DNA of 64,000 bases. It comes from Puniceicoccaceae bacterium 5H. Lineage in GTDB: Bacteria; Verrucomicrobiota; Verrucomicrobiia; Opitutales; Oceanipulchritudinaceae. Where the stretch lies: the NCBI GenBank assembly GCA_009772895.1, contig WOUP01000014.1, forward strand, positions 1-64,000, given 5' to 3'. The translations under genes and the position numbers were made by a program. The notes beneath the pieces were generated by a model. The model was given only the letters and a program-made list of their open reading frames with translations, had not been told where the DNA came from and did no database searches. This document shows, one piece after another, positions 1 through 64,000 of the stretch; position 1 is the stretch's first letter, and each line of letters opens with the position of its first letter.

Positions 1-10
1 CCGCAACGGT

Positions 11-119
11 GGCACGCCCTCCGGGTTGCAATCGCGCGAGGGGGGACGTTCCGGTGGTGTCGGAGCCCTTGCGGTTCCCCTCAACCACCGGCCACAGGCT
101 GCGACCCCTCCGGGGTCGC
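11..119 (+). repeat. REP-like three-hairpin repeat, single copy
   Basis: One copy of the palindromic repeat family that also forms arrays at 4753-6011 and 24107-25432. It consists of a left hairpin at 11-29 (loop CTCCG), a central arm pairing CCGGTGGT (51-58) with ACCACCGG (84-91), and a right hairpin at 101-119 (stem GCGACCC, loop CTCCG). Here the foot tetranucleotide next to the central arm reads GTGG on the complementary strand rather than the more common GTAG. It lies just beyond the 3' end of the hydrolase gene, and more copies may lie before the window. The short reading frames in it carry no recognisable protein. Confidence 0.85.
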
Positions 120-189
120 GCGGGGCGGGTAGGGCGCCGCGTCCACGCAAGCCGCCGGTTGGATCTCGCCTCTCATCACCGAAAACGCA

Positions 190-1551
190 CTATTCTTCGC
201 GACCGATGCGGAAGACGCGGTCGGAGGTCTCGCGGTAGAGGGTGAGGTCGATCAGCATGGGGCGGTTGGGGCGGAAAAACAGCCGGGTATCCGCGTCGAA
301 GACCCGGACGCCGGAGGTGGGCATGTCGGGCGGGTTGAGGTAGACGATGTCTGCGGAAAGGTTGGCCGCGACGACGCTCATGTCGACCCGGAGGCTGCCG
401 CCGCTGTCCTCCAACGCGGCCTGCAGGTCGGTCAGGTCGAAGAAAAAGCTGCGGTAACTGTTGTCCTGGGAGTAAGGGGCGACCTTTTCGAGGATCTCGC
501 AGTGGATCTTCTGCATCACCGCGTCGGCGCGGTCGCCATCTTCCTGGTAAAACTCGATGAAGTAGTCCGGGATCGGGTTGCCGTGCTGATCCGAGACGCG
601 GAAGACCACGTGCATGTATTCGTGGAAGCACTTTTGCGCCTTGCCCAGCAGGCCCTGTCCGCGCTGGAAGGTCTGCCGCGTCACCTGTTCGCAATCCTGG
701 ACGTGGGCGGCGTAGTTGCTCGGGGTCACGTCGAGGGCCTGCATGACCAGTCGGCGCCAGTCCTCACGCTGCTGGCGATCGTCCTGCGTGATCGTGCTGT
801 GGTTGCGGTCGAGCACCCCAAAGGCGATGTCCGGACCATTGCGGGGCACCTCTACGGTCCTGGGTTCGGTCGGATTGCCGAAGTCGACCTTCAGGTAGTG
901 GGCGTTGAGGTTGGCCGTGGCCACCCGCACCGTCCCGTCGGAGCCGTTTTCGTGCATCATGCGCTTGAAGGTGTCTTCGTAGCCGTTGCTGCCCACGAGC
1001 ACGGTGGTGCAGATGTGCTGGGGGTCGAAGATCGGAAAGGCCGGGTCGAAGAGGTCCCGCAAGGCCAGCTCGTAGGAGATGGAGGAGCCCAACTCCAGGG
1101 CGTTGAGCAGCTCCTTGCCCGTCTCCATAAAGCCGTCCCAACGCCAGCCTTTGCCCAGGCGCCCGAGCATGGATTTACCCAGGCCGGCGAGCGGCGAGCC
1201 GAAGTTGGCGGGGGCGAGCATCAACAGGTTGCGGATGGGGGTGCGCGAGGCATCGGGCCGCCCTTGCTCGTCGCGGCAAAACTGCCGCAAAAAGTCGCGC
1301 ACCACCAGGCCGCCGGTGCTGTGCACGATGGCGTTGAAGCTGTGATGGCCGGTGGGCAGGTCGTGCTCCTGCAGGGCCTTTTTCATCGCCCACGACACGT
1401 CCCAGAGCGAGATCTCGTCGTTGAGCGAGAGGTAGTCGGCCAGGTTGATGTCGTGCACGTTGAACCCCTGTTGCTGTAAAAACGCGGAGAGTCCGCGGAA
1501 GCTGGCGGAGGTGGCACTCCAGCCATGGATGAGGAGGGTCGGAATGGCCAT
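190..1551 (-). CDS. Alpha/beta hydrolase, lipase-like
   Basis: A 453-residue protein. The N-terminal 280 or so residues look like a lipase-type alpha/beta hydrolase: an HGW oxyanion segment at residues 9-11, a nucleophile elbow VHSTGG with Ser78 (in place of the usual GHSxGG), an acidic GSDGTV segment like the catalytic Asp of class 2-type lipases, and a later NHST that could supply the His. The C-terminal third (about 300-453) is a predicted beta-rich domain that I do not recognise. No signal peptide is visible, so it is probably cytoplasmic or exported by an atypical route. The substrate is unknown; an esterase or phospholipase activity is possible. The ATG at 1551 begins right at the first hydrolase strand. 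It is transcribed alone. Confidence 0.8.
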   Translation of the reverse strand: MAIPTLLIHGWSATSASFRGLSAFLQQQGFNVHDINLADYLSLNDEISLWDVSWAMKKALQEHDLPTGHHSFNAIVHSTGGLVVRDFLRQFCRDEQGRPDASRTPIRNLLMLAPANFGSPLAGLGKSMLGRLGKGWRWDGFMETGKELLNALELGSSISYELALRDLFDPAFPIFDPQHICTTVLVGSNGYEDTFKRMMHENGSDGTVRVATANLNAHYLKVDFGNPTEPRTVEVPRNGPDIAFGVLDRNHSTITQDDRQQREDWRRLVMQALDVTPSNYAAHVQDCEQVTRQTFQRGQGLLGKAQKCFHEYMHVVFRVSDQHGNPIPDYFIEFYQEDGDRADAVMQKIHCEILEKVAPYSQDNSYRSFFFDLTDLQAALEDSGGSLRVDMSVVAANLSADIVYLNPPDMPTSGVRVFDADTRLFFRPNRPMLIDLTLYRETSDRVFRIGREE

Positions 1552-1716
1552 GAGACAAGGTCGGGTGAGACGATACAGGCAGATGCGCGTAACGCGCCGT
1601 AGCAGAACCTGCCTCTGCTTGCCCAGTCGCTGGCATTACGTCAAGCAATATGCTGCATTAGGAAGCGTTATTTTACGGCCTGAAGCCTCCGACCCCTCCG
1701 GGCCGAGCAAAAGGCC

Positions 1717-2664
1717 CTAATCTTCCAGTTGTCCGACCGGGGTCACGGTGAGACCGTAAAAGCGGTGGTCGACCGCCTCGGCCTTGCACTTGAGCCCCTC
1801 CAGCTCTTCCGGCGTGACGGCCTGCTTGTGCATCACCACAAACACTTCGCCCGAGATATAGGGCCCCTCCCCGCGCAGGCGCACATCCACGGCCTTTACC
1901 GCCTCGTCCTGCTCCAGCGCGTCCTGCAGCTTGCGGTCGATCTGCAGGGGCTGGTTCTTTTCGGCATCGGTCGGGCGTTGGTCGAGCAGGTTCATCACGC
2001 CCTGGCGCAGGTGCGTGACACCGTCCTTGATGACGTTGATCGAGATAAACGCGGCCGCGGCGGAGTCGGCCCACCAGAGCCCCGCGCCAATGCCCAACAC
2101 GCCCAGCATGGCGGCGGCGCCGGTCTGCCAGTCGTCCTTGTTCATGGTGGCATCGGCCAGCACGGTGCGCTCCTGCAGGTCGCGGCCCAGCCCCATCTTG
2201 AAGTGGCCCAGGATGAGGGGCGGGATCACGCTGTAGACGAGGGCGCCGATCATGCCCCAGCCCGCCCACACATGCAGGCCAAACCGGTCGAAGTGGCCGA
2301 TGGTGGGGTGCTCCTGCGCGAGCAGGCCCGAGGCGGCATCGTAGAGCATGTAGAGGCCCATCACGAGAATGGCGACGGCGGAGACGAGGAACGACAGCAG
2401 CGTGGTCTGCTGGTAGCCGTAGGGGAAGCGCTGGTCGGGTGCCTTGTTGCGAAAGCGCTCGGCAATGATGAAGGACAGGGGTGGCACCAGGGCAAGCATG
2501 TCTTCGATCCACGCAGTCTTCATGGCCTGCGAAGAGCCCATGGTAAAATACATCACGACGACGATGGAGAGGACCAATGCGATGGTCAGCCACTCGAGCC
2601 GGAGCACGCGCTTGCGCTTGCGTTGCTCTTCCGGGGTAATGCGGTAGGGATGGCGGGGTTTCAT
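1717..2664 (-). CDS. Cation diffusion facilitator family efflux transporter
   Basis: A 315-residue inner-membrane protein of the CDF (cation efflux) family, which exchanges divalent metal ions such as Zn2+, Co2+ or Fe2+ for protons. Visible features are a basic N-terminus, about six hydrophobic segments, an acidic ED pair in the second segment, an ADATMNKDD stretch before the fifth segment that matches the family's metal-site region, and a C-terminal cytoplasmic metallochaperone-like domain from about residue 225. The start at 2664 (MKPRHPY) is chosen because it overlaps the upstream lipoprotein stop by 4 bases (ATGA); a longer in-frame extension upstream has out-of-frame-like composition. 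Metal specificity cannot be read from the sequence. Confidence 0.88.
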   Translation of the reverse strand: MKPRHPYRITPEEQRKRKRVLRLEWLTIALVLSIVVVMYFTMGSSQAMKTAWIEDMLALVPPLSFIIAERFRNKAPDQRFPYGYQQTTLLSFLVSAVAILVMGLYMLYDAASGLLAQEHPTIGHFDRFGLHVWAGWGMIGALVYSVIPPLILGHFKMGLGRDLQERTVLADATMNKDDWQTGAAAMLGVLGIGAGLWWADSAAAAFISINVIKDGVTHLRQGVMNLLDQRPTDAEKNQPLQIDRKLQDALEQDEAVKAVDVRLRGEGPYISGEVFVVMHKQAVTPEELEGLKCKAEAVDHRFYGLTVTPVGQLED

Positions 2665-3410
2665 CGGGCGGTCTCCTTCAGTTGGGTTTCGAGGCTGTGT
2701 TGCTTGCCCGCCTCCAGCAGGTAAGACTCGAGGTGCATGAGCAGAGCGTTTTCGCCGCGCGGCACGGCCATCACGTGCTTCTTTTGCTGCAGCACGACGC
2801 CAGTCTCCTGCAGGCCCAGGGCGGCGGCCTGCCATTGCGGGGCTGCGACCGCGCCCTCTGCCTGCGCCAGATCATCCATCGGTTGCGGCGTGTAGCTCTG
2901 GGACTCCAGCAAGGCGGCGAGCACGCTGTCCTTTTTCACCGCCACCGGAGCATTTTGCGCCGGGGCTTCGCCCGTGGGCGTGGCGATGATGCTGCGCGTT
3001 TTCAGGTAGGGCAACGTCGTGCCGACATGCTTTGCCCAAGGGTTCTTTTGCGTCATGCCCCCGATCACGAGGTCGAGCTGGTGGTGCTCCAGCGCATCAA
3101 AGGCATCCTCCGCGCCCTGCTCGTGCCATGCCACCTGCAGGCCCAGCTCATCGGCGAAGCCCTGGACCAGCTGCGGCTCGAGGCCGCCCGGCGCCTGGCC
3201 TTCGTGCGGGATGACCCAGGGCGGATTTTCAAAAAGGCCGACGCGCAGGGTGCCGCGTTCCTGCGCCTTTTCCAGGCTGCCCTCCGGATCTTTGGGAAAG
3301 CGATCGCAGGCGGTGAGCAGGAAACAGAGTGCCAATGCGGCCCACTTGGCAAAATGAAGGGGCGGACGTCGGCGGAATGCGGGAAAGGGGGGCTGATGTA
3401 ATGCGTTCAT
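2661..3410 (-). CDS. Family 3 solute-binding lipoprotein
   Basis: A 249-residue periplasmic-binding-protein-like lipoprotein. A basic N-terminus and hydrophobic stretch end in the lipobox LLTAC (Cys35), followed by a family 3 solute-binding domain beginning RGTLRVGLFENPPW, with the typical later LDLVIGGMT and TRSIIATP segments. Proteins of this type usually deliver amino acids to an ABC importer or act as ligand sensors, but no ABC permease or ATPase is nearby. Instead its stop overlaps the start of a CDF metal-efflux gene by 4 bases, so the two are probably made together. Its ligand is unknown. The start at 3410 gives a normal lipoprotein signal; the longer frame upstream does not. Confidence 0.82.
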   Translation of the reverse strand: MNALHQPPFPAFRRRPPLHFAKWAALALCFLLTACDRFPKDPEGSLEKAQERGTLRVGLFENPPWVIPHEGQAPGGLEPQLVQGFADELGLQVAWHEQGAEDAFDALEHHQLDLVIGGMTQKNPWAKHVGTTLPYLKTRSIIATPTGEAPAQNAPVAVKKDSVLAALLESQSYTPQPMDDLAQAEGAVAAPQWQAAALGLQETGVVLQQKKHVMAVPRGENALLMHLESYLLEAGKQHSLETQLKETAR

Positions 3411-3562
3411 GGTTGCCTCTGCTGAAGCTAGCATAACGCGTTCCGAAGGATGCCCTTGGGCGCGGCGCCGGGCCGCCCGAAGCCTGACCCGTGTAGACGC
3501 GGCGGTAGAGCCTTGGGCCCAGATCGCCGGTCTTGGCACCACCGTTGCTCCCCGGCAAGGCC

Positions 3563-4717
3563 ATGAAAGCAGCCGTATTCCACCATCCGGGCAAAATTGT
3601 CTGCGAAGAAGTACCCGACCCCAAGATCGTCGATCCGCAAGACGCGATTCTGCGCGTGACCTCCACTGCCATCTGCGGGTCCGACCTGCACATCTACGAC
3701 GGCTACCTGCCCCAGATCAAAAACATGATCCCCGGCCACGAATTCATGGGCATCGTGGAAGAGGTCGGCCCCGAGGTGAAGAACCTCAAGGTGGGCGACC
3801 GCGTGGTCGTGCCTTTCCCCATCGCCTGCGGTTGCTGCTTCTTTTGCCAGCACGAGCTGCCGGGCCACTGCGAGCACTCCAACAAGAATTACGGGCCCGA
3901 AGGCGGTCTGCTCCACCAGAAGGGGGCGGCCCTCTTTGGCTACACCGAGCTCTACGGCGGCGTCGACGGCGGCCAGGCGGAATACGTGCGCGTGCCCTAC
4001 GCCGATACCGGCCCCCGCAAGATCGAGGGCGACCTCACCGACGAACAGGTGCTCTTCCTCACCGACATCCTGCCCACCGGCTATACGGGCATCGATTGGG
4101 CCAACATCCAGGGTGGCGAGACCGTGGCCGTCTTTGGTTGCGGCCCCGTGGGGCTGATGGCGCAAAAGGTCGCGTGGTTGCGCGGCGCCAAGCGCGTGAT
4201 CGGCATCGACAAGGAAGCCTACCGCCTCGAAGCCGCCCGTCGCACCGCCCAGAGCGAGACGATCAACTACAAGGAGGTCGATCCCATCGAGGCCATTCGC
4301 GAGATGACCGACGGACGCGGCGCGGATGTCTGCGTCGACGCCGTGGGCATGGAGGCCGAACGCAGCACGCTCGACAAGCTGGGCAACGTCGTGCACGTCC
4401 AGCGCGGCACCATCAACGCCCTGCGCAACTGCTTCAGTGCCGTGCGCCGCGGCGGCTTCGTCAGCGTGCTCGGCGTCTACGGCATGTCTTACGACAACTT
4501 CCCCATCGGCCAGATCTTCGACAAGGGCCTGCAGATCGCCTGCGGTCAGGCCCCCGTGCACAAATACATCGATCACCTGATCGACATCGTGCAGCAACAA
4601 AAGATCGTGCTGGACGACATCATCACGCACCGCCTCCCGCTCTCGGAGATCAGCCACGGCTACGACATCTTCAAGAAAAAGGAAGACAACTGCGTCAAAG
4701 TCGTGCTCACCCCGTAA
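3563..4717 (+). CDS. Zinc-dependent alcohol dehydrogenase, formaldehyde dehydrogenase type
   Basis: A 384-residue medium-chain dehydrogenase. It shows a catalytic zinc site (TAICGSDLH, GHEFMG), the structural zinc cysteines in CGCCFFCQHELPGHC, and a Rossmann motif VFGCGPVGLMA at about residue 195. Length and the insert after the Rossmann fold resemble the glutathione-independent formaldehyde dehydrogenase branch, so oxidation of formaldehyde or another small aldehyde or alcohol with NAD+ is likely, though the substrate is not certain. It is divergent from the lipoprotein/CDF pair and ends next to a large repeat array. The start at 3563 (MKAAVFH) is the family's usual beginning, with AAGG upstream. 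Confidence 0.9.
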   Translation: MKAAVFHHPGKIVCEEVPDPKIVDPQDAILRVTSTAICGSDLHIYDGYLPQIKNMIPGHEFMGIVEEVGPEVKNLKVGDRVVVPFPIACGCCFFCQHELPGHCEHSNKNYGPEGGLLHQKGAALFGYTELYGGVDGGQAEYVRVPYADTGPRKIEGDLTDEQVLFLTDILPTGYTGIDWANIQGGETVAVFGCGPVGLMAQKVAWLRGAKRVIGIDKEAYRLEAARRTAQSETINYKEVDPIEAIREMTDGRGADVCVDAVGMEAERSTLDKLGNVVHVQRGTINALRNCFSAVRRGGFVSVLGVYGMSYDNFPIGQIFDKGLQIACGQAPVHKYIDHLIDIVQQQKIVLDDIITHRLPLSEISHGYDIFKKKEDNCVKVVLTP

Positions 4718-4752
4718 CCCGAGCCGTTGCGGGTGGGGATCGGTCCGTTGCG

Positions 4753-6011
4753 GGCACCTCTTCAAGGTGCCTCCGTGTGGGGGACGGGATACCGGTGGTG
4801 TCGCCCGCTGACGCAGGCTCAACCACCGGCTATAAGCTGGCAAGCCTTCAGCTTGCTGGGGATATCCAAAACGCGTTGGCAAACCGGCGGCTTACGCGGA
4901 CACGCTGGGCCCTGCCTTGTCCCGCCCCGCGCGACCCCGGAGGGGTCACAGCCTATAGCCGGTGGTTGAGGGGGGACCGCAGGGCACCCCGACACCACGG
5001 GAGCGCCCCCCCTCGCGCGATTGCACCCTGAAGGGCGTGCCACCGTTGCGGGTGGGGATCGGCCCGTTGCTGGCACCTCTTCAAGGTGCTTCCGTGGGGG
5101 GACGGGATACCGGTGGTGTCGCCCGCTGACGCAGGCTCAACCACCGGCTAGATGCTGGCATCCCGCCGGGATGCTCGGGGTGGGGGACCTCGCGCTCCGA
5201 AACGTGTTGGGCGTTCGGCGACTAGCGTGCACGTTGCGCCCTACCGTGTTCCCTTCCGCGCGACCCCGGAGGGGTCACAGCCTGTAGCCGGTGGTTGAGG
5301 GGGACCGCAGGGGCTCCGACACCACCGGAATGCCCCCCTCGCACGAATGCACCCCGAAGGGTGTGCCACCGTAGCGGGTGGGAATCGGCCCGTTGCTGGC
5401 ACCTCTTCAAGGTGCCTACGTCGGCGGGAGACGGGCTACCGGTGGTGTCGCCCGCGGTGCGTGCTCAACCACCGGCTAGAGGCTGGCATCCCGCCGGGAT
5501 GCAGGGGAACCCCGCACTCAAAAAACAGCGATGGCACCGGTTGATGTTCGCTCGCGTCCCTCCAAGCCCCATTGGCAACCAGCTGCTTATGCGGACGCTG
5601 TATCCTATCGGTCCGCCCCGCGCGACCCCGGAGGGGTCACAGCCTGTAGCCGGTGGTTGAGGGGGACCGCGAGGGACCCCGACACCACCGGAACGTCCCC
5701 CCTCGCGCGATTGCACCCCGAAGGGCGTGCCACCGTTGCGGGTGGGGATCGGTCCGTTGCTGGCACCTCTTCAAGGTGCCTACGTCGGCGGGAGACGGCA
5801 AACCGGTGGTGTCGCCCGCGATGCGGGCTCAACCACCGGCTAGAGGCTGGCAAGCCTTCAGCTTGCTGGGGATATCCAAAACGCGTTGGCAAACTGGCGG
5901 CTTACGCGGACACGCTGGGCCCTGCCTTGTCCCGCCCCGCGCGACCCCGGAGGGGGCGCAGCCTGTAGCCGGTGGTTGAGAGGGGACCGCAGGGCACCCC
6001 GACACCACCGG
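4753..6011. repeat. Array of eight alternating REP-like palindromic repeats
   Basis: Fills the gap between two convergent genes. Eight units occur at 4753-4855 (+), 4933-5040 (-), 5073-5174 (+), 5262-5366 (-), 5398-5502 (+), 5624-5730 (-), 5762-5865 (+) and 5941-6011 (-, lacking its end hairpin), strictly alternating in orientation. Each has a central CCGGTGGT...ACCACCGG arm flanked by short hairpins with 5-base loops (CTTCA, CGGAG, CGAAG, CGCCG or complements). The hairpin stems differ while pairing is kept. The spacers 4856-4932 and 5866-5940 are nearly identical, so part of the array was duplicated recently. I see no protein gene here. Confidence 0.9.
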
Positions 6012-6071
6012 AGCGTCCACACAAGCCGTGCTATCGGTGAATGCAGAGCGCCCTCGGGCGCTTGTTGGCGC

Positions 6072-6836
6072 TTAGAAGCCGATGGAGGCGCCGCCGTCGA
6101 CGGGCAGGGTCACGCCGGTGATGAACTTGGAGGCGGGGGAGACAAGGTAGACCGCCGCCCAGCCGATGTCTTCCGGTTGACCAAGGCAGGCCATGGGTGT
6201 GCGGCCCAGGATCTTCTGCTTGCGTGTGGGGTCGCCGTCCAATGCCTTGCGCGACATTTCGGTCTCGATCCAGCCGGGCGCGATGGCGTTGACGCGCACG
6301 CCGTCGGCGGAAAGCTCGGTCGCGAGGCCCTTGACGATGCCCACGTAGGCCGACTTGGCCGCGGTGTAGGCGATCACCTTCGGGATACCGAACAGCGAGG
6401 CCATCGAGGCGGTAAAGAGCACCGTGCCGTGCTTGCGCTCCACCATCGCGGGGGCCAGGGCGCAGGTCAGCGCGTGGGCGCCCAACACGTGGGTATCGAG
6501 CACCTTCTGGAACTCGTCCGTGCTGGTCTCGAGCGCGGGCTTTTTCAGGTGGATGCCGGCGTTGTTGACCAGGCTCGTGATGGGACCGAATTGAGCCTGC
6601 GCGCGCTGGGCGAGGTCTGGCGCCTGCTGAAACTGGGTCACGTCGTGCACGAGGTAGTGCGCGCGTTCGCCGAGGCGTTCGACGGCCTTGGCCAGTTCGG
6701 TTTCGCGGCGGCCGACGAGCACCACCTGGGCGCCCGCGGAGTGCATGGCTTCGGCGATGGCGAGCCCGATGCCGGAGCCGCCCCCGGTGATGAGGGCGGT
6801 TTCGTTGGCGAGGGAAAAAGCGGCGAGGAAGTTCAT
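6072..6836 (-). CDS. SDR-family oxidoreductase, probable D-mannonate oxidoreductase
   Basis: A 254-residue classical short-chain dehydrogenase. It has the NAD(P) motif TGGGSGIG near residue 18, NNAG in the middle, the catalytic Ser in the FTASMAS segment, and the YxxxK active site as YTAAK. Its ATG overlaps the stop of the mannonate dehydratase gene by 4 bases (ATGA), so the two are coupled. In several bacteria an SDR next to uxuA replaces UxuB and interconverts fructuronate and mannonate; that role is inferred from the neighbour. A gluconate 5-dehydrogenase-like activity is the alternative. A GC-rich hairpin without a U-tract lies just downstream at 6047-6062. It is the last gene of the TRAP-uxuA operon. 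Confidence 0.85.
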
Positions 6837-7909
6837 CGGGAGGGGATGTCGAGGGTTTGCATGACGCCCTTCATGTAGCCGAGGGCGTAGGCCATGCCGG
6901 CGTGCCAAGGGGCGGCGCAGGCCATCTGGGGCGTGTGGTCGGGGATCAGCACGCCGTCGAACTGGTTCTTTTGCAGGATCTTCATGATGCGCACCATGTC
7001 GACCTCGCCGTCGTCGATAAAGGTCTCCTTGTAGTCGGGCACCTTGCCGCGCACGTTGCGGAAGTGGATGTAGGCCAGGCGGTCCTGCTGGCTGTAGTGG
7101 TCGACCACCTCATAGATGTCGCCCTCCGTCATCTCGGCCAGTGAGCCGATGCAAAACTCCAGCGCGTTGGCCGGGGAGGGTGAGAGGTCGACCAGCTTCT
7201 GGTAGAGGCTGGGCTGGTAGACGAGCCGCGGCTGACCCCGTACCGTCGGCATGGGGGGATCGTCCGGATGAGCGGCCAGACGCACACCCGCGGCTTCCGC
7301 CACCGGCACCACCTCGTCGAGGAAGGCCTGCAGGCGGCGCCACAACTCCTCGTGCGAGACCGGGGGCAGGGTGCCTTCGGGCGCATCGGGGTCGTAAACC
7401 ATGTTCCAGACCATGCCCAGCGGCAGCGGCAGATCGTAAGGGCCCTCCATGCCGACGGAATCGGCGGCGCCGCGCGCGTAAGGGCCGGTGGTGCGACCTG
7501 CGACGCCGGCGAGGGAAAAGTTGTAGCCCATCACCGGGATGCCGGCCTCGCCCATGCGGCGCAGGATCGTCTTGACGTTTTCGATGTGTTGGGCGCGCTT
7601 CGGGCCGTCGAGCAGGATGTCGTGCCAGTGGGCAGGGTCGAAGTTTTCGATCGCCTCCAGCTTCAGGCCGGCGTCCTCGACGTTGCGGCGCAGCTGCACC
7701 AGTTCCTCCAGCGTCCAGAGCGCGTCGGGATCGCCGGCGAGGCCCCAGCCCCGGTCGGTGCCGGTGGGCTGGTCGTCGCTGTTTTCCTTGCCGCTGCCAC
7801 GGAAGTAGTCCACCAGGTGGGCGACGATGTGGGTCGCGCCCGCCTGTTTGGCAAAGCGGAAGTTCTCCGGCGTGAGCATATGCCGGTAAAGTCCTAGACC
7901 GAGTTTCAT
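6833..7909 (-). CDS. uxuA: Mannonate dehydratase
   Basis: A 358-residue UxuA protein, which converts D-mannonate to 2-keto-3-deoxy-D-gluconate in hexuronate breakdown, using Mn2+ or Fe2+ in a TIM barrel. Recognisable segments include the N-terminal barrel strand, [15 protein letters not shown], the metal-binding [24 protein letters not shown] and IPDHTPQM. Length fits the shorter (non-enterobacterial) branch. It follows the TRAP permease gene and overlaps the downstream SDR gene by 4 bases. This supports an operon that imports a hexuronate and carries it to KDG together with the glucuronate isomerase encoded at 26742-28142. KDG kinase and aldolase genes are not in the window. Confidence 0.95.
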
Positions 7910-7931
7910 AGTGAGTGGAAAAGTGCGGATG

Positions 7932-9221
7932 CTAGAGCCCCATCAGCCGAGGCAGCCAAAGGGAGATCTCGGGCACATAGGTGATGATGAGCAGCCCTAC
8001 GACCATCGCCCCGAAGATCGGCAACAGGGGCCGGAAGACCGACGCCAGCGTGGTGTTGCCGACGCTGCAGCCGATGAAGAGGCAGGCGCCGACGGGCGGG
8101 GTGCAGAGGCCGATGCAGAGGTTGGCGATCATGATGACGCCGAAGTGCACCGGATCGACGCCGATGTGCTGCATCACGGGCAGGAAGATCGGGGCGAAGA
8201 TCAGGATCGCGGGCGTCATGTCCATAAACACCCCGACGATGAGCAGCATCACGTTGATGATGAGCAGGATCACAATCGGGTTGTCCGAAATCGCGAGCAT
8301 GGCCTGGCTGACGGTCTGCGGCACCTGCAGGTAGGTCAGCGACCACGACATGGCCTGGCTTGCGCCGATCAGCAGCATCACGACGGAGGTCATCTTGGCC
8401 GCGCGCAGGATGATGTCGGGCAGTTGCTTCGTCGAGATCTCCCGGTAGAAGACCATCGTGAGCAGCAGCGCGTAGGCGACTGCCACGGCCGAGGCCTCGG
8501 TGGCCGAAAACACGCCGCCGAAGATGCCGCCGAGCACGATGATGATCAGCAGCAGGCTGGGCAGGGCCGAGAGGAAGGTGGTGGCAATGCGCTTGAAGGA
8601 CGCCGCATTGGTCTCCGGGCTCAGGTTGCGCCGGCTGAGGTAAAAGAACGACGAGCCCATGATCAGCAGGCCGATCAGGATGCCCGGCAGCACGCCCGCC
8701 ATGAAGAGCGCCGCCACCGATACATTACCCGCCACCACGGCGTAGACGATCATGACGTTGCTCGGCGGGATGAGCAGGCCCGTGGTGGCAGACGTGGTCG
8801 TGACCGCCACGCTGAAGCCGCGCCCGTAGTTCTTGCGCTCCATCTCCGGCAGCATGAAGCCGCCGACCGACGATACCGCCGCGGCCGCCGAACCGGCGAT
8901 CGCGCCGAAGAGCATGCAGGTGAGCGTATTGACGTAGGCCAGGCCGCCGGGCAGGCGCCCCATTACGGCCGAGGCAAAGTCGACCAGGCGCCGCGCCATA
9001 CCGCCTTCTCCCATCAGCACGCCCGAGAGCACGAAAAAGGGGATGGCGAGCAGGGGGAAGCTGGCGATGCCGTTGGCCATGCGCTGCGCCACCAGGTAGG
9101 TCGTGGGCAAGTCGCCGATGGCGAAGATCGAGACCAGCGCCGCCATGCCGATACACACCGCGATGGGCACGTTGAGCAGCAGCAGCGAGGCGAAGCAGAC
9201 GATGATGATGAGAATCTCCAT
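7932..9221 (-). CDS. TRAP transporter large permease (DctM-like)
   Basis: A 429-residue, highly hydrophobic protein with the pattern of the DctM/UxuM large subunit of TRAP transporters: about 12 membrane segments, the N-terminal NVPIAVCIG motif, GLLIPPSNVMIVYA near residue 150, and a C-terminal TPPVGACLF. It couples Na+-driven uptake of organic acids across the inner membrane, working with the small permease (9225-9725) and the periplasmic binding protein (9722-10747). The genes are spaced by only 3 bases from the small subunit and 22 bases from uxuA. The linkage to uxuA suggests that the substrate is a hexuronate such as glucuronate or galacturonate. Confidence 0.93.
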   Translation of the reverse strand: MEILIIIVCFASLLLLNVPIAVCIGMAALVSIFAIGDLPTTYLVAQRMANGIASFPLLAIPFFVLSGVLMGEGGMARRLVDFASAVMGRLPGGLAYVNTLTCMLFGAIAGSAAAAVSSVGGFMLPEMERKNYGRGFSVAVTTTSATTGLLIPPSNVMIVYAVVAGNVSVAALFMAGVLPGILIGLLIMGSSFFYLSRRNLSPETNAASFKRIATTFLSALPSLLLIIIVLGGIFGGVFSATEASAVAVAYALLLTMVFYREISTKQLPDIILRAAKMTSVVMLLIGASQAMSWSLTYLQVPQTVSQAMLAISDNPIVILLIINVMLLIVGVFMDMTPAILIFAPIFLPVMQHIGVDPVHFGVIMIANLCIGLCTPPVGACLFIGCSVGNTTLASVFRPLLPIFGAMVVGLLIITYVPEISLWLPRLMGL

Positions 9222-9224
9222 GGT

Positions 9225-9725
9225 CTAGGCTGCCTCCTCTCCGTCTTTGCGCTGGAAGAGCAGCACGAGGTGCTCGACCGCAAACAGCATGAAAAAGAAC
9301 CCCGTGATGGGCACGCCGAGGTAGACGTAGCCCTTGGGGATGCCGAGGGAAGACGTCATCTGCCCTGCGTCCAGGGTGCGCTCGACCAGGATGCTACCCC
9401 CAATGAGCAGCCCGAAGAGCGAGAAGCAGAAGACCACGACCTCGGAAAAGACCATGGCGGCCTTGCGCGCGTCGGGCGTCATCTTGCCGGTAAAGTAGTC
9501 GACCCCCAGGTGGCCGTTTTCCTCGTAGGTCACGGCCGCGCCCAGCAGCGAAACCCACACGAGCAGATAGATCGCGAGCTCTTCCGTCCATTGGCTCTGC
9601 GCGTTGAGCACGTAGCGTGAAAACACGCCCCAGAGCACATCGACGACGAGCACGGAAAAGCTGATGATGAGGATCCACTTCAGGGCGTGGACCAAGCCGT
9701 GGCGTAAGCTTTGCACGGCGCTCAT
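9225..9725 (-). CDS. TRAP transporter small permease (DctQ-like)
   Basis: A 166-residue protein with four predicted membrane helices and the DctQ-type segments VFSRYVLN, WTEELAIYLLVW and GHLGVDYF. In TRAP systems the small subunit pairs with the large permease and with the substrate-loaded binding protein. The start at 9725 (MSAVQSL) is chosen because it overlaps the binding-protein stop by 4 bases (ATGA). The charged C-terminus FQRKDGEEAA is typical of a cytoplasmic tail. Confidence 0.92.
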   Translation of the reverse strand: MSAVQSLRHGLVHALKWILIISFSVLVVDVLWGVFSRYVLNAQSQWTEELAIYLLVWVSLLGAAVTYEENGHLGVDYFTGKMTPDARKAAMVFSEVVVFCFSLFGLLIGGSILVERTLDAGQMTSSLGIPKGYVYLGVPITGFFFMLFAVEHLVLLFQRKDGEEAA

Positions 9726-10747
9726 TGCGGATCCTCCACCGCTTGGATGCGCTCGATCAGGTCGCCGATCGCCGTGCCTTTCTGCTGTTCGTAGATGGGC
9801 TGGACGGCCTGCTTGAACGGCTCCTTGTCGGGGCGATAGATCTGCACGCCCTCGTCCACCATCTTGTCGAGACACTCCTGCACGTAGTCGTTCCAGACCT
9901 TGCGCTGGTAGACGACGGATTCCTTGGCCGCCTCGTCGATCCACTGGCGCGTTTGCGGGTCCAGGCTCTCCCAGAGCGGCTGCGAAAAGATCAGCATGTC
10001 CGGCAAGCGGGTATGTTCATCCAGGGTGTAATACTTGGCGATCTCCCAGTGGCGGCTGTCGTAAACGCTCGGCGGATTGTTTTCCGCCCCGTCGACCATA
10101 CCCTGCTGCAGGGCGGTGTAGAGCTCGCCGAAGGTGATCGAGGTGGGGGAGGCGCCAAACTGGTTGACCATCGCGATGGCGCTCGGGCTGCTCATCACGC
10201 GGATCTTCATGCCGCGCAAGTCTTCGGGCGTGCGCACCTGTCGGTTGACGGTGTAGAAGCTGCGCGAACCGGCGTCGTAGTAGCAGAGGCCGTGGATGCC
10301 GACGTCGTTGGCCTTTTGCAGCATCTCCTCACCGATCTCGCCGTTGAGCACGCGCCAGTAGTGTTCCTCGTCTGCAAAGAGGTAGGGGATGCCGAAGACG
10401 GTCATCTCGTCGGCGAACATTTCCAGCTCGCCGGTGGAGCTTTTGACCATCGCCAGGGCGCCGCGTTGCAGTTGCTCGATCGTATCTACCTGCGAGCCGA
10501 GCTGGCCGCTGGGAAAGATCTGCACCTCAACTTTGCCGCCAGAAAGCTCGGCCACCTTTTCGGCGAAAAACTCCATGCCGAGGTGGGAGGGCGATGAGGG
10601 GGGCATTGCGTGGGCCAGCCGCAGGACCAGCTTGTCGCTCGGGCCGCCGGAACTCTGGTTACGCCACAGGTAGGCGTAGGCCAGGGACGCGAGGAAGGCG
10701 CCAACCAGCAGGCCCAGGCTTAAGAAAGAAAAGGCTCTTCTATCCAT
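9722..10747 (-). CDS. TRAP transporter solute-binding protein (DctP-like)
   Basis: A 341-residue periplasmic binding protein of the DctP family and first gene of the TRAP-uxuA operon. An N-terminal hydrophobic segment (about residues 8-27) acts as a signal or membrane anchor. The mature part has the family's hallmark PEDLRGMKIRV, whose Arg normally clamps the substrate carboxylate, then FGELYTALQQGMVDGAENN. The acidic substrate is probably a hexuronate, inferred from uxuA in the same operon. The start at 10747 places the signal immediately at the N-terminus; no strong Shine-Dalgarno sequence is visible. A candidate promoter lies about 380 bases upstream. Confidence 0.92.
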   Translation of the reverse strand: MDRRAFSFLSLGLLVGAFLASLAYAYLWRNQSSGGPSDKLVLRLAHAMPPSSPSHLGMEFFAEKVAELSGGKVEVQIFPSGQLGSQVDTIEQLQRGALAMVKSSTGELEMFADEMTVFGIPYLFADEEHYWRVLNGEIGEEMLQKANDVGIHGLCYYDAGSRSFYTVNRQVRTPEDLRGMKIRVMSSPSAIAMVNQFGASPTSITFGELYTALQQGMVDGAENNPPSVYDSRHWEIAKYYTLDEHTRLPDMLIFSQPLWESLDPQTRQWIDEAAKESVVYQRKVWNDYVQECLDKMVDEGVQIYRPDKEPFKQAVQPIYEQQKGTAIGDLIERIQAVEDPQ

Positions 10748-11126
10748 GTATGAGGGGGTGGGGTAGGTTGCGGCAACTAGACTAGGAGAACGGGGCGGAT
10801 CGGTGGAACCGTAGTGCAGGTTGACAGTCCGCACTCGCCCGTCTGGAGCGTTACGGGAGAGCCGGGTAGCGGGGTGGCCTGCACGACACCTCAAGGCCTC
10901 TGGATGGGATCAAGAAGTCGATCTCCACCCAAGCCTGTCAACCCAAAGTAGAGCCGAAGCTTCAGGATTATCGGTAACTATCTGATGCGTAAAGGAGATA
11001 CGCAAAGGCTTCGCACTAGCGCCTCTCGCTCGAGGTAAGCGTTGCTTTATCGTAAACGCGATTGCGAACGCTATCATAACGCCCATCTTTGAGCATAAAC
11101 CGCGTTAGCAGGATGATTCAAAAGTT

Positions 11127-11154
11127 AGAATACAGGTTTGGTTGAGACAACGAA
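11127..11154 (-). promoter_or_regulatory. Candidate promoter of the TRAP-uxuA operon
   Basis: On the minus strand this reads TTCGTT, 16 bases, then TATTCT. The TATTCT -10 box sits inside the 16-mer TCAAAAGTTAGAATAC (plus-strand reading, 11118-11133), which is repeated exactly at 13040-13055 in the LacI promoter region. The -35 box is weak. It would give a leader of about 370 bases before the binding-protein start. It is a sequence-based guess supported by the repeat. Confidence 0.35.
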
Positions 11155-11377
11155 GTGTTTTACTAATGCTGCAACCGAAGCTTGATACGTTGCCGTGACA
11201 GCCTCCCACCCCTCTGGCTCGTTCGGTAATTCATTTGTTTCGCGAACGCCCGGCGTTCTCCACGATCCTCGAACCCGCTACTCCACAGCCCCCATGAATG
11301 CCCCCACTTTTGCCTCGCGTATTGGCAGTCTGCGACCTTCGCCATAAACGCTTCCGCTCGGCCCAGTCGACTTAATC

Positions 11378-11434
11378 CCTTATCAAGAGCCTTTGCGCAA
11401 AGGCTCGGTGAATGTTTTTTTGTTTATGATAAGG
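11378..11434. repeat. Nested palindrome
   Basis: An outer inverted repeat CCTTATCA (11378-11385) and TGATAAGG (11427-11434) encloses a perfect 20-base palindrome GAGCCTTTGCGCAAAGGCTC (11387-11406) and a run of seven T. It could be an operator, a terminator with a displaced U-tract, or the trace of an element. No gene adjoins it directly. Confidence 0.6.
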
Positions 11435-11784
11435 AACTGGCAGTTCGATTATGATGAAGTCCGGATCGACACTGTCATGAAGTCGGATCTATCCGTGGCG
11501 ACACGGATATGCAGGTGATCGTTTACGGGATAAGCGAAGGCGATCCGCAAGCAGGATTTCCGATTCTGTAGTCAATCGCAGCGATCCTCAAACCAACGGC
11601 AAAATTACCTTCTTAATTTTTCTGCACAACCGAAGCAAACGTAGATAAGCAATAGCTAAAACAAGCATTTTTCCAACCTGGCGGGTGATGATCGTCGGAT
11701 CCAAGGTTGAGGCAACACCCACCGCTTGAAACGACCAGCCCTCTTTTCACTTTAGTTCATAGGTACTCTTTGGGGGAGTTAGAC

Positions 11785-11816
11785 AGTGCCAGTCCTGCAA
11801 GGGGCTGGCACTTTTC
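11785..11816 (+). terminator. Strong hairpin with GCAA loop and T-run
   Basis: A 12-base-pair stem AGTGCCAGTCCT / GGGGCTGGCACT closed by a GCAA tetraloop (two or so G-T pairs) and followed by TTTT on the plus strand. It looks like an intrinsic terminator reading rightward, yet no plus-strand gene ends just before it. It could end an unrecognised small RNA from the 11-kb intergenic region, or work mainly as a 3' stem for the convergent LacI transcript. Confidence 0.6.
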
Positions 11817-11834
11817 TGGTACCGATGAAAAGCC

Positions 11835-11855
11835 GCACCAGTTGTGGGCTGGTGC
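11835..11855 (-). terminator. Probable terminator of the LacI gene
   Basis: A 7-base-pair stem (GCACCAG/CTGGTGC) with a 7-base loop, 12 bases past the LacI stop codon. On the minus strand it is followed by GGCTTTTC, a short U-rich stretch, so it is a modest intrinsic terminator. Confidence 0.5.
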
Positions 11856-11866
11856 AGAGCAAGCGC

Positions 11867-12973
11867 TTAACAGCCCACGGCTTGCAGCGCCGGCTCGTTC
11901 AGCACGGGCATGGAACGGCCCGGCACCCAGGTACCTTCGACGAAGGTCGTGGTCGGGATTTTAGGCACGCCGCGCTTGTTCTGCATCAGGCGGCCCGCCA
12001 GGATTTCGACCGAAAGGGCGCCGACAGTTTCGTGGTTTTGGCGCACGCCCGCATATTCGCCGGTCTGGTCTTCCAGAAATATATCAATAAAGCTTATGTC
12101 TTCGGGCACACGAATGCCCTTTTGCTGCAAACGCGGTAATACGAACGCCGGATGACTGATGATGACCTCGGGCTGCCATTTTTCGAGCCAGGGGTAGAAG
12201 ATTTCTTCATCGACCAATGCCTCGCCCTTGCCCTCGTTGATCCAGTTTTCGACCGGCTCGGCATTGGGGAAGAGGCAGATGGGAATGCGGTCGCACTGCG
12301 GTATCAGCTCCTGTTCCACCAGGAAGCCCGCCGACCACATGCGATCGACGCTGTGGTCCCAGCCTCGGTGCATCACCATGCCGATGCGCTTGTAGCCGGC
12401 CGCGCGCGCCCTTTGCACCGCGAGGCGGATGATGCCGCACTGGTCGTTGGTGATGTTGTGCAGCTGCGGTTGGTGGGGGAAAAAGTCGATCTTGACCGCG
12501 CTGAACTGGTCCCAGTTGAGTTGCAGGCTGTCTTCGAATTCGCGCGAGTGGGAGGCAATCACAACACCCTGAATGCCACGCGCTTCCAGGATCTGGTTCA
12601 GGCGCCCGTGGGAGAGCCCCGACTCGCGCATCCAGAAGTGCTCGAGCGTGTAGCCCAGATTTTTGGCGGCCTTGCAGGCACCGCGATAAAAGTCGGGGTG
12701 GGCGGTCGTTTCCTTCCAGCCCCAACGGGTCGTCCAATTCGTGACATAGGCCAGAACCTGCCCGTTGGGGTGGTCGCGCATCGATTCACGATAGGAGACG
12801 AGGGCCCGCAACATGGGATCGGGCGCATAACCCATTTCCTGGGCCAGACTCTGGATGCGTTCGCGGGTAGACTGGGGTAGCTTCTGGCTGTTGCGTAGGG
12901 CGAGGGATACGGTAGTAACATGCGATCCGTCCACACGGGCAATATCTGCCAGGGTGATACGCTTCTTAGGCAT
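11867..12973 (-). CDS. LacI-family transcriptional regulator
   Basis: A 368-residue DNA-binding regulator. The N-terminal helix-turn-helix (MPKKRITLADIARVDGS, VTTVSLALRN, then a hinge near residue 50) is typical of LacI, although the usual AxxAGVS turn reads ARVDGSH. The C-terminal sugar-binding-type domain covers about residues 65-350. It is divergent from the GH3 gene that heads the xylan-degrading set, with about 250 bases between, so it probably controls these genes in response to a xylan-derived sugar or uronate. The ATG at 12973 is preferred over a GTG 6 bases upstream. A hairpin terminator follows. Confidence 0.9.
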   Translation of the reverse strand: MPKKRITLADIARVDGSHVTTVSLALRNSQKLPQSTRERIQSLAQEMGYAPDPMLRALVSYRESMRDHPNGQVLAYVTNWTTRWGWKETTAHPDFYRGACKAAKNLGYTLEHFWMRESGLSHGRLNQILEARGIQGVVIASHSREFEDSLQLNWDQFSAVKIDFFPHQPQLHNITNDQCGIIRLAVQRARAAGYKRIGMVMHRGWDHSVDRMWSAGFLVEQELIPQCDRIPICLFPNAEPVENWINEGKGEALVDEEIFYPWLEKWQPEVIISHPAFVLPRLQQKGIRVPEDISFIDIFLEDQTGEYAGVRQNHETVGALSVEILAGRLMQNKRGVPKIPTTTFVEGTWVPGRSMPVLNEPALQAVGC

Positions 12974-13048
12974 AAGCACAAAGGTGAGGGGATAATATAA
13001 AGGATAGGACGAACAGGGGGATTCGGTCCTCCATAGGGGTCAAAAGTT

Positions 13049-13076
13049 AGAATACGGGGTTGGTTGTCGTGGTCAA
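13049..13076 (-). promoter_or_regulatory. Candidate sigma-70 promoter of the LacI gene
   Basis: Read on the minus strand, TTGACC (complement of 13071-13076) is followed after 16 bases by TATTCT (complement of 13049-13054), a good match to a housekeeping promoter. It would start transcription about 70 bases before the LacI start codon. The -10 region lies within the 16-mer that is repeated at 11118-11133 before the TRAP operon. Confidence 0.5.
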
Positions 13077-13110
13077 GACGCTAAAGATATTACTAAAAAA
13101 GTTTAGCGTC
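13077..13110. promoter_or_regulatory. Inverted repeat, candidate operator between LacI and GH3 genes
   Basis: Perfect 9-base arms GACGCTAAA (13077-13085) and TTTAGCGTC (13102-13110) separated by 16 AT-rich bases, directly upstream of the LacI -35 box and 117 bases before the GH3 start. Its position in a divergent regulator/enzyme promoter makes it a candidate binding site for the LacI protein or another regulator. The spacing is longer than in a classical contiguous LacI operator. Confidence 0.45.
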
Positions 13111-13226
13111 GGCCACCTCACCCCGTGTCGTTTCGGTTCGAGAGCAGCATGGGCAAGCCGTTCCGGTTCACTACTTGCTTCAACCCCTCTATGGCGACTG
13201 CACAATCGTGTGGGCGTTTGGTAACT

Positions 13227-15374
13227 ATGTCCAACATTTATCCCTTTCAGAACCCTGATTTACCCCTCGATGCGCGCATTGACGACCTGATCTCCCGTCT
13301 GACCCCAGTGGAAAAGATCAGCCAGATGATGCATGAAAATCCACCGATCGAACGGCTGGGAATCCCCGAATACAACTGGTGGAATGAAGCGTGCCACGGG
13401 GTGGGTCGGGCCGGTCGGGCGACCGTCTTCCCGCAGGTCATCGGCCTCGCCGCGACCTGGAACCGCGAGCTGGTGCTGGAGGTGGCCACTGCGATCTCCG
13501 ACGAAGCACGCGCGAAGCACCACCACGCCGCGCGCCGGGGCAAGCGCGGTCAGTACCAGGGGCTCACCTTCTGGACGCCCAACGTCAACATCTTCCGCGA
13601 TCCGCGCTGGGGCCGCGGGCAGGAGACCTTTGGGGAAGACCCGTTCCTCACCGCCCGGCTCGGCACCGCCATGGTCGAAGGTTTGCAGGGCGACGATCCC
13701 AACTACCTCAAGACGGCGGCTTGCGCCAAGCACTATGCCGTGCACAGCGGCCCCGAGTCCGAGCGCCACGAGTTTGACGCCATCCCGACGGCCAAGGACC
13801 TGTGGGAGACCTATCTGCCGGCGTTCAAGGAGCTCTGTGACGCGGGGGTCGAGGCCTTCATGGGCGCCTACAACCGCACCCTGGGCGAGGCTTGCTGCGC
13901 CAGTCCCCTGCTGATGGAAGAGATCTTGCGTGGCCAGTGGGGCTTCAAGGGCCACTACGTGAGTGACTGCGGCGCCATCGACGACTTTCACCACTACCAC
14001 GGCGTGTCCAAAAACGCGGCAGAATCGGCCGCTCTGGCGGTCAAGATCGGCTGCGACCTCAATTGCGGTTGCACTTACAGCGACCTGACGCACGCGCTGA
14101 ACACTGGTCTGATCACCGAGCAGGAGATCGACGTTTCCCTGAGTCGCCTGTTGGCCACCAAGTTCCGTCTGGGCCTCTTTGATCCCGAAGAGCTCGTGCC
14201 TTGGTCGGACTTGCCGCTCGACATCGTCGACAGCCCGGAGCACCGGCAGCTGGCCCGCCAGGCCGCGCGCGAGTCCGTCGTGCTGCTCAAGAACGACCAC
14301 CAGACGCTGCCGCTGCGGCGCGACCCGGACCGCCTGCTCGTCGTCGGGCCCAACGCCTCCAATCCCGGTGCGCTCTACGGCAACTACTACGGCGTATCGC
14401 CGCAGATGGTCACGATCTTCCAGGGTATTCTGGAGGCGACCGAAGCGAATACGCCGGTCAAATACCGCCCCGGCTGTCCGCTGCTCAGCCAGCAGGCCCC
14501 GGGTGTCAATTACACCTTCCCGGCCGCGGAAGCCTCCGACGTGGTGATCGCGGTGATGGGCCTCGACCACACACTCGAGGGCGAAGAGGGGGACACCGTG
14601 GCCTCGATCAGCGGTGGCGACCGCGACATTGTCGAGATGCCGCAGGTCCAGCTCGACTTCCTCAAGGGACTCCGCCCGCACGCCAAAAAGCTGGTGCTGG
14701 TGCTGACCGGCGGCAGCGCCATCGCCGTGCCGGAAGCGCACGAGCTGTGCGATGCCGTGCTGCAGGTCTGGTATCCCGGTTGCGAGGGCGGCCATGCGGT
14801 GGCGGACGTGCTCTTTGGCGCGGCCTCGCCCGCTGGCAAGATGCCCGTTTCGGTGCCCTATGCGACGGCCGACCTGCCGGCGTTCAACGACTACGCGATG
14901 CAGGGCCGCACTTATCGCTTTGCAGACAAGGAGCCGCTGTATCCCTTCGGCTTCGGCCTCAGCTACGGCCACATCCGCTACCAGAGCGTCGCGGTCGATC
15001 GCCGCGAAGTGAGCGCAGACGACCGCTTCACCGTCACCGCCACGGTCGCCAACGACAGCGATCGAGCGGTTAACGAAGTGGTGCAGTGCTACGTCACGCC
15101 GCCGCGCGACTGGCCAAACGCGCCGCTGGCTTCGCTGGTCGGCTTCCACAAAATCACCCTGGCGCCGGGTGATCGGCAGGAGGTGAGCTTCGCGCTCGAC
15201 CACCGGGCGCTGCGCCAGTTCGACGCCGAAGGCAACGCGGTGGTGCCCCCGGGCGAATACACCATCGTGGTCGGCTCCAGCTCCCCCGGCTCGCGTTCCA
15301 AAGCGCTGGGCGCGCCCGATCCCGTCAGCTGCTCGCTCAGCGTGGTCGGCGACCTCACGTCGGTCGCATTCTAG
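13227..15374 (+). CDS. Glycoside hydrolase family 3, probable beta-xylosidase
   Basis: A 715-residue GH3 enzyme. The N-terminal barrel contains NWWNEACHGVGR near residue 50, FWTPNVNIFRDPRWGRGQETFGEDP near 115-140, AKHYAVHSGPE, and the nucleophile segment VSDCGAIDD at about residue 245. The alpha/beta sandwich domain follows from about 345, and a fibronectin type III-like domain ends the protein. The sequence resembles the plant and bacterial beta-D-xylosidase branch, so it probably trims xylose from xylo-oligosaccharides. No signal peptide is evident from the chosen start (13227), suggesting cytoplasmic action; the longer upstream frame contains no better signal. It heads a rightward run with the GH35-like and GH115 genes. 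Confidence 0.9.
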   Translation: MSNIYPFQNPDLPLDARIDDLISRLTPVEKISQMMHENPPIERLGIPEYNWWNEACHGVGRAGRATVFPQVIGLAATWNRELVLEVATAISDEARAKHHHAARRGKRGQYQGLTFWTPNVNIFRDPRWGRGQETFGEDPFLTARLGTAMVEGLQGDDPNYLKTAACAKHYAVHSGPESERHEFDAIPTAKDLWETYLPAFKELCDAGVEAFMGAYNRTLGEACCASPLLMEEILRGQWGFKGHYVSDCGAIDDFHHYHGVSKNAAESAALAVKIGCDLNCGCTYSDLTHALNTGLITEQEIDVSLSRLLATKFRLGLFDPEELVPWSDLPLDIVDSPEHRQLARQAARESVVLLKNDHQTLPLRRDPDRLLVVGPNASNPGALYGNYYGVSPQMVTIFQGILEATEANTPVKYRPGCPLLSQQAPGVNYTFPAAEASDVVIAVMGLDHTLEGEEGDTVASISGGDRDIVEMPQVQLDFLKGLRPHAKKLVLVLTGGSAIAVPEAHELCDAVLQVWYPGCEGGHAVADVLFGAASPAGKMPVSVPYATADLPAFNDYAMQGRTYRFADKEPLYPFGFGLSYGHIRYQSVAVDRREVSADDRFTVTATVANDSDRAVNEVVQCYVTPPRDWPNAPLASLVGFHKITLAPGDRQEVSFALDHRALRQFDAEGNAVVPPGEYTIVVGSSSPGSRSKALGAPDPVSCSLSVVGDLTSVAF

Positions 15375-15476
15375 GATTTTGTGCACGAGATGAGATCAGG
15401 CCGCCGCGCGTCCGCTATTGGACGTGCGAGCGGCTTGTTCGCATCCAATTCCCATCCGCCCCGAAGCCCCGTCAGT

Positions 15477-17120
15477 ATGAAAAAAACCGCCAGTCTCCTT
15501 GCGACCCTCCTCCCCGTCCTCAGCCTCTGTGCGATACCCCATCTGCAGCGAAACGAGCATGGGCATACCCAGCTCATCGTGAACGACGAGCCGGTGCTCC
15601 TGCTCGGTGGTGAAGTCGGCAATTCCACCGGCGAAGCCGCTTACCTCCGGCCGTATCTGGACCACCTGAAAAGCCTGAACCTCAACACGCTGGTCGTTCC
15701 GGTCTATTGGGATCTGGTCGAGCCGCAGGAAGACCGGTTCGATTTTTCGACCGTCGATCAGCTCGTGGCGATGGCCCACGATGAAGATCTGCACCTTGTA
15801 TTGCTCTGGTTCGGCTCCTGGAAAAACAGCATGTCCTGCTACGCCCCCGGCTGGGTGAAGAGGGACCCGGAGCGCTTCCCGCGGGCGGTTTCGGCCACGG
15901 GCAAACGGCAGGAAATCCTCTCCCCGTTTAGCGACGAAAATCTGCAGGCCGACGCCTCCGCCTTCGCCGCCTTCATGGAGCACCTCAAGGAGATCGACGG
16001 CGAACGGGAGACGGTGGCGATGGTGCAGGTCGAAAACGAGATCGGCATGATCCCGAGTGCGCGCGACCACAGCCCGGCCGCGACGGAGCGTTATCGCCAG
16101 CCCGTCCCGCAACGCTTGCTCGAATACCTGCAGGCGCACCGCGACGAGTTGGCGCCGGAATTGGTCGACGCCTGGCGTTCGAGTGACTTTGCCGCCTCGG
16201 GCTCCTGGCAAGACGTCTTTGGCGAAGGCGCCGCGACCGAAGAGATTTTCATGGCCTGGCACTTTGCCCGCTATACCGAGGCGGTGGCACAGGCCGGGCA
16301 TGAGCGCTATGCACTGCCCATGTATGTCAACGCCGCGCTGATCCGCCCCGGCTACCAGCCCGGCCAGTATCCCAGCGCCGGCCCACTGCCGCACCTCATC
16401 GACATCTGGCGCGCGGGTGCTCCGACGGTCGACTTTCTGGCACCCGACATCTATTTCCCGAACTTTGTCGACTGGACACGGCGCTACACTCGCTCCGGCA
16501 ACCCGCTTTTCATCCCCGAAGCCCGCCGCAGCGATGAGGCCTCGGTCAACGCCCTGTATGCTTTTGGCGAGCACGGCGCGCTCGGGTTCAGCCCCTTCGG
16601 CATCGAGTCGATCCAGGGTTCGGCTGCCGAAAACCTCAGCGCCAGCTACGATCTCCTGCGCCAGCTCACGCCCGTCTTGCTGGAGCACCAGGGCGCGGGC
16701 GAGACGGCCGGCCTGCTGAAGGAGCACCCCGACAATTCCAAGCCGCAGGAAGTCCGCCTCGGTGGCTACGTGCTGGAGGCGACGTTTGAAGACACCGCGC
16801 CGCCCTCCCTCGCCGACGGCGTGATCGTGCAGGGCGGGGTAGGGGCACGCGGCGTCCAGAAGCTGCCCTCCGGCGGGCTGGTCGTCCACACCGGGCCAGA
16901 CGCATTTCTCTTTGCGGGCATCGGCGTGAAGGTCACCTTCCACCTGGCCACCGATACCGGCGAGCAAGTCGGCATCCTTTCCTGCGAGGAAGGCCGCTTC
17001 GTCGACGGCGAATGGCAGCACATCCGATGGCTCAACGGTGACCAGACGCACCAGGGGCGCCACCTCCGGCTCGAGCCCGGCCGCTTTACCATTCAGAAAA
17101 TCAAGCTCTATCGTTACTAG
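15477..17120 (+). CDS. GH35-like beta-galactosidase family protein with DUF5597-type C-terminus
   Basis: A 547-residue secreted enzyme. A Sec signal (MKKTASLLATLLPVLSLCA) is followed by a TIM-barrel hydrolase: LIVNDEPVLLLGGEVGNS, LNTLVVPVYWDLVEP, then QVENEIG near residue 183 (general acid/base Glu) and FIPEARR near residue 344 (nucleophile Glu), the pattern of clan A enzymes. The C-terminal 150 residues match the type of domain called DUF5597 that accompanies this branch. Such enzymes remove beta-galactosyl or related side groups from hemicellulose; the exact sugar is not certain. It lies about 100 bases after the GH3 gene and 15 bases before the GH115 gene, so it is probably co-transcribed. 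Confidence 0.8.
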   Translation: MKKTASLLATLLPVLSLCAIPHLQRNEHGHTQLIVNDEPVLLLGGEVGNSTGEAAYLRPYLDHLKSLNLNTLVVPVYWDLVEPQEDRFDFSTVDQLVAMAHDEDLHLVLLWFGSWKNSMSCYAPGWVKRDPERFPRAVSATGKRQEILSPFSDENLQADASAFAAFMEHLKEIDGERETVAMVQVENEIGMIPSARDHSPAATERYRQPVPQRLLEYLQAHRDELAPELVDAWRSSDFAASGSWQDVFGEGAATEEIFMAWHFARYTEAVAQAGHERYALPMYVNAALIRPGYQPGQYPSAGPLPHLIDIWRAGAPTVDFLAPDIYFPNFVDWTRRYTRSGNPLFIPEARRSDEASVNALYAFGEHGALGFSPFGIESIQGSAAENLSASYDLLRQLTPVLLEHQGAGETAGLLKEHPDNSKPQEVRLGGYVLEATFEDTAPPSLADGVIVQGGVGARGVQKLPSGGLVVHTGPDAFLFAGIGVKVTFHLATDTGEQVGILSCEEGRFVDGEWQHIRWLNGDQTHQGRHLRLEPGRFTIQKIKLYRY

Positions 17121-17135
17121 TTTCTTCTACCCATC

Positions 17136-20000
17136 ATGACCTCAAAACGATTCCTGATCCCGATCCTGCTGCTCTTGTTCGCGTCCGGTCGCCTTTTTGC
17201 GCTGGGCGAGCCGCAGGTGATCCAATTCCGCCCCGGTGACGGCGCTCTGGCGCTGGTCGCGCAGGGCAAGGCCTTGCCGCTTTGGCTCGATGCCGATGAC
17301 GACCCCGGCGTGCTGCGCGCCGCTGGCGACCTGCAGGCCGACTTCGAGCGTGTGACGCAAATTCGCCCGGAGCTTTCGACCGCCCAACGCAGCCCCGGCC
17401 GCAAGGTCATCCTCGCCGGCACCCTGGGCACACCGCTGATCGACCGCCTCGTCGAAGCGGGCAAGCTCGACACGACCCAGCTGGAGGGGCGCTGGGAAGC
17501 CTTTTGGATCGGGCAGGTCGAGCAGCCGGCCAAAGGCGTCGACCGCGCGCTGGTGGTCGTCGGCAGCGACCGCCGCGGCACGATTTACGGCCTCTACACG
17601 CTCTCCGAACAGATGGGCGTCTCCCCCTGGTATTGGTGGGCAGACGTGCCGGTGGACACGCACGAGGCCCTCTACGCCCGGGCCGAGCCGCTCTATGACG
17701 ACGGTCCGACGGTCCAGTATCGCGGCATCTTCCTCAACGACGAAGCCCCCGCGCTGACCGGTTGGGTCAACGAAAAGTTCGGCGGCTACAATCACGCCTT
17801 TTACGGCCACCTCTTCGAGCTGATCCTGCGTATGAAGGGCAACTTCCTCTGGCCCGCCATGTGGGGCAGCGCGTTCTTCGACGACGATGCACAGAACGGC
17901 CCGTTGGCCGACGAATACGGCATCGTCATGAGCACCTCCCACCACGAGCCGATGAACCGGGCGCACGCCGAATGGGGGCGTTACGGCGAGGGGCCCTGGG
18001 AATACCGTGAAAACGCCGAGAAGCTGCAGCAGTTCTGGACCGAAGGCATCCGCCGCAGCAAGGACTGGGAAACCTACATCACCCTCGGCATGCGCGGCGA
18101 CGGCGACGAGCCGATGTCGGAAGACGCCAACGTGGATCTGCTCGAGCGTATCGTGCACGACCAGCGCGAGATCCTGCAGCGCGAGATGGATCGCCCCCTG
18201 GAAGACATCCCGCAAGTCTGGGCCCTCTACAAGGAGGTGCAGGAATACTACGAGCGCGGTATGCGCGTGCCCGACGATGTGACGCTGCTCTGGACGGACG
18301 ACAACTGGGGCAACATTCGCCGCCTGCCGGCTCCGGACGAGATGGACCGCTCCGGCGGCGCAGGCGTGTATTACCACTTTGACTACGTGGGCGGTCCGCG
18401 CTCCTACAAGTGGATGAACATCATGCCGATCACCAAGATCTGGCAGCAGATGAACCTCGCCTGGCAGTACGAGGCCAACCGCATCTGGGTCGTCAACGTG
18501 GGCGATCTCAAGCCGATGGAATTCCCGACCGAATTTTTCCTCACCTACGCCTGGGATCCCGCCGCCTGGCCTTACGAGCGCCTGACCGCATACCACCGCC
18601 AGTGGGCGGCCCGCGAGTTCGGCCCCGAACATGCCGATGCGATCGCCCACCTCATCGCGACCTACACCAAATACAATAGCCGCCGCAAGCCGGAGCAGAT
18701 GACGCCCGACACCTTCAGCCTGATCCACTACGATGAGGCCGAGCGCGTGGTGGCCGATTGGCAGGCGCTGGTGGCCGAAGCGAAAAAGGTGCAGGCGCAG
18801 CTGCCCGAGTCGATGCAGTCGGCCTATTTCCAACTGGTGCAGTATCCCATCGAGGCCTCCGCTACGGTGGTCGAACTCTACGTGTCGGCGGGCGAAAACC
18901 AGCTCTTCGGCTTCCAGGGGCGCGAGGCCACCAATGCCGCCGCCGACCGCACGGTCGCGCTATTCGAGCGGGACGATGCGTTGGCCCGGCAATACCACCA
19001 GATCAACGACGGCAAGTGGAACCACTTCATGGCGCAGGCCAACCTCGGTTATCAGACCTGGCAGCAGCCCGACCGCGACACCATGCCGTCGGTCACCCGC
19101 GTGCATGAGCGCGAGGCGGCGCAGATGGCTGTGAGCCTGCCCGGTAGCCCGTTCTCCTGGCCCAGCAACCACCCCGGCAAGGGGGAAGCGCGCACGCCGG
19201 TCCTCAGTGCCGTGGCGCAGGACGCGACCCACCTCACCGTCTTCAACCGCGGCACCGAAGCGTTTACCTTCAGCGCGCAGGCGGAACCGGGCTGGCTGCA
19301 CGTGACGCCCGCCGAGGGCACGGTGACCGCCGGCCAGCGGCTGACCGTCTCCGCGGACTGGAGCGAGGTGCCGGCGGGTGAGCACGAGGGCAAGGTGACG
19401 CTCAAGGGCGCCGACGGCTGGCCCGTGACAGTCACGGTGCCGGTGGTGAAGCGCTCCGTGCCGGCGGACTTCCAGGGCTTCGTCGAGACCCACGGCTACA
19501 TCTCCATCGAGGCCCCGCACTTCCAGCGTCAGACGGGCAGCGACGTGCAGTGGCGCGTGCTGGAAGACTTTGGCCGCACGTTGGGCGCCGTGACGACCTT
19601 CCCGGTGCGCGCCGAGAGCGAAGCGCACCCCGGCGGTGAATCCCCGCACCTGGCCTACGACTTCTACGTCCATAGCGCGGCCGAAGAAGCGAGCGTGAAC
19701 CTGCAGTTCGCGCCCGCCTTCGCCTTCCAGCCGGGCCGTGGCCTGCGCTGCGCCGTGTCCATCGACGACGAGGCGCCGGAGATCATCGAGATCCAGGCCA
19801 CCAAGACGCACCCCATGTGGCAGCAGGCCGTCTCCAACGCCATGCACGAAGTGGCGGTGAAGCGCCAGCTGGAGCCCGGCGCGCATACGCTCAAGGTCTG
19901 GTATGTGGACCCGGGCGTGGTGCTGCAAAAGGTGGTGATCGACCTTGGCGGCCTCGAGCCGAGCTACCTCGGGCCGCCCGAAAGCCCGCTGATGCAGTAG
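17136..20000 (+). CDS. Glycoside hydrolase family 115, xylan alpha-1,2-glucuronidase
   Basis: A 954-residue secreted protein with a signal peptide ending near residue 22 and the GH115 signature segments: DRRGTIYGLYTLSEQMGVSP near residue 147, YRGIFLNDEAP near 194, GNFLWPAMWGSAF near 234, GMRGDGDEPM near 318 and LLWTDDNWGN near 384. GH115 enzymes remove (4-O-methyl)glucuronic acid from internal and terminal xylose units of intact glucuronoxylan, which complements the GH67 enzyme encoded at 21759-23921, which acts on chain ends. The C-terminal 300 residues contain beta-sandwich modules. An intrinsic terminator follows. It ends the rightward GH3-GH35-GH115 run. Confidence 0.93.
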   Translation: MTSKRFLIPILLLLFASGRLFALGEPQVIQFRPGDGALALVAQGKALPLWLDADDDPGVLRAAGDLQADFERVTQIRPELSTAQRSPGRKVILAGTLGTPLIDRLVEAGKLDTTQLEGRWEAFWIGQVEQPAKGVDRALVVVGSDRRGTIYGLYTLSEQMGVSPWYWWADVPVDTHEALYARAEPLYDDGPTVQYRGIFLNDEAPALTGWVNEKFGGYNHAFYGHLFELILRMKGNFLWPAMWGSAFFDDDAQNGPLADEYGIVMSTSHHEPMNRAHAEWGRYGEGPWEYRENAEKLQQFWTEGIRRSKDWETYITLGMRGDGDEPMSEDANVDLLERIVHDQREILQREMDRPLEDIPQVWALYKEVQEYYERGMRVPDDVTLLWTDDNWGNIRRLPAPDEMDRSGGAGVYYHFDYVGGPRSYKWMNIMPITKIWQQMNLAWQYEANRIWVVNVGDLKPMEFPTEFFLTYAWDPAAWPYERLTAYHRQWAAREFGPEHADAIAHLIATYTKYNSRRKPEQMTPDTFSLIHYDEAERVVADWQALVAEAKKVQAQLPESMQSAYFQLVQYPIEASATVVELYVSAGENQLFGFQGREATNAAADRTVALFERDDALARQYHQINDGKWNHFMAQANLGYQTWQQPDRDTMPSVTRVHEREAAQMAVSLPGSPFSWPSNHPGKGEARTPVLSAVAQDATHLTVFNRGTEAFTFSAQAEPGWLHVTPAEGTVTAGQRLTVSADWSEVPAGEHEGKVTLKGADGWPVTVTVPVVKRSVPADFQGFVETHGYISIEAPHFQRQTGSDVQWRVLEDFGRTLGAVTTFPVRAESEAHPGGESPHLAYDFYVHSAAEEASVNLQFAPAFAFQPGRGLRCAVSIDDEAPEIIEIQATKTHPMWQQAVSNAMHEVAVKRQLEPGAHTLKVWYVDPGVVLQKVVIDLGGLEPSYLGPPESPLMQ

Positions 20001-20031
20001 CAGTAGGGCGCCTCTCCGCCTTTTTGACGCA

Positions 20032-20071
20032 AAAGCCCCGCCGTTCCTCGCCGGCGGGGCTTTCCTGTTTT
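20032..20071 (+). terminator. Intrinsic terminator after the GH115 gene
   Basis: Perfect 12-base-pair stem AAAGCCCCGCCG / CGGCGGGGCTTT with an 8-base loop, followed by CCTGTTTT, 31 bases past the GH115 stop. As the GH43 gene converges from the other side, it may act in both directions: the minus strand has AAA pairing into TTTTGCG after the stem. Confidence 0.85.
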
Positions 20072-20097
20072 AGCGATACGAATGACGATCGGTAGGT

Positions 20098-21762
20098 TTA
20101 TTCGTCACGGGCAAAAAGACCAAGGTACGCTCCGACGAAGCCGCCTGCTTCGTGGGTGCTGAGCAGGGCCCCGTCTTCGCGCGACAGGTCCTGCCACTCA
20201 CCGCCGTCCGTGCGGTAGGCAAAGGTATAGGTGCGGTTTTCGGCGCGAATCTGCAGGTCCAGCTGATTCCCCTGCACGGTCTCCAGTTCCCGGCTCACGA
20301 CCACGGCGGGGGCTTCGCCGTTGGCGCGCTCCAGAAAGACCGTCGCGCCGCCATCATCATGCGAATTCACCCCGAGGAAGAAGTGGTGTTTGGCGTTCTG
20401 AAAGGCCACCATGCCGGCTTCGGTCCCCTTTGGCGGCAGCTCGAGCGACGTGCTGGCCTCGAAGGACAGGTGCTGTTGACGCCGCCCCAGAAACGAGGGG
20501 TTTTGCAGCGTATCCAGCCCGATGGCCTGCGGCTCCAGCGACAGCGTGCCGGCCTCCGGGTTCAGGTGCCACCACCTGCGCTGCGGGTTGCGCAACATGT
20601 TCCAGGGTAGGCCCAATTCCGGGCCCTCGAAGTCGTCCCGCCAGGTGAAGTTGCCGTTGAGCGGCACATTGGGTTCGACGCCGCCCGTCTGCAGGTTCGG
20701 GCGCTCGGGCGTACGCGGGATGGGCTCGCCCTCGGGCAGGATCATCGGCCAGCCGTCTTCCCAGGTGACCGGTAGTAGAAACGTCTCCCGTCCGGTGTTG
20801 TAAAGGTCATCCTCATACGGACGGCAGGCGAGGAACGTCGCCCACCAGCTGCCGTCGGGCAGCTCCACCAGGTCGGCGTGGCCCGCGCTCGTGATGGGGT
20901 GGGGACGGTCGGGCGAGAGGTCCCGCTGCGTCAGGATGGGGTTGCGTTCGGCAGGCTTCCAGGGGCCGAAAATGTCCCGGCTGCGCAGGATGACCTGTGA
21001 GTGGTTGACCGAGGTGCCGCCCTCGGCGCAGGTCAGGTAGTACCAGCCGTCTTTCTTGAAAATGTGGGGCCCTTCGATCCAGACCGGTTGCTGCGAGAGG
21101 TCGATGCCGCCGTTGACGATCATCTTGCGCGGGCCGACCATCGCCTGTTGCTCGAGGTCGTATTCCTGCACCCAGATCGCGCGGTGGCCGTCGTAGAGTG
21201 GCTCGTTGTTCGGCGGGATGTCGTTGTTCACCACCCAGGCCCGGCCGTCGTCGTCGAAAAACAGAGACGGGTCGATGCCGCCGAAGTCCAGGTAATGCGG
21301 GTCCGACCACGGTCCGGCGGGATCCTTGGCTGTGATGATGAAGTTGCCCCCGCTGTCGACCGCCGTGGTGATGATGTAAAACAGGCCGTCGTGGTAGCTG
21401 ATGGCGGGCGCAAAGATCCCGCGCGAGATGCGCAGACCGTTGAAGTCGAGCATGTCCGGGCGGTCCAGCGCGTAGCCGATCTGACGCCAGTGCACGAGGT
21501 CTTTGCTGTGAAAGATGGGCAGGCCGGGGAAGTAGCAAAAGGTGGAGTTGACGAGGTAGTAGTCGTCGCCGACCCGCGTAATGCTCGGGTCGGGGTAAAA
21601 GCCGGCGAGGATGGGGTTCTGGTAATGTCCCTCCGGCACGTCCGGCGCAAACCAATCGCCGGTGCCCCGGTATTCAAACCAGTCGAAGGTGGCGGGGGCG
21701 GCCAAGGCGGTAGACGTCAGCAGGCCGAGGGTCGCAAACAAGGGGAGGTGACGGGGCTTCAT
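20098..21762 (-). CDS. Glycoside hydrolase family 43, beta-xylosidase/arabinofuranosidase
   Basis: A 554-residue secreted five-bladed propeller enzyme. After a signal peptide (ending near Ala-Leu-Ala-Ala, residue 19-20) come the three catalytic regions of GH43: FYPDPS near residue 52 (base Asp), GGIDPSLFFDDDG near 164 (pKa-tuning Asp) and EGPHIF near 232 (acid Glu). The C-terminal 200 residues form a beta-sandwich domain typical of GH43 xylosidases. It probably removes xylose or arabinose from xylo-oligosaccharides. Its ATG (21762) overlaps the stop of the GH67 gene by 4 bases, so the two are coupled. Which of the two activities dominates cannot be told. Confidence 0.92.
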   Translation of the reverse strand: MKPRHLPLFATLGLLTSTALAAPATFDWFEYRGTGDWFAPDVPEGHYQNPILAGFYPDPSITRVGDDYYLVNSTFCYFPGLPIFHSKDLVHWRQIGYALDRPDMLDFNGLRISRGIFAPAISYHDGLFYIITTAVDSGGNFIITAKDPAGPWSDPHYLDFGGIDPSLFFDDDGRAWVVNNDIPPNNEPLYDGHRAIWVQEYDLEQQAMVGPRKMIVNGGIDLSQQPVWIEGPHIFKKDGWYYLTCAEGGTSVNHSQVILRSRDIFGPWKPAERNPILTQRDLSPDRPHPITSAGHADLVELPDGSWWATFLACRPYEDDLYNTGRETFLLPVTWEDGWPMILPEGEPIPRTPERPNLQTGGVEPNVPLNGNFTWRDDFEGPELGLPWNMLRNPQRRWWHLNPEAGTLSLEPQAIGLDTLQNPSFLGRRQQHLSFEASTSLELPPKGTEAGMVAFQNAKHHFFLGVNSHDDGGATVFLERANGEAPAVVVSRELETVQGNQLDLQIRAENRTYTFAYRTDGGEWQDLSREDGALLSTHEAGGFVGAYLGLFARDE

Positions 21763-23921
21763 TGATGGCTGGGGGTTCCGGGGACGTAGTGTTCTTGGAG
21801 ATTTTGGTAGTATTCGAGGTCGTGAGCCGGGGCTTCGACACCCGCCGGCAGCGGCCTTTGCGAGAATTGCTGGAAGTAGAGCAGCACCGCGTCGCGCCAT
21901 TGCACGGCATCCTTCTCCTGGCGCTTGAGCAGGGCCGCCACGTGGGCATAGCGCTGGGCGTCGATCTGGCCCTGCAGGTCGGCCCACGCCTGCTCCCACT
22001 CGCGCACGGCGTCCACTCCGCGCTGGTAACGGTAGGCTAATTCGTCCCACAGGATGTTGCCCGTGCGCAGCCGGTAGTCCCACGGCACGTGGTGGAACCA
22101 CAGGAGCAGGTTGAGCGGCGTCGTCTCGATGCGCTCCCAGCGTTGGCGCAGTTCGGGCGCATACTGCTCCAGCGCGTTCGAGCCCTGTGAGGTGCGGTCA
22201 AAGCCCAGACCCTCGCGATCCGCCCGGTGGTAATAGGTGGCGGTCCAGTCCGGGCGCCCCTGATCGACCCACGGACCGGGGCCGTAGTGGTGGTCCCAGG
22301 CCATGATGTGGTGCAGCCCCAGGGGCATGCTGTAGTCGACCACCGTTTCGCGGGACGCCATCAGCATCGGCACCAGCGTATCTTCCACCGCCGGATTGCG
22401 GTCAAAGCTCATGCGCGTCCACTCCTGCGCGATCTGGTCGCTGCTCAGCTCCGGATTCCAGGCCAGGCGCCCGTAGGCATACCAGTTGGACTGTGCCAGC
22501 GGGTGGCCCGTCCAGTTGCGGTCGGTGCCGATATTGGCCACGCCGGAGATGACCGAGAGCTTGCGGTCCGTCAGGCTGCCGTCGATCACCTTGGCGACGG
22601 TCGAGCCCGGGCCTTCGGCAAAAGTGTCGGTGTCCAGCACCTCCTCGTAGAGCGGTGCCAGATAGGCCAGCTGCACCGAGGTGCCCAGATATTCCTGCGT
22701 CAGCTGCAGCTCCAGCGCCAGATTGGTCTCCGGCATCGCGCCAAAGAGCGGGTGCACCGGCTCACGCGGCATGAAGTCGAGCGGCCCGTTCTTGATCTGG
22801 ATCGCCACGTTGTCGCGAAACTGGCCGTCCAGCGGCTGAAACTCGTTGTAGGCCTGCTTGACGCGGTCTTCCTGCTCCTCCGCCGCATAGACGAAGGCCC
22901 GCCAGATGACGATGCCGTCGTGCGGCGCCAGAGCGTCGGCCAGCATATTGGCTCCCTCGGCGTGATTGCGCCCATAGTCCTGCGGCCCCGGCTGTCCCTC
23001 GGAGTTGGCCTTGACCAAAAAGCCGCCGAAGTCCGGGATGCGCGCGTAAATCTCGCTCACCTTGTCCTGCCACCAGTCCCGCACGTCGTCGTCCAGTGGA
23101 TCGGCCGTATCGAGGCCCGCCAGCTCCATCGGGGCACTGAAGCGCGCCGTGAGGTAGACGCGGATGCCGTAGGGGCGGAAGACGTCGGCCAGCGCCGCGA
23201 CCTTCTCCAGATATTGCGGCGTCAGCACCAGAGCGTCGGCATTCACATTGGTCAGGGACACGCCATTGATGCCCACACTGGCGCAGGCCCGGGCGTAGTC
23301 CTCGTAGCGCGGCGTCCGGTAGTCCGGCAGCTGAAACCACTCCCAGAGAGACTGGCCAGCCGTGCCGCGTTCGACCGTACGGGTGAGGTTGTCCCAGTGG
23401 TTGAGCAGGCGACGCTGGATGTGCGGCTTGCTGGCGAGGTCGAGGTGGGAAAGCGAGTGGGCGGTCTGGACCTCGCGCAGCAGCGCGAAGCTGCCGTAGA
23501 GCAGGCCGATGTCGCGGTTGGCGGCGATCACGATCCCCGTTTGCCCGTCGCGCTCCACGCTCTGGATACGGTAACCCTCGGGTCCGAGTTCATCGAGATC
23601 GTCCGCCAGCTCCAGGTCGTCCAGCGCCTCGTCGTCCGCCGTCGCCAGCAGCAGGAAGGAACCCAGTTCGGGCACCGCCGCGCGCAGGTCGACGGGTTGC
23701 CCCGAGAGGCCGCCCAAGCCCCGTTGCAGTTCCGCCACCGCCTTCTCGACCGTGGGCGAGCTCCCGGGCGCGACGATGCAGGCGATCTGCTCGCGCAGGT
23801 AATCACGCTGGGCCTGCGTCGCCAGCGGTTCATAGCGGAGCCAGAGGCGATAACCGTCGTCCGCATGGAGGCTGGCGGCGCCCGCCATGAGCACAAGGAG
23901 GAGTCGAAAAAACTGCTTCAT
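21759..23921 (-). CDS. Glycoside hydrolase family 67 alpha-glucuronidase
   Basis: A 720-residue protein with a signal peptide (about 20 residues) and full-length GH67 architecture. The N-terminal domain has DIGLLYGSFALLREVQ; the barrel has RRLLNHWDNLTRTVERG, GINGVSLTNVNA, FLVKANSEGQPGPQDYGR near residue 305 (acid Glu region) and IKNGPLDFMPREPVHP near 378-392, which carries the Asp and Glu that activate water. GH67 enzymes release (4-O-methyl)glucuronic acid from the non-reducing-end xylose of aldouronic acids. It is the first gene of a two-gene unit with GH43. The glucuronate it frees would feed the uxaC/uxuA pathway in this window. Confidence 0.95.
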   Translation of the reverse strand: MKQFFRLLLVLMAGAASLHADDGYRLWLRYEPLATQAQRDYLREQIACIVAPGSSPTVEKAVAELQRGLGGLSGQPVDLRAAVPELGSFLLLATADDEALDDLELADDLDELGPEGYRIQSVERDGQTGIVIAANRDIGLLYGSFALLREVQTAHSLSHLDLASKPHIQRRLLNHWDNLTRTVERGTAGQSLWEWFQLPDYRTPRYEDYARACASVGINGVSLTNVNADALVLTPQYLEKVAALADVFRPYGIRVYLTARFSAPMELAGLDTADPLDDDVRDWWQDKVSEIYARIPDFGGFLVKANSEGQPGPQDYGRNHAEGANMLADALAPHDGIVIWRAFVYAAEEQEDRVKQAYNEFQPLDGQFRDNVAIQIKNGPLDFMPREPVHPLFGAMPETNLALELQLTQEYLGTSVQLAYLAPLYEEVLDTDTFAEGPGSTVAKVIDGSLTDRKLSVISGVANIGTDRNWTGHPLAQSNWYAYGRLAWNPELSSDQIAQEWTRMSFDRNPAVEDTLVPMLMASRETVVDYSMPLGLHHIMAWDHHYGPGPWVDQGRPDWTATYYHRADREGLGFDRTSQGSNALEQYAPELRQRWERIETTPLNLLLWFHHVPWDYRLRTGNILWDELAYRYQRGVDAVREWEQAWADLQGQIDAQRYAHVAALLKRQEKDAVQWRDAVLLYFQQFSQRPLPAGVEAPAHDLEYYQNLQEHYVPGTPSHQ

Positions 23922-24106
23922 CGGGAGAAAAGTCTGGGGCTGCTAAGGGGGGAGAGAAAGTCGCCGTCGGGAGGCGAAGGGGCAGTCGCCAGCGCCTCGA
24001 TCAAACGCATCGGGCGCGCTGCTTTTCAGGCTGTTCGCCCCCCTTCGCACGAGCAAAAGCGTCGCGGTTCTAACATTAGATTTTTGCCGAGATTCGGGCA
24101 GTGCTG

Positions 24107-25432
24107 GCATCCCTTCAGGATGCGGTTTTGCGGTGGGGGGGTCCGGTGGTGTCGTGCCCTTGGCGGGCCCTCAACCACCGGCTACAGGCTGGCACCTCTC
24201 CGAGGTGCTGGCCCCGGGGCGCTCGTTGCCCCGTGGGCGCGGTGGCGCATGAGGATAGCCGAAAGTGCCACTGGGAGGTGTCGTTACCATGGACGTCCCT
24301 CTCCGGAAGCACCCAGCGCGTAGGGTGATAGGGGGGCTTCGTCGTTCCATCATGAGAGGGTGTCAGGTATCGCGTAGACGCCTGCGGCCCGGAGTTCGAG
24401 CATAGGCGGCCGCGAAAATATGCCTTCGCCCCTCGCTCAACCATGAACGCAGGCCGCTTGGGGATTGCGTAGATGCTCGGGATGCGCTTGACCCCGAAGG
24501 GGTCCCATAACGTAGCCGGTGGTTGAAGCCGCTCTTGGCGGCTGATACCACCTGTTGCCGCCCGGTCATGTTCGCACCTTGAAGAGGTGCCATAGTGCTA
24601 TCATGATGCTGGCATCCCTTCTGGATGCGGTTTTGCGGTGGGGCGGGTCCGGTGGTGTCGTGCCCTTGATGGGCCCTCAACCACCGGCTACAGGCTGCAC
24701 CTCTCCGAGGTGCTGGCCGCGGGGCGCTCGTTGCCACGCGGACGCGCTGGCGCATGAGGATGGCCGAATGTGCCGCCGGGAGGGTGTCGTGACCATGGAC
24801 GTGCCTCTCTGGAAGCATCCCGCGCGTAGGGCGATCGGGGGCTTAGTCGTTCGATCATGAGAGGGTGCCGGGTATCGCGCAGACGCCTGCGGCCCGGAGT
24901 TCGAGCATAGGCTGCTGCGAAAATATGCCTTCGCCCCTCGCCCAACCATGAACGCAGGCCGTGTCCGGGGATTGCGTAGATGCTCGGGATGCGCTTGACC
25001 CCGAAGGGGTCCCATAACGTAGCCGGTGGTTGAAGCCGCTCTTGGCGGCTGATACCCCCGGTTGCGCCCGGTCATGTTCGCACCTTGAAGAGGTGCCATA
25101 GTGCTGCAGAAACATGCCTTCGCCCCTCGCTCAACCATGAACGCAGGCCGTGTCCGGGGATTGCGGAGACGCTCGGGATGCGCATGACCCCGGAGGGGTC
25201 CCATAACGTAGCCGGTGGTTGAAGCCGCTCTTGGCGGCTGATACCACCGGTTGCGCCCGGTCATGTTCGCACCTTGAAGAGGTGCCATAGCGTCGCTTTC
25301 ATGCTGGGGAATGCTGCGTTTGCTCACCGCGCAACCCCGACGGGGTTGCAGCTTATAGCCGGTGGTTGAGGTGACGCAGTCACCGACACCACCGGAACAC
25401 GCCGCCGGACCCTCGGCATCCTGAAGGGATGC
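24107..25432. repeat. Second array of six REP-like palindromic repeats
   Basis: Occupies the 1.6 kb between the GH67 and GH5 genes. Units lie at 24107-24208 (+), 24490-24590 (-), 24612-24713 (+), 24997-25096 (-), 25186-25285 (-) and 25331-25432 (-). Architecture matches the array at 4753-6011: a central CCGGTGGT/ACCACCGG arm between hairpins with 5-base loops such as CTTCA, CTCCG, CGAAG and CGACG. The 0.5-kb blocks 24107-24600 and 24612-25100 are near copies of each other, and the 25115-25285 block repeats part again. Short frames in it are artefacts of the repeats; I see no gene. Confidence 0.9.
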
Positions 25433-25461
25433 CAGCACCGACGCTCCACCATGCTGCAGCA

Positions 25462-25493
25462 CAAAAAAGCCCGCCTCCGATGAGGAGACGGGC
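25462..25493 (-). terminator. Intrinsic terminator after the GH5 gene
   Basis: Read on the minus strand: stem GCCCGTCTCC / GGAGGCGGGC (one mismatch) with a 5-base loop, followed by TTTTTT. It lies 28 bases past the GH5 stop codon and separates that gene from the repeat array. Confidence 0.85.
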
Positions 25494-25520
25494 GCAAAAA
25501 CAAACACCAATTGCGACGCG

Positions 25521-26606
25521 CTAGCTGTATTGCTGGAGCAGCTCGAGCATCTTGCGGTCGAGCTGGTGGCCCTTGTAGGACTCGTATTTCACGTCCGCGC
25601 GCTTGCTGTCGAGCGGGCCGAAGTCGCCGCGCAGGTTCCAGAGCGCCCAGCCCCAGCCCTGTTCCTGCCAGAGCTGCAGCATCGCTTCCATATACGCGAG
25701 CGCCACATCATGCGGCGTCTTGTTGTAGCAACCCCATTCGCCCACGTGCACCGGCACGCCCTGCTTGGCCAGTGGCAGCCACGGGTCGATGATGGTCTCC
25801 TTCAGCTTGGCCTGGTCGAAGTGGCGACCGTCCTCGGTGGTCAGCGGCCAGGTCGGTTCCGGCCATTCGAAGGAGCCGTGCTCGCGCATCCACTCGGCGC
25901 GGTAGTGGCTGACTTCGATCGGATCGTAGCCGCGGGTGCTCTGGACCACGCCGGCGTCGGCCATGCCCATGACGGGTTTGCGGCCCACGGAGATGCCGTC
26001 CATCACGATCAGGCGATCCGGATCGACCTCGCGGATGCCCTCGATGATGGCGCGCATCACAGGATTATGCTGACTTTCCGGGATCACCGGCGGTTCGTTC
26101 AGCAGATCGAAGCTGACGTCCTGGTTCGAGATGCCCTTGTAGCGCCGGGCGAAGACCTGCCAGTGATGACGGGTGGCCTCGAGCGCCTTCTCGTCTTCAA
26201 AGAGCTGGTAGGGCTCCGCGTCGCCATTGTTGATGCAATAGCCCGGGGCACGGTGGAAGTTGAGGTTGACGTGCACGCCATACTGACGGCCGAACTCGAC
26301 GGCTTCGTCGATGTGCTCGAGCGTGCTTTCGTCGATCTTGGACCAGTCGTTCACGTCGCCCCAGGTCCAGTAAGACATGGGCAGGCGCGCGAAGTTGAAG
26401 CCCCACTCCGCCATCAGGGCAAAGTCGGACTCGCGGTAGCGCTCGTTGGTCATCCCGCTGAATTTCTCCAGCAGGTTAAAGCCCTTGTAGAGGGGCAGCT
26501 TGTCGATGGGGAGTTTGTGGGCCGGCTTGCCGAAGAGGCCGGAGGGCGTTAATGCCATAGCCGCCGTCGCCGTAACGCCGGCGGCGAGGAATTCGCGTCG
26601 ATTCAT
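25521..26606 (-). CDS. Glycoside hydrolase family 5 (cellulase-type) endo-enzyme
   Basis: A 361-residue enzyme with a Tat-type signal (MNRREFLAAG, then a hydrophobic run). The barrel shows GFNLLEKF, WGFNFARLPMSYW, VHVNLNFHRAPGY, LLNEPP near residue 169 (acid/base Glu) and VGEWG near residue 287 (nucleophile Glu), the standard GH5 pair. It could cut cellulose, mannan or xylan backbones; the neighbours favour hemicellulose, but the exact bond is not determined. A Tat signal implies that it folds before export. It lies 135 bases after uxaC on the same strand and ends at a clear terminator. Confidence 0.88.
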   Translation of the reverse strand: MNRREFLAAGVTATAAMALTPSGLFGKPAHKLPIDKLPLYKGFNLLEKFSGMTNERYRESDFALMAEWGFNFARLPMSYWTWGDVNDWSKIDESTLEHIDEAVEFGRQYGVHVNLNFHRAPGYCINNGDAEPYQLFEDEKALEATRHHWQVFARRYKGISNQDVSFDLLNEPPVIPESQHNPVMRAIIEGIREVDPDRLIVMDGISVGRKPVMGMADAGVVQSTRGYDPIEVSHYRAEWMREHGSFEWPEPTWPLTTEDGRHFDQAKLKETIIDPWLPLAKQGVPVHVGEWGCYNKTPHDVALAYMEAMLQLWQEQGWGWALWNLRGDFGPLDSKRADVKYESYKGHQLDRKMLELLQQYS

Positions 26607-26741
26607 GGGGTGGAGGGTAGGGATCGTAGGTTGATGCCCAGGGGAGGGCGCGGGCAACAGGAGGACCGGTCCTCAGTTTCTGCAGTTTTCTTACCGCTGG
26701 GCAAGCTTATCCGACCCGGCCCGTTCCTTCACCCCCGGTGC

Positions 26742-28142
26742 CTACACATCAAACCCGAAGTAATGGCGCGCATTCTGGAAGCACACCTCCTGCACGAGCG
26801 AGCGCAGTTCCGGTGCGTCGGGCAGCAGACCGGCCTGCACGTCGTCCCCCAACAGCTTGCACAGCAGACGGCGGAAATATTCGTGGCGGCAGTAGCTCAT
26901 CAGCGAACGGCTGTCCGTCAGCATACCCACAAAGCGGCGCAAGAGGCCCAGGTTGCTCAAGGCGTTGAGCTGCCAGTTCATGCCCTCGAGCTGATCGAGG
27001 AACCACCAGCCGCTGCCAAACTGCATCTTGCCGGGCACGCCGCCCTCGGCGAAATTGGTCGCCATGGTGGCAAAGGCATAGTTCTGGGCCGGGTTGAGGT
27101 TGTAGAGGATCGTCTTAGGCAACTGCTGCCGGCGGGAGAGCTCGCCCAGGATCGTGGCCAGCCCCTCGATCTGCTGCTTGTCGCTGATCGAGTCGACGCC
27201 GACGTCCGGCCCCAGCTTGTCGAACAGGCCCTTGTTGACGTTGCGCAGTGCGCCCAGGTGATACTGCATGGCCCACTTGCGCTTCTTGTTCAGCTCGCCG
27301 ATGAAGCAGAGCAGGAAGCCATTGAACGCCTCTTGCTCGTGGGCGTTCACGTGTCGACCCGAGCGCACCGCCTCAAAGATGCGCTCCGCCTCGCCCGTCT
27401 CGGCGATCTTGGTCGGCAGGCTTTCGAGCCCGTGGTCGCTGGCGCGCCCGCCCATCTGATGGAAGGCCCCGTGGCGCTGGTCGAGGGCCTCGAGCATCTG
27501 CTCCAGAGTCGCACAATCGTTACCCGCGGCCTTGCCCAGATTATCCATCCACAGGTTCCAGGCCTTGGGATCGTGCAGCTGCATCGCCTTGTCGGGCCGG
27601 AAGCTGGGCACCACTTTGGCCGGGCAGTCCGAGTCCTTGAGCCGCTTGTGATAGTGCAGGTCGTCGCACGGATCGTCCGTGGTGCCGATGACCTTCACGC
27701 GGAAGCGCTCCAGGATGCCCCAGGTGGTCATGTTTTTCTGGCGCAGTTTCTGGTTGGCCTCGTCCCAGACTTCCTGCGCCGTGTCGGCGTTGAGGATCTT
27801 GTGGATGCCGAAGTAGCGCTTCAGCTCGAGGTGGGTCCAGTTGTAGAGCGGGTTGCGCATGGTGTAGGGCACCGTGCGGGCAAAGGCCTGAAACTTTTCA
27901 CGCGGATCCTCGTCGCCCGTGCAATACTTCTCCGGCTCGCCGTTGGCGCGCATCGCCCGCCACTTGTAGTGGTCGCCTTCCAGCCAGATCTCCGTCAGGT
28001 TGTGGTAGTGACGGTTTTCGGCCAGATCGCGCGGCGAAAGGTGGCAATGATAGTCGATGATCGGCTGGTGCGCCGCCACTTCGTGAAAGAGCTTCTGCGC
28101 CGTGCTCGTGTTGAGCAGGAAATTGTCGTCCAGATATGCCAT
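26742..28142 (-). CDS. uxaC: Glucuronate isomerase
   Basis: A 466-residue UxaC, which isomerises D-glucuronate to D-fructuronate and D-galacturonate to D-tagaturonate. It belongs to the amidohydrolase-like superfamily; the metal-binding segment DYHCHLSPRDLAENR is near residue 30, with further hallmark segments TTDDPCDDL, VVPSFRPDKAM, AMQYHLGALRN and DSRSLMSYCRHEYFRR. Length matches E. coli UxaC (about 470). The start at 28142 (MAYLDDNFLL) fits the family's N-terminus; the upstream in-frame stretch is not family-like. It is divergent from the tagaturonate epimerase-like gene, and with uxuA and the SDR it completes glucuronate to KDG. Confidence 0.96.
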   Translation of the reverse strand: MAYLDDNFLLNTSTAQKLFHEVAAHQPIIDYHCHLSPRDLAENRHYHNLTEIWLEGDHYKWRAMRANGEPEKYCTGDEDPREKFQAFARTVPYTMRNPLYNWTHLELKRYFGIHKILNADTAQEVWDEANQKLRQKNMTTWGILERFRVKVIGTTDDPCDDLHYHKRLKDSDCPAKVVPSFRPDKAMQLHDPKAWNLWMDNLGKAAGNDCATLEQMLEALDQRHGAFHQMGGRASDHGLESLPTKIAETGEAERIFEAVRSGRHVNAHEQEAFNGFLLCFIGELNKKRKWAMQYHLGALRNVNKGLFDKLGPDVGVDSISDKQQIEGLATILGELSRRQQLPKTILYNLNPAQNYAFATMATNFAEGGVPGKMQFGSGWWFLDQLEGMNWQLNALSNLGLLRRFVGMLTDSRSLMSYCRHEYFRRLLCKLLGDDVQAGLLPDAPELRSLVQEVCFQNARHYFGFDV

Positions 28143-28371
28143 GGGGTCGTAATCCGAGAGGTTGAAGGAGTTGAGGCGGCAGGGCGGGGCACGGGTGCCG
28201 AGGCAGAGGCGCCTGGGCACGAAGGGGCGGCCCGGCTGCCGGCGAGACTGTGTATGTATCTATGCGCCTGATTCTTGCGGCGACAAGAGCAGAGTCCCTT
28301 TTGCGGATTCTGATTGTATGAAAGAATGTGCCTTTACCCGCCGGAAACCGCAATCTTTGCTAAATTGCACT

Positions 28372-29586
28372 ATGGCGACATCTGCCCCTACTTCTCCCAC
28401 GCCCCTCAGCAATCAGCGGAGCTTCGGCTTCGGTGACCGCATCGGCCTCGCCGGCCCGGGTCACCTCCGCGCCCTGCAGGCCAGCGGCTTTGCCCCGATC
28501 CTGGCCCAGCAATCCGTGCGCGAGCTCGACCGCCTCGGCCGCACCGCCGCCGACGTGATGGACGCCGCCAAGCGCGCCATTGCCCGCGAGGGCTACACGG
28601 GCCCATGGGGTGGGGACGCCGACCACCTCAAGACCGTCGAGGCCGCCCAGCAATATGCTCAGGCCGGTTTTACCTTCTTCACCATCGACCCGTCCGACCA
28701 CCTCGGGGCGCCCGACCGCGTGCAAAGCCTGCCCGAGGCCTATGCCGACCTCTATCTCGGCCAGAGCTGGGAAACGGCCTCGGGCCAATACAGCTTCGAC
28801 GAAGCAGGCCTGAAGGAGGTCGTGTCCAAATTCGAAGGCGTGCTCGATCACTGCGAGATGATGGCCAAGGGCATTGCCGCAGCCTGCGCCGGTCGCGGCT
28901 TCGAGATCGAGGTGTCGGTGGACGAGGCGCCCGCCACAACCAGCCCGCTCGACCACCTCTTCGTCGCGCTCGAGCTCAAGCGCCGTGGCGTGTCGTTTGC
29001 CAGCCTGGCCCCGCGCTTCGTCGGCAGCTTCCAGAAGGGCATCGACTACCGGGGCGACCTCAAGACCTTCGAGTCCGACCTGCAGCAGCACGTCGACATC
29101 GCCCGCCAGGTCGGCCCCTACAAGCTCAGCATTCACAGCGGCTCGGACAAGTTTTCGATCTACCCGATCATCGGCCGCCTCTGCGGTGAGTGGCTGCACG
29201 TCAAGACCTCCGGCACCAGCTACCTCGAGGCGCTGCGCGTGCTCTGTGTCGAAGAAAAGGCGCTCTTCCGCGAGTTGCTGACCGTCGCCTTCGAGCACTT
29301 CGAGCAAGACCGCCACAGCTACGAGCTCAGTGTGACCGACGACGACCTCGCGCAGCTGCGCCAGGAAGCCGACAACCCGACCGAGGCGACCTTCCTCGAC
29401 GGCGTGGCCGGGCGCCAGGTGTTGCACGTCACCTATGGTTCGCTGCTCTCCAACGACAAGCTCTCCAGCGGGCAGACCCGTCGCGAAGCGGTGCTCGCCG
29501 CGCTGGAGCGTCATGACGATTTGCACCAGCAATACGTCGAGCGGCACCTCAAGAAGCACCTTCAGTTGCTCGAGAGCGAACGCTGA
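28372..29586 (+). CDS. Tagaturonate/fructuronate epimerase family protein (UxaE-like)
   Basis: A 404-residue protein resembling UxaE, described in Thermotoga as interconverting D-tagaturonate and D-fructuronate. Characteristic stretches are FGDRIGLAGPGHLRALQ near the N-terminus, PWGGDADHLKTVE near residue 80, AGFTFFTIDPSDH near 100, and HSGSDKFSIYPIIGR near 265. It would link the galacturonate branch to the glucuronate branch at fructuronate. It is divergent from uxaC across 229 bases, which fits a shared control region. The start at 28372 (MATSAP) precedes the conserved part closely; an ATG at 28318 is a less likely alternative. A hairpin terminator follows. Confidence 0.8.
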   Translation: MATSAPTSPTPLSNQRSFGFGDRIGLAGPGHLRALQASGFAPILAQQSVRELDRLGRTAADVMDAAKRAIAREGYTGPWGGDADHLKTVEAAQQYAQAGFTFFTIDPSDHLGAPDRVQSLPEAYADLYLGQSWETASGQYSFDEAGLKEVVSKFEGVLDHCEMMAKGIAAACAGRGFEIEVSVDEAPATTSPLDHLFVALELKRRGVSFASLAPRFVGSFQKGIDYRGDLKTFESDLQQHVDIARQVGPYKLSIHSGSDKFSIYPIIGRLCGEWLHVKTSGTSYLEALRVLCVEEKALFRELLTVAFEHFEQDRHSYELSVTDDDLAQLRQEADNPTEATFLDGVAGRQVLHVTYGSLLSNDKLSSGQTRREAVLAALERHDDLHQQYVERHLKKHLQLLESER

Positions 29587-29612
29587 AATCGGCGGTATTT
29601 TCGTTTTTATGA

Positions 29613-29642
29613 GGGCGTTTTACTTCGGTAAGCGCCTTTTTT
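29613..29642 (+). terminator. Intrinsic terminator after the UxaE-like gene
   Basis: A stem of about nine pairs (GGCG...TTAC / GTAA...CGCC with a small bulge) closed by a TTCG tetraloop and followed by TTTTTT, 27 bases past the stop codon. The remaining 250 bases up to the prepilin gene are AT-richer and contain no gene that I can see. Confidence 0.85.
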
Positions 29643-29898
29643 AGTTGTCCTTGGGATGGATTTAACGATCTCTAATCTTAAAGGCGTAAAAGCGTTGGTT
29701 TGGGCTTGGCTAACCCCGTTTGCGGTTAATTTGGCGTTGGGAATGTGAAGATATTGTTAAGCATTGTATTCTAATTGCTTACAAGTGTGTGTCGGAGCGG
29801 GTTGCATCCCCTGATCTCGGGGCCGTGTGGGCGTTTTTGGGCTGGCGTAGGCATTAAACCTCTGGTCGGTTCTGCCGAGATAGGAGGTAGGAACCGTC

Positions 29899-30441
29899 GT
29901 GCTGATCCGTCTTTCCCAACTGAAATCCCCGCGCGTCCGATCGCTGGGCTGTAAGCGTGCCTTTACCTTGGTAGAGGTGGCGGTGGGCTTTTCCATCTTT
30001 GCCGTGGTCGCCCTCGGGGTGACGTTGGCGGCGATGGAGTATTTCAAGAGTACGGAGGACCAGTCGCGCTCTCTGGCGGCCAATTCCCTCGCCATGAGCG
30101 TGCTGCAGCAGGTGTCCTCCTACCCGTATTCGGAGCTGGAGGTCGTGACCGGCAGTGCCGGTGAGAGCTTGGTCGCCTACGACTCGCAGGGGAACCAGCT
30201 GACCTTCGTCAACGGCGGCAATCCGGTCGAAGCGACTTTTCGGACCATTACGCGCAGCGGTGACCGAGAGACCACGGCGGAGAACCGCGTGCGTCTCTGG
30301 ATGGTAGTCGAGCCCTTGACGGGGCGGCCAGCCATCCGGGTGACGATTCATTACACCTACAATTCGGCCTATTCGAATGAGGAACGGGAGAATTCCCTGA
30401 GCACCATTCGCACATTTGATGAAGGTTCTGCTGAAACATAA
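29899..30441 (+). CDS. Prepilin-like protein with type IV N-terminal motif
   Basis: A 180-residue pseudopilin. A basic leader ends in KRA before FTLVEVAVGFSIFAVVALGV, with Glu at position 5 of the mature protein, the hallmark of prepilin peptidase substrates of type IV pilus and type II secretion systems. The rest is a small periplasmic domain. The start is a GTG at 29899 supported by AGGAGG at 29882-29887, 11 bases upstream. It is first of four genes (180, 267, 799 and 255 residues) that overlap or nearly touch. The set resembles the prepilin cassettes (Verru_Chthon cassette B/C/A) annotated in this phylum, but I cannot confirm the family assignment. No pilus ATPase or prepilin peptidase is nearby. 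Confidence 0.82.
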   Translation: MLIRLSQLKSPRVRSLGCKRAFTLVEVAVGFSIFAVVALGVTLAAMEYFKSTEDQSRSLAANSLAMSVLQQVSSYPYSELEVVTGSAGESLVAYDSQGNQLTFVNGGNPVEATFRTITRSGDRETTAENRVRLWMVVEPLTGRPAIRVTIHYTYNSAYSNEERENSLSTIRTFDEGSAET

Positions 30442-31222
30442 GGCCAGAGCTGCCCGTCGTTTGCGCCGCGGCTTCACGCTACTGGAGGTCCTCGTCGCGT
30501 CATCACTGCTGTTTGCGCTGATGACGATGGTCGGTCTCTTCCTCATCGAGGTCACCTCGATCTACTACGGTGGCACCGCGCGCTCCGCCTATGCCCAGCA
30601 AGTGACCAAGCTGGCCGAAATGATCGGCAGTGACGTGGCCAGCACCCACCAGTATTTCCTCTTCCCCTCCTATACGGAGGAAGACCGCGATGAGCTCAGC
30701 GATGCTGTGGCGAATGATCAAGGCGGCACGTTTCTCGTGTTGATCCATGCCGAGCCCCGCTACACGACCGCGCCCGACCACTATGCCATCACGCGCATTG
30801 TCGCCTATGCGGTCGACCGGGACCATCCGATCCTGGGCGACAATAACGAGGTCAAGGCCTACCGCGTCCTGCGCTACGAGGTGGAGCCGGCCAGCGACGA
30901 AGACTGGCTGCGCGACCCGGCGGATCTCGCCATGTTTACGCCCATCGACGGGAACGATCCGCTCAACCAGCCCGCACGTTTTACCTCGATTATGGACTAC
31001 GTGCCCGAGGTGTTGCAGGACGCGGACCCGAGGACTGTGGCGACCATCGACGCCAATTCCGCGTTTTCGATCGAAAACGCCTTTATCCTGCGCCCGAACC
31101 GGCTGATTACGATTACCTTCGGGATCATCAACAGTTCGGGTATGGGCGATCAGGCCGAGGAATTGCGCGGTCACGACATCGTGTCCAACACCTTCAATTA
31201 TTCGTTTCAGGCCCAAGGTTAA
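30419..31222 (+). CDS. Second prepilin-like protein
   Basis: A 267-residue protein with a basic leader (KARAARRLRRG) followed by FTLLEVLVASSLLFALMTMVGLF, again with Glu5 after the expected cleavage site, so a substrate of prepilin peptidase. The remainder (about 230 residues) is a predicted periplasmic domain of unknown function. It overlaps the preceding prepilin gene by 23 bases and ends 3 bases before the large gene at 31226. The ATG at 30419 is preferred to a TTG at 30416. It may be a minor pseudopilin (GspJ/PilW-like in position) of an assembly used for secretion or surface attachment. Confidence 0.82.
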   Translation: MKVLLKHKARAARRLRRGFTLLEVLVASSLLFALMTMVGLFLIEVTSIYYGGTARSAYAQQVTKLAEMIGSDVASTHQYFLFPSYTEEDRDELSDAVANDQGGTFLVLIHAEPRYTTAPDHYAITRIVAYAVDRDHPILGDNNEVKAYRVLRYEVEPASDEDWLRDPADLAMFTPIDGNDPLNQPARFTSIMDYVPEVLQDADPRTVATIDANSAFSIENAFILRPNRLITITFGIINSSGMGDQAEELRGHDIVSNTFNYSFQAQG

Positions 31223-31225
31223 GTC

Positions 31226-33625
31226 ATGAAGCTGCCCAAAGTCTTCCATAACTGCCGTCGCGGCTCCGTCTACGTTTTGGTTCTGTTGTTCGCGACCATC
31301 TTTTCGACGCTGATCTGGAGCGGTCTCGCTTTGCAGCGTCAGCAAATGCTGCTCAATCACGATCAAATCATGCTCAACCAGGCTCGTTTGCTCAACGAGT
31401 CGCTCGTGCGCCTGGCCAGCTTGCAATTGTCGGACTTTTTCGAGCAAAGCGGCAACACCCGCCCCGGCGTGCGCCCGAGCATCACCATCCCGATGGATGA
31501 GCTGAAAGCCTGCCTCGGCGACAACTTCCAGGCCACGATCGTGGAGGATGAGACCGAGGTCGTGCTCGGCCCGCTGGGCGCCCCCACCTTTCGCTTTATC
31601 GATCCGGACATCCCCGGGCGCGAGTCGCGCCAGATGATGGGCAGCACCATCGCTGGTCAGGACGTGCCCATCTTCAGCCGCGTGACGCTGGCCGGCCCCA
31701 TGAACACCAAGGTCACCGTTTACGCCCGCGCGAACTACGCGCTGCTGGCCTCGCCGCTGTTCGGCTTCTCCATGTTCTTCAACCAGGACATGGAATCGTC
31801 CGCGGGTGCCGACCTGACGCTGACGGGTGCCCCGATCTACGTAAACGGCGACTTCGCCCAGTCTACCCGCGGCGACCAGGGCTCGCTGCACGTCTACGCG
31901 CCGCTCGTGCTGGTGCGCGGCCATTACGTCGACGACATTTTCTACGGCTCCGGTATTTGGGGTGGCTACGCCGCCTTTGCCAACGCGCAGGGCGATTACA
32001 TCAACATCAATTCCAGCGACTACAATCGTTGGATCAGCGGCAATTATTACGCTACCGACAAGCTGAAGATCCCGGCCGACGTTTACGGCAACGCGCGCAC
32101 TTTTGCCGAGCTGCAGAACTCCTACGACAAGTACCCCGACAACAACTGGGGCTACTACAACTGGATGGATCAGCGCTACAACGAGAACGACAAGGACTGG
32201 TACAACGTCTCGCTCTACAACTGGGACGGCATGTTCAAGACCCAGGCGCACAATGTGCAGCAGCTCAGCGTGCCCGGTATGGACACTTATAATTTTGTGC
32301 AGGACCCGACCTCGGACGAATACGTCAACACCGCTTACCAGATCATCCAGCCCGCCCGGGACAACGACGACTCCGCTTTCGACCCGGCGGCGGTGGGGGA
32401 AGACGAGGCTTTCCAGAACCGGGTGCGCGAGAAGAACAAGTTTTCCTACAAGGCTAACCTCATCATCAAGCTCGAGGAGAAGACGCCTGGCGCCAATTCC
32501 GACTACGAGGTCGACCCGGACAACCTTCAGGTCAGCTACTATACACCCACGCGCGACGCCAACGGCGACCTGGTCTACAATGCCGACGGCACGCCGCAGC
32601 TGACCTCCGTCGGTGCGCCCTCGGATCTGATCGAGATCGAAGCCTACGACGACACCTACACGTCCACCTCCTGGGAGTATGATCGCCGGACCCGCAGCTG
32701 GGTCGAAGTGACGACCGAGCGGACCTCCAGCGAAGTGTTCAGCGGCCTCTACGACAATCGCCGGCAGCAACCGGTGAATCTGGTGAAGTTGAACGTGGGG
32801 CGTCTCAAGGAGCTCGTGGACGACTATGGTTCGGCGGGCGGCACCGAGTTCAATGCCGATCCCGGCGCAAACGACCTCGTCGACGGCAACGGCTGGTGGA
32901 ACGGCGGCGTCTACGTCGAGTTTCCGACCGCCGAGACCAACCCGCGCACCGGCGATTCCGGCCCGGCAGCCGACGGCGTGCAGCCCTCGATCAAGAACTA
33001 CGGGCTCTACGTGCGCAACGGCGAGGAGATCCCGGAACAAGGCCTGACCATCGCGACCAACAACGCGATGTATATCGTGGGTAATTTCAATGCCGACGGC
33101 AACATCACCGCGGATTCCAACAGCGAGCCCGATCACGCGTCCGAAGCCCCGGCCTCGCTGGTGGCCGACTCCATCACCGTGCTCTCGAATGCCTGGGAAT
33201 CCAACAACAACGCCCGCTACAGCAAGTCCCGCCATCAGGATCGACCGGCGGCCAATACGGAGATTTCCGCCGCCATTCTGACCGGTTTCGCTCCCTCCTG
33301 GCGCGAGACCTCCACCGGCTCCTATTACAGCGGCTCGATGGCCAACTTCCTCCGTTACCTCGAGGACTGGGGCTACTACCTTTCCGACCACCGCGACCTC
33401 GCCATCCGGGGCTCGCAGGTCTGCCTCTTCGACTCGGAGGTGGGCGAGGAGCGCTGGCGCGGTAATGCCGACGTCTACTGGCCGCCGGACCGCCTCTTTG
33501 GCTACAACACGCTGTTCAACACCCGCATGCCGCCGCTGACGCCCGTCACTCCGCTCTCGGGGCCGGCGCTCTACCGTGAGGTGTCTGCCGCCACTTGGAA
33601 AGATGAAGTGGCCACTTTGCGATGA
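31226..33625 (+). CDS. Large membrane-anchored protein of the prepilin cassette
   Basis: A 799-residue protein with a short basic N-terminus (CRRG) and a hydrophobic helix VYVLVLLFATIFSTLIWSG that lacks the Glu5 prepilin signature, resembling PilX/GspK-type minor pilins in layout. The long remainder is rich in Asn, Asp, Tyr and Gly and is probably a beta-rich periplasmic or surface domain. Its place after two prepilins recalls the large A component of the Verru_Chthon cassettes, though it is shorter than I would expect. I cannot assign a function. It overlaps the next gene by 4 bases (ATGA). Confidence 0.7.
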   Translation: MKLPKVFHNCRRGSVYVLVLLFATIFSTLIWSGLALQRQQMLLNHDQIMLNQARLLNESLVRLASLQLSDFFEQSGNTRPGVRPSITIPMDELKACLGDNFQATIVEDETEVVLGPLGAPTFRFIDPDIPGRESRQMMGSTIAGQDVPIFSRVTLAGPMNTKVTVYARANYALLASPLFGFSMFFNQDMESSAGADLTLTGAPIYVNGDFAQSTRGDQGSLHVYAPLVLVRGHYVDDIFYGSGIWGGYAAFANAQGDYININSSDYNRWISGNYYATDKLKIPADVYGNARTFAELQNSYDKYPDNNWGYYNWMDQRYNENDKDWYNVSLYNWDGMFKTQAHNVQQLSVPGMDTYNFVQDPTSDEYVNTAYQIIQPARDNDDSAFDPAAVGEDEAFQNRVREKNKFSYKANLIIKLEEKTPGANSDYEVDPDNLQVSYYTPTRDANGDLVYNADGTPQLTSVGAPSDLIEIEAYDDTYTSTSWEYDRRTRSWVEVTTERTSSEVFSGLYDNRRQQPVNLVKLNVGRLKELVDDYGSAGGTEFNADPGANDLVDGNGWWNGGVYVEFPTAETNPRTGDSGPAADGVQPSIKNYGLYVRNGEEIPEQGLTIATNNAMYIVGNFNADGNITADSNSEPDHASEAPASLVADSITVLSNAWESNNNARYSKSRHQDRPAANTEISAAILTGFAPSWRETSTGSYYSGSMANFLRYLEDWGYYLSDHRDLAIRGSQVCLFDSEVGEERWRGNADVYWPPDRLFGYNTLFNTRMPPLTPVTPLSGPALYREVSAATWKDEVATLR

Positions 33626-34389
33626 AGCACCGTCTGTTCATCTTTGCGCTGTCGGCCCTGTTCCTCGGCAGCATCCTGAGCGCCCAAGCTGCCGACCGCG
33701 GGTCGCGCTACGACGAGGAACTGGTCGAGGACTTTGAAAAGCTGCCCATGCCGCAGCTTCAGTGGCCGGGCGCGGCCATCCCGGTATCGCTGAAAAGGGA
33801 AAGCCGCTTCAACGACGGCTACGCGGCGGACTTCCTCGTCGCGAGCCTGCCCGATTGCAGCCTGCTGCTCAACCTCGACACCTACGATCTGCCCATCAAC
33901 CTGCAGAAGGGCAGCGGCCAGTGGTCCATGATCGGTGACATCCCCTCGCTGCCTGGTTGCGGGGTCCGCATCGCCGCCGTGCCGCTGGAGAGCGTGGCGC
34001 GGGCAGATCTCGAGACGACTTTTTACGCCTACGTCAAAGCCGTGGTGCGCGAAGCGAAGGACGCGTACATCGTGATCCCCAACGACTTCCTGTCCGGCAA
34101 GATCGAAGCCCACCAGCTGCTCGGGGAACGGGCCTACGTCTTTGAATACGGTTTTGCGCCCGACAAGAACAGCCCGCCGACGCGCTGGGTCGCCGACTAC
34201 GTGCTGTTTTTCGATCGCTACGCCTTGCTCCTGCGCGTCGAATCGACGGCGGAGCGCCACGACGTGGTGCGCAAGTTCGGCCAGTCTCTCTTCTCCTCGT
34301 TCTTTGTGGCCTATCCCGAAGATCGCCGCCCGCTGAGCCCGGCGGAGCAGAAAGCGTTGGTCGAGGCCGCGGGCGAGAAGAAGCGCTAG
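33622..34389 (+). CDS. Secreted protein of unknown function
   Basis: A 255-residue protein with a clear Sec signal peptide (MKHRLFIFALSALFLGSILSAQA) and a mature domain of about 230 residues. I do not recognise the family. Two Cys (in SLPDCSLLL and LPGCGVR) could form a disulphide. Translational coupling to the large cassette protein (4-base overlap) suggests that it works with the pilin-like assembly, perhaps as a periplasmic partner. It converges with moaA, with one base between the stop codons. Confidence 0.6.
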   Translation: MKHRLFIFALSALFLGSILSAQAADRGSRYDEELVEDFEKLPMPQLQWPGAAIPVSLKRESRFNDGYAADFLVASLPDCSLLLNLDTYDLPINLQKGSGQWSMIGDIPSLPGCGVRIAAVPLESVARADLETTFYAYVKAVVREAKDAYIVIPNDFLSGKIEAHQLLGERAYVFEYGFAPDKNSPPTRWVADYVLFFDRYALLLRVESTAERHDVVRKFGQSLFSSFFVAYPEDRRPLSPAEQKALVEAAGEKKR

Positions 34390-34390
34390 G

Positions 34391-35425
34391 CTACCCGCCG
34401 ACTTCCCACATCTCGCGCTTGCGGCGCCTGACGGCTTGTTGCTGGCGCTGCTCCGAGTAGGCGTCGTCGCGCTTACCCCACAGGCGGCGCAAGTGAAAGG
34501 CGAGGTCTTCGGACGACATCATGGGATCTTCCGCCCAGTGCCGAATGGCCAGGCCGCGACTGGCAAAAAGGCAGGTCAGTACCTCGCCGCGTGCCGTCAC
34601 GCGCAGGCGCGAGCAGTTGCCGCAAAACGGTTGTGTGATCGAGTTGATGAAGCCGACCTCGCTGCTGCCGTCGGCGTAGCGAAAGCGCCGTGCCACCTCG
34701 CCGGGGTGCTCCGGCGCGACCGGTTCGAGTGGGCCGAGCGCCTGCAATTGCTCCCGTACCTCGCGCCCGCTGTAAACGTCGCCGCGCTGCCAGGCGTTCT
34801 GGTTGCCCACATCCATGTATTCGATAAAGCGCAGCGTCAGGCCTTCGCGTCGCGCCCACCGGGCCAACGGCAGGATCTGGCTCTCGTTGCGCCCCCGCTG
34901 GATCACCGTGTTGATTTTGACGCCCAGCCCGGCGGCGCGGGCAGCGGCGATACCATCCACCACGATTTGCGGCGATACCCGCCGGCCCGCCACTTGGGCG
35001 AACACCTCCGGGTCCAGCGCATCGAGGCTCACGTTCACGCGGCGCAAGCCCGCGGCCGCCAAGGTGGGGGCGAGGCGGGAAAGCGCGACCCCGTTGGTCG
35101 TCAGCGCGAGATCGTCGAGGTCCAGCGTCGCCAGGCGCTCGATGATCTCCGGCAGGTCGCGGCGCAGCAGCGGCTCGCCGCCCGTCAGGCGGATCTTGCG
35201 CGCCCCCAGTTCCACCGCACTGGCGGCGATCTTGTAAAGGGCGTGGGCGGAGAGTAGCTCGCGCTCGGGTAAAAAAGCGTAGTCGGGGCCGAAGGTCTCC
35301 GCCGGCAGGCAATAACGGCAACGCAGGTTACAGCGCTCGATCACTGACAGCCGGAGGTCGTGAATTGGGCGGTGCCTGCGGTCCGTGGTGGGGCGGGAAG
35401 TGGTGGGGAGCAAAGTAGCGGGCAT
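34391..35425 (-). CDS. moaA: GTP 3',8-cyclase MoaA, molybdenum cofactor synthesis
   Basis: A 344-residue radical-SAM enzyme that converts GTP to the cyclic intermediate used by MoaC. The N-terminal Fe-S motif is in ERCNLRCRYC near residue 35, followed by RLTGGEPLLRRDL and the SAM site. The C-terminal cluster is in FCGNCSRLRVTARGEVLTC near residue 265-285. The protein ends in Gly-Gly, as functional MoaA requires. It is divergent from moeA with about 48 bases between, and with the plus-strand genes it supplies the cofactor for the nitrate reductase encoded downstream. Confidence 0.96.
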   Translation of the reverse strand: MPATLLPTTSRPTTDRRHRPIHDLRLSVIERCNLRCRYCLPAETFGPDYAFLPERELLSAHALYKIAASAVELGARKIRLTGGEPLLRRDLPEIIERLATLDLDDLALTTNGVALSRLAPTLAAAGLRRVNVSLDALDPEVFAQVAGRRVSPQIVVDGIAAARAAGLGVKINTVIQRGRNESQILPLARWARREGLTLRFIEYMDVGNQNAWQRGDVYSGREVREQLQALGPLEPVAPEHPGEVARRFRYADGSSEVGFINSITQPFCGNCSRLRVTARGEVLTCLFASRGLAIRHWAEDPMMSSEDLAFHLRRLWGKRDDAYSEQRQQQAVRRRKREMWEVGG

Positions 35426-35472
35426 GGCGATGGATGATTTTCGTTCGCAAAGGGGAGGGAGTGTGGGAAAAT

Positions 35473-36666
35473 ATGGGCATGGACGCGCTGATCAGCCCGG
35501 ATGCCGTGGATACCAGGATTCAGCAGGTGATAAGCCAGCTAGGCCCGGAAACACTTCCTCTCGCCCGCGCGCGAGGGCGCCAGTTGTCTAACGACATTCG
35601 AGCCGACCGCGACTTGCCGCCCTATGACCGCAGCATGATGGACGGCTACGCGGTGCCTCTGGGCGTCGGCAGCTGGCAGGTCATCGCGCGAACCTGGGCC
35701 GGGCAGTCGGCAGAAGCGCATCCGCTGGGCCCGCACGAGGCGGTCGAAGTCATGACGGGCGCCCCGGTTCCGGCAACGGCCGAAGCCGTCATCCCTTACG
35801 AGTGGACCGAACGGCGTGGGGCCGCGCTCATTATGAAACCTGGTCATAGCTTGACCCCCGGTCAGTTCATTCACCGTCAAGGATCGGATCACCGCGCGGG
35901 TGAGGTGTTGATTTCTGCCCAGCAACGCCTGGGACTGGCCGAAATCGGGGTCGCGGCGGCGGTCGGTCTGGCCGAGCTGGAGCTGACGCGTCGCCCGCGG
36001 GTGGCGCTGCTGACCACGGGCGACGAGGTTGTGCCGGTCGATACGGCCTCGCCGGAGCCCCATCAGGTCCGCCAAAGCAATCGCGCGCTATTGGAGGCCA
36101 TGTTTGCGGCACGCGGTGCGGTGGTCGCGAGCGCCCACCTCGACGACGATGAGGCCGCGATCCGTGCCTGGCTGGACGAGCAAGCCGAGAACGCCGATCT
36201 GGTCGTGGCGGCGGGCGGTATGAGCCGCGGTCATAGAGACTTCCTGCCGCGCATTTTCGACGACATGGGGCAGGGGCTCTTTCACGGCGTGGCGGAGAAG
36301 CCGGGCAAGCCGCTGGGGGCGTGGCAGCTGGAGTCGGGCGCGCTGGCGCTGGGCCTGCCGGGGAATCCGCTGGCGGTGTTGGCCACAGCCACGCGCTACC
36401 TCTTGCCCGTGCTGGAAGTGTTTGAGACGGGGTGTTGGCCGCAGCCGACCCACCTGCCGCTGGCGAAACCGGTCGACGCCCGCCCGGATCTGGCGCAGCT
36501 GATCCCGGTGCGGCTGGAGGCCGGCCAGGCGGTCCCCTTGCGCTTCCACAACTCGGGCGACCTTGCGGCTGCCGTCGGGGCACAGGGTGTGGTGGAAGTG
36601 GCGGCTGGCGGTACGGCACCTGCTCAAGAGGCAGGCGTTCCGTATTATCCCTTCCCGCTTCATTGA
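35473..36666 (+). CDS. moeA: Molybdopterin molybdenumtransferase MoeA
   Basis: A MoeA of 397 residues, which inserts molybdate into adenylated molybdopterin. Visible motifs are DLPPYDRSMMDGYAV near residue 50, EVMTGAPVP, LLTTGDEVV near 190, VVAAGGMSRGHRDF near 245 and LGLPGNPLAVL near 295. The start is ambiguous: ATG at 35473 or 35479, or 35434 upstream; 35473 is preferred because a GGGAGGGA stretch lies about 12 bases before it. The stop shares one base with the moaC start. It heads the moeA-moaC-mobA-moaD-moaE operon. Confidence 0.94.
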   Translation: MGMDALISPDAVDTRIQQVISQLGPETLPLARARGRQLSNDIRADRDLPPYDRSMMDGYAVPLGVGSWQVIARTWAGQSAEAHPLGPHEAVEVMTGAPVPATAEAVIPYEWTERRGAALIMKPGHSLTPGQFIHRQGSDHRAGEVLISAQQRLGLAEIGVAAAVGLAELELTRRPRVALLTTGDEVVPVDTASPEPHQVRQSNRALLEAMFAARGAVVASAHLDDDEAAIRAWLDEQAENADLVVAAGGMSRGHRDFLPRIFDDMGQGLFHGVAEKPGKPLGAWQLESGALALGLPGNPLAVLATATRYLLPVLEVFETGCWPQPTHLPLAKPVDARPDLAQLIPVRLEAGQAVPLRFHNSGDLAAAVGAQGVVEVAAGGTAPAQEAGVPYYPFPLH

Positions 36667-37157
36667 TGAAACAGAGCTTTACCCACCTCAGCCCCGAGGG
36701 GCAGCCCCGGATGGTCGATGTCACGGCCAAGGAGGTCACCGCCCGCGAGGCCGTGGCCAGCGCCCAGGTGCGGCTGAACACCGCCGCCTGGGAAGCCTTG
36801 GCCGATGGCGACATCCAGACCAAAAAAGGCCCCGTCTTTCACACCGCGATCATTGCCGGCACCCAGGCGGTCAAGCGCACCGCCGAGTGGATCCCCTTTT
36901 GCCATCCGCTGCCGATCGAAGGCTGTCGCATCACGATCGCACCCGGGGCTGAACGCTGCCTCGAGATCCGCTGCCGCGTGCGCACGACCTACCGTACCGG
37001 CGTCGAGATGGAAGCCCTGACCGGTGCCAGCGCCGCCGCCTTGACCATCATCGACATGTGCAAGGCCTTCGGGCCCGACCTCGAGATCCGGCACGTGCGC
37101 GTGGAGTCCAAGACTGGCGGCCAGTCCGGCGATTACCAACGGGAGGCTGCGTCGTGA
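36666..37157 (+). CDS. moaC: Cyclic pyranopterin monophosphate synthase MoaC
   Basis: A 163-residue MoaC, converting the MoaA product to cyclic pyranopterin monophosphate. All family landmarks are present: MVDVTAKEVTAREA, KKGPVFHTA, PFCHPLPIEG (catalytic His region), GVEMEALTGASAAALTIIDM with its conserved Lys after MC, and SKTGGQSGDY at the end. It overlaps moeA by one base and mobA by 4 bases (GTGA). Confidence 0.97.
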   Translation: MKQSFTHLSPEGQPRMVDVTAKEVTAREAVASAQVRLNTAAWEALADGDIQTKKGPVFHTAIIAGTQAVKRTAEWIPFCHPLPIEGCRITIAPGAERCLEIRCRVRTTYRTGVEMEALTGASAAALTIIDMCKAFGPDLEIRHVRVESKTGGQSGDYQREAAS

Positions 37158-37738
37158 AGCGCTATGCCCTGGTGCTTGCGGGCGGCCGGAGCCGCCGCAT
37201 GGGGCGGGACAAGGCGACGCTGCGCCGTCCCGACGGGCGCACGCAGCTGCAGCATACGCTCGATCTGGCCCGGCGCTTCAGCGACCGCGCCTACCTTTCT
37301 CGCCGCTCCTTGCCTGCCGAACCGCCGCCCGCACCGGTCGTGGTCGACCGCTGGCCGGGGCAGGGGCCGTTGGGCGCCATCCTGTCCGCGCAGTTGACCC
37401 AACCGCACGCGGAGTGGCTGGTGCTCGCCTGCGATTTGCCGCTGCTCGACGCCCGCACGCTCGAGCGTCTGTTGGCAGGTGCGAGCCCGGAAGACGCCGC
37501 AGTCGCGTTTCGCAGCGCCTTCGATGGCAAGCCGGAGCCGCTCTGCGCGCTCTATCGCCCGGCCCTGCGACCGGCCCTGCAGCGCGCTTGGGCCTACGAC
37601 GTGCGGTGCCCGCGCAAGGTGCTGACGGCAACCGGCGTGCGCCTGCTCGCTCTACCGTCACCATGCGCCCTCGACAACGCCAATACGCCCGCCGACTGGC
37701 AGGCATCCTTCCCTTCGCAACGCCATGAAGCAGCTTGA
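37154..37738 (+). CDS. mobA: Molybdenum cofactor guanylyltransferase MobA
   Basis: A 194-residue nucleotidyltransferase that attaches GMP to Mo-molybdopterin to make the bis-MGD cofactor used by NasA-type nitrate reductases. The GTP-binding loop LAGGRSRRMGRDKA is at the N-terminus, LACDLPLLD marks the Mg2+-binding Asp, and GKPEPLCALYRP is the late conserved segment. It starts at a GTG (37154) overlapping the moaC stop by 4 bases. It overlaps the moaD start by 14 bases. Confidence 0.92.
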   Translation: MKRYALVLAGGRSRRMGRDKATLRRPDGRTQLQHTLDLARRFSDRAYLSRRSLPAEPPPAPVVVDRWPGQGPLGAILSAQLTQPHAEWLVLACDLPLLDARTLERLLAGASPEDAAVAFRSAFDGKPEPLCALYRPALRPALQRAWAYDVRCPRKVLTATGVRLLALPSPCALDNANTPADWQASFPSQRHEAA

Positions 37739-37967
37739 AGTTCTCTATTTCGGCAGCCTGCGGGCCCAGCGCGGCACCGGGCACGAAGCGATCCATACCA
37801 CCGCCGAAAGCCCGCGCGCGCTCTACCTCGAGCTGTCGCGCCAACACGGCTTCAGCCTGCCGGTCGAGCGGATCCTCTTTGCGGTCGACGACGATTACAC
37901 CGAGGTCGACGCGCCCCTGCCAGAGCGCGGCACGCTCGCCATCATGCCCCCCTTGGCCGGAGGTTGA
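37725..37967 (+). CDS. moaD: Molybdopterin synthase small subunit MoaD
   Basis: An 80-residue ubiquitin-like sulphur carrier. It ends in the required Gly-Gly (MPPLAGG), which is adenylated and thiocarboxylated before delivering sulphur in molybdopterin synthase. It starts with KQLEVLYFGSLRAQRG, and FAVDDDYTEVDAPL is the typical middle part. It overlaps the end of mobA and is followed 2 bases later by moaE. A MoeB-type activating enzyme is not in this window. Confidence 0.93.
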   Translation: MKQLEVLYFGSLRAQRGTGHEAIHTTAESPRALYLELSRQHGFSLPVERILFAVDDDYTEVDAPLPERGTLAIMPPLAGG

Positions 37968-37969
37968 TC

Positions 37970-38422
37970 ATGACGCCCTTTCAACTCAGTGCCGCCCCCA
38001 TCGACCCGGCTTCGCTGCGCGCGACCCTCGAAGACCCGACCGCGGGTGCGCTGGTGACCTTCGAAGGCTGGGTGCGCAACCACCACCAGGGCCGCGCGGT
38101 CGAACGACTCGGCTACAGCGCCTACGAGCCGCTGGCCCTCAAGGAAGGTGCGCGCATCCTGGCCGAGGCGCTGGAGCGCTTCCCCTTGGCGCAGGCCCAG
38201 GCCGTCCACCGTATCGGTGACCTCGCGATCGGGGACTGCGCGGTCTGGGTGGGGGTGGCCTCGAGCCACCGACAGGAAGCCTTTGCCGCCTGCAGCTGGA
38301 TTATCGACGCGATCAAGGGCCGCGTGCCGGTCTGGAAGGAGGAATTCTACGCCGACGGCAGCGTCGCGTGGGTCGATCCTACGGCTGAGCCGTCGCCAGC
38401 GGCAGATCGTCGTAGCGAATGA
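37970..38422 (+). CDS. moaE: Molybdopterin synthase catalytic subunit MoaE
   Basis: A 150-residue MoaE, which with MoaD converts cyclic pyranopterin monophosphate to molybdopterin. Recognisable parts are GALVTFEGWVRNHHQG, YSAYEPLALKE, HRIGDLAIGDCAVWVGVASSHR and AIKGRVPVWKEEFYADG, where the active-site Lys lies. The ATG at 37970 has GGAGG (37959-37963) 6 bases upstream. Its last 44 bases overlap the end of the convergent LysR gene, so the two 3' ends are complementary. Confidence 0.95.
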   Translation: MTPFQLSAAPIDPASLRATLEDPTAGALVTFEGWVRNHHQGRAVERLGYSAYEPLALKEGARILAEALERFPLAQAQAVHRIGDLAIGDCAVWVGVASSHRQEAFAACSWIIDAIKGRVPVWKEEFYADGSVAWVDPTAEPSPAADRRSE

Positions 38423-39335
38423 TGTTCTTGCCCTGCAGCACGTGAGCCGCCTCTTCGGCGAGCCCCAGAAACGTCTCCTCCAGCAGGCTCAGCGTCTTGC
38501 CCTTCAGGGTCAGCAGACCCCACTCCCGCTTGAGGCGCGGGGAGGGCAGGGGGCGGGAGATCAGCTTGCCCGCGGCTACCTCGTTCTTGACCACCCAGTC
38601 GGCCACGACGCCCACGCCCTGGCCGATGCGCGCCATCTCCTTGATCGCTTCCATGCTGCCCACTTCCAATGGTGGCCGCAGGCGCATCCCGGCGCGGTTG
38701 AGGTAGCTCTCCAGCATGGTGAAGGTCAGGCTGCTGCGCGAGTAGCTGAGGATGGTCTCGCGGGCGATGTCTTCGATGCCGATGGTGCGCTGGCGCGCCC
38801 AGGCGTGCTGGGGCGAAAAGATCAGGCGCAGCTCGTCGTTGAACAATGGGTAAAAGCTCAGGTCCGTCGCGGTCGTCGGGTTGATGCCAACCGCGAGGTC
38901 GACCTGGTTGGCGCGCAAGGCCTCGATCGCGAGCGGCGTATCGGCCGGCATCAGTGAGACGTTGCACTGCGGGAAGGACTGCTTGAACTCCCGCAGGATG
39001 GACGGGATCAGATACTGGCAGGCGGTGTTGCTGGCGGCGACGCGCAGGCGACCGCGGCCCCATTCGCCCAACTCGTCCAGCCGGTGGCGCAAGCGGATCA
39101 TGGACTCTACGATCTGCTGCGCCTCGGTGTTGAAAATCTCGCCGTGCTCCGTCAGCAAGAGCCGTTGGCCGGCGCGCTTGACCAGTTTGTAGCCCAGGTC
39201 GGTTTCCAGTGCCTTGATCGAGTGGCTGATCGCCGATTGCGTCAGGTTCAGCTCCTGGGCCGCGCGGGTGTAGCTTCCGGTCCTCGCTAGCGTGACGAAG
39301 TTCAGCAACTGGCGGCTGTCCAGTAGGGAAGGCAT
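38379..39335 (-). CDS. LysR-family transcriptional regulator
   Basis: A 318-residue LysR-type regulator: an N-terminal winged helix-turn-helix (FVTLARTGSYTRAAQELNLTQSAISHSIKALE) and a substrate-binding domain from about residue 90. It is divergent from the NrtA/NasS-like gene, with 78 bases between, at the edge of the nitrate assimilation cluster. Control of nitrate or general nitrogen genes is therefore likely (inference), like NtcB- or Cbl-type regulators. Its 3' end overlaps moaE by 44 bases on the opposite strand. The effector is unknown. Confidence 0.9.
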   Translation of the reverse strand: MPSLLDSRQLLNFVTLARTGSYTRAAQELNLTQSAISHSIKALETDLGYKLVKRAGQRLLLTEHGEIFNTEAQQIVESMIRLRHRLDELGEWGRGRLRVAASNTACQYLIPSILREFKQSFPQCNVSLMPADTPLAIEALRANQVDLAVGINPTTATDLSFYPLFNDELRLIFSPQHAWARQRTIGIEDIARETILSYSRSSLTFTMLESYLNRAGMRLRPPLEVGSMEAIKEMARIGQGVGVVADWVVKNEVAAGKLISRPLPSPRLKREWGLLTLKGKTLSLLEETFLGLAEEAAHVLQGKNIIRYDDLPLATAQP

Positions 39336-39413
39336 GAATACCCCTGCAGCGAGAACCGGGCCAGTCTTCGTAAATCCACCTTCGCTTGGCATGTTCCTCG
39401 CTGAAGGGTTGCC

Positions 39414-40475
39414 ATGTCTCCGCTTCCTCTTCAGGGTAGCCCCATGTGGCGTTTGGGTTTTGTTCAGCTGTGCGACGCGGCACCGCTGATTATGGCGGCG
39501 GAGCTCGGTTATTTCCGCGAGCAGGGTTTGTTGATCGAGTTGTCGCGCGAGATGGGGTGGGCGACGCTGCTGGACAAGATCGTCCAGGGCGAACTCGTAG
39601 CAGCTCACGCATTGGGGCCACTGCCCCTGGCGGCCAGCATCGGCCTGGGTTCGTTCGCTACCGTCTGCCAGGGCCTGATGGTCCTCAATACTCACGGCAA
39701 CGCCATCACGCTCAGCCGCCGCCTGGTGGACGAAGGCGTGCAGACGCCCGAACAATTTGCCGACCACGTGCGCCAGAATCGCTGGGAGCGCCGCTTCGTC
39801 ATGGGCTCGGTTTCCCCCTTCTCGACCCACCACTACCTGTTGCACCGCTGGCTGCTTCAGCTCGGCCTCACGCCAGGCAAGGATGTGGACGTCGTGACGC
39901 TGCCGCCGCGCCAGTTCCTGCGCCATCTCGAGGCCGAAACGGTGATCGGCGCCTGCGTGGGCGAGCCCTGGAATTCCATGGCCGTCAACCTTGGGTTGGG
40001 CGTCATGATGGCCCTGTCGCAGGAGATCGAGCCCAACCACCCGGAGAAGGTGTTGATGGCCCGGCGCGAAGTGATCGACGCCCATCCGGAAGAGATCGAG
40101 GCGCTGCTGGTGGCGTTGATCCGGGCCGCGCATTGGTGCGATCAGCCGGAGAATGCCGACCAACTGGCGCAGACGCTCTCCCGTCGTTCCTATCTCGATC
40201 TGCCCGCGCACGTGATCAAGGCCAGCCTGCGAGGCACCTTTTCACGCGGCCTCGAGGGGCTGACCGTGCCGGGCCCCATGATGTCCTTTTCCGGCCCGCG
40301 CGTGCAGGAGATGACCATGCCCAAGGCGCGTTGGCTCCAGCGCTGCCTCGTCCAGAGCGGGCAGATGGACGCCGACCGTCAGCTCTCGGATGAGCAATTG
40401 CGGTCAATCTATAGCCCGGCGCTGTTCAAGAAGGCTCAGGTGCGGGCAGAGCGCGAAGATCGCGAGATCGGCTAA
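39414..40475 (+). CDS. NrtA/NasS-like nitrate-binding protein without signal peptide
   Basis: A 353-residue protein of the NrtA/CmpA binding-protein family (LGFVQLCDAAPLIMAAELGYFREQGL at the start, FSTHHYLLHRWLL near residue 140, CVGEPWNSMAVNLGLGV near 180). Unlike NrtA at 42096 it has no signal peptide or lipobox, so it should stay in the cytoplasm. Cytoplasmic NrtA-like proteins are known as NasS, the nitrate sensor that holds the antiterminator NasT. No NasT (ANTAR) gene is in this window; instead a LysR regulator sits divergently next to it. It may sense nitrate for that regulator. The start may be 39414 or the ATG at 39444. Confidence 0.8.
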   Translation: MSPLPLQGSPMWRLGFVQLCDAAPLIMAAELGYFREQGLLIELSREMGWATLLDKIVQGELVAAHALGPLPLAASIGLGSFATVCQGLMVLNTHGNAITLSRRLVDEGVQTPEQFADHVRQNRWERRFVMGSVSPFSTHHYLLHRWLLQLGLTPGKDVDVVTLPPRQFLRHLEAETVIGACVGEPWNSMAVNLGLGVMMALSQEIEPNHPEKVLMARREVIDAHPEEIEALLVALIRAAHWCDQPENADQLAQTLSRRSYLDLPAHVIKASLRGTFSRGLEGLTVPGPMMSFSGPRVQEMTMPKARWLQRCLVQSGQMDADRQLSDEQLRSIYSPALFKKAQVRAEREDREIG

Positions 40476-40619
40476 CGTCTGTCTGGGCAGAAGGCAAGCA
40501 CGTTGGCTCGCGCATCAGCTTCTTGGATACATACGGCGCTCTCGGGCTCCGTGGTCGCCTGCGCACCTCCAGCCGCGAGGTTCTGGCGCAGGTCCGAAAA
40601 ACTTTCCATGAATTAAAAT

Positions 40620-40650
40620 CATACAGAATGAAAAATATATGAGCTGTATG
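40620..40650. promoter_or_regulatory. Inverted repeat upstream of the porin gene
   Basis: CATACAG (40620-40626) and CTGTATG (40644-40650) form perfect 7-base arms with 17 bases between. It lies in an AT-rich stretch about 90 bases before the porin start. The right half CTGTATGAATT shares GTATGAATT with a second inverted repeat before nrtA (41948-41976). It is a candidate binding site for the LysR or another nitrogen regulator. Confidence 0.4.
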
Positions 40651-40740
40651 AATTTGCCCATCGAGTGGTCAAGGTAAGCCAGATGCAACAGGAGGGGACA
40701 CGGCATCCGCGCCGCCTTTCAACTGATCCCGTTGTCAAAA

Positions 40741-41943
40741 ATGTCCCACCGCTCATATCGCTTCAAACATCTCCGGCCGGTTTCGCTCGGCACGCTCGCG
40801 CTCCTGACCGGCGCCCAACTCTTCGCCGCCGACACCGCGCTCGAGGCACTGCAGGAGGGCGAGGTCAACCTGACTCTCCGTCCCCGCTACGAATACGCGG
40901 AGCAAGCGAACCGCGACGTCAGCCACGCCGCCACGCTCAAGACGCTGCTCGGCTACACCACGGCACCGTGGCAGGGCTTCTCCGCCCAGATCGAATTTTC
41001 CGACACCCACGCGCTCGACGACGCGAGTTACAACGCCGCCGGCCTCAATGGCGAGCCGCAGAAGACCGTCGTCGCCGATCCGGAAACGACCGAACTCAAC
41101 CAGGCCTACCTCCAGTACACCGACGAGTTGCTGCTCGTAAAGGGCGGGCGTCAGCGCCTGATCTACGACAACGCGCGCTTCGTCGGCAACGTCGGCTGGC
41201 GGCAGAACGAGCAGACCTTCGACGCGGGCTTGATCCGCGTGACGCCGGTGCAGGGGCTCAAGCTCGATTACGCCTACCTCAGCCAGATCAACCGCATCTT
41301 CGCCGACGAGCGCGACTGGGATAGCGACTCCCACCTCCTGCACCTCCATTACACGGTGACAGACACCGTGGAGGTCGGCGCCTATTACTACCACCTCGAT
41401 TTCGACGGTGGCGGTGACGGGCAGGACAACGATACGCTGGGCGGCTTCGTGGCCGGTGGCGTGCCGTTGGAGGACGTCAAGCTGACCTACCGCCTCGAGA
41501 GCGCCTGGCAGCACCGCGATACCCCGGACATCGATCCCTGGTATTTTCACGCGCAGGGCGGGGCGGCATATGACGCCTTCAAACTGGGGCTGGGTTACGA
41601 GGTTCTCGGCAGCGACGACGGCCGGGGCCAGTTTCTGACGCCTCTGGCCACCGCGCACGCCTACAACGGCTTTGCCGATGCCTACCTCAATAATGGGGGC
41701 GCCGGCGGTCTGCGCGACCTCTACCTGTCTCTCGGCACCCAGGTCGAGAAGCTCAACGCCACTTTCATCTACCACCACTTCGAGTCGGATGCCGGCGATG
41801 CCGCCGACGGCGAAGAATACGACTTCGTGCTGGCGTATCCCGTCCACGAGCGCGTGAAGGCGCTGGTCAAGGTTGCCCTCTACCAGGGGGACGACTTGCC
41901 GGATGTGAACCGCTTCGTCACCCAGCTCACGTTCTCCTACTAG
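40741..41943 (+). CDS. Outer-membrane porin, alginate-export-like
   Basis: A 400-residue outer-membrane beta-barrel. A signal peptide (to about residue 30, ...TGAQLFA) is followed by alternating amphipathic strands. The segment GGRQRLIYDNARFVGNVGWRQNEQTFDA near residue 135 is typical of the alginate-export (AlgE-like) porin branch common next to nitrate uptake genes. The C-terminus ends in an aromatic residue (TFSY), a signal for barrel assembly. It lies between the NasS-like gene and nrtA, so it probably lets nitrate or another small anion cross the outer membrane. The ATG at 40741 is chosen over a TTG at 40732. Confidence 0.82.
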   Translation: MSHRSYRFKHLRPVSLGTLALLTGAQLFAADTALEALQEGEVNLTLRPRYEYAEQANRDVSHAATLKTLLGYTTAPWQGFSAQIEFSDTHALDDASYNAAGLNGEPQKTVVADPETTELNQAYLQYTDELLLVKGGRQRLIYDNARFVGNVGWRQNEQTFDAGLIRVTPVQGLKLDYAYLSQINRIFADERDWDSDSHLLHLHYTVTDTVEVGAYYYHLDFDGGGDGQDNDTLGGFVAGGVPLEDVKLTYRLESAWQHRDTPDIDPWYFHAQGGAAYDAFKLGLGYEVLGSDDGRGQFLTPLATAHAYNGFADAYLNNGGAGGLRDLYLSLGTQVEKLNATFIYHHFESDAGDAADGEEYDFVLAYPVHERVKALVKVALYQGDDLPDVNRFVTQLTFSY

Positions 41944-41947
41944 CCTG

Positions 41948-41976
41948 ATTCATAGCGGATTACGCTGCGTATGAAT
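41948..41976. promoter_or_regulatory. Inverted repeat upstream of nrtA
   Basis: ATTCATA (41948-41954) and TATGAAT (41970-41976) are perfect 7-base arms with 15 bases between, located in the 150-base gap between the porin stop and nrtA. The right half GCGTATGAATTC resembles the right half of the repeat at 40620-40650. It could be an operator of the nrt operon. Confidence 0.4.
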
Positions 41977-42095
41977 TCGATTCATGTGCACCTTGAATGT
42001 TTTGACCTGCTCAGTTTTGGCCAAAACCGCCTGGCTGGCACCGGGCACGCTCATAAGAAAAACTATACAACGCGAACACTTTGATTCACTTACCC

Positions 42096-43451
42096 ATGAA
42101 ACGTCTGGTCACTTTTTGCACCTCCCTGCTCGCCGCTGCGGCCAGCTTCGCGGCTCCCCTGGAGAAGACCGACCTCAAATTTGGCTTTATCAAGCTAACG
42201 GACTGCGCACCCCTCGTCATCGCGAAGGAGAAGGGCTTCTTTCAGGACGAAGGCCTGTCCGTCGAAGTCGTCGCGCAACCCAACTGGAAGACGCTGCTCG
42301 ACAACGTCATCAACGGTAACCTCGACGGCGCGCACATGCTCAGCGGCCAGCCCATCGCTGCCACCATCGGCATCGGTACGCAGGCCCATGTGGTCACGGC
42401 CTTTACGATGGACCTCAACGGCAACGGCATCACCGTCTCCAACAACATCTGGGAGGAGATGCAGCAGATCGACTTCGATCTCGACACGCCCTTCCCCGAG
42501 CACCCGATCTCGGCTGACGCGCTCAAGCCCATCGTGGAGGAATACCTCTCCAAGGGCGACAAGCTGCAGATGGGCATGGTCTTCCCCGTCTCCACGCACA
42601 ATTACGAGCTGCGCTACTGGCTCGCCGCTTCGGGCATCAACCCCGGCATGTATACCAAGACGGATGTCGGGGGCCGCACGGATGCCGAAGTCGAGCTGTC
42701 GGTGACGCCGCCGCCCATGATGCCCACCGTGCTCGAAGCCGGTAACATCCAGGGCTACTGCGTCGGCGAACCGTGGAACCAGCAGGCCGTCTCCAAGGGC
42801 ATCGGCGTGCCGGTCGTGACCAATTACGACATCTGGCAGAACAACCCGGAGAAGGTCTTCGGCGTGACCAAAAAGTGGGCCGACGCCAACCCGCACACCC
42901 ACGTGGCGGTGGTCAAGGCCCTGATCCGGGCCGGGCGCTGGCTCGACGAGACCGACGCGAGCGGCCACTACGTCAACCGCGACGAAGCCGTGCGCATCCT
43001 CAGCCAGCCCAACTACGTCGGCGCCGATTACAACGTGATCAAGAATTCGATGACCGGCTACTTCTACTTTCAGAAGACCGACAAGCGCGAGATGCCGGAC
43101 TTCAACGTCTTTTACAAATACTACGCCACCTATCCCTGGTACAGCGACGGCATCTGGTTCCTCACGCAAATGCGCCGCTGGGGCCAGATCACCGAGCCCA
43201 AGTCGGCCGCGTGGTACGCCGAGACCGCCCAGAAGATCTACCTGCCCGACGTCTACCTGACGGCCGCCCAGGAGCTGCTGGACGAGGGCCTGATCGAAAA
43301 GGACGAGATCCCCTGGGATACCGACGGCTACAAGCCCGCCACCGACGCCTTTATCGACGGCATCACCTACGACGCCCACGACCCGATCGGCTACCTCAAC
43401 AGCCACCAGATCGGCAACAAGGACTTTGTCGGCACCACCGCCGGCAACTAG
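42096..43451 (+). CDS. nrtA: Nitrate ABC transporter substrate-binding protein
   Basis: A 451-residue periplasmic binding protein of the NrtA/CmpA/NasF family. A Sec signal ([19 protein letters not shown]) precedes [22 protein letters not shown]. Further family segments are [24 protein letters not shown] and [19 protein letters not shown], and [19 protein letters not shown] occurs near the C-terminus, as in NrtA. It binds nitrate (and probably nitrite) for the NrtB-NrtC-NrtD importer. A stable hairpin with a TTCG loop follows the stop, which could allow more binding protein than permease to be made. The start at 42096 gives the proper signal sequence. Confidence 0.93.
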
Positions 43452-43472
43452 CGCCCATCCATCCGACTCCCC

Positions 43473-43492
43473 GGGCGGCCTTCGGGCCGCCC
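43473..43492 (+). promoter_or_regulatory. TTCG-loop hairpin between nrtA and nrtB
   Basis: Perfect 8-base-pair stem GGGCGGCC / GGCCGCCC with a TTCG tetraloop, in the 70 bases between nrtA and nrtB. No U-run follows, so it is more likely an mRNA-stabilising or processing structure protecting the nrtA message than a full terminator. Confidence 0.6.
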
Positions 43493-43521
43493 ACCTTTCG
43501 CACCGCACCACCTCCATCACC

Positions 43522-45132
<1,611 letters not shown>

Positions 45133-45241
45133 GGAAGTTTTTCAACAGAAGGACGCAAAGAACGCCCAGACAGAGACATAAGAGATCTTTTCTATCCTCA
45201 TCTCTTCGTGTCCTTCGTGTTCATTCCAACCTTTTTTTATC

Positions 45242-46138
45242 ATGGCCTTTCTCGAACTCGACCACGTCTCCCTGGGCTTCGGCCCGCCAAATGACCGCAC
45301 GGAAGTGCTGAAGGACGTCAACCTGCAGGTGCAGGAAAACGAATTCGTCGCCATCATCGGCTTTTCCGGCAGCGGCAAGAGCACGCTCGTGTCGTTGCTC
45401 GCCGGCCTGCAGCAACCGGAAAAGGGCTGCGTGCGCATGCACGGCCAGCCGGTGACCGAGCCCGGGCCGGAGCGCGGCATCATGTTTCAGAATTACTCGC
45501 TGCTGCCCTGGCTCAGCGTGCACGGCAATATCGAGCTGGCGGTGAAGCAGGTCTTCCCGCGCTACAGCCGGGCCGAGCGCAAGGCCCACGTCGAGCGCTA
45601 CATCGAGATGGTCAACCTCACGCCCGCAGCCGACAAAAAGCCCTCGGAGCTCTCCGGCGGTATGCGCCAACGCGTTTCGCTCGCCCGCACCCTGGCGATG
45701 CAGCCGGAGGTGATCCTGCTCGATGAACCGCTCTCGGCCCTCGACGCCCTCACCCGGGCCAACCTGCAGGACGAGATCGTGCGCATCTGGGGCGAGGACC
45801 GCCGCACCGTGGTCATGATCACCAACGACGTCGACGAGGCCCTGCTGATGGCCGACCGCGTGGTGCCGCTCACCATGGGCCCCGAAGCCACCCTGGCGGA
45901 CGCCTTCACCATCGACTTGCCGCGCCCGCGCGACCGCACCCTTTCGAACTCCGACCCGGACTTCAAGCACCTGCGCAACCGCATTACGCAGTACCTCATC
46001 GGCCTCAACGAAGAAGCCAAGGCCCTCCGCGTCGACGAGCGCAAGGAAATGCCCGACGTCCGCCCGGTCGACTTCTACGCGACCCGCCGCACCAGTTTCT
46101 GGGAGCGCCTCCGCAATAACGACACCGACGCAGCCTGA
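45242..46138 (+). CDS. nrtC: Nitrate ABC transporter ATP-binding protein (first)
   Basis: A 298-residue ABC ATPase: Walker [11 protein letters not shown]-loop FQNYSLLPW, signature LSGGMRQR, Walker B VILLDEP, and a switch residue in [10 protein letters not shown] where Asn replaces the usual His (TND instead of THD). The segment [15 protein letters not shown] is typical of nitrate/taurine-type importers. It lacks the extra binding-protein domain of cyanobacterial NrtC, so the symbol only marks its place. The changed switch residue suggests that this site is weak or degenerate and that the second ATPase (46298-47170) does most of the hydrolysis. It lies about 110 bases after nrtB. Confidence 0.88.
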
Positions 46139-46174
46139 ACAAGGTAGAACTGATAACCTGAAAGAGGCGTTAAA

Positions 46175-46280
46175 GGAGTGAAAAGAGTTTATCCTTTGAA
46201 CCATCGACTGTGCATCCATCGGAGTGACTGTGAAGTGTTGGTACCGTGAACTCCGATAACTCTTTTTAACTCCTGTTCAT
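46175..46280 (+). repeat. Intergenic inverted repeat between the two ATPase genes
   Basis: The left arm GGAGTGAAAAGAGT (46175-46188) pairs, with a small imperfection, with ACTCTTTTTAACTCC (46259-46273). The right arm and following CTGTTCAT recur at 47249-47279 after the next gene. The pair forms a long hairpin in the transcript. Confidence 0.6.
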
Positions 46281-46297
46281 TTATTCCCTTTTTATTT

Positions 46298-47170
46298 ATG
46301 CGCAAAGATCGCTACGTCGAAATTTATAACCTGGTGAAGGCCTATCCGAATCCCTTTGGGGATGATGTGAAGGTCGTGGACGGCTTCGACTTGAAGGTCC
46401 GTCAGGGGGAAGTCATCTCCGTCATCGGCCACTCCGGTTGTGGCAAGAGCACGGTGCTGACCATGATCGCGGGCCTCAACCCCATTTCGGGCGGCGGCAT
46501 CGTCGTCGACGGGCACGAGATCGACGGACCGGGGCCGGACCGCGCGGTGGTCTTCCAGTCGCCCTGTCTGCTGCCGTGGCTCAACGCCTACCAGAACGTC
46601 ATGCTGGGGGTGGAGCGCGTCTACCCGCACGCCAGCAAGCAGCAGCGCCGGGAGATCGTGGAGTATTCGCTGAGCGTGGTCGGGCTTGCCGCCGCGATGA
46701 AGAAATACCCGCGCGAAATGTCCGGCGGCATGCAGCAACGCGTCGGCATTGCCCGCGCCATCGCGCTGAAGCCCAAGATGTTGCTGCTCGACGAGCCCTT
46801 TGGCCGCCTCGACTCGCTGACGCGCATGGAGCTGCAGGACGTCATCCTCGAGATCCTCGATCACGAGCACATCACCACGATGCTCATCACTCACGACGTC
46901 GACGAGGCGATCTTCATGTCCGACCGCGTGTGCATGATGACCAACGGCCCCGGCGCGAAGGTCGGCCGCGTGCTCGATATCGAATTCGAGCGCCCCCGCG
47001 ACCGGGCCGAGTTGCTCGAGACGGACCAGTTTTACCGCTACCGCCAGGCGCTGCTCTCCTTCCTCGACGAGTGCGAACTCGAGAAGGATCGCCTGAAAAG
47101 CCAGAAGGCCCAGCAAGCGCCCAAAAAAGAAAAAACAACCGTCCGCGAGCGCATCGCTGCCATCTTTTAA
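46298..47170 (+). CDS. nrtD: Nitrate ABC transporter ATP-binding protein (second)
   Basis: A 290-residue ABC ATPase with intact motifs: Walker [11 protein letters not shown]-loop [10 protein letters not shown], signature MSGGMQQR, Walker B MLLLDEP and switch THDVDEA. The intact His switch contrasts with the Asn in the first ATPase. Its sequence resembles NrtD/CmpD. With NrtC it would form a heterodimer driving NrtB. The Lys/Glu-rich tail ([15 protein letters not shown]) is an unusual extension. It is flanked by two related inverted repeats. Confidence 0.92.
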
Positions 47171-47181
47171 ATAAAAAAAGG

Positions 47182-47279
47182 AACAGGAGTTAAAAAGAGT
47201 AAAGAGGATTCAGAGTCCGAGTGAAGCGATCTTCCTTGTTTATTATAAACTCTTTTTAACTCCTATCACTCCTGTTCAT
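47182..47279 (+). repeat. Intergenic inverted repeat between nrtD and nirA
   Basis: A perfect 16-base arm AGGAGTTAAAAAGAGT (47185-47200) pairs with ACTCTTTTTAACTCCT (47249-47264), with 48 bases between. The right arm, with a nearby CCTGTTCAT (47271-47279), matches the repeat before nrtD. It could act as a processing or stabilising hairpin. Confidence 0.7.
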
Positions 47280-47297
47280 CATAAAACTATTTATATC

Positions 47298-49055
47298 ATG
47301 AATGCCGCAGCTTTTTCCGCAGAACAGAAGCAATACCTCGAAGGCTTCTTCGCTGGTGTGCAGCAGCGCGGAGGCATGCCCTTCCTCGGTCAAAACCAGC
47401 AGGGCCAGTTTACCGATGATCCCGCCGCCTCCGTCGCGCAAGAGGAAACCGTGTTCGGCACGCCGCTGGAAGACCTGAGCAAGGAGGAGCGCATCAAGCA
47501 CGAGCAGAACGGCCTCGATGTGTGGGACAAGATCGTCTCGCTGGCCGAAGTCGACCAGTTCCCCGAGCCGCCCGACGTCTTCCGCTTCAAGTTTTACGGC
47601 CTCTTTCACGTCAAGCCCGCGCAAGACAGCTTCATGCTGCGCTGCCGTATCGCCGGCGGACGCCTGTTGAGCCACCAGCTCACGGGGCTGGCCGAGATTG
47701 CCGAGCAATGGGGTGGGGGCTATGCGCACGTCACCACGCGCGCCAACCTCCAGATTCGCGAGATCATGCCCAAGGACACCGTCGACACGCTGATCAAGCT
47801 CGATGAGTTGGGCCTGACCTCGCGGGGCTCCGGCGCGGACAACATCCGCAACGTCACGGCCTCGCCCACCAGCGGCTTCGATCGGCAGGAGTTTCTCGAC
47901 GTAATGCCCTATGCGCGGGCGATGCACCACTACATCCTCAACCACCGCGATCTCTACGGCCTGCCGCGCAAGTTCAACATCGCCTTCGACAGCGGCAGTG
48001 CGATCAGCGTCTGTGCCGATACCAACGACATCGGCTTTTACGCGACCCGGGTGGGCGAGGGGCATGACGTGGCGCCGGGCGTTTACTTCCGCGTGCAGCT
48101 CTGCGGCATCACCGGCCACCAGCAATTTGCCAGCGACTGCGGCATCCTGCTCAAGCCCAGCGAAGCCATTCCCGTTGCGGCGGCCATGGTGCGGGTCTTC
48201 ATCGAGCACGGCAACCGCATGAACCGCAACAAGGCGCGCCTCAAGTATCTGATCGACGACTGGGGCGTGGAGAAGTTCCTCGAGCACGTGGACCAAAAGC
48301 TGGCCTTTCCGCTGCGCCGCTTTTCGCTCGAGCCATGTGAGGTGCGCCCGGCGACGGACAAGCATGGCTACATCGGCGTGCACGAGCAGAACGACGGCCA
48401 CCACTACGTCGGCGTCGTCACCCCGGTGGGCCGCATGACGCCCGACCAGATGAAGGGCATCGCCGCTCTGGCCAGCCGCTACGGCAAGGGCGAGGTCCGC
48501 CTCACCGTCTGGCAAAACCTGCTGATCCCGCACGTGGCGACCGAAGACCTCGAGGCGCTCAAGCAGGGCCTGCGCGACCTGGGCCTGACGCACGAGACCA
48601 CCTGCATTCAAGCCGGGCTTGTCGCCTGCACCGGCAACAAGGGTTGCAAGTATTCCTCCACCGATACCAAGGGACACGCGTTGAAGCTCGGCGCCTACCT
48701 CTCCGAACGCTACCAGCTCGACCAGCCGATCAACATCCACCTCACCGGTTGCCCGCACTCCTGCGCCCAACACTACATTGGCGACATCGGCCTGCTCGGC
48801 GCCAAGGTCAAGCGCGGCGAGGGGAGTGTCGAAGGCTATCACGTCTTCGTCGGCGGCGGGGTGGACGAGCGCCAGGCCATCGGCCGTCAACTCTTCACCG
48901 GCGTGCCCTTCGACGAGCTGCAAGGCCTGCTGGCCGAAGTCATCGAGGGCTACCTCGAGCACCGCGAGCCGGGCGAGGCCTTCTGGCAATTCAGCCGCCG
49001 CCACTCCATCGAGGAACTCAAGCAACTGCTCTCCCTCGAAACCGCCGCCGCGTAA
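47298..49055 (+). CDS. nirA: Assimilatory nitrite reductase (siroheme, NirA type)
   Basis: A 585-residue siroheme/[4Fe-4S] enzyme that reduces nitrite to ammonium in the cytoplasm. Two siroheme-binding half-domains are seen ([32 protein letters not shown]). The four cluster-ligand Cys are in [12 protein letters not shown] near residue 443-450 and [12 protein letters not shown] near 483-488. The similarity to NirA rather than sulfite reductase fits the nitrate cluster. An N-terminal helix [16 protein letters not shown] resembles the N-terminus of the diflavin reductase encoded at 52908, which may therefore be its electron donor in place of ferredoxin. Confidence 0.93.
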
Positions 49056-49170
49056 AAACGCTTTTTTCACAAAAGAGCACACCGCACACAAAGTAGAAGG
49101 CTCTGCTTTAAGCCGTTTTAGTAGAGCGCTGCGTGATCTTGGTGCTCTTCTGTTCAATCCATTTTCTTCA

Positions 49171-50700
49171 GTGCCCAATTCCGTTACAGTCGAGCGCTCG
49201 CCGATCGAGCAATACCTGCGCAAACAGCAGGAGCTGGAGACGCCGGTGGCCCGTTTTGCCCAGCGGCATGACGCGGGCGGGCCGGCGATGGAGCCCTATT
49301 ACCGCGATCTGATTCCGCTGACTCAGCCCCAACCGGGCGAACAGTACGCCTTTGAGGTCGATCTCGACGCCTGCACGGGTTGCAAGGCCTGCGTCTCGGC
49401 CTGCCACAGCCTGAACGGGCTGGAGGACGAAGAGACCTGGCGCGATGTGGGCCTGGTCGTGGGCGGAGACCGCGCCGCGCCCTACCAGCAGACGGTCACG
49501 ACCGCCTGCCACCACTGCGAAGATCCCGGCTGCATGCACGGCTGCCCGGTGCTGGCCTACGAGAAGGACGACGTCACCGGCATCGTGCGCCACCTGGACG
49601 ACCAGTGCATCGGCTGCCAATACTGCGTGCTCAAGTGTCCCTACGACGTGCCGAAATTCTCCGAGCGCCTCGGCATCGTGCGCAAGTGCGACATGTGCCA
49701 CGGGCGTCTGGCCGAAGGGGAAGCCCCGGCCTGCGTGCAGGCCTGCCCGACGCAGGCGATCCGGATTTCCATCGTCTCGAAGACCGCCCCGCAAGCCGAT
49801 GCGCCCGCCAATCGGGACTTTCTGACCGCCGCGCCGGACCCCGATTACACCCGCCCGACGACTCGCTACGTTTCGGAGCGCCCGATCCCGGACAACGTGC
49901 GCGCCGCCGATGCCGCGGCCCTGCGACCCCAGCACGCGCACACGCCGCTGGTGGTGATGCTCACGCTGACCCAGGCGGCTGTGGGCCTGCAAACGGCGGC
50001 CGCCCTTGCCGGGCACCCGCTGGGGGTGGAACTGGTGAGCGCCCTGTTGCTCGCCGCGGGTCTGACGGCGAGCATCCTGCACCTCGGGCGACCGCTCGGC
50101 GCGTGGCGGGCCTTCCTCGGCCTGCGCCGTTCGTGGCTCAGCCGCGAGATCGTGCTCTTCGGGGGCTACGCGCCCGCGTTCTTCGGCCTGCTGGCCGTCC
50201 ACCACGTTTTCACGCCGCTGCCGTCCATGCTCTGGGTGCCGCTGACGGTGCTGGGCTGGCTCGGTGTCGCCAGCAGCATGATGATTTACCACGACACGCA
50301 CCGGCGCTTCTGGCACTGGCCGCGCACGACCCTACGCTTCTTCGGCGTCGCAGTCACGGCCTTGCTGGCGGGGCTTGCGCTGCTACCGGGAGACGGCGTT
50401 TGGCCGCTGCTCGCAGCGAGTGCACTGGTGCTCAAGCTCGCGGGCGAATTCGCGCCCTTGCTGTCCTCTCACCGCAGCGTGCCGACCCGCCTGATGCGCG
50501 GCCCGCTCTCCGGCTGGGCGTGTGCCCGCGCGCTGTGGGGCGGGGCTGCGGTCTTCACGTGGTTGTTCGCCGCCGTGCTTGCATCACCCGCCCTGGCGGC
50601 GGCGGGGGTCGGCCTCTTCCTGGCCGGCGAACTCTGCGAACGCGTGCTGTTCTTCAAAGCCGTCGATGCACCTAAAATGCCGGGAGGTTTCACCGCATGA
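49171..50700 (+). CDS. Fused four-cluster ferredoxin and DmsC-like membrane anchor
   Basis: A 509-residue fusion. Residues 60-200 form a DmsB/NrfC-type ferredoxin with four Cys groups: C68/71/74/78, C113/116/121/125, C146/149/152/156 and C173/176/188/192. From about residue 258 to the end there are about eight membrane helices resembling the DmsC/YnfH quinol-oxidising anchor. It would pass electrons from the quinol pool to the NasA subunit, whose gene overlaps it by 4 bases. No Tat signal is present, so the Fe-S part faces the cytoplasm. The start is a GTG at 49171 ([10 protein letters not shown]); longer frames are not family-like. It is an uncommon partner for an assimilatory nitrate reductase. 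Confidence 0.88.
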
Positions 50701-52895
50701 GCCCGCTCAATACCAAAGACCGCCCTTATTCGATTCGCCGCTGGCAAGGCCCGTTGACCGATGAACTGGTGCGGCGTCCGGCCCAGTTTGGCCTCGGCCA
50801 GTTGCCCTCGCGCCTGCAGCCGGATGCCACGGTCAAGAGCGTCTGCGGCTTTTGCGCCACCGGCTGCTCGCTCAACGTGCACCTGCACCAGGGCGAGGCG
50901 ATCAACCTCAGCGCGTCGCCGCAATATCCGGTCAACCTCGGCATGGCCTGCCCCAAGGGCTGGGAGGCGCTGACTCCGTTGTCGGCCCCCGATCGCGCGA
51001 CGATGCCGCTTTTGCGCCAGGGCGCGGACCTGAAGCCCATCGAATGGCCGGAGGCGCTGCGGACCTTTTGCGACCGCTTCAAGCGCATCCAGGAGCAGCA
51101 TGGCAAAGCCAGCGTCGCCTTTCTCTCGACCGGCCAGATCCCGTGCGAAGAGATGGCCATGCTGGGCGCGTTCGCCAAGTTTCAGATGGGCGTGCTGCAC
51201 GGCGACGGCAACACCCGCCAGTGCATGGCCACCGCGGTGGCGGCCTACAAGCAGTCGTTCGGCTTTGATGCGCCGCCTTACAGCTACGCCGACTTCGAGC
51301 AGTCGGACGTGCTCGTCTTTGTGGGCGCCAATCCCTGCATCGCCCATCCGATCATGTGGCAGCGCGTGATGCGCAACCCGCGCCAGCCCGAGATCGTGGT
51401 CGTTGACCCGCGCAAGACCGAAACCGCCATGGCCGCGACGCGTCACCTCGCGATCCGCCCCAAGAGCGATCTCGTGCTGTTCTACGGTCTGGCCCATCTG
51501 TTGATCGAGTGGGGCGCGGTGGACCGGGCGTTCGTCGAGGCCCACACGCAGGGCTTTGACGCCTTTGCCGCCTTTGTGCGCCAGTATCCGCTCGCGGCGG
51601 TCGCCGAGTGCACGGGGCTGACCGAGGCCCAGTTGCTGAGTTTGGCCGAGCTGTTGGCGTCGGGCAAACGCGTGTCGTTCTGGTGGACGATGGGTGTCAA
51701 CCAGAGCTACGAAGGCACTCGCGTCGCGCAATCGCTGATCAACCTCGCGCTCATGACGGGCAATATGGGCAAGCCCGGCACCGGCGCCAATTCCATCACC
51801 GGGCAGTGCAATGCGATGGGCTCCCGGCTCTTCAGCAACACCACCAATCTGCTGGGCGGGCACGACTTCAAGGATGCGGACCACCGCTTCAAGATCGCCG
51901 AGACCCTGGGCGTCGAGCTGGACCGCATCCCGACCGAAAACAGCCTCGCTTACGACCAGATCCTGGAGGAGGTCGAGGCCGGGCGGATCAAGGGCCTGTG
52001 GGTCATCGCGACCAATCCCGGCCATTCGTGGATCGAACAGGGCCGGTTCCGCCGTCTGCGCGAGCAACTGGACTTTCTCGTCGTGCAGGACATGTATCAC
52101 TCTACCGAAACCGCGCAGATGGCCGACCTCGTGCTGCCGGCGGCCGGGTGGGGCGAAAAGGAGGGCACCTTCATCAATTCCGAGCGGCGCATCGGCGTGA
52201 TTCGCAAGACCCGTCGTGCGCCGGGGCAGGCCCTGTCCGACTTCTACATTTTCAAGGCCCTGTCCGACACCTGGGACGATCGCGGGCTCTTCGACCAGTG
52301 GACTTGTCCAGAAGACGTTTTCCAGTCGCTCAAGGCCCTCAGCCGCGGCCAGCCCTGCGACATTACCGGGATCCGTGACTACGCGCACCTCGAGGCTGCC
52401 GGCGGCATCCAGTGGCCCTGCCCGGAAGGCACGGAGCCGGAGACGGAGCGCCGCCTGTTCGCCGACGGCGCATTCTTCCACGCCGACGGGCGCGCGCGGT
52501 TTTGCTTCGACCCGCCGGCCGCGATCCCGGAGGAGACCGATGCGGCCTTCCCCTTCTGGCTGCTCACGGGCCGGGGCAGTTCCGCTCAATGGCACACGCA
52601 GACCCGTTCCGCCAAGAGCGACGTGCTGCGCAAGTTGGGCCCCCGCGAGCTGTGCCTCGAGATTTGTCCCGAAGACGCGGCCCGCCTCGGCATTCAGCCG
52701 CAGGAGCGTGTATGCGTGCGTTCACGGCGCGGCGAGACGCTGGCCACCGCCATTGTCGTGCCGACCGTGCAGCCCGGCCAGGTCTTCCTGCCCATGCACT
52801 TCGCGGGCACCAATTTTCTCACGCAACAAGTGGTCGACCCGCACTCGCGCCAGCCCTCCTACAAGGGCTGCGCGGTTACGATCGAAAAACGCTAG
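50697..52895 (+). CDS. nasA: Assimilatory nitrate reductase, molybdopterin subunit
   Basis: A 732-residue bis-MGD oxidoreductase of the NasA type. The N-terminal [4Fe-4S] Cys are C50, C53, C57 and C85 (CGFCATGC...GMACPKG). Later segments include [34 protein letters not shown], the family's [22 protein letters not shown] and [20 protein letters not shown]. The C-terminal molybdopterin-binding barrel begins at about residue 610 (WLLTGRG). No Tat signal is present, so it is cytoplasmic and reduces nitrate to nitrite for NirA. It overlaps the Fe-S/anchor fusion gene by 4 bases and is 12 bases before the diflavin reductase gene. Confidence 0.94.
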
Positions 52896-52907
52896 CCCAT
52901 CTTTCTC

Positions 52908-54647
52908 ATGCCAACGACCCTTCCCTACGTTCCTGAGACCGCGCCGTTCAGCATCGAGCAGCGCGCCTGGCTCAACGGATTCCTCGCGGGCCTCTATTCG
53001 GAGAATCCCGCCGACGGCAGTGCGCAGGCCGACGCCGCGCCCCAGCAGACCCTGACCATCCTCTACGGCTCGCAGACCGGCAACGCCGAGGGCCTGGCCA
53101 AGCAGACGCGCAAGGCGGCCGAGAAGGCGGGTTACCAGGCCAAATCGGTCGAGATGGCCGAATACGACCCGCAGCAGCTGGCGGATGAGCAGACGGTCCT
53201 GATCATCACCAGCACCTACGGCGAGGGGGATCCGCCGGACAACGCGCGCAGCTTTTACGACTTCGTGCTGGCCGAAGACGCCCCGAAGCTCGACCACCTC
53301 AGCTTTGCCGTGCTCGCGCTGGGCGACTCCAACTACGCGGACTTCTGTCAGACGGGCAAGGACTTCGACGCCCGCCTCGAAGCGCTCGGCGCCCACCGCA
53401 TCATGGACCGCGTGGACTGCGATGTGGACTACGACGAGCCCTACGAAGCCTGGCTGAAGGAAGTGCTGGAGCAGGCGCGGGACGAAAGCGCTGCCAGCGA
53501 CGCCGCGAGCAGCGTCGACGATGCCGAGGAGGAAGACGACGAGCCGCAATACTCCAAGCGCAATCCCTTCATGGCCGAAGTGGTCGACAACCGCGTGCTC
53601 AACGGACCGGGTTCGGCCAAGGAAACCCGCCACGTTGCGTTTTCGCTCGAAGGCTCCGGCCTCGCATACACCCCGGGGGACGTCCTGGGCGTCTATCCGC
53701 GCAATTGTCCAGACGCCGTGGCCGAGCTGATCGAAGCCGCCGGCCTGCAGCCTTCCGATCCAGTGGAGGGCAAGACGCTGGCCGAGGTGCTCGAGACCGA
53801 GCGCGACATCACCCGCCTGACACTGCCGCTCGTGCAGACCTTGTCGGAGCGCTGCGAAAACGGCAGCCTGTCCGAACTCTGTGACGACGGGGAGACATTC
53901 GCCGCCTACGCCGACGGTCGCCAGTTGATCGACCTCTTTGCCGACTACCAACCCAAGTTCGCCTCGGCGGAGGAACTCGTGCAGAGCCTGAAAAAGCTGC
54001 AGCCGCGCCTCTATTCGATCTCGTCCAGCCCGCTGGCCAGCCCCGGCGAAGTCCACTTGACCGTAGGCCGCGTGCGCTACGACACCCACGGGCGGGGGCG
54101 CAAGGGCGTCTGTTCGGATTACCTCGCCTGCTGCGAGGTGGGGAGCAAGGTGGGCGTCTACCTGCAGGCCAACGCGCACTTCAAGCTGCCGGAAAATCCG
54201 GAGACGCCCGTCATCATGATCGGGCCGGGCACCGGTATCGCGCCCTTCCGGGCCTTCCTGCACGACCGGCAGCAACGGGGCGACTCCGGGCGCAACTGGC
54301 TCTTTTTCGGCGATCAGAAGTCGGCGGCCGATTTCCTGTATGAGGAAGAGCTGGAAGGCTTCCGCAGCGAAGGGGTGCTGAGTCGCCTCAGCCTGGCCTT
54401 TTCCCGCGATACGGACCAGAAAGTCTACGTGCAGCACCGCATGCTCGACGAGGCCGAGGAGCTCTACCGCTGGCTGGAAGACGGTGCCTATCTCTACGTC
54501 TGCGGTGACGCCTCGCGCATGGCCAAGGACGTCGATGCCGCGCTGCACCAACTGGTGGCTGAGCAAAAGGGGGTGGACGCCGAGGCCGCGGCGGCATACG
54601 TAGAGGGCCTGAAGCGCGAGAAGCGCTATCTGCGCGATGTCTATTGA
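52908..54647 (+). CDS. CysJ-like diflavin reductase (flavodoxin + FAD/NADPH)
   Basis: A 579-residue protein matching the sulfite reductase flavoprotein alpha in domain order: an N-terminal docking/oligomerisation helix (FSIEQRAWLNGFLAGLYS), a flavodoxin domain with YGSQTGNAEG near residue 54, an acidic linker (SVDDAEEEDDE), a FAD domain with LYSISSSPLASPGEVHLTVG, and an NADPH domain with MIGPGTGIAPFRAF and the C-terminal KRYLRDVY. It moves electrons from NADPH through FAD and FMN. Its place between nasA and the MOSC gene suggests that it serves NirA or NasA rather than sulfite reduction, although CysJ function cannot be excluded. Confidence 0.9.
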   Translation: MPTTLPYVPETAPFSIEQRAWLNGFLAGLYSENPADGSAQADAAPQQTLTILYGSQTGNAEGLAKQTRKAAEKAGYQAKSVEMAEYDPQQLADEQTVLIITSTYGEGDPPDNARSFYDFVLAEDAPKLDHLSFAVLALGDSNYADFCQTGKDFDARLEALGAHRIMDRVDCDVDYDEPYEAWLKEVLEQARDESAASDAASSVDDAEEEDDEPQYSKRNPFMAEVVDNRVLNGPGSAKETRHVAFSLEGSGLAYTPGDVLGVYPRNCPDAVAELIEAAGLQPSDPVEGKTLAEVLETERDITRLTLPLVQTLSERCENGSLSELCDDGETFAAYADGRQLIDLFADYQPKFASAEELVQSLKKLQPRLYSISSSPLASPGEVHLTVGRVRYDTHGRGRKGVCSDYLACCEVGSKVGVYLQANAHFKLPENPETPVIMIGPGTGIAPFRAFLHDRQQRGDSGRNWLFFGDQKSAADFLYEEELEGFRSEGVLSRLSLAFSRDTDQKVYVQHRMLDEAEELYRWLEDGAYLYVCGDASRMAKDVDAALHQLVAEQKGVDAEAAAAYVEGLKREKRYLRDVY

Positions 54648-55161
54648 GCCAGCTCAGCCGCGTGTCGCCCAAATCGAGCATATCTGGATCTCGCCGGGCC
54701 ACGACTTCAAGGGCCGCCACGGCAAAGGGCGGCTCCAGCACGGCGTCGTGCCGGTCGATGCGGTGGAATGCCACGCCGGGCGTGGGTTGGCGGGAGACCG
54801 CTATTACGATTACAAGCCTGACTTCAAGGGCCAGTTGACGCTCTTCGATGGTGCGGTGGCAGACGCCCTGCAGCGGGCCTTTGCACTCGAGACGCTCGAT
54901 CCGGCCGCCTTTCGCCGCAACGTGATCGTGCGCGGGCTCGACCTCAACGCGCTGATCGGTCGGCGCTTTTGCCTGGGCGAAGTGGTGCTCGAGGGCAGCG
55001 AGGAATGTGCGCCCTGTTACTGGATGGACGAGGCCATTGCTCCCGGCGCCTTCGCGTGGCTGAAGGGCAGGGGAGGCCTGCGCTGCCGCATCCGCCAGAG
55101 CGGCTGGCTGCGGCGCGGTGCCGTGCCTTTCGCTGATAACGTTCAGGTACCCGGGATGTAG
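54637..55161 (+). CDS. MOSC-domain protein
   Basis: A 174-residue MOSC (molybdenum cofactor sulfurase C-terminal) domain protein. It shows GDRYYDYKPDFKGQLTLFD, FRRNVIVRGLDLNALIGRRF and the conserved Cys in EECAPCYWMDEAI, a usual site for binding or transfer of sulphur or the cofactor. It overlaps the diflavin reductase gene by 11 bases and closes the nitrate cluster. A role in handling the cofactor of NasA is likely but not shown. Confidence 0.88.
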   Translation: MSIEPAQPRVAQIEHIWISPGHDFKGRHGKGRLQHGVVPVDAVECHAGRGLAGDRYYDYKPDFKGQLTLFDGAVADALQRAFALETLDPAAFRRNVIVRGLDLNALIGRRFCLGEVVLEGSEECAPCYWMDEAIAPGAFAWLKGRGGLRCRIRQSGWLRRGAVPFADNVQVPGM

Positions 55162-55647
55162 CGAGTGAGTTCCCACCATGCGCCGTGGTCACGCGGTTTG
55201 GGGGTTCCCGGGCTGGGGGGCAGTGCCGCCGGTGGGGCGTTTCTGAAGGATGCTTGTTTGGTTAAGGGGGCACAAAACTTAGTATTAACACACGTCTCCC
55301 TGTTTAGGGGCTGCTCTCGAGTCGGATTGTTCGTGTAGGATCAAGTGCAGGGCCATAGACGGTCTTTGTCGGGGGCGGAGAATCAGTAGCAAATATTGAA
55401 CGTTTCATCTGTTCAACTAATCGCGTTTGATTAAAAAGGGTTCTGTTGTTATGTAAGTAATTGATAATTAGAGCACAAAAGCGATGCTGATGTGGGATGT
55501 GTATAGAGGTGAAATCCTTAATAACGCCCTGAAATTAGCACTATGTTTACATTTGGTGTGGCTGGCTAATCGTTCGGGGCAGCTTGACATTGTTCGTGGG
55601 CGAATGTTTCTTGAGGCCCTTCTGATCCCGCAGCATCAGACCTTTGC
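55162..55647. other. Intergenic region, AT-richer, without a gene
   Basis: About 490 bases between the nitrate cluster and the osmolyte cluster. No gene is visible. A possible promoter for the MarR gene is TTGACA at 55584-55589 with a poor -10 (TTTCTT, 55607-55612) after 17 bases. I see no clear terminator. Confidence 0.5.
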
Positions 55648-56232
55648 ATGACCACAGCTTTCCCTAATCCAGTTGAAAAAATCTCAGCACAACCAGCAGA
55701 GCAGGATGATTCTTATCAGTTGCGTATCCTGCGTGCGGTTCGGCGGATCGTCCGTTCTGTCGACGTCCATTCTCGACGGCTGACGGGGTTGGCTGGTGTG
55801 ACGGTGCCTCAGCTGCTCTGCCTGCTGAGCATCAAGGAAAGTGGTTCCCTTTCGGTGCGTGATCTGGCCCGAAAAGTGGAATTGAGCCCTAGCGTGGTCG
55901 TGGGCATCGTGGACCGTCTGGAAGCCAATGGCTACCTCACGCGGACGCGTTCCCAGCGCGACCGTCGCAAGATGGACCTGGAGTTGACCGAGGCTGGTCT
56001 GCAACTGATCCGGAACACCCCCTCACCCCTGCACGAGCGTTTACAGGCGGGGTTGAAGAACATCTCTCAACTCGAACGGGCGACCATCGCTCTCTCGCTC
56101 GAGCGCATTCTCGAGCTGCTGGAACCTGTCGCATCCTTACCGACTCGGGATGAATCGGCCTTTTTTATCGAGCCGATCACCCAGATGTCTCTGAGCACGT
56201 CGCCGGAGGAGCGTCCTCCCGCTACGCACTAG
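55648..56232 (+). CDS. MarR-family transcriptional regulator
   Basis: A 194-residue winged helix-turn-helix regulator: VTVPQLLCLLSIKESGSLSVRDLARKVELSPSVVVGIVDRLEANGYLTRTRSQRDRRKMDLELTEAG in the middle is the full MarR DNA-binding domain with its wing (quoted by position: about residues 50-115). It lies directly before a porin and a ProVWX-type importer. MarR proteins such as OpuR, EctR and CosR control glycine betaine or ectoine genes elsewhere, so regulation of osmolyte uptake here is a reasonable inference. The last 40 residues are a low-complexity tail. Confidence 0.88.
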   Translation: MTTAFPNPVEKISAQPAEQDDSYQLRILRAVRRIVRSVDVHSRRLTGLAGVTVPQLLCLLSIKESGSLSVRDLARKVELSPSVVVGIVDRLEANGYLTRTRSQRDRRKMDLELTEAGLQLIRNTPSPLHERLQAGLKNISQLERATIALSLERILELLEPVASLPTRDESAFFIEPITQMSLSTSPEERPPATH

Positions 56233-56357
56233 CTTAGTCCTAGGTCTTCCACCTTACCACCCTCCATACCATGGATGGCGGCACGGAGGAGCTATTTTTT
56301 CGCTGCCCTGGCGGTGCTGATCGCAGTCCGTGGGGCGGCCCTCAACCAATCATCCCA

Positions 56358-57761
56358 ATGATGAACGCTAACCAAACCAAAACCCAGACACGTTTCCTGC
56401 GCTGGACCATCGCAGGAGCTTGCTTGGCGGCATCCACCGTCCAGGGCCAGACGCAGCAAGAGCTGCAGTCGCGCGTGCAAGAGCTGGAGCAACAGCTCGC
56501 GCAGGCACGTCAGCAGCTTGCCACGGCCCAACAGGACACGCAGGTCGCCGAGCAGCGGGCGGAAGCTGCCGAAGCGCAACTGGATGCAGCCGATACCGGC
56601 GCCGACAAGATTACGCTCGGCCCCGTGACCATCGGGGGTGCGATCCGCGCCAACTACATCCATGGCGACTACGACAGCGCCAACACTGGCGGCCCGTCGC
56701 GGGGTGGCAGTGACGGCGGCGATGTGGCTCTTGACACCTTCCGCATCAATGTCGGCCTGAACTACCAGAACTGGATCGGCGCACTCGAATACCGTTGGTA
56801 CGAAGGCTACAACTTCCTGCACACCGGCTGGCTCGGCTACGACTTCGGCGATGCCGGCACCGTCAAGGTGGGCGTCGTGCGAGTTCCCTTCGGCCCCGGC
56901 CCCTACGGCGTCTCGCAGAGCTGGTTCTTCGACCAGCACTACTACGTCGGTCTCGCGGACGATATGGACCTTGGTGTGCGCTACACCAAGAGCATCGGGA
57001 ACTTGACCCTCGATGCCGCCTACTACATCTCCAGCGAAGGCCAGTGGAACGGCAACAGCCGCGACAGCGCCCGCTACAGCTACGATGTTGTGACGTGGGA
57101 CGAAACCGTCTCCTCGGATGGCTCCGTGAACTACGGCGTCGAAGAAAACGGCTATGCTGAACGTCACCAGTTTAACCTGCGCGGCATCTACGCCTTCAGT
57201 GAGTGGGCTGTGCCTACGGACTTGGGTGTTTCGCTGCAGTATGGTAAGCTCGATGGCAAGAATGCGGACGACGGCGATCATTATGCCGCCTCCGTCCACA
57301 TGAAAAACAAGTATGCCAACTTCACGCTTACCAGTCAGCTGAGTTACTATCTCTACGATATCAGCGCGAATAACCCGTGGGGCAGCGACGATCTGATCCC
57401 GATGGGCGCGTATGACTTCGCCTGGCCGGTCGCCTCTGAAGCCTGGATCCCCGCAGTCTCCCTCAGCTACTACTACGAGACCGGCATCTCCTGGTTGGAC
57501 TCCATTACGCCCTACATCGAGTACAGCTCGATCATGAAGGCCGAAGACAGCTTCAACGACAGCGAGATGTTTATCGTGGGTGCAGCCTGGGCCCGCGGCG
57601 GCTGGTATATCTATACCGACCTCGCCTTCTCCAACGGCAACTACTTCGTGGGTGCCAACGGAGACGACTACAGCCTCGTCAACGGCGTAGGCGACTTCGG
57701 CGTGAACGGTAACGATGAGTGGGCCACCCGCTTCAACATCAACTTCGGTTACTACTTCTAG
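56358..57761 (+). CDS. Outer-membrane porin with N-terminal coiled coil
   Basis: A 467-residue porin. After a signal peptide (to about residue 30, ...TVQG) comes a heptad-rich segment LQSRVQELEQQLAQARQQL (about residues 35-78) that can form a trimeric periplasmic coiled coil, then a beta-barrel of amphipathic strands (FRINVGLNYQNWIGALEYRW and so on) ending in a terminal Phe (NFGYYF). It resembles OprO/OprP-type porins. It lies between the MarR regulator and proV, but a strong terminator separates it from proV. It probably admits osmolytes or ions. The start is ATG 56358 or 56361. Confidence 0.85.
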   Translation: MMNANQTKTQTRFLRWTIAGACLAASTVQGQTQQELQSRVQELEQQLAQARQQLATAQQDTQVAEQRAEAAEAQLDAADTGADKITLGPVTIGGAIRANYIHGDYDSANTGGPSRGGSDGGDVALDTFRINVGLNYQNWIGALEYRWYEGYNFLHTGWLGYDFGDAGTVKVGVVRVPFGPGPYGVSQSWFFDQHYYVGLADDMDLGVRYTKSIGNLTLDAAYYISSEGQWNGNSRDSARYSYDVVTWDETVSSDGSVNYGVEENGYAERHQFNLRGIYAFSEWAVPTDLGVSLQYGKLDGKNADDGDHYAASVHMKNKYANFTLTSQLSYYLYDISANNPWGSDDLIPMGAYDFAWPVASEAWIPAVSLSYYYETGISWLDSITPYIEYSSIMKAEDSFNDSEMFIVGAAWARGGWYIYTDLAFSNGNYFVGANGDDYSLVNGVGDFGVNGNDEWATRFNINFGYYF

Positions 57762-57776
57762 TAGCCTGTTTCCTTT

Positions 57777-57818
57777 CAGCCCGGCCGATCCGTCGGCCGG
57801 GCTGATCCCTTCTTTTTT
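57777..57818 (+). terminator. Terminator/attenuator between porin and proV
   Basis: A perfect 12-base-pair stem CAGCCCGGCCGA / TCGGCCGGGCTG with a TCCG loop, followed by ATCCC and TTCTTTTTT. It lies 15 bases after the porin stop and 12 bases before proV, so it would lower readthrough from the porin into the ABC transporter genes. Confidence 0.85.
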
Positions 57819-57830
57819 AACACCTGCCAC

Positions 57831-59042
57831 ATGAGCGACACGATAATCGAAGTATCCAATCTCTATAAGATCTTCGGCAAGAAACCCAAGGAACGGGCCT
57901 TGCCGCTGGTGGAGCAGGGGCAAAGCAAAGCCGAGGTGCTCAAACGCACCGGCTGCACCGTCGGGATTAACGACGCTTCCTTCTCCATCAAGCGCCGGGA
58001 ATTCTTTGTCATTATGGGCCTCTCCGGGTCCGGCAAATCGACGGTGATCCGCTGCCTCAACCGCCTGATCGAGCCCACTTCCGGCTCCGTGAAGATCGAC
58101 GGAGAAGAAGTCACCCAACTCGACGCCGCACGCCTGCGTGAGGTTCGCCGCAAGAAGCTCGGTATGGTCTTCCAACGCTTCGGCCTGTTGCCCCACCGCA
58201 CGGTGATCGACAACGTGGCCTTCGGGCTCGAGGTGCAGGAAGTCCCTAAGGAGGAACGCTACGAACAGGCGATGCAGGCCATCCGCACGGTCGGCCTCGA
58301 AGGGTATCAGGACAAGATGACCCAGGAGCTCTCCGGCGGGATGCAGCAACGCGTCGGCCTCGCCCGTGCATTGGCCAACGACCCCGAGATCCTGTTGATG
58401 GACGAGGCGTTTTCCGCGCTCGACCCCTTGATCCGGGTACAGCTGCAGGACGAACTGCTGGAGCTGCAGGCGCGCATGCACAAGACGATCGTCTTTATCA
58501 CGCACGACCTCGACGAAGCGCTCAAGCTCGGCAGCCGCATCGCCATCATGAAAGACGGCGCCGTCGTGCAGGTGGGAACTCCGGAAGAGATCCTGACTCA
58601 GCCGGCCGACGATTACGTGAAGGCCTTCGTCGAAAACGTGGACCGCTCGAAGGTGCTCTCGGCCGGCACCATCATGAAAAAGACCGAAGTCATCTACGAC
58701 ACGGCCGGTCCCCACCAGGCGGCGCGCAAGATGCGCCAGCTCAACCTTTCCACGCTCATCGTCGTCAATCGCCAGCGCGAATACCTCGGCTACATCAAGA
58801 TCGACGACGTGATCGAGCTCCGCAAGAAGGTGCCGGAAGAGCTGGACGAAGAGTCCCGCTATACCGTGCGTCCGATCATCAACAAAGACCTTTATACCGC
58901 GCACGAAGATACGCCCATCGCCGATCTGGTGCCCTACGCATCCACTTCGGCCCTGCCCATCGTGGTGCTCGATGAAAACGACACCAAGCTCATGGGCATC
59001 GTGACGCGCCCCGCCATCCTCGCTGGCATCGCTGGAGACTAA
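57831..59042 (+). CDS. proV: Glycine betaine/proline-type ABC transporter ATP-binding protein
   Basis: A 403-residue ProV/OpuAA. The ABC domain shows Walker A GLSGSGKST, FQRFGLLPHRTVIDNV, signature LSGGMQQR, Walker B ILLMDEAFSALDP and THDLDEA. The C-terminal 120 residues contain a pair of CBS domains, which in OpuA sense ionic strength and gate transport. The family's N-terminal IFGKKPKERALPLVEQG segment precedes the ABC domain. It forms an operon with proW (4 bases apart) and proX. The substrate is a quaternary-ammonium osmolyte such as glycine betaine. Confidence 0.95.
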   Translation: MSDTIIEVSNLYKIFGKKPKERALPLVEQGQSKAEVLKRTGCTVGINDASFSIKRREFFVIMGLSGSGKSTVIRCLNRLIEPTSGSVKIDGEEVTQLDAARLREVRRKKLGMVFQRFGLLPHRTVIDNVAFGLEVQEVPKEERYEQAMQAIRTVGLEGYQDKMTQELSGGMQQRVGLARALANDPEILLMDEAFSALDPLIRVQLQDELLELQARMHKTIVFITHDLDEALKLGSRIAIMKDGAVVQVGTPEEILTQPADDYVKAFVENVDRSKVLSAGTIMKKTEVIYDTAGPHQAARKMRQLNLSTLIVVNRQREYLGYIKIDDVIELRKKVPEELDEESRYTVRPIINKDLYTAHEDTPIADLVPYASTSALPIVVLDENDTKLMGIVTRPAILAGIAGD

Positions 59043-59046
59043 GACC

Positions 59047-60588
59047 ATGCAAATACCTGTTGGAGAATATTTCGACGCCTTCATCACCTGGATCCTCAAC
59101 CACGGCAAAGGCTTCTTTGACGTGTTGAGCAGCGTGCTCGGTTTCGTCATCGGCGTGCTGGAGAACATCCTGCTGCTGAATCACGCGCTCCTTTATCCCG
59201 CGGTCGTCTTTGCCCTCATTGTGCTCGTCTTCGTCGGCTTCGCCTTCAAGAAGCAGCTGGGCAAGGCCTCCTGGATCGTGGCGGCCGTCCTCATCGTCAT
59301 CTTTGGCGTGGCCGAGGTCTTCCGCTATCAGACCCTCGAGCGCAAATACACGCCGGAAGAGGCGCAGGCTCAGGTCGAGGCACTCGACCAGTTTTCGGCT
59401 GACCTGGAAGCGCAGGCGCCGGAGAACTACGACAACGTCGTCAGCGCGCTCGAGCAGCTTCAGGACAGCATGCCGCAGGGTGACGGCGAAGCGTTGGAAG
59501 ACGCGCGCCGCGAAGTGGGCAACTCCCTGCGCCGCATGGAACGCATGCGCCCCGGGCGTTTTGACAGCACGGCCGACGAGATCGAAGACGTGCTGACGGC
59601 TCTCGCACCTGTCGAGGGAGCCCCCGAGGACGCAGTGGAACAACTCCAGACGCTCGAGTCCCGCTTCCGCGCCTACAGCCTGATCGAAGAAACGCAGCGC
59701 ATGAGCCGCACGCTGGGCCGCGTTGACGAGCCCGAGCTGCGCATGAACGTCGTCAACGAACGCACCTACGACCGCTACAACGAATTGCTGGGCGTCGGCT
59801 CCGGGGTCTTCGAGCGAGACGGCCTGCCGGAAGATCTGCGCGAACGCCTCGACACGATCAGCTCGGACTTCAAGCAGCTCAACCCGCGCGTGCTCACCTG
59901 GTATCCCTGGGCCATCGTCATTGTCTTGATGACGCTGATGGCTGCGCGCTTCTCGAGTATCGGCCTGGGTATCTTTACGGCGCTCGGTATGTTGCTCGTC
60001 GTAAGCATGGGCCTCTGGTACGAGACGATGGAATCGCTCGCGCTGGTCCTCGCCGCCACGTTCTTCGCGCTGTTGATCGGTATCCCTGCCGGTGTCCTGT
60101 CGGCCAAGAACAAAGGCGTCGACAGCGTCGTGCGCCCGATTCTCGACTTCATGCAGACCATGCCGGCCTTCGTCTACCTGATCCCGGCCGTGATGTTGTT
60201 TGGCCTCGGCAAGGTGCCCGCGCTGATGGCGACCCTCATTTTTGCGATGCCCCCGGCCGTGCGTCTGACGAGCCTCGGTATCCGCCAGGTGCCGCACGAA
60301 GTGGTGGAAGCCGCCCAGGCCTTCGGTTCCACACCGTGGCAAATGCTGGTCAAGGCGCAGTTGCCCATCGCACTGCCCACCATCCTTGCCGGCCTCAACC
60401 AGACGATCATGCTCGCCCTCTCCATGGTGGTGATCGGCGGCATGATCGGTGCGGGCGGCCTCGGTGAGGTCGTGCTGCAAGGCATCACCCAATTGAAAAT
60501 CGGCCTCGGTTTCGAAGGCGGTCTCGGCGTGGTCATCCTCGCCATCTTCCTCGACCGCCTCACCCAGGCCTTCGGCAAGAAACGATAA
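59047..60588 (+). CDS. proW: Glycine betaine/proline-type ABC permease with long helical insertion
   Basis: A 513-residue permease, longer than E. coli ProW (354). Membrane helices occur at about 25-45, 50-66 and 75-93. Residues 95-280 are charged and predicted helical (for example EAQAQVEALDQFSADLEAQA), with the conserved permease core from about 285 to the end. The core contains AARFSSIGL, FFALLIGIPAG, TMPAFVYLIPAVMLFGLGKVPA and the loop contacting the ATPase (VVEAAQAFGSTPWQML), all typical of ProW/OpuAB. The helical part probably lies in the periplasm. It would import betaine with ProV and ProX. Confidence 0.92.
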   Translation: MQIPVGEYFDAFITWILNHGKGFFDVLSSVLGFVIGVLENILLLNHALLYPAVVFALIVLVFVGFAFKKQLGKASWIVAAVLIVIFGVAEVFRYQTLERKYTPEEAQAQVEALDQFSADLEAQAPENYDNVVSALEQLQDSMPQGDGEALEDARREVGNSLRRMERMRPGRFDSTADEIEDVLTALAPVEGAPEDAVEQLQTLESRFRAYSLIEETQRMSRTLGRVDEPELRMNVVNERTYDRYNELLGVGSGVFERDGLPEDLRERLDTISSDFKQLNPRVLTWYPWAIVIVLMTLMAARFSSIGLGIFTALGMLLVVSMGLWYETMESLALVLAATFFALLIGIPAGVLSAKNKGVDSVVRPILDFMQTMPAFVYLIPAVMLFGLGKVPALMATLIFAMPPAVRLTSLGIRQVPHEVVEAAQAFGSTPWQMLVKAQLPIALPTILAGLNQTIMLALSMVVIGGMIGAGGLGEVVLQGITQLKIGLGFEGGLGVVILAIFLDRLTQAFGKKR

Positions 60589-60629
60589 ACCAACAATCTC
60601 TCATCCGTTAACAGAGAAAGATATACGTT

Positions 60630-61463
60630 ATGAAGAAACTCCTCCTCCTGCTCGCCACCGTGATTGGTTTTGGCAGCCAGGCGATGGCGCAAACCATCAA
60701 GATCGCCTACCCGAACTGGGCTGAAGGCGTCGCCATCACCCACCTGGTCGAAGCGATCCTCGAAGATCGCATGGGTTACGACGTGGAACTGACCATGGCC
60801 GACCCGGGCGCTATCTACGCCGCCGTGGCCCAGGGCCAGCAAGATGCTTTCCTGGACGGTTGGCTTCCGAACACCCACGAGCCCTACTGGGAAGAATACG
60901 GCGATGACCTCGTCGACCTCGGGCCGTTCTACGGCTACGGTGTGACCGGCCTCGTCGTTCCCACCTACATGGACGTCAACAGCATCGACGAGCTCAACGA
61001 CATCGCCGACGAGCTTGACGGTGAGATCATCGGCATCGGCACCGGCGCCGGCATCTACCGCAACACCAACAAGGCCATCGAAGAATACGGCCTGGACCTC
61101 AAGCAAGTCGCTTCGTCCGGCCCGGCCATGACGGCTGCGCTGGCCGACGCCGTCCGTAACCACGAACCCATCGTGGTCACCGGCTGGAAGCCGCACTGGA
61201 TGTTTGGTCGCTACGACCTCAAGGTGCTCGACGACCCCCGCGGCGTCTACCCGATCGACGGCCTCAAGAAGATCGTGCGCAAGGGCTTCCGCGAAGATTA
61301 TCCGGATGCCGCCCAGTTCATCACCAACTTCAACATGACCGAAGCCAGCCTGCTCGATCTGATGCTCGCCATCGACGATGCCGGCAACGACGACCCGTCT
61401 GAAGTGGTGCGTGACTGGATGACCCGCAACGAGCCGCTCATCGACAGCTGGATGCCCCGCTAA
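60630..61463 (+). CDS. proX: Glycine betaine/proline-type ABC substrate-binding protein
   Basis: A 277-residue periplasmic binding protein with a signal peptide (MKKLLLLLATVIGFGSQAMA). Aromatic residues that normally form the cage for the quaternary amine are seen: Trp in YPNWAEG, FLDGWLPNTHEPYW and VTGWKPHWMF, with GTGAGIYRNTNKAI as the hinge region. Such ProX/OpuAC proteins bind glycine betaine, proline betaine or choline-like compounds. It ends the proVWX operon, 42 bases after proW, and is followed by a terminator. Confidence 0.94.
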   Translation: MKKLLLLLATVIGFGSQAMAQTIKIAYPNWAEGVAITHLVEAILEDRMGYDVELTMADPGAIYAAVAQGQQDAFLDGWLPNTHEPYWEEYGDDLVDLGPFYGYGVTGLVVPTYMDVNSIDELNDIADELDGEIIGIGTGAGIYRNTNKAIEEYGLDLKQVASSGPAMTAALADAVRNHEPIVVTGWKPHWMFGRYDLKVLDDPRGVYPIDGLKKIVRKGFREDYPDAAQFITNFNMTEASLLDLMLAIDDAGNDDPSEVVRDWMTRNEPLIDSWMPR

Positions 61464-61502
61464 GCCGATTTTTCGGCTGACGCCATCCGCGTCTTTTTCG
61501 GT

Positions 61503-61532
61503 AAAGCCCCGCATCTGCGGGGCTTTCTTTTT
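61503..61532 (+). terminator. Intrinsic terminator of the proVWX operon
   Basis: Perfect 10-base-pair stem AAAGCCCCGC / GCGGGGCTTT with an ATCT loop, followed by CTTTTT, 40 bases past the proX stop. Confidence 0.92.
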
Positions 61533-61693
61533 ATCTGGTCATCCGGGTAATAAAACGCTGGCTCTTGCTGAAGAGAAAACTATATAACCCGTGTTTAAGC
61601 CTCTTCGCCCCTGATAGATCCCCCGCCCGTTGACCTGAAAGAGACTCCTTGCCCCCCCCCGGCGAACGCGATAGCTCCAACCCCAGTTTGCGC

Positions 61694-62656
61694 ATGAATG
61701 GTTTACCCCCGTCGAACCCCATCGGCCTCGACTGTTTTCGCCAGCTTTTTGAAGATTACCACGAGCGGTGGGAAAAGCAGGAACTCGTCGTCCAGGTGGC
61801 CGACTGCGATAGCAAAAATCGTATGGAGGCGCGCGATGGACGCGTCTTTCACTTCTATCCCGAGTTGTTCCTGCAGATCCAGGGAACGACCGTCTTTACG
61901 ACCCCTGAGCAGGAGGTGACCGTCGGGCCAGGCCAGGCAGCCATCGTGCCGGCCGGCGTGCCACACTCCGAGAAGATTTACGACGAGGAGACCCGCAAGT
62001 TCGGCAACCTCGTGGTTGCCTTCTTCAACGGCAACGTCTCGATTCACCTCGCGCGTGAGGTCCAGCCCGGCGTGCCCGCGCTCGTGGAGCGCTACCTGTT
62101 CCAGTCGGACTACTTTGTCCCGCTGGTCGACAACCTCGAGTTGGTCGCCAGCCTGCACAGCACCCCCGCCGCCCGCGCCCGCGAGGCCAAGATGGGCATC
62201 CTCGGCGGCGTGTTCAACCTCCTGCTCGACATCATGTCGACGGACGCCGTGGGTGAGGCCAACGATTCCGTCAAGGTCGTCGAAAGCAAGTGGGCGATCA
62301 GCGAAAACCTCTCCAATCCCGACCTCAGCGTGGCCTTCCTCAGTGAGCGCCTCGGCTGCAACCCCAATTACCTTTCGCGTCTCTTCCACCAGAAGACCGG
62401 CGAGAAGCTGACCGATTACATCACCAAGACGCGCCTGCGCAACGCGATGGAGTCGCTGGTGGAGACGGAGCGCTCGATCAAGGACGTGGCCCGCATCTGC
62501 GGCTTCAGCGATCCCAACTACTTTGCGCGCGTCTTCCGCCAATACATCGGCCTCAGCCCGCACGCCTACCGCAAGCACGAGTGGTCGCTGCTGGAAAAGG
62601 TGCGCATCTGCTGCGACCCCTGCGAAGGCTGCCCGCCGGTCAACAGCGACCTATAG
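61694..62656 (+). CDS. AraC-family transcriptional regulator with Cys-rich tail
   Basis: A 320-residue regulator. The N-terminal half is a cupin-like sensor domain (FYPELFLQIQGTTVFTTPEQEVTVGPGQAAIVPAGVPH). The C-terminal 100 residues form the two-helix-turn-helix AraC domain (LSVAFLSERLGCNPNYLSRLFHQKTGEKLTDYI and IKDVARICGFSDPNYFARVFRQYIG; about residues 215-300). The tail after it contains RICCDPCEGCPPV, four Cys in a short span, which is unusual and could bind a metal. Its target is unknown. It overlaps the 3' end of the convergent exchanger gene by 6 bases. The ATG at 61694 is preferred to a TTG at 61649. Confidence 0.88.
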   Translation: MNGLPPSNPIGLDCFRQLFEDYHERWEKQELVVQVADCDSKNRMEARDGRVFHFYPELFLQIQGTTVFTTPEQEVTVGPGQAAIVPAGVPHSEKIYDEETRKFGNLVVAFFNGNVSIHLAREVQPGVPALVERYLFQSDYFVPLVDNLELVASLHSTPAARAREAKMGILGGVFNLLLDIMSTDAVGEANDSVKVVESKWAISENLSNPDLSVAFLSERLGCNPNYLSRLFHQKTGEKLTDYITKTRLRNAMESLVETERSIKDVARICGFSDPNYFARVFRQYIGLSPHAYRKHEWSLLEKVRICCDPCEGCPPVNSDL

Positions 62657-63634
62657 CTGGTAGTCGACGCCCAGGAGAATCAGCACCGCTGCAATGGTGG
62701 TGCCGATGACACCCAGCGCCAGATTCACGCTGCTGGAGTAGCTGCACGCCGCCAGGGCCGTATTCAGGTCGGCGGCGGTGCGGTGCTGCAGATTGTCCGC
62801 CGCCACCTTGGTCTCGGGCAACGAGGTGAGGATGCTGGCTACGAAGTAGTGGATGCCGGCAAAGATCGCGGCGCCGAAGATGCCCACCAGCTCTCGCTGG
62901 TAGACCTCGGATACGGCCAGGAAGAGCCCGTTCATCACATACGTGCTGGCGACCAGGCCCACCGTGCCAGCGATGAACTTCGACCAGCTCGCATCGTGCT
63001 TGTCGTCGTTGATGTCCTGAAACAGTTGCGGACGCTTCTTTTTCAGCCGCAGCTCCATCCAGACGAAGATCGCCAGCCCGCCGGAGCAGACGGCGGCCCC
63101 GATGAGCAGCCATTTGGCTGAGTGGCGTCCCTCGGAGGGCGGGAGCAGGTTGAACTGGTCCGTGCCGGTGAGGCACCAGTAGGCGAAGGAGGAAAAGAGA
63201 AAGAGCATCACGCTCATGCCCACGTGCCACGCGATCAGCCGCTTCTCGCTCTTGGCCAGCCGCGTCAGCTCGCGGATGGACTGCCGCCGCCCCTTGAAGG
63301 CCCATTTGAGCAGGACGAAGATCGGCGCGATCAGATACATCAGGTAGATGTTGGCGAAGTTGCTGCCCAGCGGATTCGCGATCCCGCCCAGGCGCAGCAG
63401 CGCGAACGACGTCAGCATCGAAAACAGCTCCGGATTGTTCGTTGAGGCGTTGATGACGAGCGTGCGCTGGTGCTGCCCCCAGTATTTGCCGGCCAGCCCC
63501 GCGGCCGAGCCCACCATCCAGTCGGTGGTGTAGGGGATGGCGACAAAGCAGAGCAGCAGGCTGATCGCGATCACGAGCCCGATGAAGCTCGTGTCGCCCA
63601 TGATTCCGTAAAGGTGGTGAAAGATCTCCTCCAT
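62651..63634 (-). CDS. Sodium/calcium exchanger-like membrane protein
   Basis: A 327-residue membrane protein with about nine hydrophobic helices. Two related segments, VGSAAGLAGKYWG...NASTNNPELFSM near residue 42-72 and ASILTSLPETKVAADNLQHRTAADLNTALAACSYSSSVN near 255-290, resemble the alpha-repeats of the CaCA exchanger superfamily (the SLPE-type motif with its acidic Glu). It probably exchanges cations such as Na+ and Ca2+, but the ion pair is not determined. It converges with the AraC gene and precedes rnpB. Confidence 0.75.
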   Translation of the reverse strand: MEEIFHHLYGIMGDTSFIGLVIAISLLLCFVAIPYTTDWMVGSAAGLAGKYWGQHQRTLVINASTNNPELFSMLTSFALLRLGGIANPLGSNFANIYLMYLIAPIFVLLKWAFKGRRQSIRELTRLAKSEKRLIAWHVGMSVMLFLFSSFAYWCLTGTDQFNLLPPSEGRHSAKWLLIGAAVCSGGLAIFVWMELRLKKKRPQLFQDINDDKHDASWSKFIAGTVGLVASTYVMNGLFLAVSEVYQRELVGIFGAAIFAGIHYFVASILTSLPETKVAADNLQHRTAADLNTALAACSYSSSVNLALGVIGTTIAAVLILLGVDYQL

Positions 63635-63744
63635 AGCAGGGCCGGGCGCACCGGAAGTCTTAAAAGGAGCATCCCCCGGCGTTTATGCAATGACCAATCC
63701 GCTTTTGGGAAATGAACCCCGCCGGATTTCCTTGTCACCCGCGC

Positions 63745-64000
63745 GCGAGTGGCATGAGATAGCCGCTTGGTTCTTTAGCGTCAGGCCTTCGCTCCGACCG
63801 CTTCGGCGGCCCGGGGAGGAAAGTCCGGACACCATAGGGCAGGATTCCCGGTGAAAACCGGGGCACGGTGGGGGAGACGCCGCCGTGACGGCCAGTGCAA
63901 CAGAAAGTAAACCGCCGGCTGGTTCGCCCGTCGGTAAGGGTGAAAGGGTGGGGTAAGAGCCCACCGCCCGACCGGTAACGGCCTCGGGGCACGGTAAACC
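63745..64000 (+). ncRNA. rnpB: RNase P RNA, type A, cut off by the window end
   Basis: The catalytic RNA that matures the 5' ends of tRNAs. Conserved blocks are unmistakable: GAGGAAAGTCCGGACACCAT at about 63817, ATAGGGCAGG, GCCAGTGCAACAGAAAGTAAACCGCC near 63891-63916, GGTAAGGGTGAAAGGGTGGGGTAAGAGCCCACCG near 63935-63965, and GGTAACGGCC...GGCACGGTAAACC at the end (each quoted from separate positions). The 5' end is set at about 63745 by comparison with the E. coli molecule; the last third (about 120-150 bases) lies beyond the window. Confidence 0.96.

Follow-up and report, generated by a model that had tools for sequence, protein, structure and literature searches.

Do the repeated hairpins that fill positions 4753-6011 of the stretch of DNA analysed here (64,000 nt, called the window below) belong to a REP/BIME-like family, and which transposase is their partner? 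The window corresponds to G000:C11:1-64000, G000 being a draft genome of 4.10 Mb that is 98.6% complete and consists of 40 contigs. A sequence-only reading had counted 15 units in it, and a covariance model (R1) built from 47 units (alignment A1), among which are 8 of the 15 window units, matches exactly that number: one unit at 5-126, eight at 4747-6038 and six at 24100-25439. The window has 16 sites that match TAGCCGGTGGTTGA with up to two mismatches, 15 in the units and a stray one at 37954, for an expectation of 0.35 in shuffled sequences; none of 100 shuffles reached 16. The units are the following, each with its strand, its tetranucleotide foot, its type where assigned (A or B, defined below) and its R1 score:

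5-126, minus strand: three-hairpin unit, type B, foot GTGG, 82.3 bits
4747-4864, minus strand: array 4753-6011 unit 1, type A, foot ATAG, 112.1 bits
4924-5047, plus strand: array 4753-6011 unit 2, type B, foot ATAG, 85.4 bits
5066-5182, minus strand: array 4753-6011 unit 3, type A, foot CTAG, 116.6 bits
5253-5373, plus strand: array 4753-6011 unit 4, type B, foot GTAG, 103.6 bits
5392-5510, minus strand: array 4753-6011 unit 5, type A, foot CTAG, 111.4 bits
5615-5737, plus strand: array 4753-6011 unit 6, type B, foot GTAG, 93.3 bits
5756-5874, minus strand: array 4753-6011 unit 7, type A, foot CTAG, 112.6 bits
5934-6038, plus strand: array 4753-6011 unit 8, type B, foot GTAG, no recognisable right side hairpin, 53.0 bits
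24100-24216, minus strand: second-array unit, foot GTAG, 96.6 bits
24481-24597, plus strand: second-array unit, linker CATAAC and foot GTAG, as at the transposase locus of contig C14, 86.6 bits
24605-24721, minus strand: second-array unit, foot GTAG, 88.6 bits
24988-25103, plus strand: second-array unit, linker CATAAC and foot GTAG, 85.1 bits
25177-25292, plus strand: second-array unit, linker CATAAC and foot GTAG, 90.3 bits
25324-25439, plus strand: second-array unit, foot ATAG, 107.3 bits

The earlier tally of the feet beside the CCGGTGGT arm (GTAG in 8 units, ATAG in 3, CTAG in 3 and GTGG in 1) was reproduced exactly, as was the strict alternation claimed for the first array (- + - + - + - +), whereas the second array (24107-25432), which that claim did not cover, runs - + - + + + and strict alternation fails there. 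Like units of the first array follow each other at about 320-365 nt from start to start, and the array is bracketed by the convergent ends of two open reading frames, 3533-4717 (+), which from its sequence we take to be alcohol-dehydrogenase-like, and 6072-6908 (-), presumably SDR-like. Rfam left the repeats of the window unmatched and its sole match was RNase P; a class A RNase P RNA occupies 63773-64000, cut by the window end.

Read on the strand of the foot, a unit consists of a left side hairpin (H1, with loops such as TGAAG or GGAG), a linker mostly of 6-7 nt (CAGCCT, CAGCTT and CATAAC being the commonest in G000), the foot NTAG, a bulged central hairpin CCGGTGGT...ACCACCGG, about 20 nt, a right side hairpin (H3, most commonly GCACCTTGAAGAGGTGC or GCACCCCGAAGGGCGTGC) and CA. 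The central hairpin, or core, combines an 8-bp stem (CCGGTGGT/ACCACCGG) with a bulge and an inner stem. Alignment A1, whose 47 units were hand-picked from 84 distinct cores out of 108 units found by a regular expression, is 96.2% paired in this structure, compared with 85.3% after shuffling and 32-51% in slid versions, and contains 117 cells changed on both sides of a pair (37.5 in shuffled alignments). The short flanking hairpins described from the sequence are well supported by A1: helix 1 on the left is 97.9% paired, with both-side changes at 4/6 pairs, and helix 4 on the right is 97.6% paired, with both-side changes at 2/7. The central stem is 98.9% paired in A1 and nearly invariant within G000, where the compensatory changes lie in H1, the inner stem and H3. 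In a second alignment (A5) of 37 units from several phyla, namely the 40 that passed a filter, which took one unit per locus and required both side hairpins and a core of 28-36 nt, minus three near-identical Methylobacter rows, the central stem is 100% paired with both-side changes at 4/8 pairs, and all helices together are 92.6% paired, versus 31-46% when slid. Compensatory changes occur, in A1 and A5 combined, in all three hairpins.

A GTAG foot had been put forward as a hallmark of REP sequences. Among the 108 units of the fetched loci of G000, TAG is present in 104, but GTAG in only 48 (ATAG 28, CTAG 26, TTAG 2, GTGG 2, ATTG 1, ATCG 1), so that the foot is better written NTAG; a canonical GT[AG]G in nearly all copies was not found among them (48 GTAG plus 2 GTGG). 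Units of type A (H1 GCATCC, GCAAGC or CAATCC; 53 units) have a core of 37-38 nt and the feet CTAG (22), ATAG (15), GTAG (14) and TTAG (2), those of type B (H1 GACCC; 48 units) a core of 35-45 nt and the feet GTAG (30), ATAG (11), CTAG (3) and others (4), and seven units fall outside both types. The frequency of the GTAG foot also varies with the linker, GTAG being found in 12/12 units with CAT versus 33/81 with CAG (Fisher 7e-5). A CA dinucleotide stands at -6/-5 before the foot in 93/108 units and after H3 in 96/104.

The family is abundant in the whole genome. A blastn search of G000 with the array as query gives 133 matches and the genome-wide covariance search, a check suggested along with the first description, recovers at least 150 copies, all at E ≤ 2e-6. 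Adjacent units separated by at most 450 nt are in opposite orientation in 66 of 71 pairs and in the same orientation in five; this count covers 111 units of the fetched own loci, since the regular expression behind the set of 108 overlooks 3 of the 15 window units, which were added by hand. In many contigs of the draft (C7, C11 with the window unit 5-126, C14, C15, C18, C21, C22, C27, C32, C34 and C39), a unit lies no more than about 150 nt from a contig end. The assembly thus seems to be broken up by this family, whose real copy number may be higher.

A search of G000 with PF01797 detected three genes for Y1 HUH transposases (Y1_Tnp), all inside or beside arrays of units:

C27:11381: TnpA gene, 147 aa, inside a unit-rich contig of 17.4 kb
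C14:197: TnpA gene within another array
C2:174965: TnpA gene between units of a different core, CCGGATGTC...GACTTCCGG

The core at the C2 gene (TAGCCGGATGTC...GACTTCCGG) forms a small family with five exact copies in G000. By reading, 3/3 genes share the layout H1-foot-core-H3 / gene / H3'-core'-foot'-H1', the bracketing units being inverted with their feet pointing outwards, and each gene is accompanied by its own flavour of repeat: CAGCCT linkers at C27, CATAAC/CATATC-GTAG at C14 and another core at C2. The expectation of a repeat-flanked tnpA_REP gene thus held for the flanking units (3/3 Y1 genes) but not for the enzyme, since none of the three proteins has the Y---NP motif and none exceeds the cut-off of NF047646, the model for REP-associated tyrosine transposases: their scores (C27 19.8 bits, C14 13.1, C2 no hit) are far under the cut-off of 80. 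None of the three is a RAYT in the strict sense. The three proteins contain instead DHVH, WQ and Y---Q--HH (YVLQQ, YIAHQ and YIARQ in place of Y---NP) and score 60.8 (C27), 51.5 (C2) and 50.3 bits (C14) with NF033573, the IS200/IS605 model (cut-off 55). Judged from its motifs, this is the signature of TnpAY1 subclass 1.2 of Quentin 2018 (PMC6006769), whose accessible text describes DH[IV]H, WQ, Y---Q--HH, about 148 aa, a low copy number and a relationship to IS200. WQ is invariant in the 17 subclass 1.2 proteins of alignment A3. The subclass is also characterised by a conserved C-terminal extension of about 30 aa that has a profile of its own; in the TnpA seen here the tyrosine helix is followed by an extension, which may correspond to it. 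In E. coli TnpAREP, residues W94, Q95 and R104 are reported, in the context of GTAG recognition, to be well conserved in four REP-associated subclasses, the role of W94 being called unclear in the accessible text of the same paper (PMC6006769).

The repeats themselves behave like REP/BIME elements, as first proposed: the TAG foot adjoins a palindrome, there are at least 150 copies, 66/71 neighbouring pairs are inverted and a Y1 HUH gene is flanked by the repeat. It is the enzyme class that differs, together with the foot, which is NTAG; the family is real and was aptly described, yet it is not a plain RAYT family. We consider it most probable that these are non-autonomous, single-strand REP/BIME-like repeats partnered with a Y1 HUH transposase of TnpAY1 subclass 1.2, which would bind, cut and move them.

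We looked for this association beyond G000 by scanning genome_contigs, which contains at least 563 relatives of the transposase, and used the best 80, selected for likeness to the TnpA of G000 and its kin, with up to 4 kb of flank. In these 80 best relatives of at least 563, DHxH, WQxGY and Y---Q--HH occur together in 76 and Y---NP in none. The density of hairpins with an 8-bp stem is 3.63 per kb up to 400 nt from the gene versus 0.96 beyond 1.5 kb, and the feet of such hairpins are TAG in 142/450 cases near the gene versus 6/606 beyond 1.5 kb (80 loci, Fisher 8e-51). A TAG-footed core lies at most 350 nt from the gene at 69/80 loci, on both sides at 42, and the detector finds an inverted pair of cores with distal feet at 39/80. 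The 149 cores near the relatives' genes have the feet TTAG (91), GTAG (52), CTAG (3) and ATAG (3); H1 accompanies 105 of them (4.7 after letter shuffling) and H3 108 (6.8), the shuffles preserving base composition only. Eight of the 149, whose arms are unrelated, look as if they were hairpins formed by chance. A family-like arm is seen in the remaining 141, which come from 67 loci and are accompanied by H1 in 104 cases, by H3 in 107 and by both in 86. A complete three-hairpin unit is present at 50/80 loci from six phyla (Verrucomicrobiota 23/34, Planctomycetota 12/18, Pseudomonadota 8/9, Acidobacteriota 4/7, Sumerlaeota 2/2 and Lentisphaerota 1/1) and at none of the loci from Bacteroidota (3), Armatimonadota (3), Myxococcota (2) and Chloroflexota (1), these phylum names being those of the database records, some of which look wrong. 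In our judgement this applies to five loci (L098, L078, L096, L113 and L136) from metagenome-assembled genomes labelled Klebsiella pneumoniae or Akkermansia muciniphila.

The predicted fold of the relative L063 (mean pLDDT 90.8) has its best match in the IS200/IS605 TnpA 2xqc (Z 13.6, rmsd 1.9, 105 aligned residues) and the next best in the TnpAREP 4er8 (Z 10.1, rmsd 3.7, 122 aligned); the best IS200-type chains align with about residues 1-105 of the model and 4er8 with 5-146, and both a monomer and a swapped dimer are compatible with it. A PDB profile search returned eight sequences, all of them ISDra2, IS608 or IS200-kind transposases by name or entry, 4er8 not being among them. The IS200/IS605 model matches 39/39 relatives at E ≤ 0.001, and the TnpAREP model also matches 17/39, weakly (best E 3.4e-6). 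Given that IS200/IS605 TnpA is nearest in sequence and fold, the block formed by a unit, tnpA and an inverted unit might still be an insertion sequence, with the BIMEs as its internally deleted, MITE-like copies; by reading, the BIMEs share the outer layout of the gene block, roughly 20 nt taking the place of the gene. This explanation is unlikely, however, because the other two Y1_Tnp proteins of G000 show identities of only 51 and 52% with the first, which leaves no near-identical second block, and because IS200/IS605 elements are described, in the accessible text of PMC2817692, as devoid of terminal inverted repeats, in contrast with the inverted pair at 39/80 loci.

It is also conceivable that the units spread and persist through recombination, through slippage during replication or because they serve as RNA hairpins (as terminators or at mRNA ends), the transposase being a passenger. 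The position of the window array between convergent ORF ends, the spacing of its like units and the few copies in many of the relatives' genomes speak in favour of this scenario. Comparable roles are known for other REPs, and this counts on the same side. We nevertheless regard it as quite unlikely, since the foot is tied to the gene, as the contrast between near and far hairpins indicates, and since a role in transcription would leave unexplained both the one-sided, conserved 3-nt foot and the presence of units beside homologous genes in six phyla. Moreover, the foot and arm types track the TnpA tree. It shows 12 changes of foot type (mean of 17.9 when shuffled), 9 of core length class (15.3) and 22 of arm (31.4), each below all 200 shuffles, on a tree labelled for 65-66 of the 80 loci and with 46/94 inner branches unresolved; shared host descent could contribute to this agreement. 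As to copy number, the pattern TAGCCGGNGGTN{10,38}ACCNCCGG is found in 25 of 30 relatives' genomes (reversed-pattern control, at most 1 per genome), with at least 20 and up to 174 copies in seven, 4-19 in nine, 1-3 in nine and none in five. This strict pattern lets other core sequences escape; as only 7/30 genomes contain at least 20 copies of it, high copy number is not general.

That a classical class-2 TnpAREP (RAYT) missing from the draft serves the repeats, the subclass 1.2 genes having merely landed in the arrays, is very improbable: such a gene could have been lost where the assembly breaks at repeats, many contig ends carrying units, and class-2-type genes exist in relatives (NF047646 matches at E ≤ 0.001 in 30/30 genomes, genes over the class-2 cut-off in 18/30), but G000 is nearly complete and its only three Y1_Tnp genes are all of subclass 1.2 and all unit-flanked, similar units flank subclass 1.2 genes in other phyla, and at the control class-2 loci (20 parsed of 27 fetched, 7 of them with TAG cores) H1 accompanies only 2/17 cores, and H3 7/17, versus 105/149 for H1 near the relatives' genes. 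Since 18/30 relatives' genomes hold class-2 genes and 17/39 relatives match the TnpAREP model, if weakly, G000 is the cleanest case. The TnpAREP model has its most numerous matches in three genomes of the bacterial family of G000 (G002 91, G010 83 and G011 70), the next highest of the 30 genomes having 39.

Within that family, 17 genomes including G000, a TnpA match is found in 10 and an R1 match in 7. Four genomes (G002, G006, G010 and G014) have TnpA without an R1 match, and one (G007) has three R1 matches and no TnpA match. The congener G016 has two TnpA genes and 79 R1 matches; its genes lie, as seen by eye, amid three-hairpin units of other cores, one of them in direct, not inverted, order. 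The strict detector sees TAG cores at only 2 of the 14 subclass 1.2 loci of the family outside G000, which implies that the association is not universal in subclass 1.2; at L033 and L043, units with imperfect stems were read by eye. Other repeats seem, from a reading of the loci, to be used by the group of proteins with YVWD at their end. Among the 80 relatives' loci, 11 have no TAG-footed core, and a family-like core was found at none of the three Bacteroidota, three Armatimonadota and one Chloroflexota loci.

How would a subclass 1.2 enzyme act on these units? A single-stranded state, for example on the lagging-strand template, would expose the unit, whose central hairpin could be bound by TnpA; the enzyme would then read TAG as a guide and cut close to the CA/CAG conserved after each side hairpin, and the units so copied or moved would make arrays grow in intergenic gaps. 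The conserved TAG and the CA after both H1 and H3 in G000 fit cleavage at these CA sites under the guidance of TAG. For class-2 enzymes, the accessible text of PMC8266576 reports that GTAG is crucial and that cleavage occurs at CT, in one system also at CA, these dinucleotides being compatible with cross pairing to the foot bases A3G4 and T2G4, respectively. A strict CA rule was tried across phyla and rejected, as only 46/84 units have CA on either side, and we keep CA as a hypothetical cut site on that account; the tails outside G000 vary, mostly with C or A in first place, A or G in second and G in third.

Of the 149 units, 17 (at nine loci) have another core behind them on their own strand, at most 95 nt away, and in most of the tandem cases listed one side hairpin between the cores ends one unit and starts the next. 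A possible, though tentative, extension of the subclass 1.2 reading is that all these units form one cross-phylum repeat class moved by subclass 1.2 TnpA, with the mobile unit being NTAG-central hairpin-spacer-side hairpin-CAG. TAG would then direct the enzyme to the CA of the CAG after the side hairpin, and the unit would be released between two equivalent hairpin-CAG sites and enter beside an existing one. Such a unit would explain the direct tandem arrays that share H3/H1 and, if real, would place the class between IS200 and REPtrons as a missing link.

The repeats resemble REP/BIME elements and their class-2 TnpAREP REPtrons (for example in E. coli) in the foot tetranucleotide 5' of a bulged imperfect palindrome, the alternating orientation, the many copies, and an HUH-Y1 gene placed between inverted copies with its specific repeat flavour. 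They differ from them in the enzyme (Y---Q--HH instead of Y---NP), in the foot, whose first base is free, in the two additional conserved side hairpins and in the arms, which mostly begin with CC, whereas those at the class-2 loci seen here mostly begin with GG. With IS200/IS605 elements (IS608, ISDra2) they share the TnpA sequence family, the Y1 fold and hairpins with guide tetranucleotides (PMC8266576, accessible text); unlike them, they involve no near-identical multi-copy element, have inverted bracketing units and an enzyme with WQ instead of W[TS]. The GTAG repeats of Opitutus terrae, another verrucomicrobium, are likewise GTAG-tagged palindromes and very abundant, with GTGG as the foot of most GTAG-20 elements (Di Nocera 2013, PMC3733652); the accessible text of that paper, however, mentions no paired side hairpins for them and assigns their transposase to no subclass. 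TnpAY1 class 3 also combines an IS200-like tyrosine motif with abundant, REPtron-like structures, but it is a separate class with a CnGA foot, Y----Q and W[TA], as far as the accessible text of PMC6006769 describes it.

Subclass 1.2 itself is listed in Table 1 of Quentin 2018 with 'no' for REP and with a range of mostly Cyanobacteria and Bacteroidetes, and is said in the accessible text not to share IS properties (PMC6006769), whereas the units described here flank loci in the six phyla listed above. The automatic REP search of that study used, according to the same text, rules derived from REPs with GTAG or GTGG; TTAG being the commonest foot in the relatives (91/149), this may be why the units were missed. 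Our literature search, which covered mostly papers open without subscription and without their supplements, returned no tie between subclass 1.2 and REPs and no description of a three-hairpin unit. A whole subclass of Y1 HUH enzymes, described without IS features or REPs and so with no known substrate, would gain a candidate one, found in six phyla, and repeats with TAG feet also occur beside enzymes that lack Y---NP. The system offers a testable case of an IS transposase becoming a REP mobiliser and probably accounts for the origin of a repeat class that is abundant and, here, also breaks the genome assembly.

Comparison with the congener G016 shows that arrays come or go within the genus, whichever enzyme is responsible. 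At locus L013 of G000, four units at 647-1702 occupy 1,056 nt between the flanking alignments, compared with 90 nt in G016, and another four at 18048-18805 occupy 758 nt, compared with 151 nt; R1 finds no match in the two corresponding intergenic stretches of G016. The window array 4753-6011 was discarded as a clean empty site, because the homologues of its flanks are on different contigs of G016, which indicates a rearranged place; R1 has no match at these two G016 loci or in longer stretches around them. A further cluster of L013 (cluster 2, 8999-9264) was set aside as evidence of insertion, other DNA lying opposite to it in G016.

Two variations of the unit complete this picture. Five loci (L096, L103, L113, L117 and L136) have central hairpins of 20 nt (CCGGTGGC), with a TTAG foot in most units, mostly with side hairpins and often with linkers like CGGAAA or GAGAAA. 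In the own genome's loci, a GCATCC-type hairpin, elsewhere an H1 sequence, occupies the place of H3 at 24143, 24649 and 25355 of the window, and the same arrangement recurs at L016 (8979), L017 (1227 and 1599) and L026 (663), two of these units having a GCACCT-type hairpin as H1. The presence of GCATCC-type hairpins at the H3 place suggests that the side hairpins are exchangeable modules.
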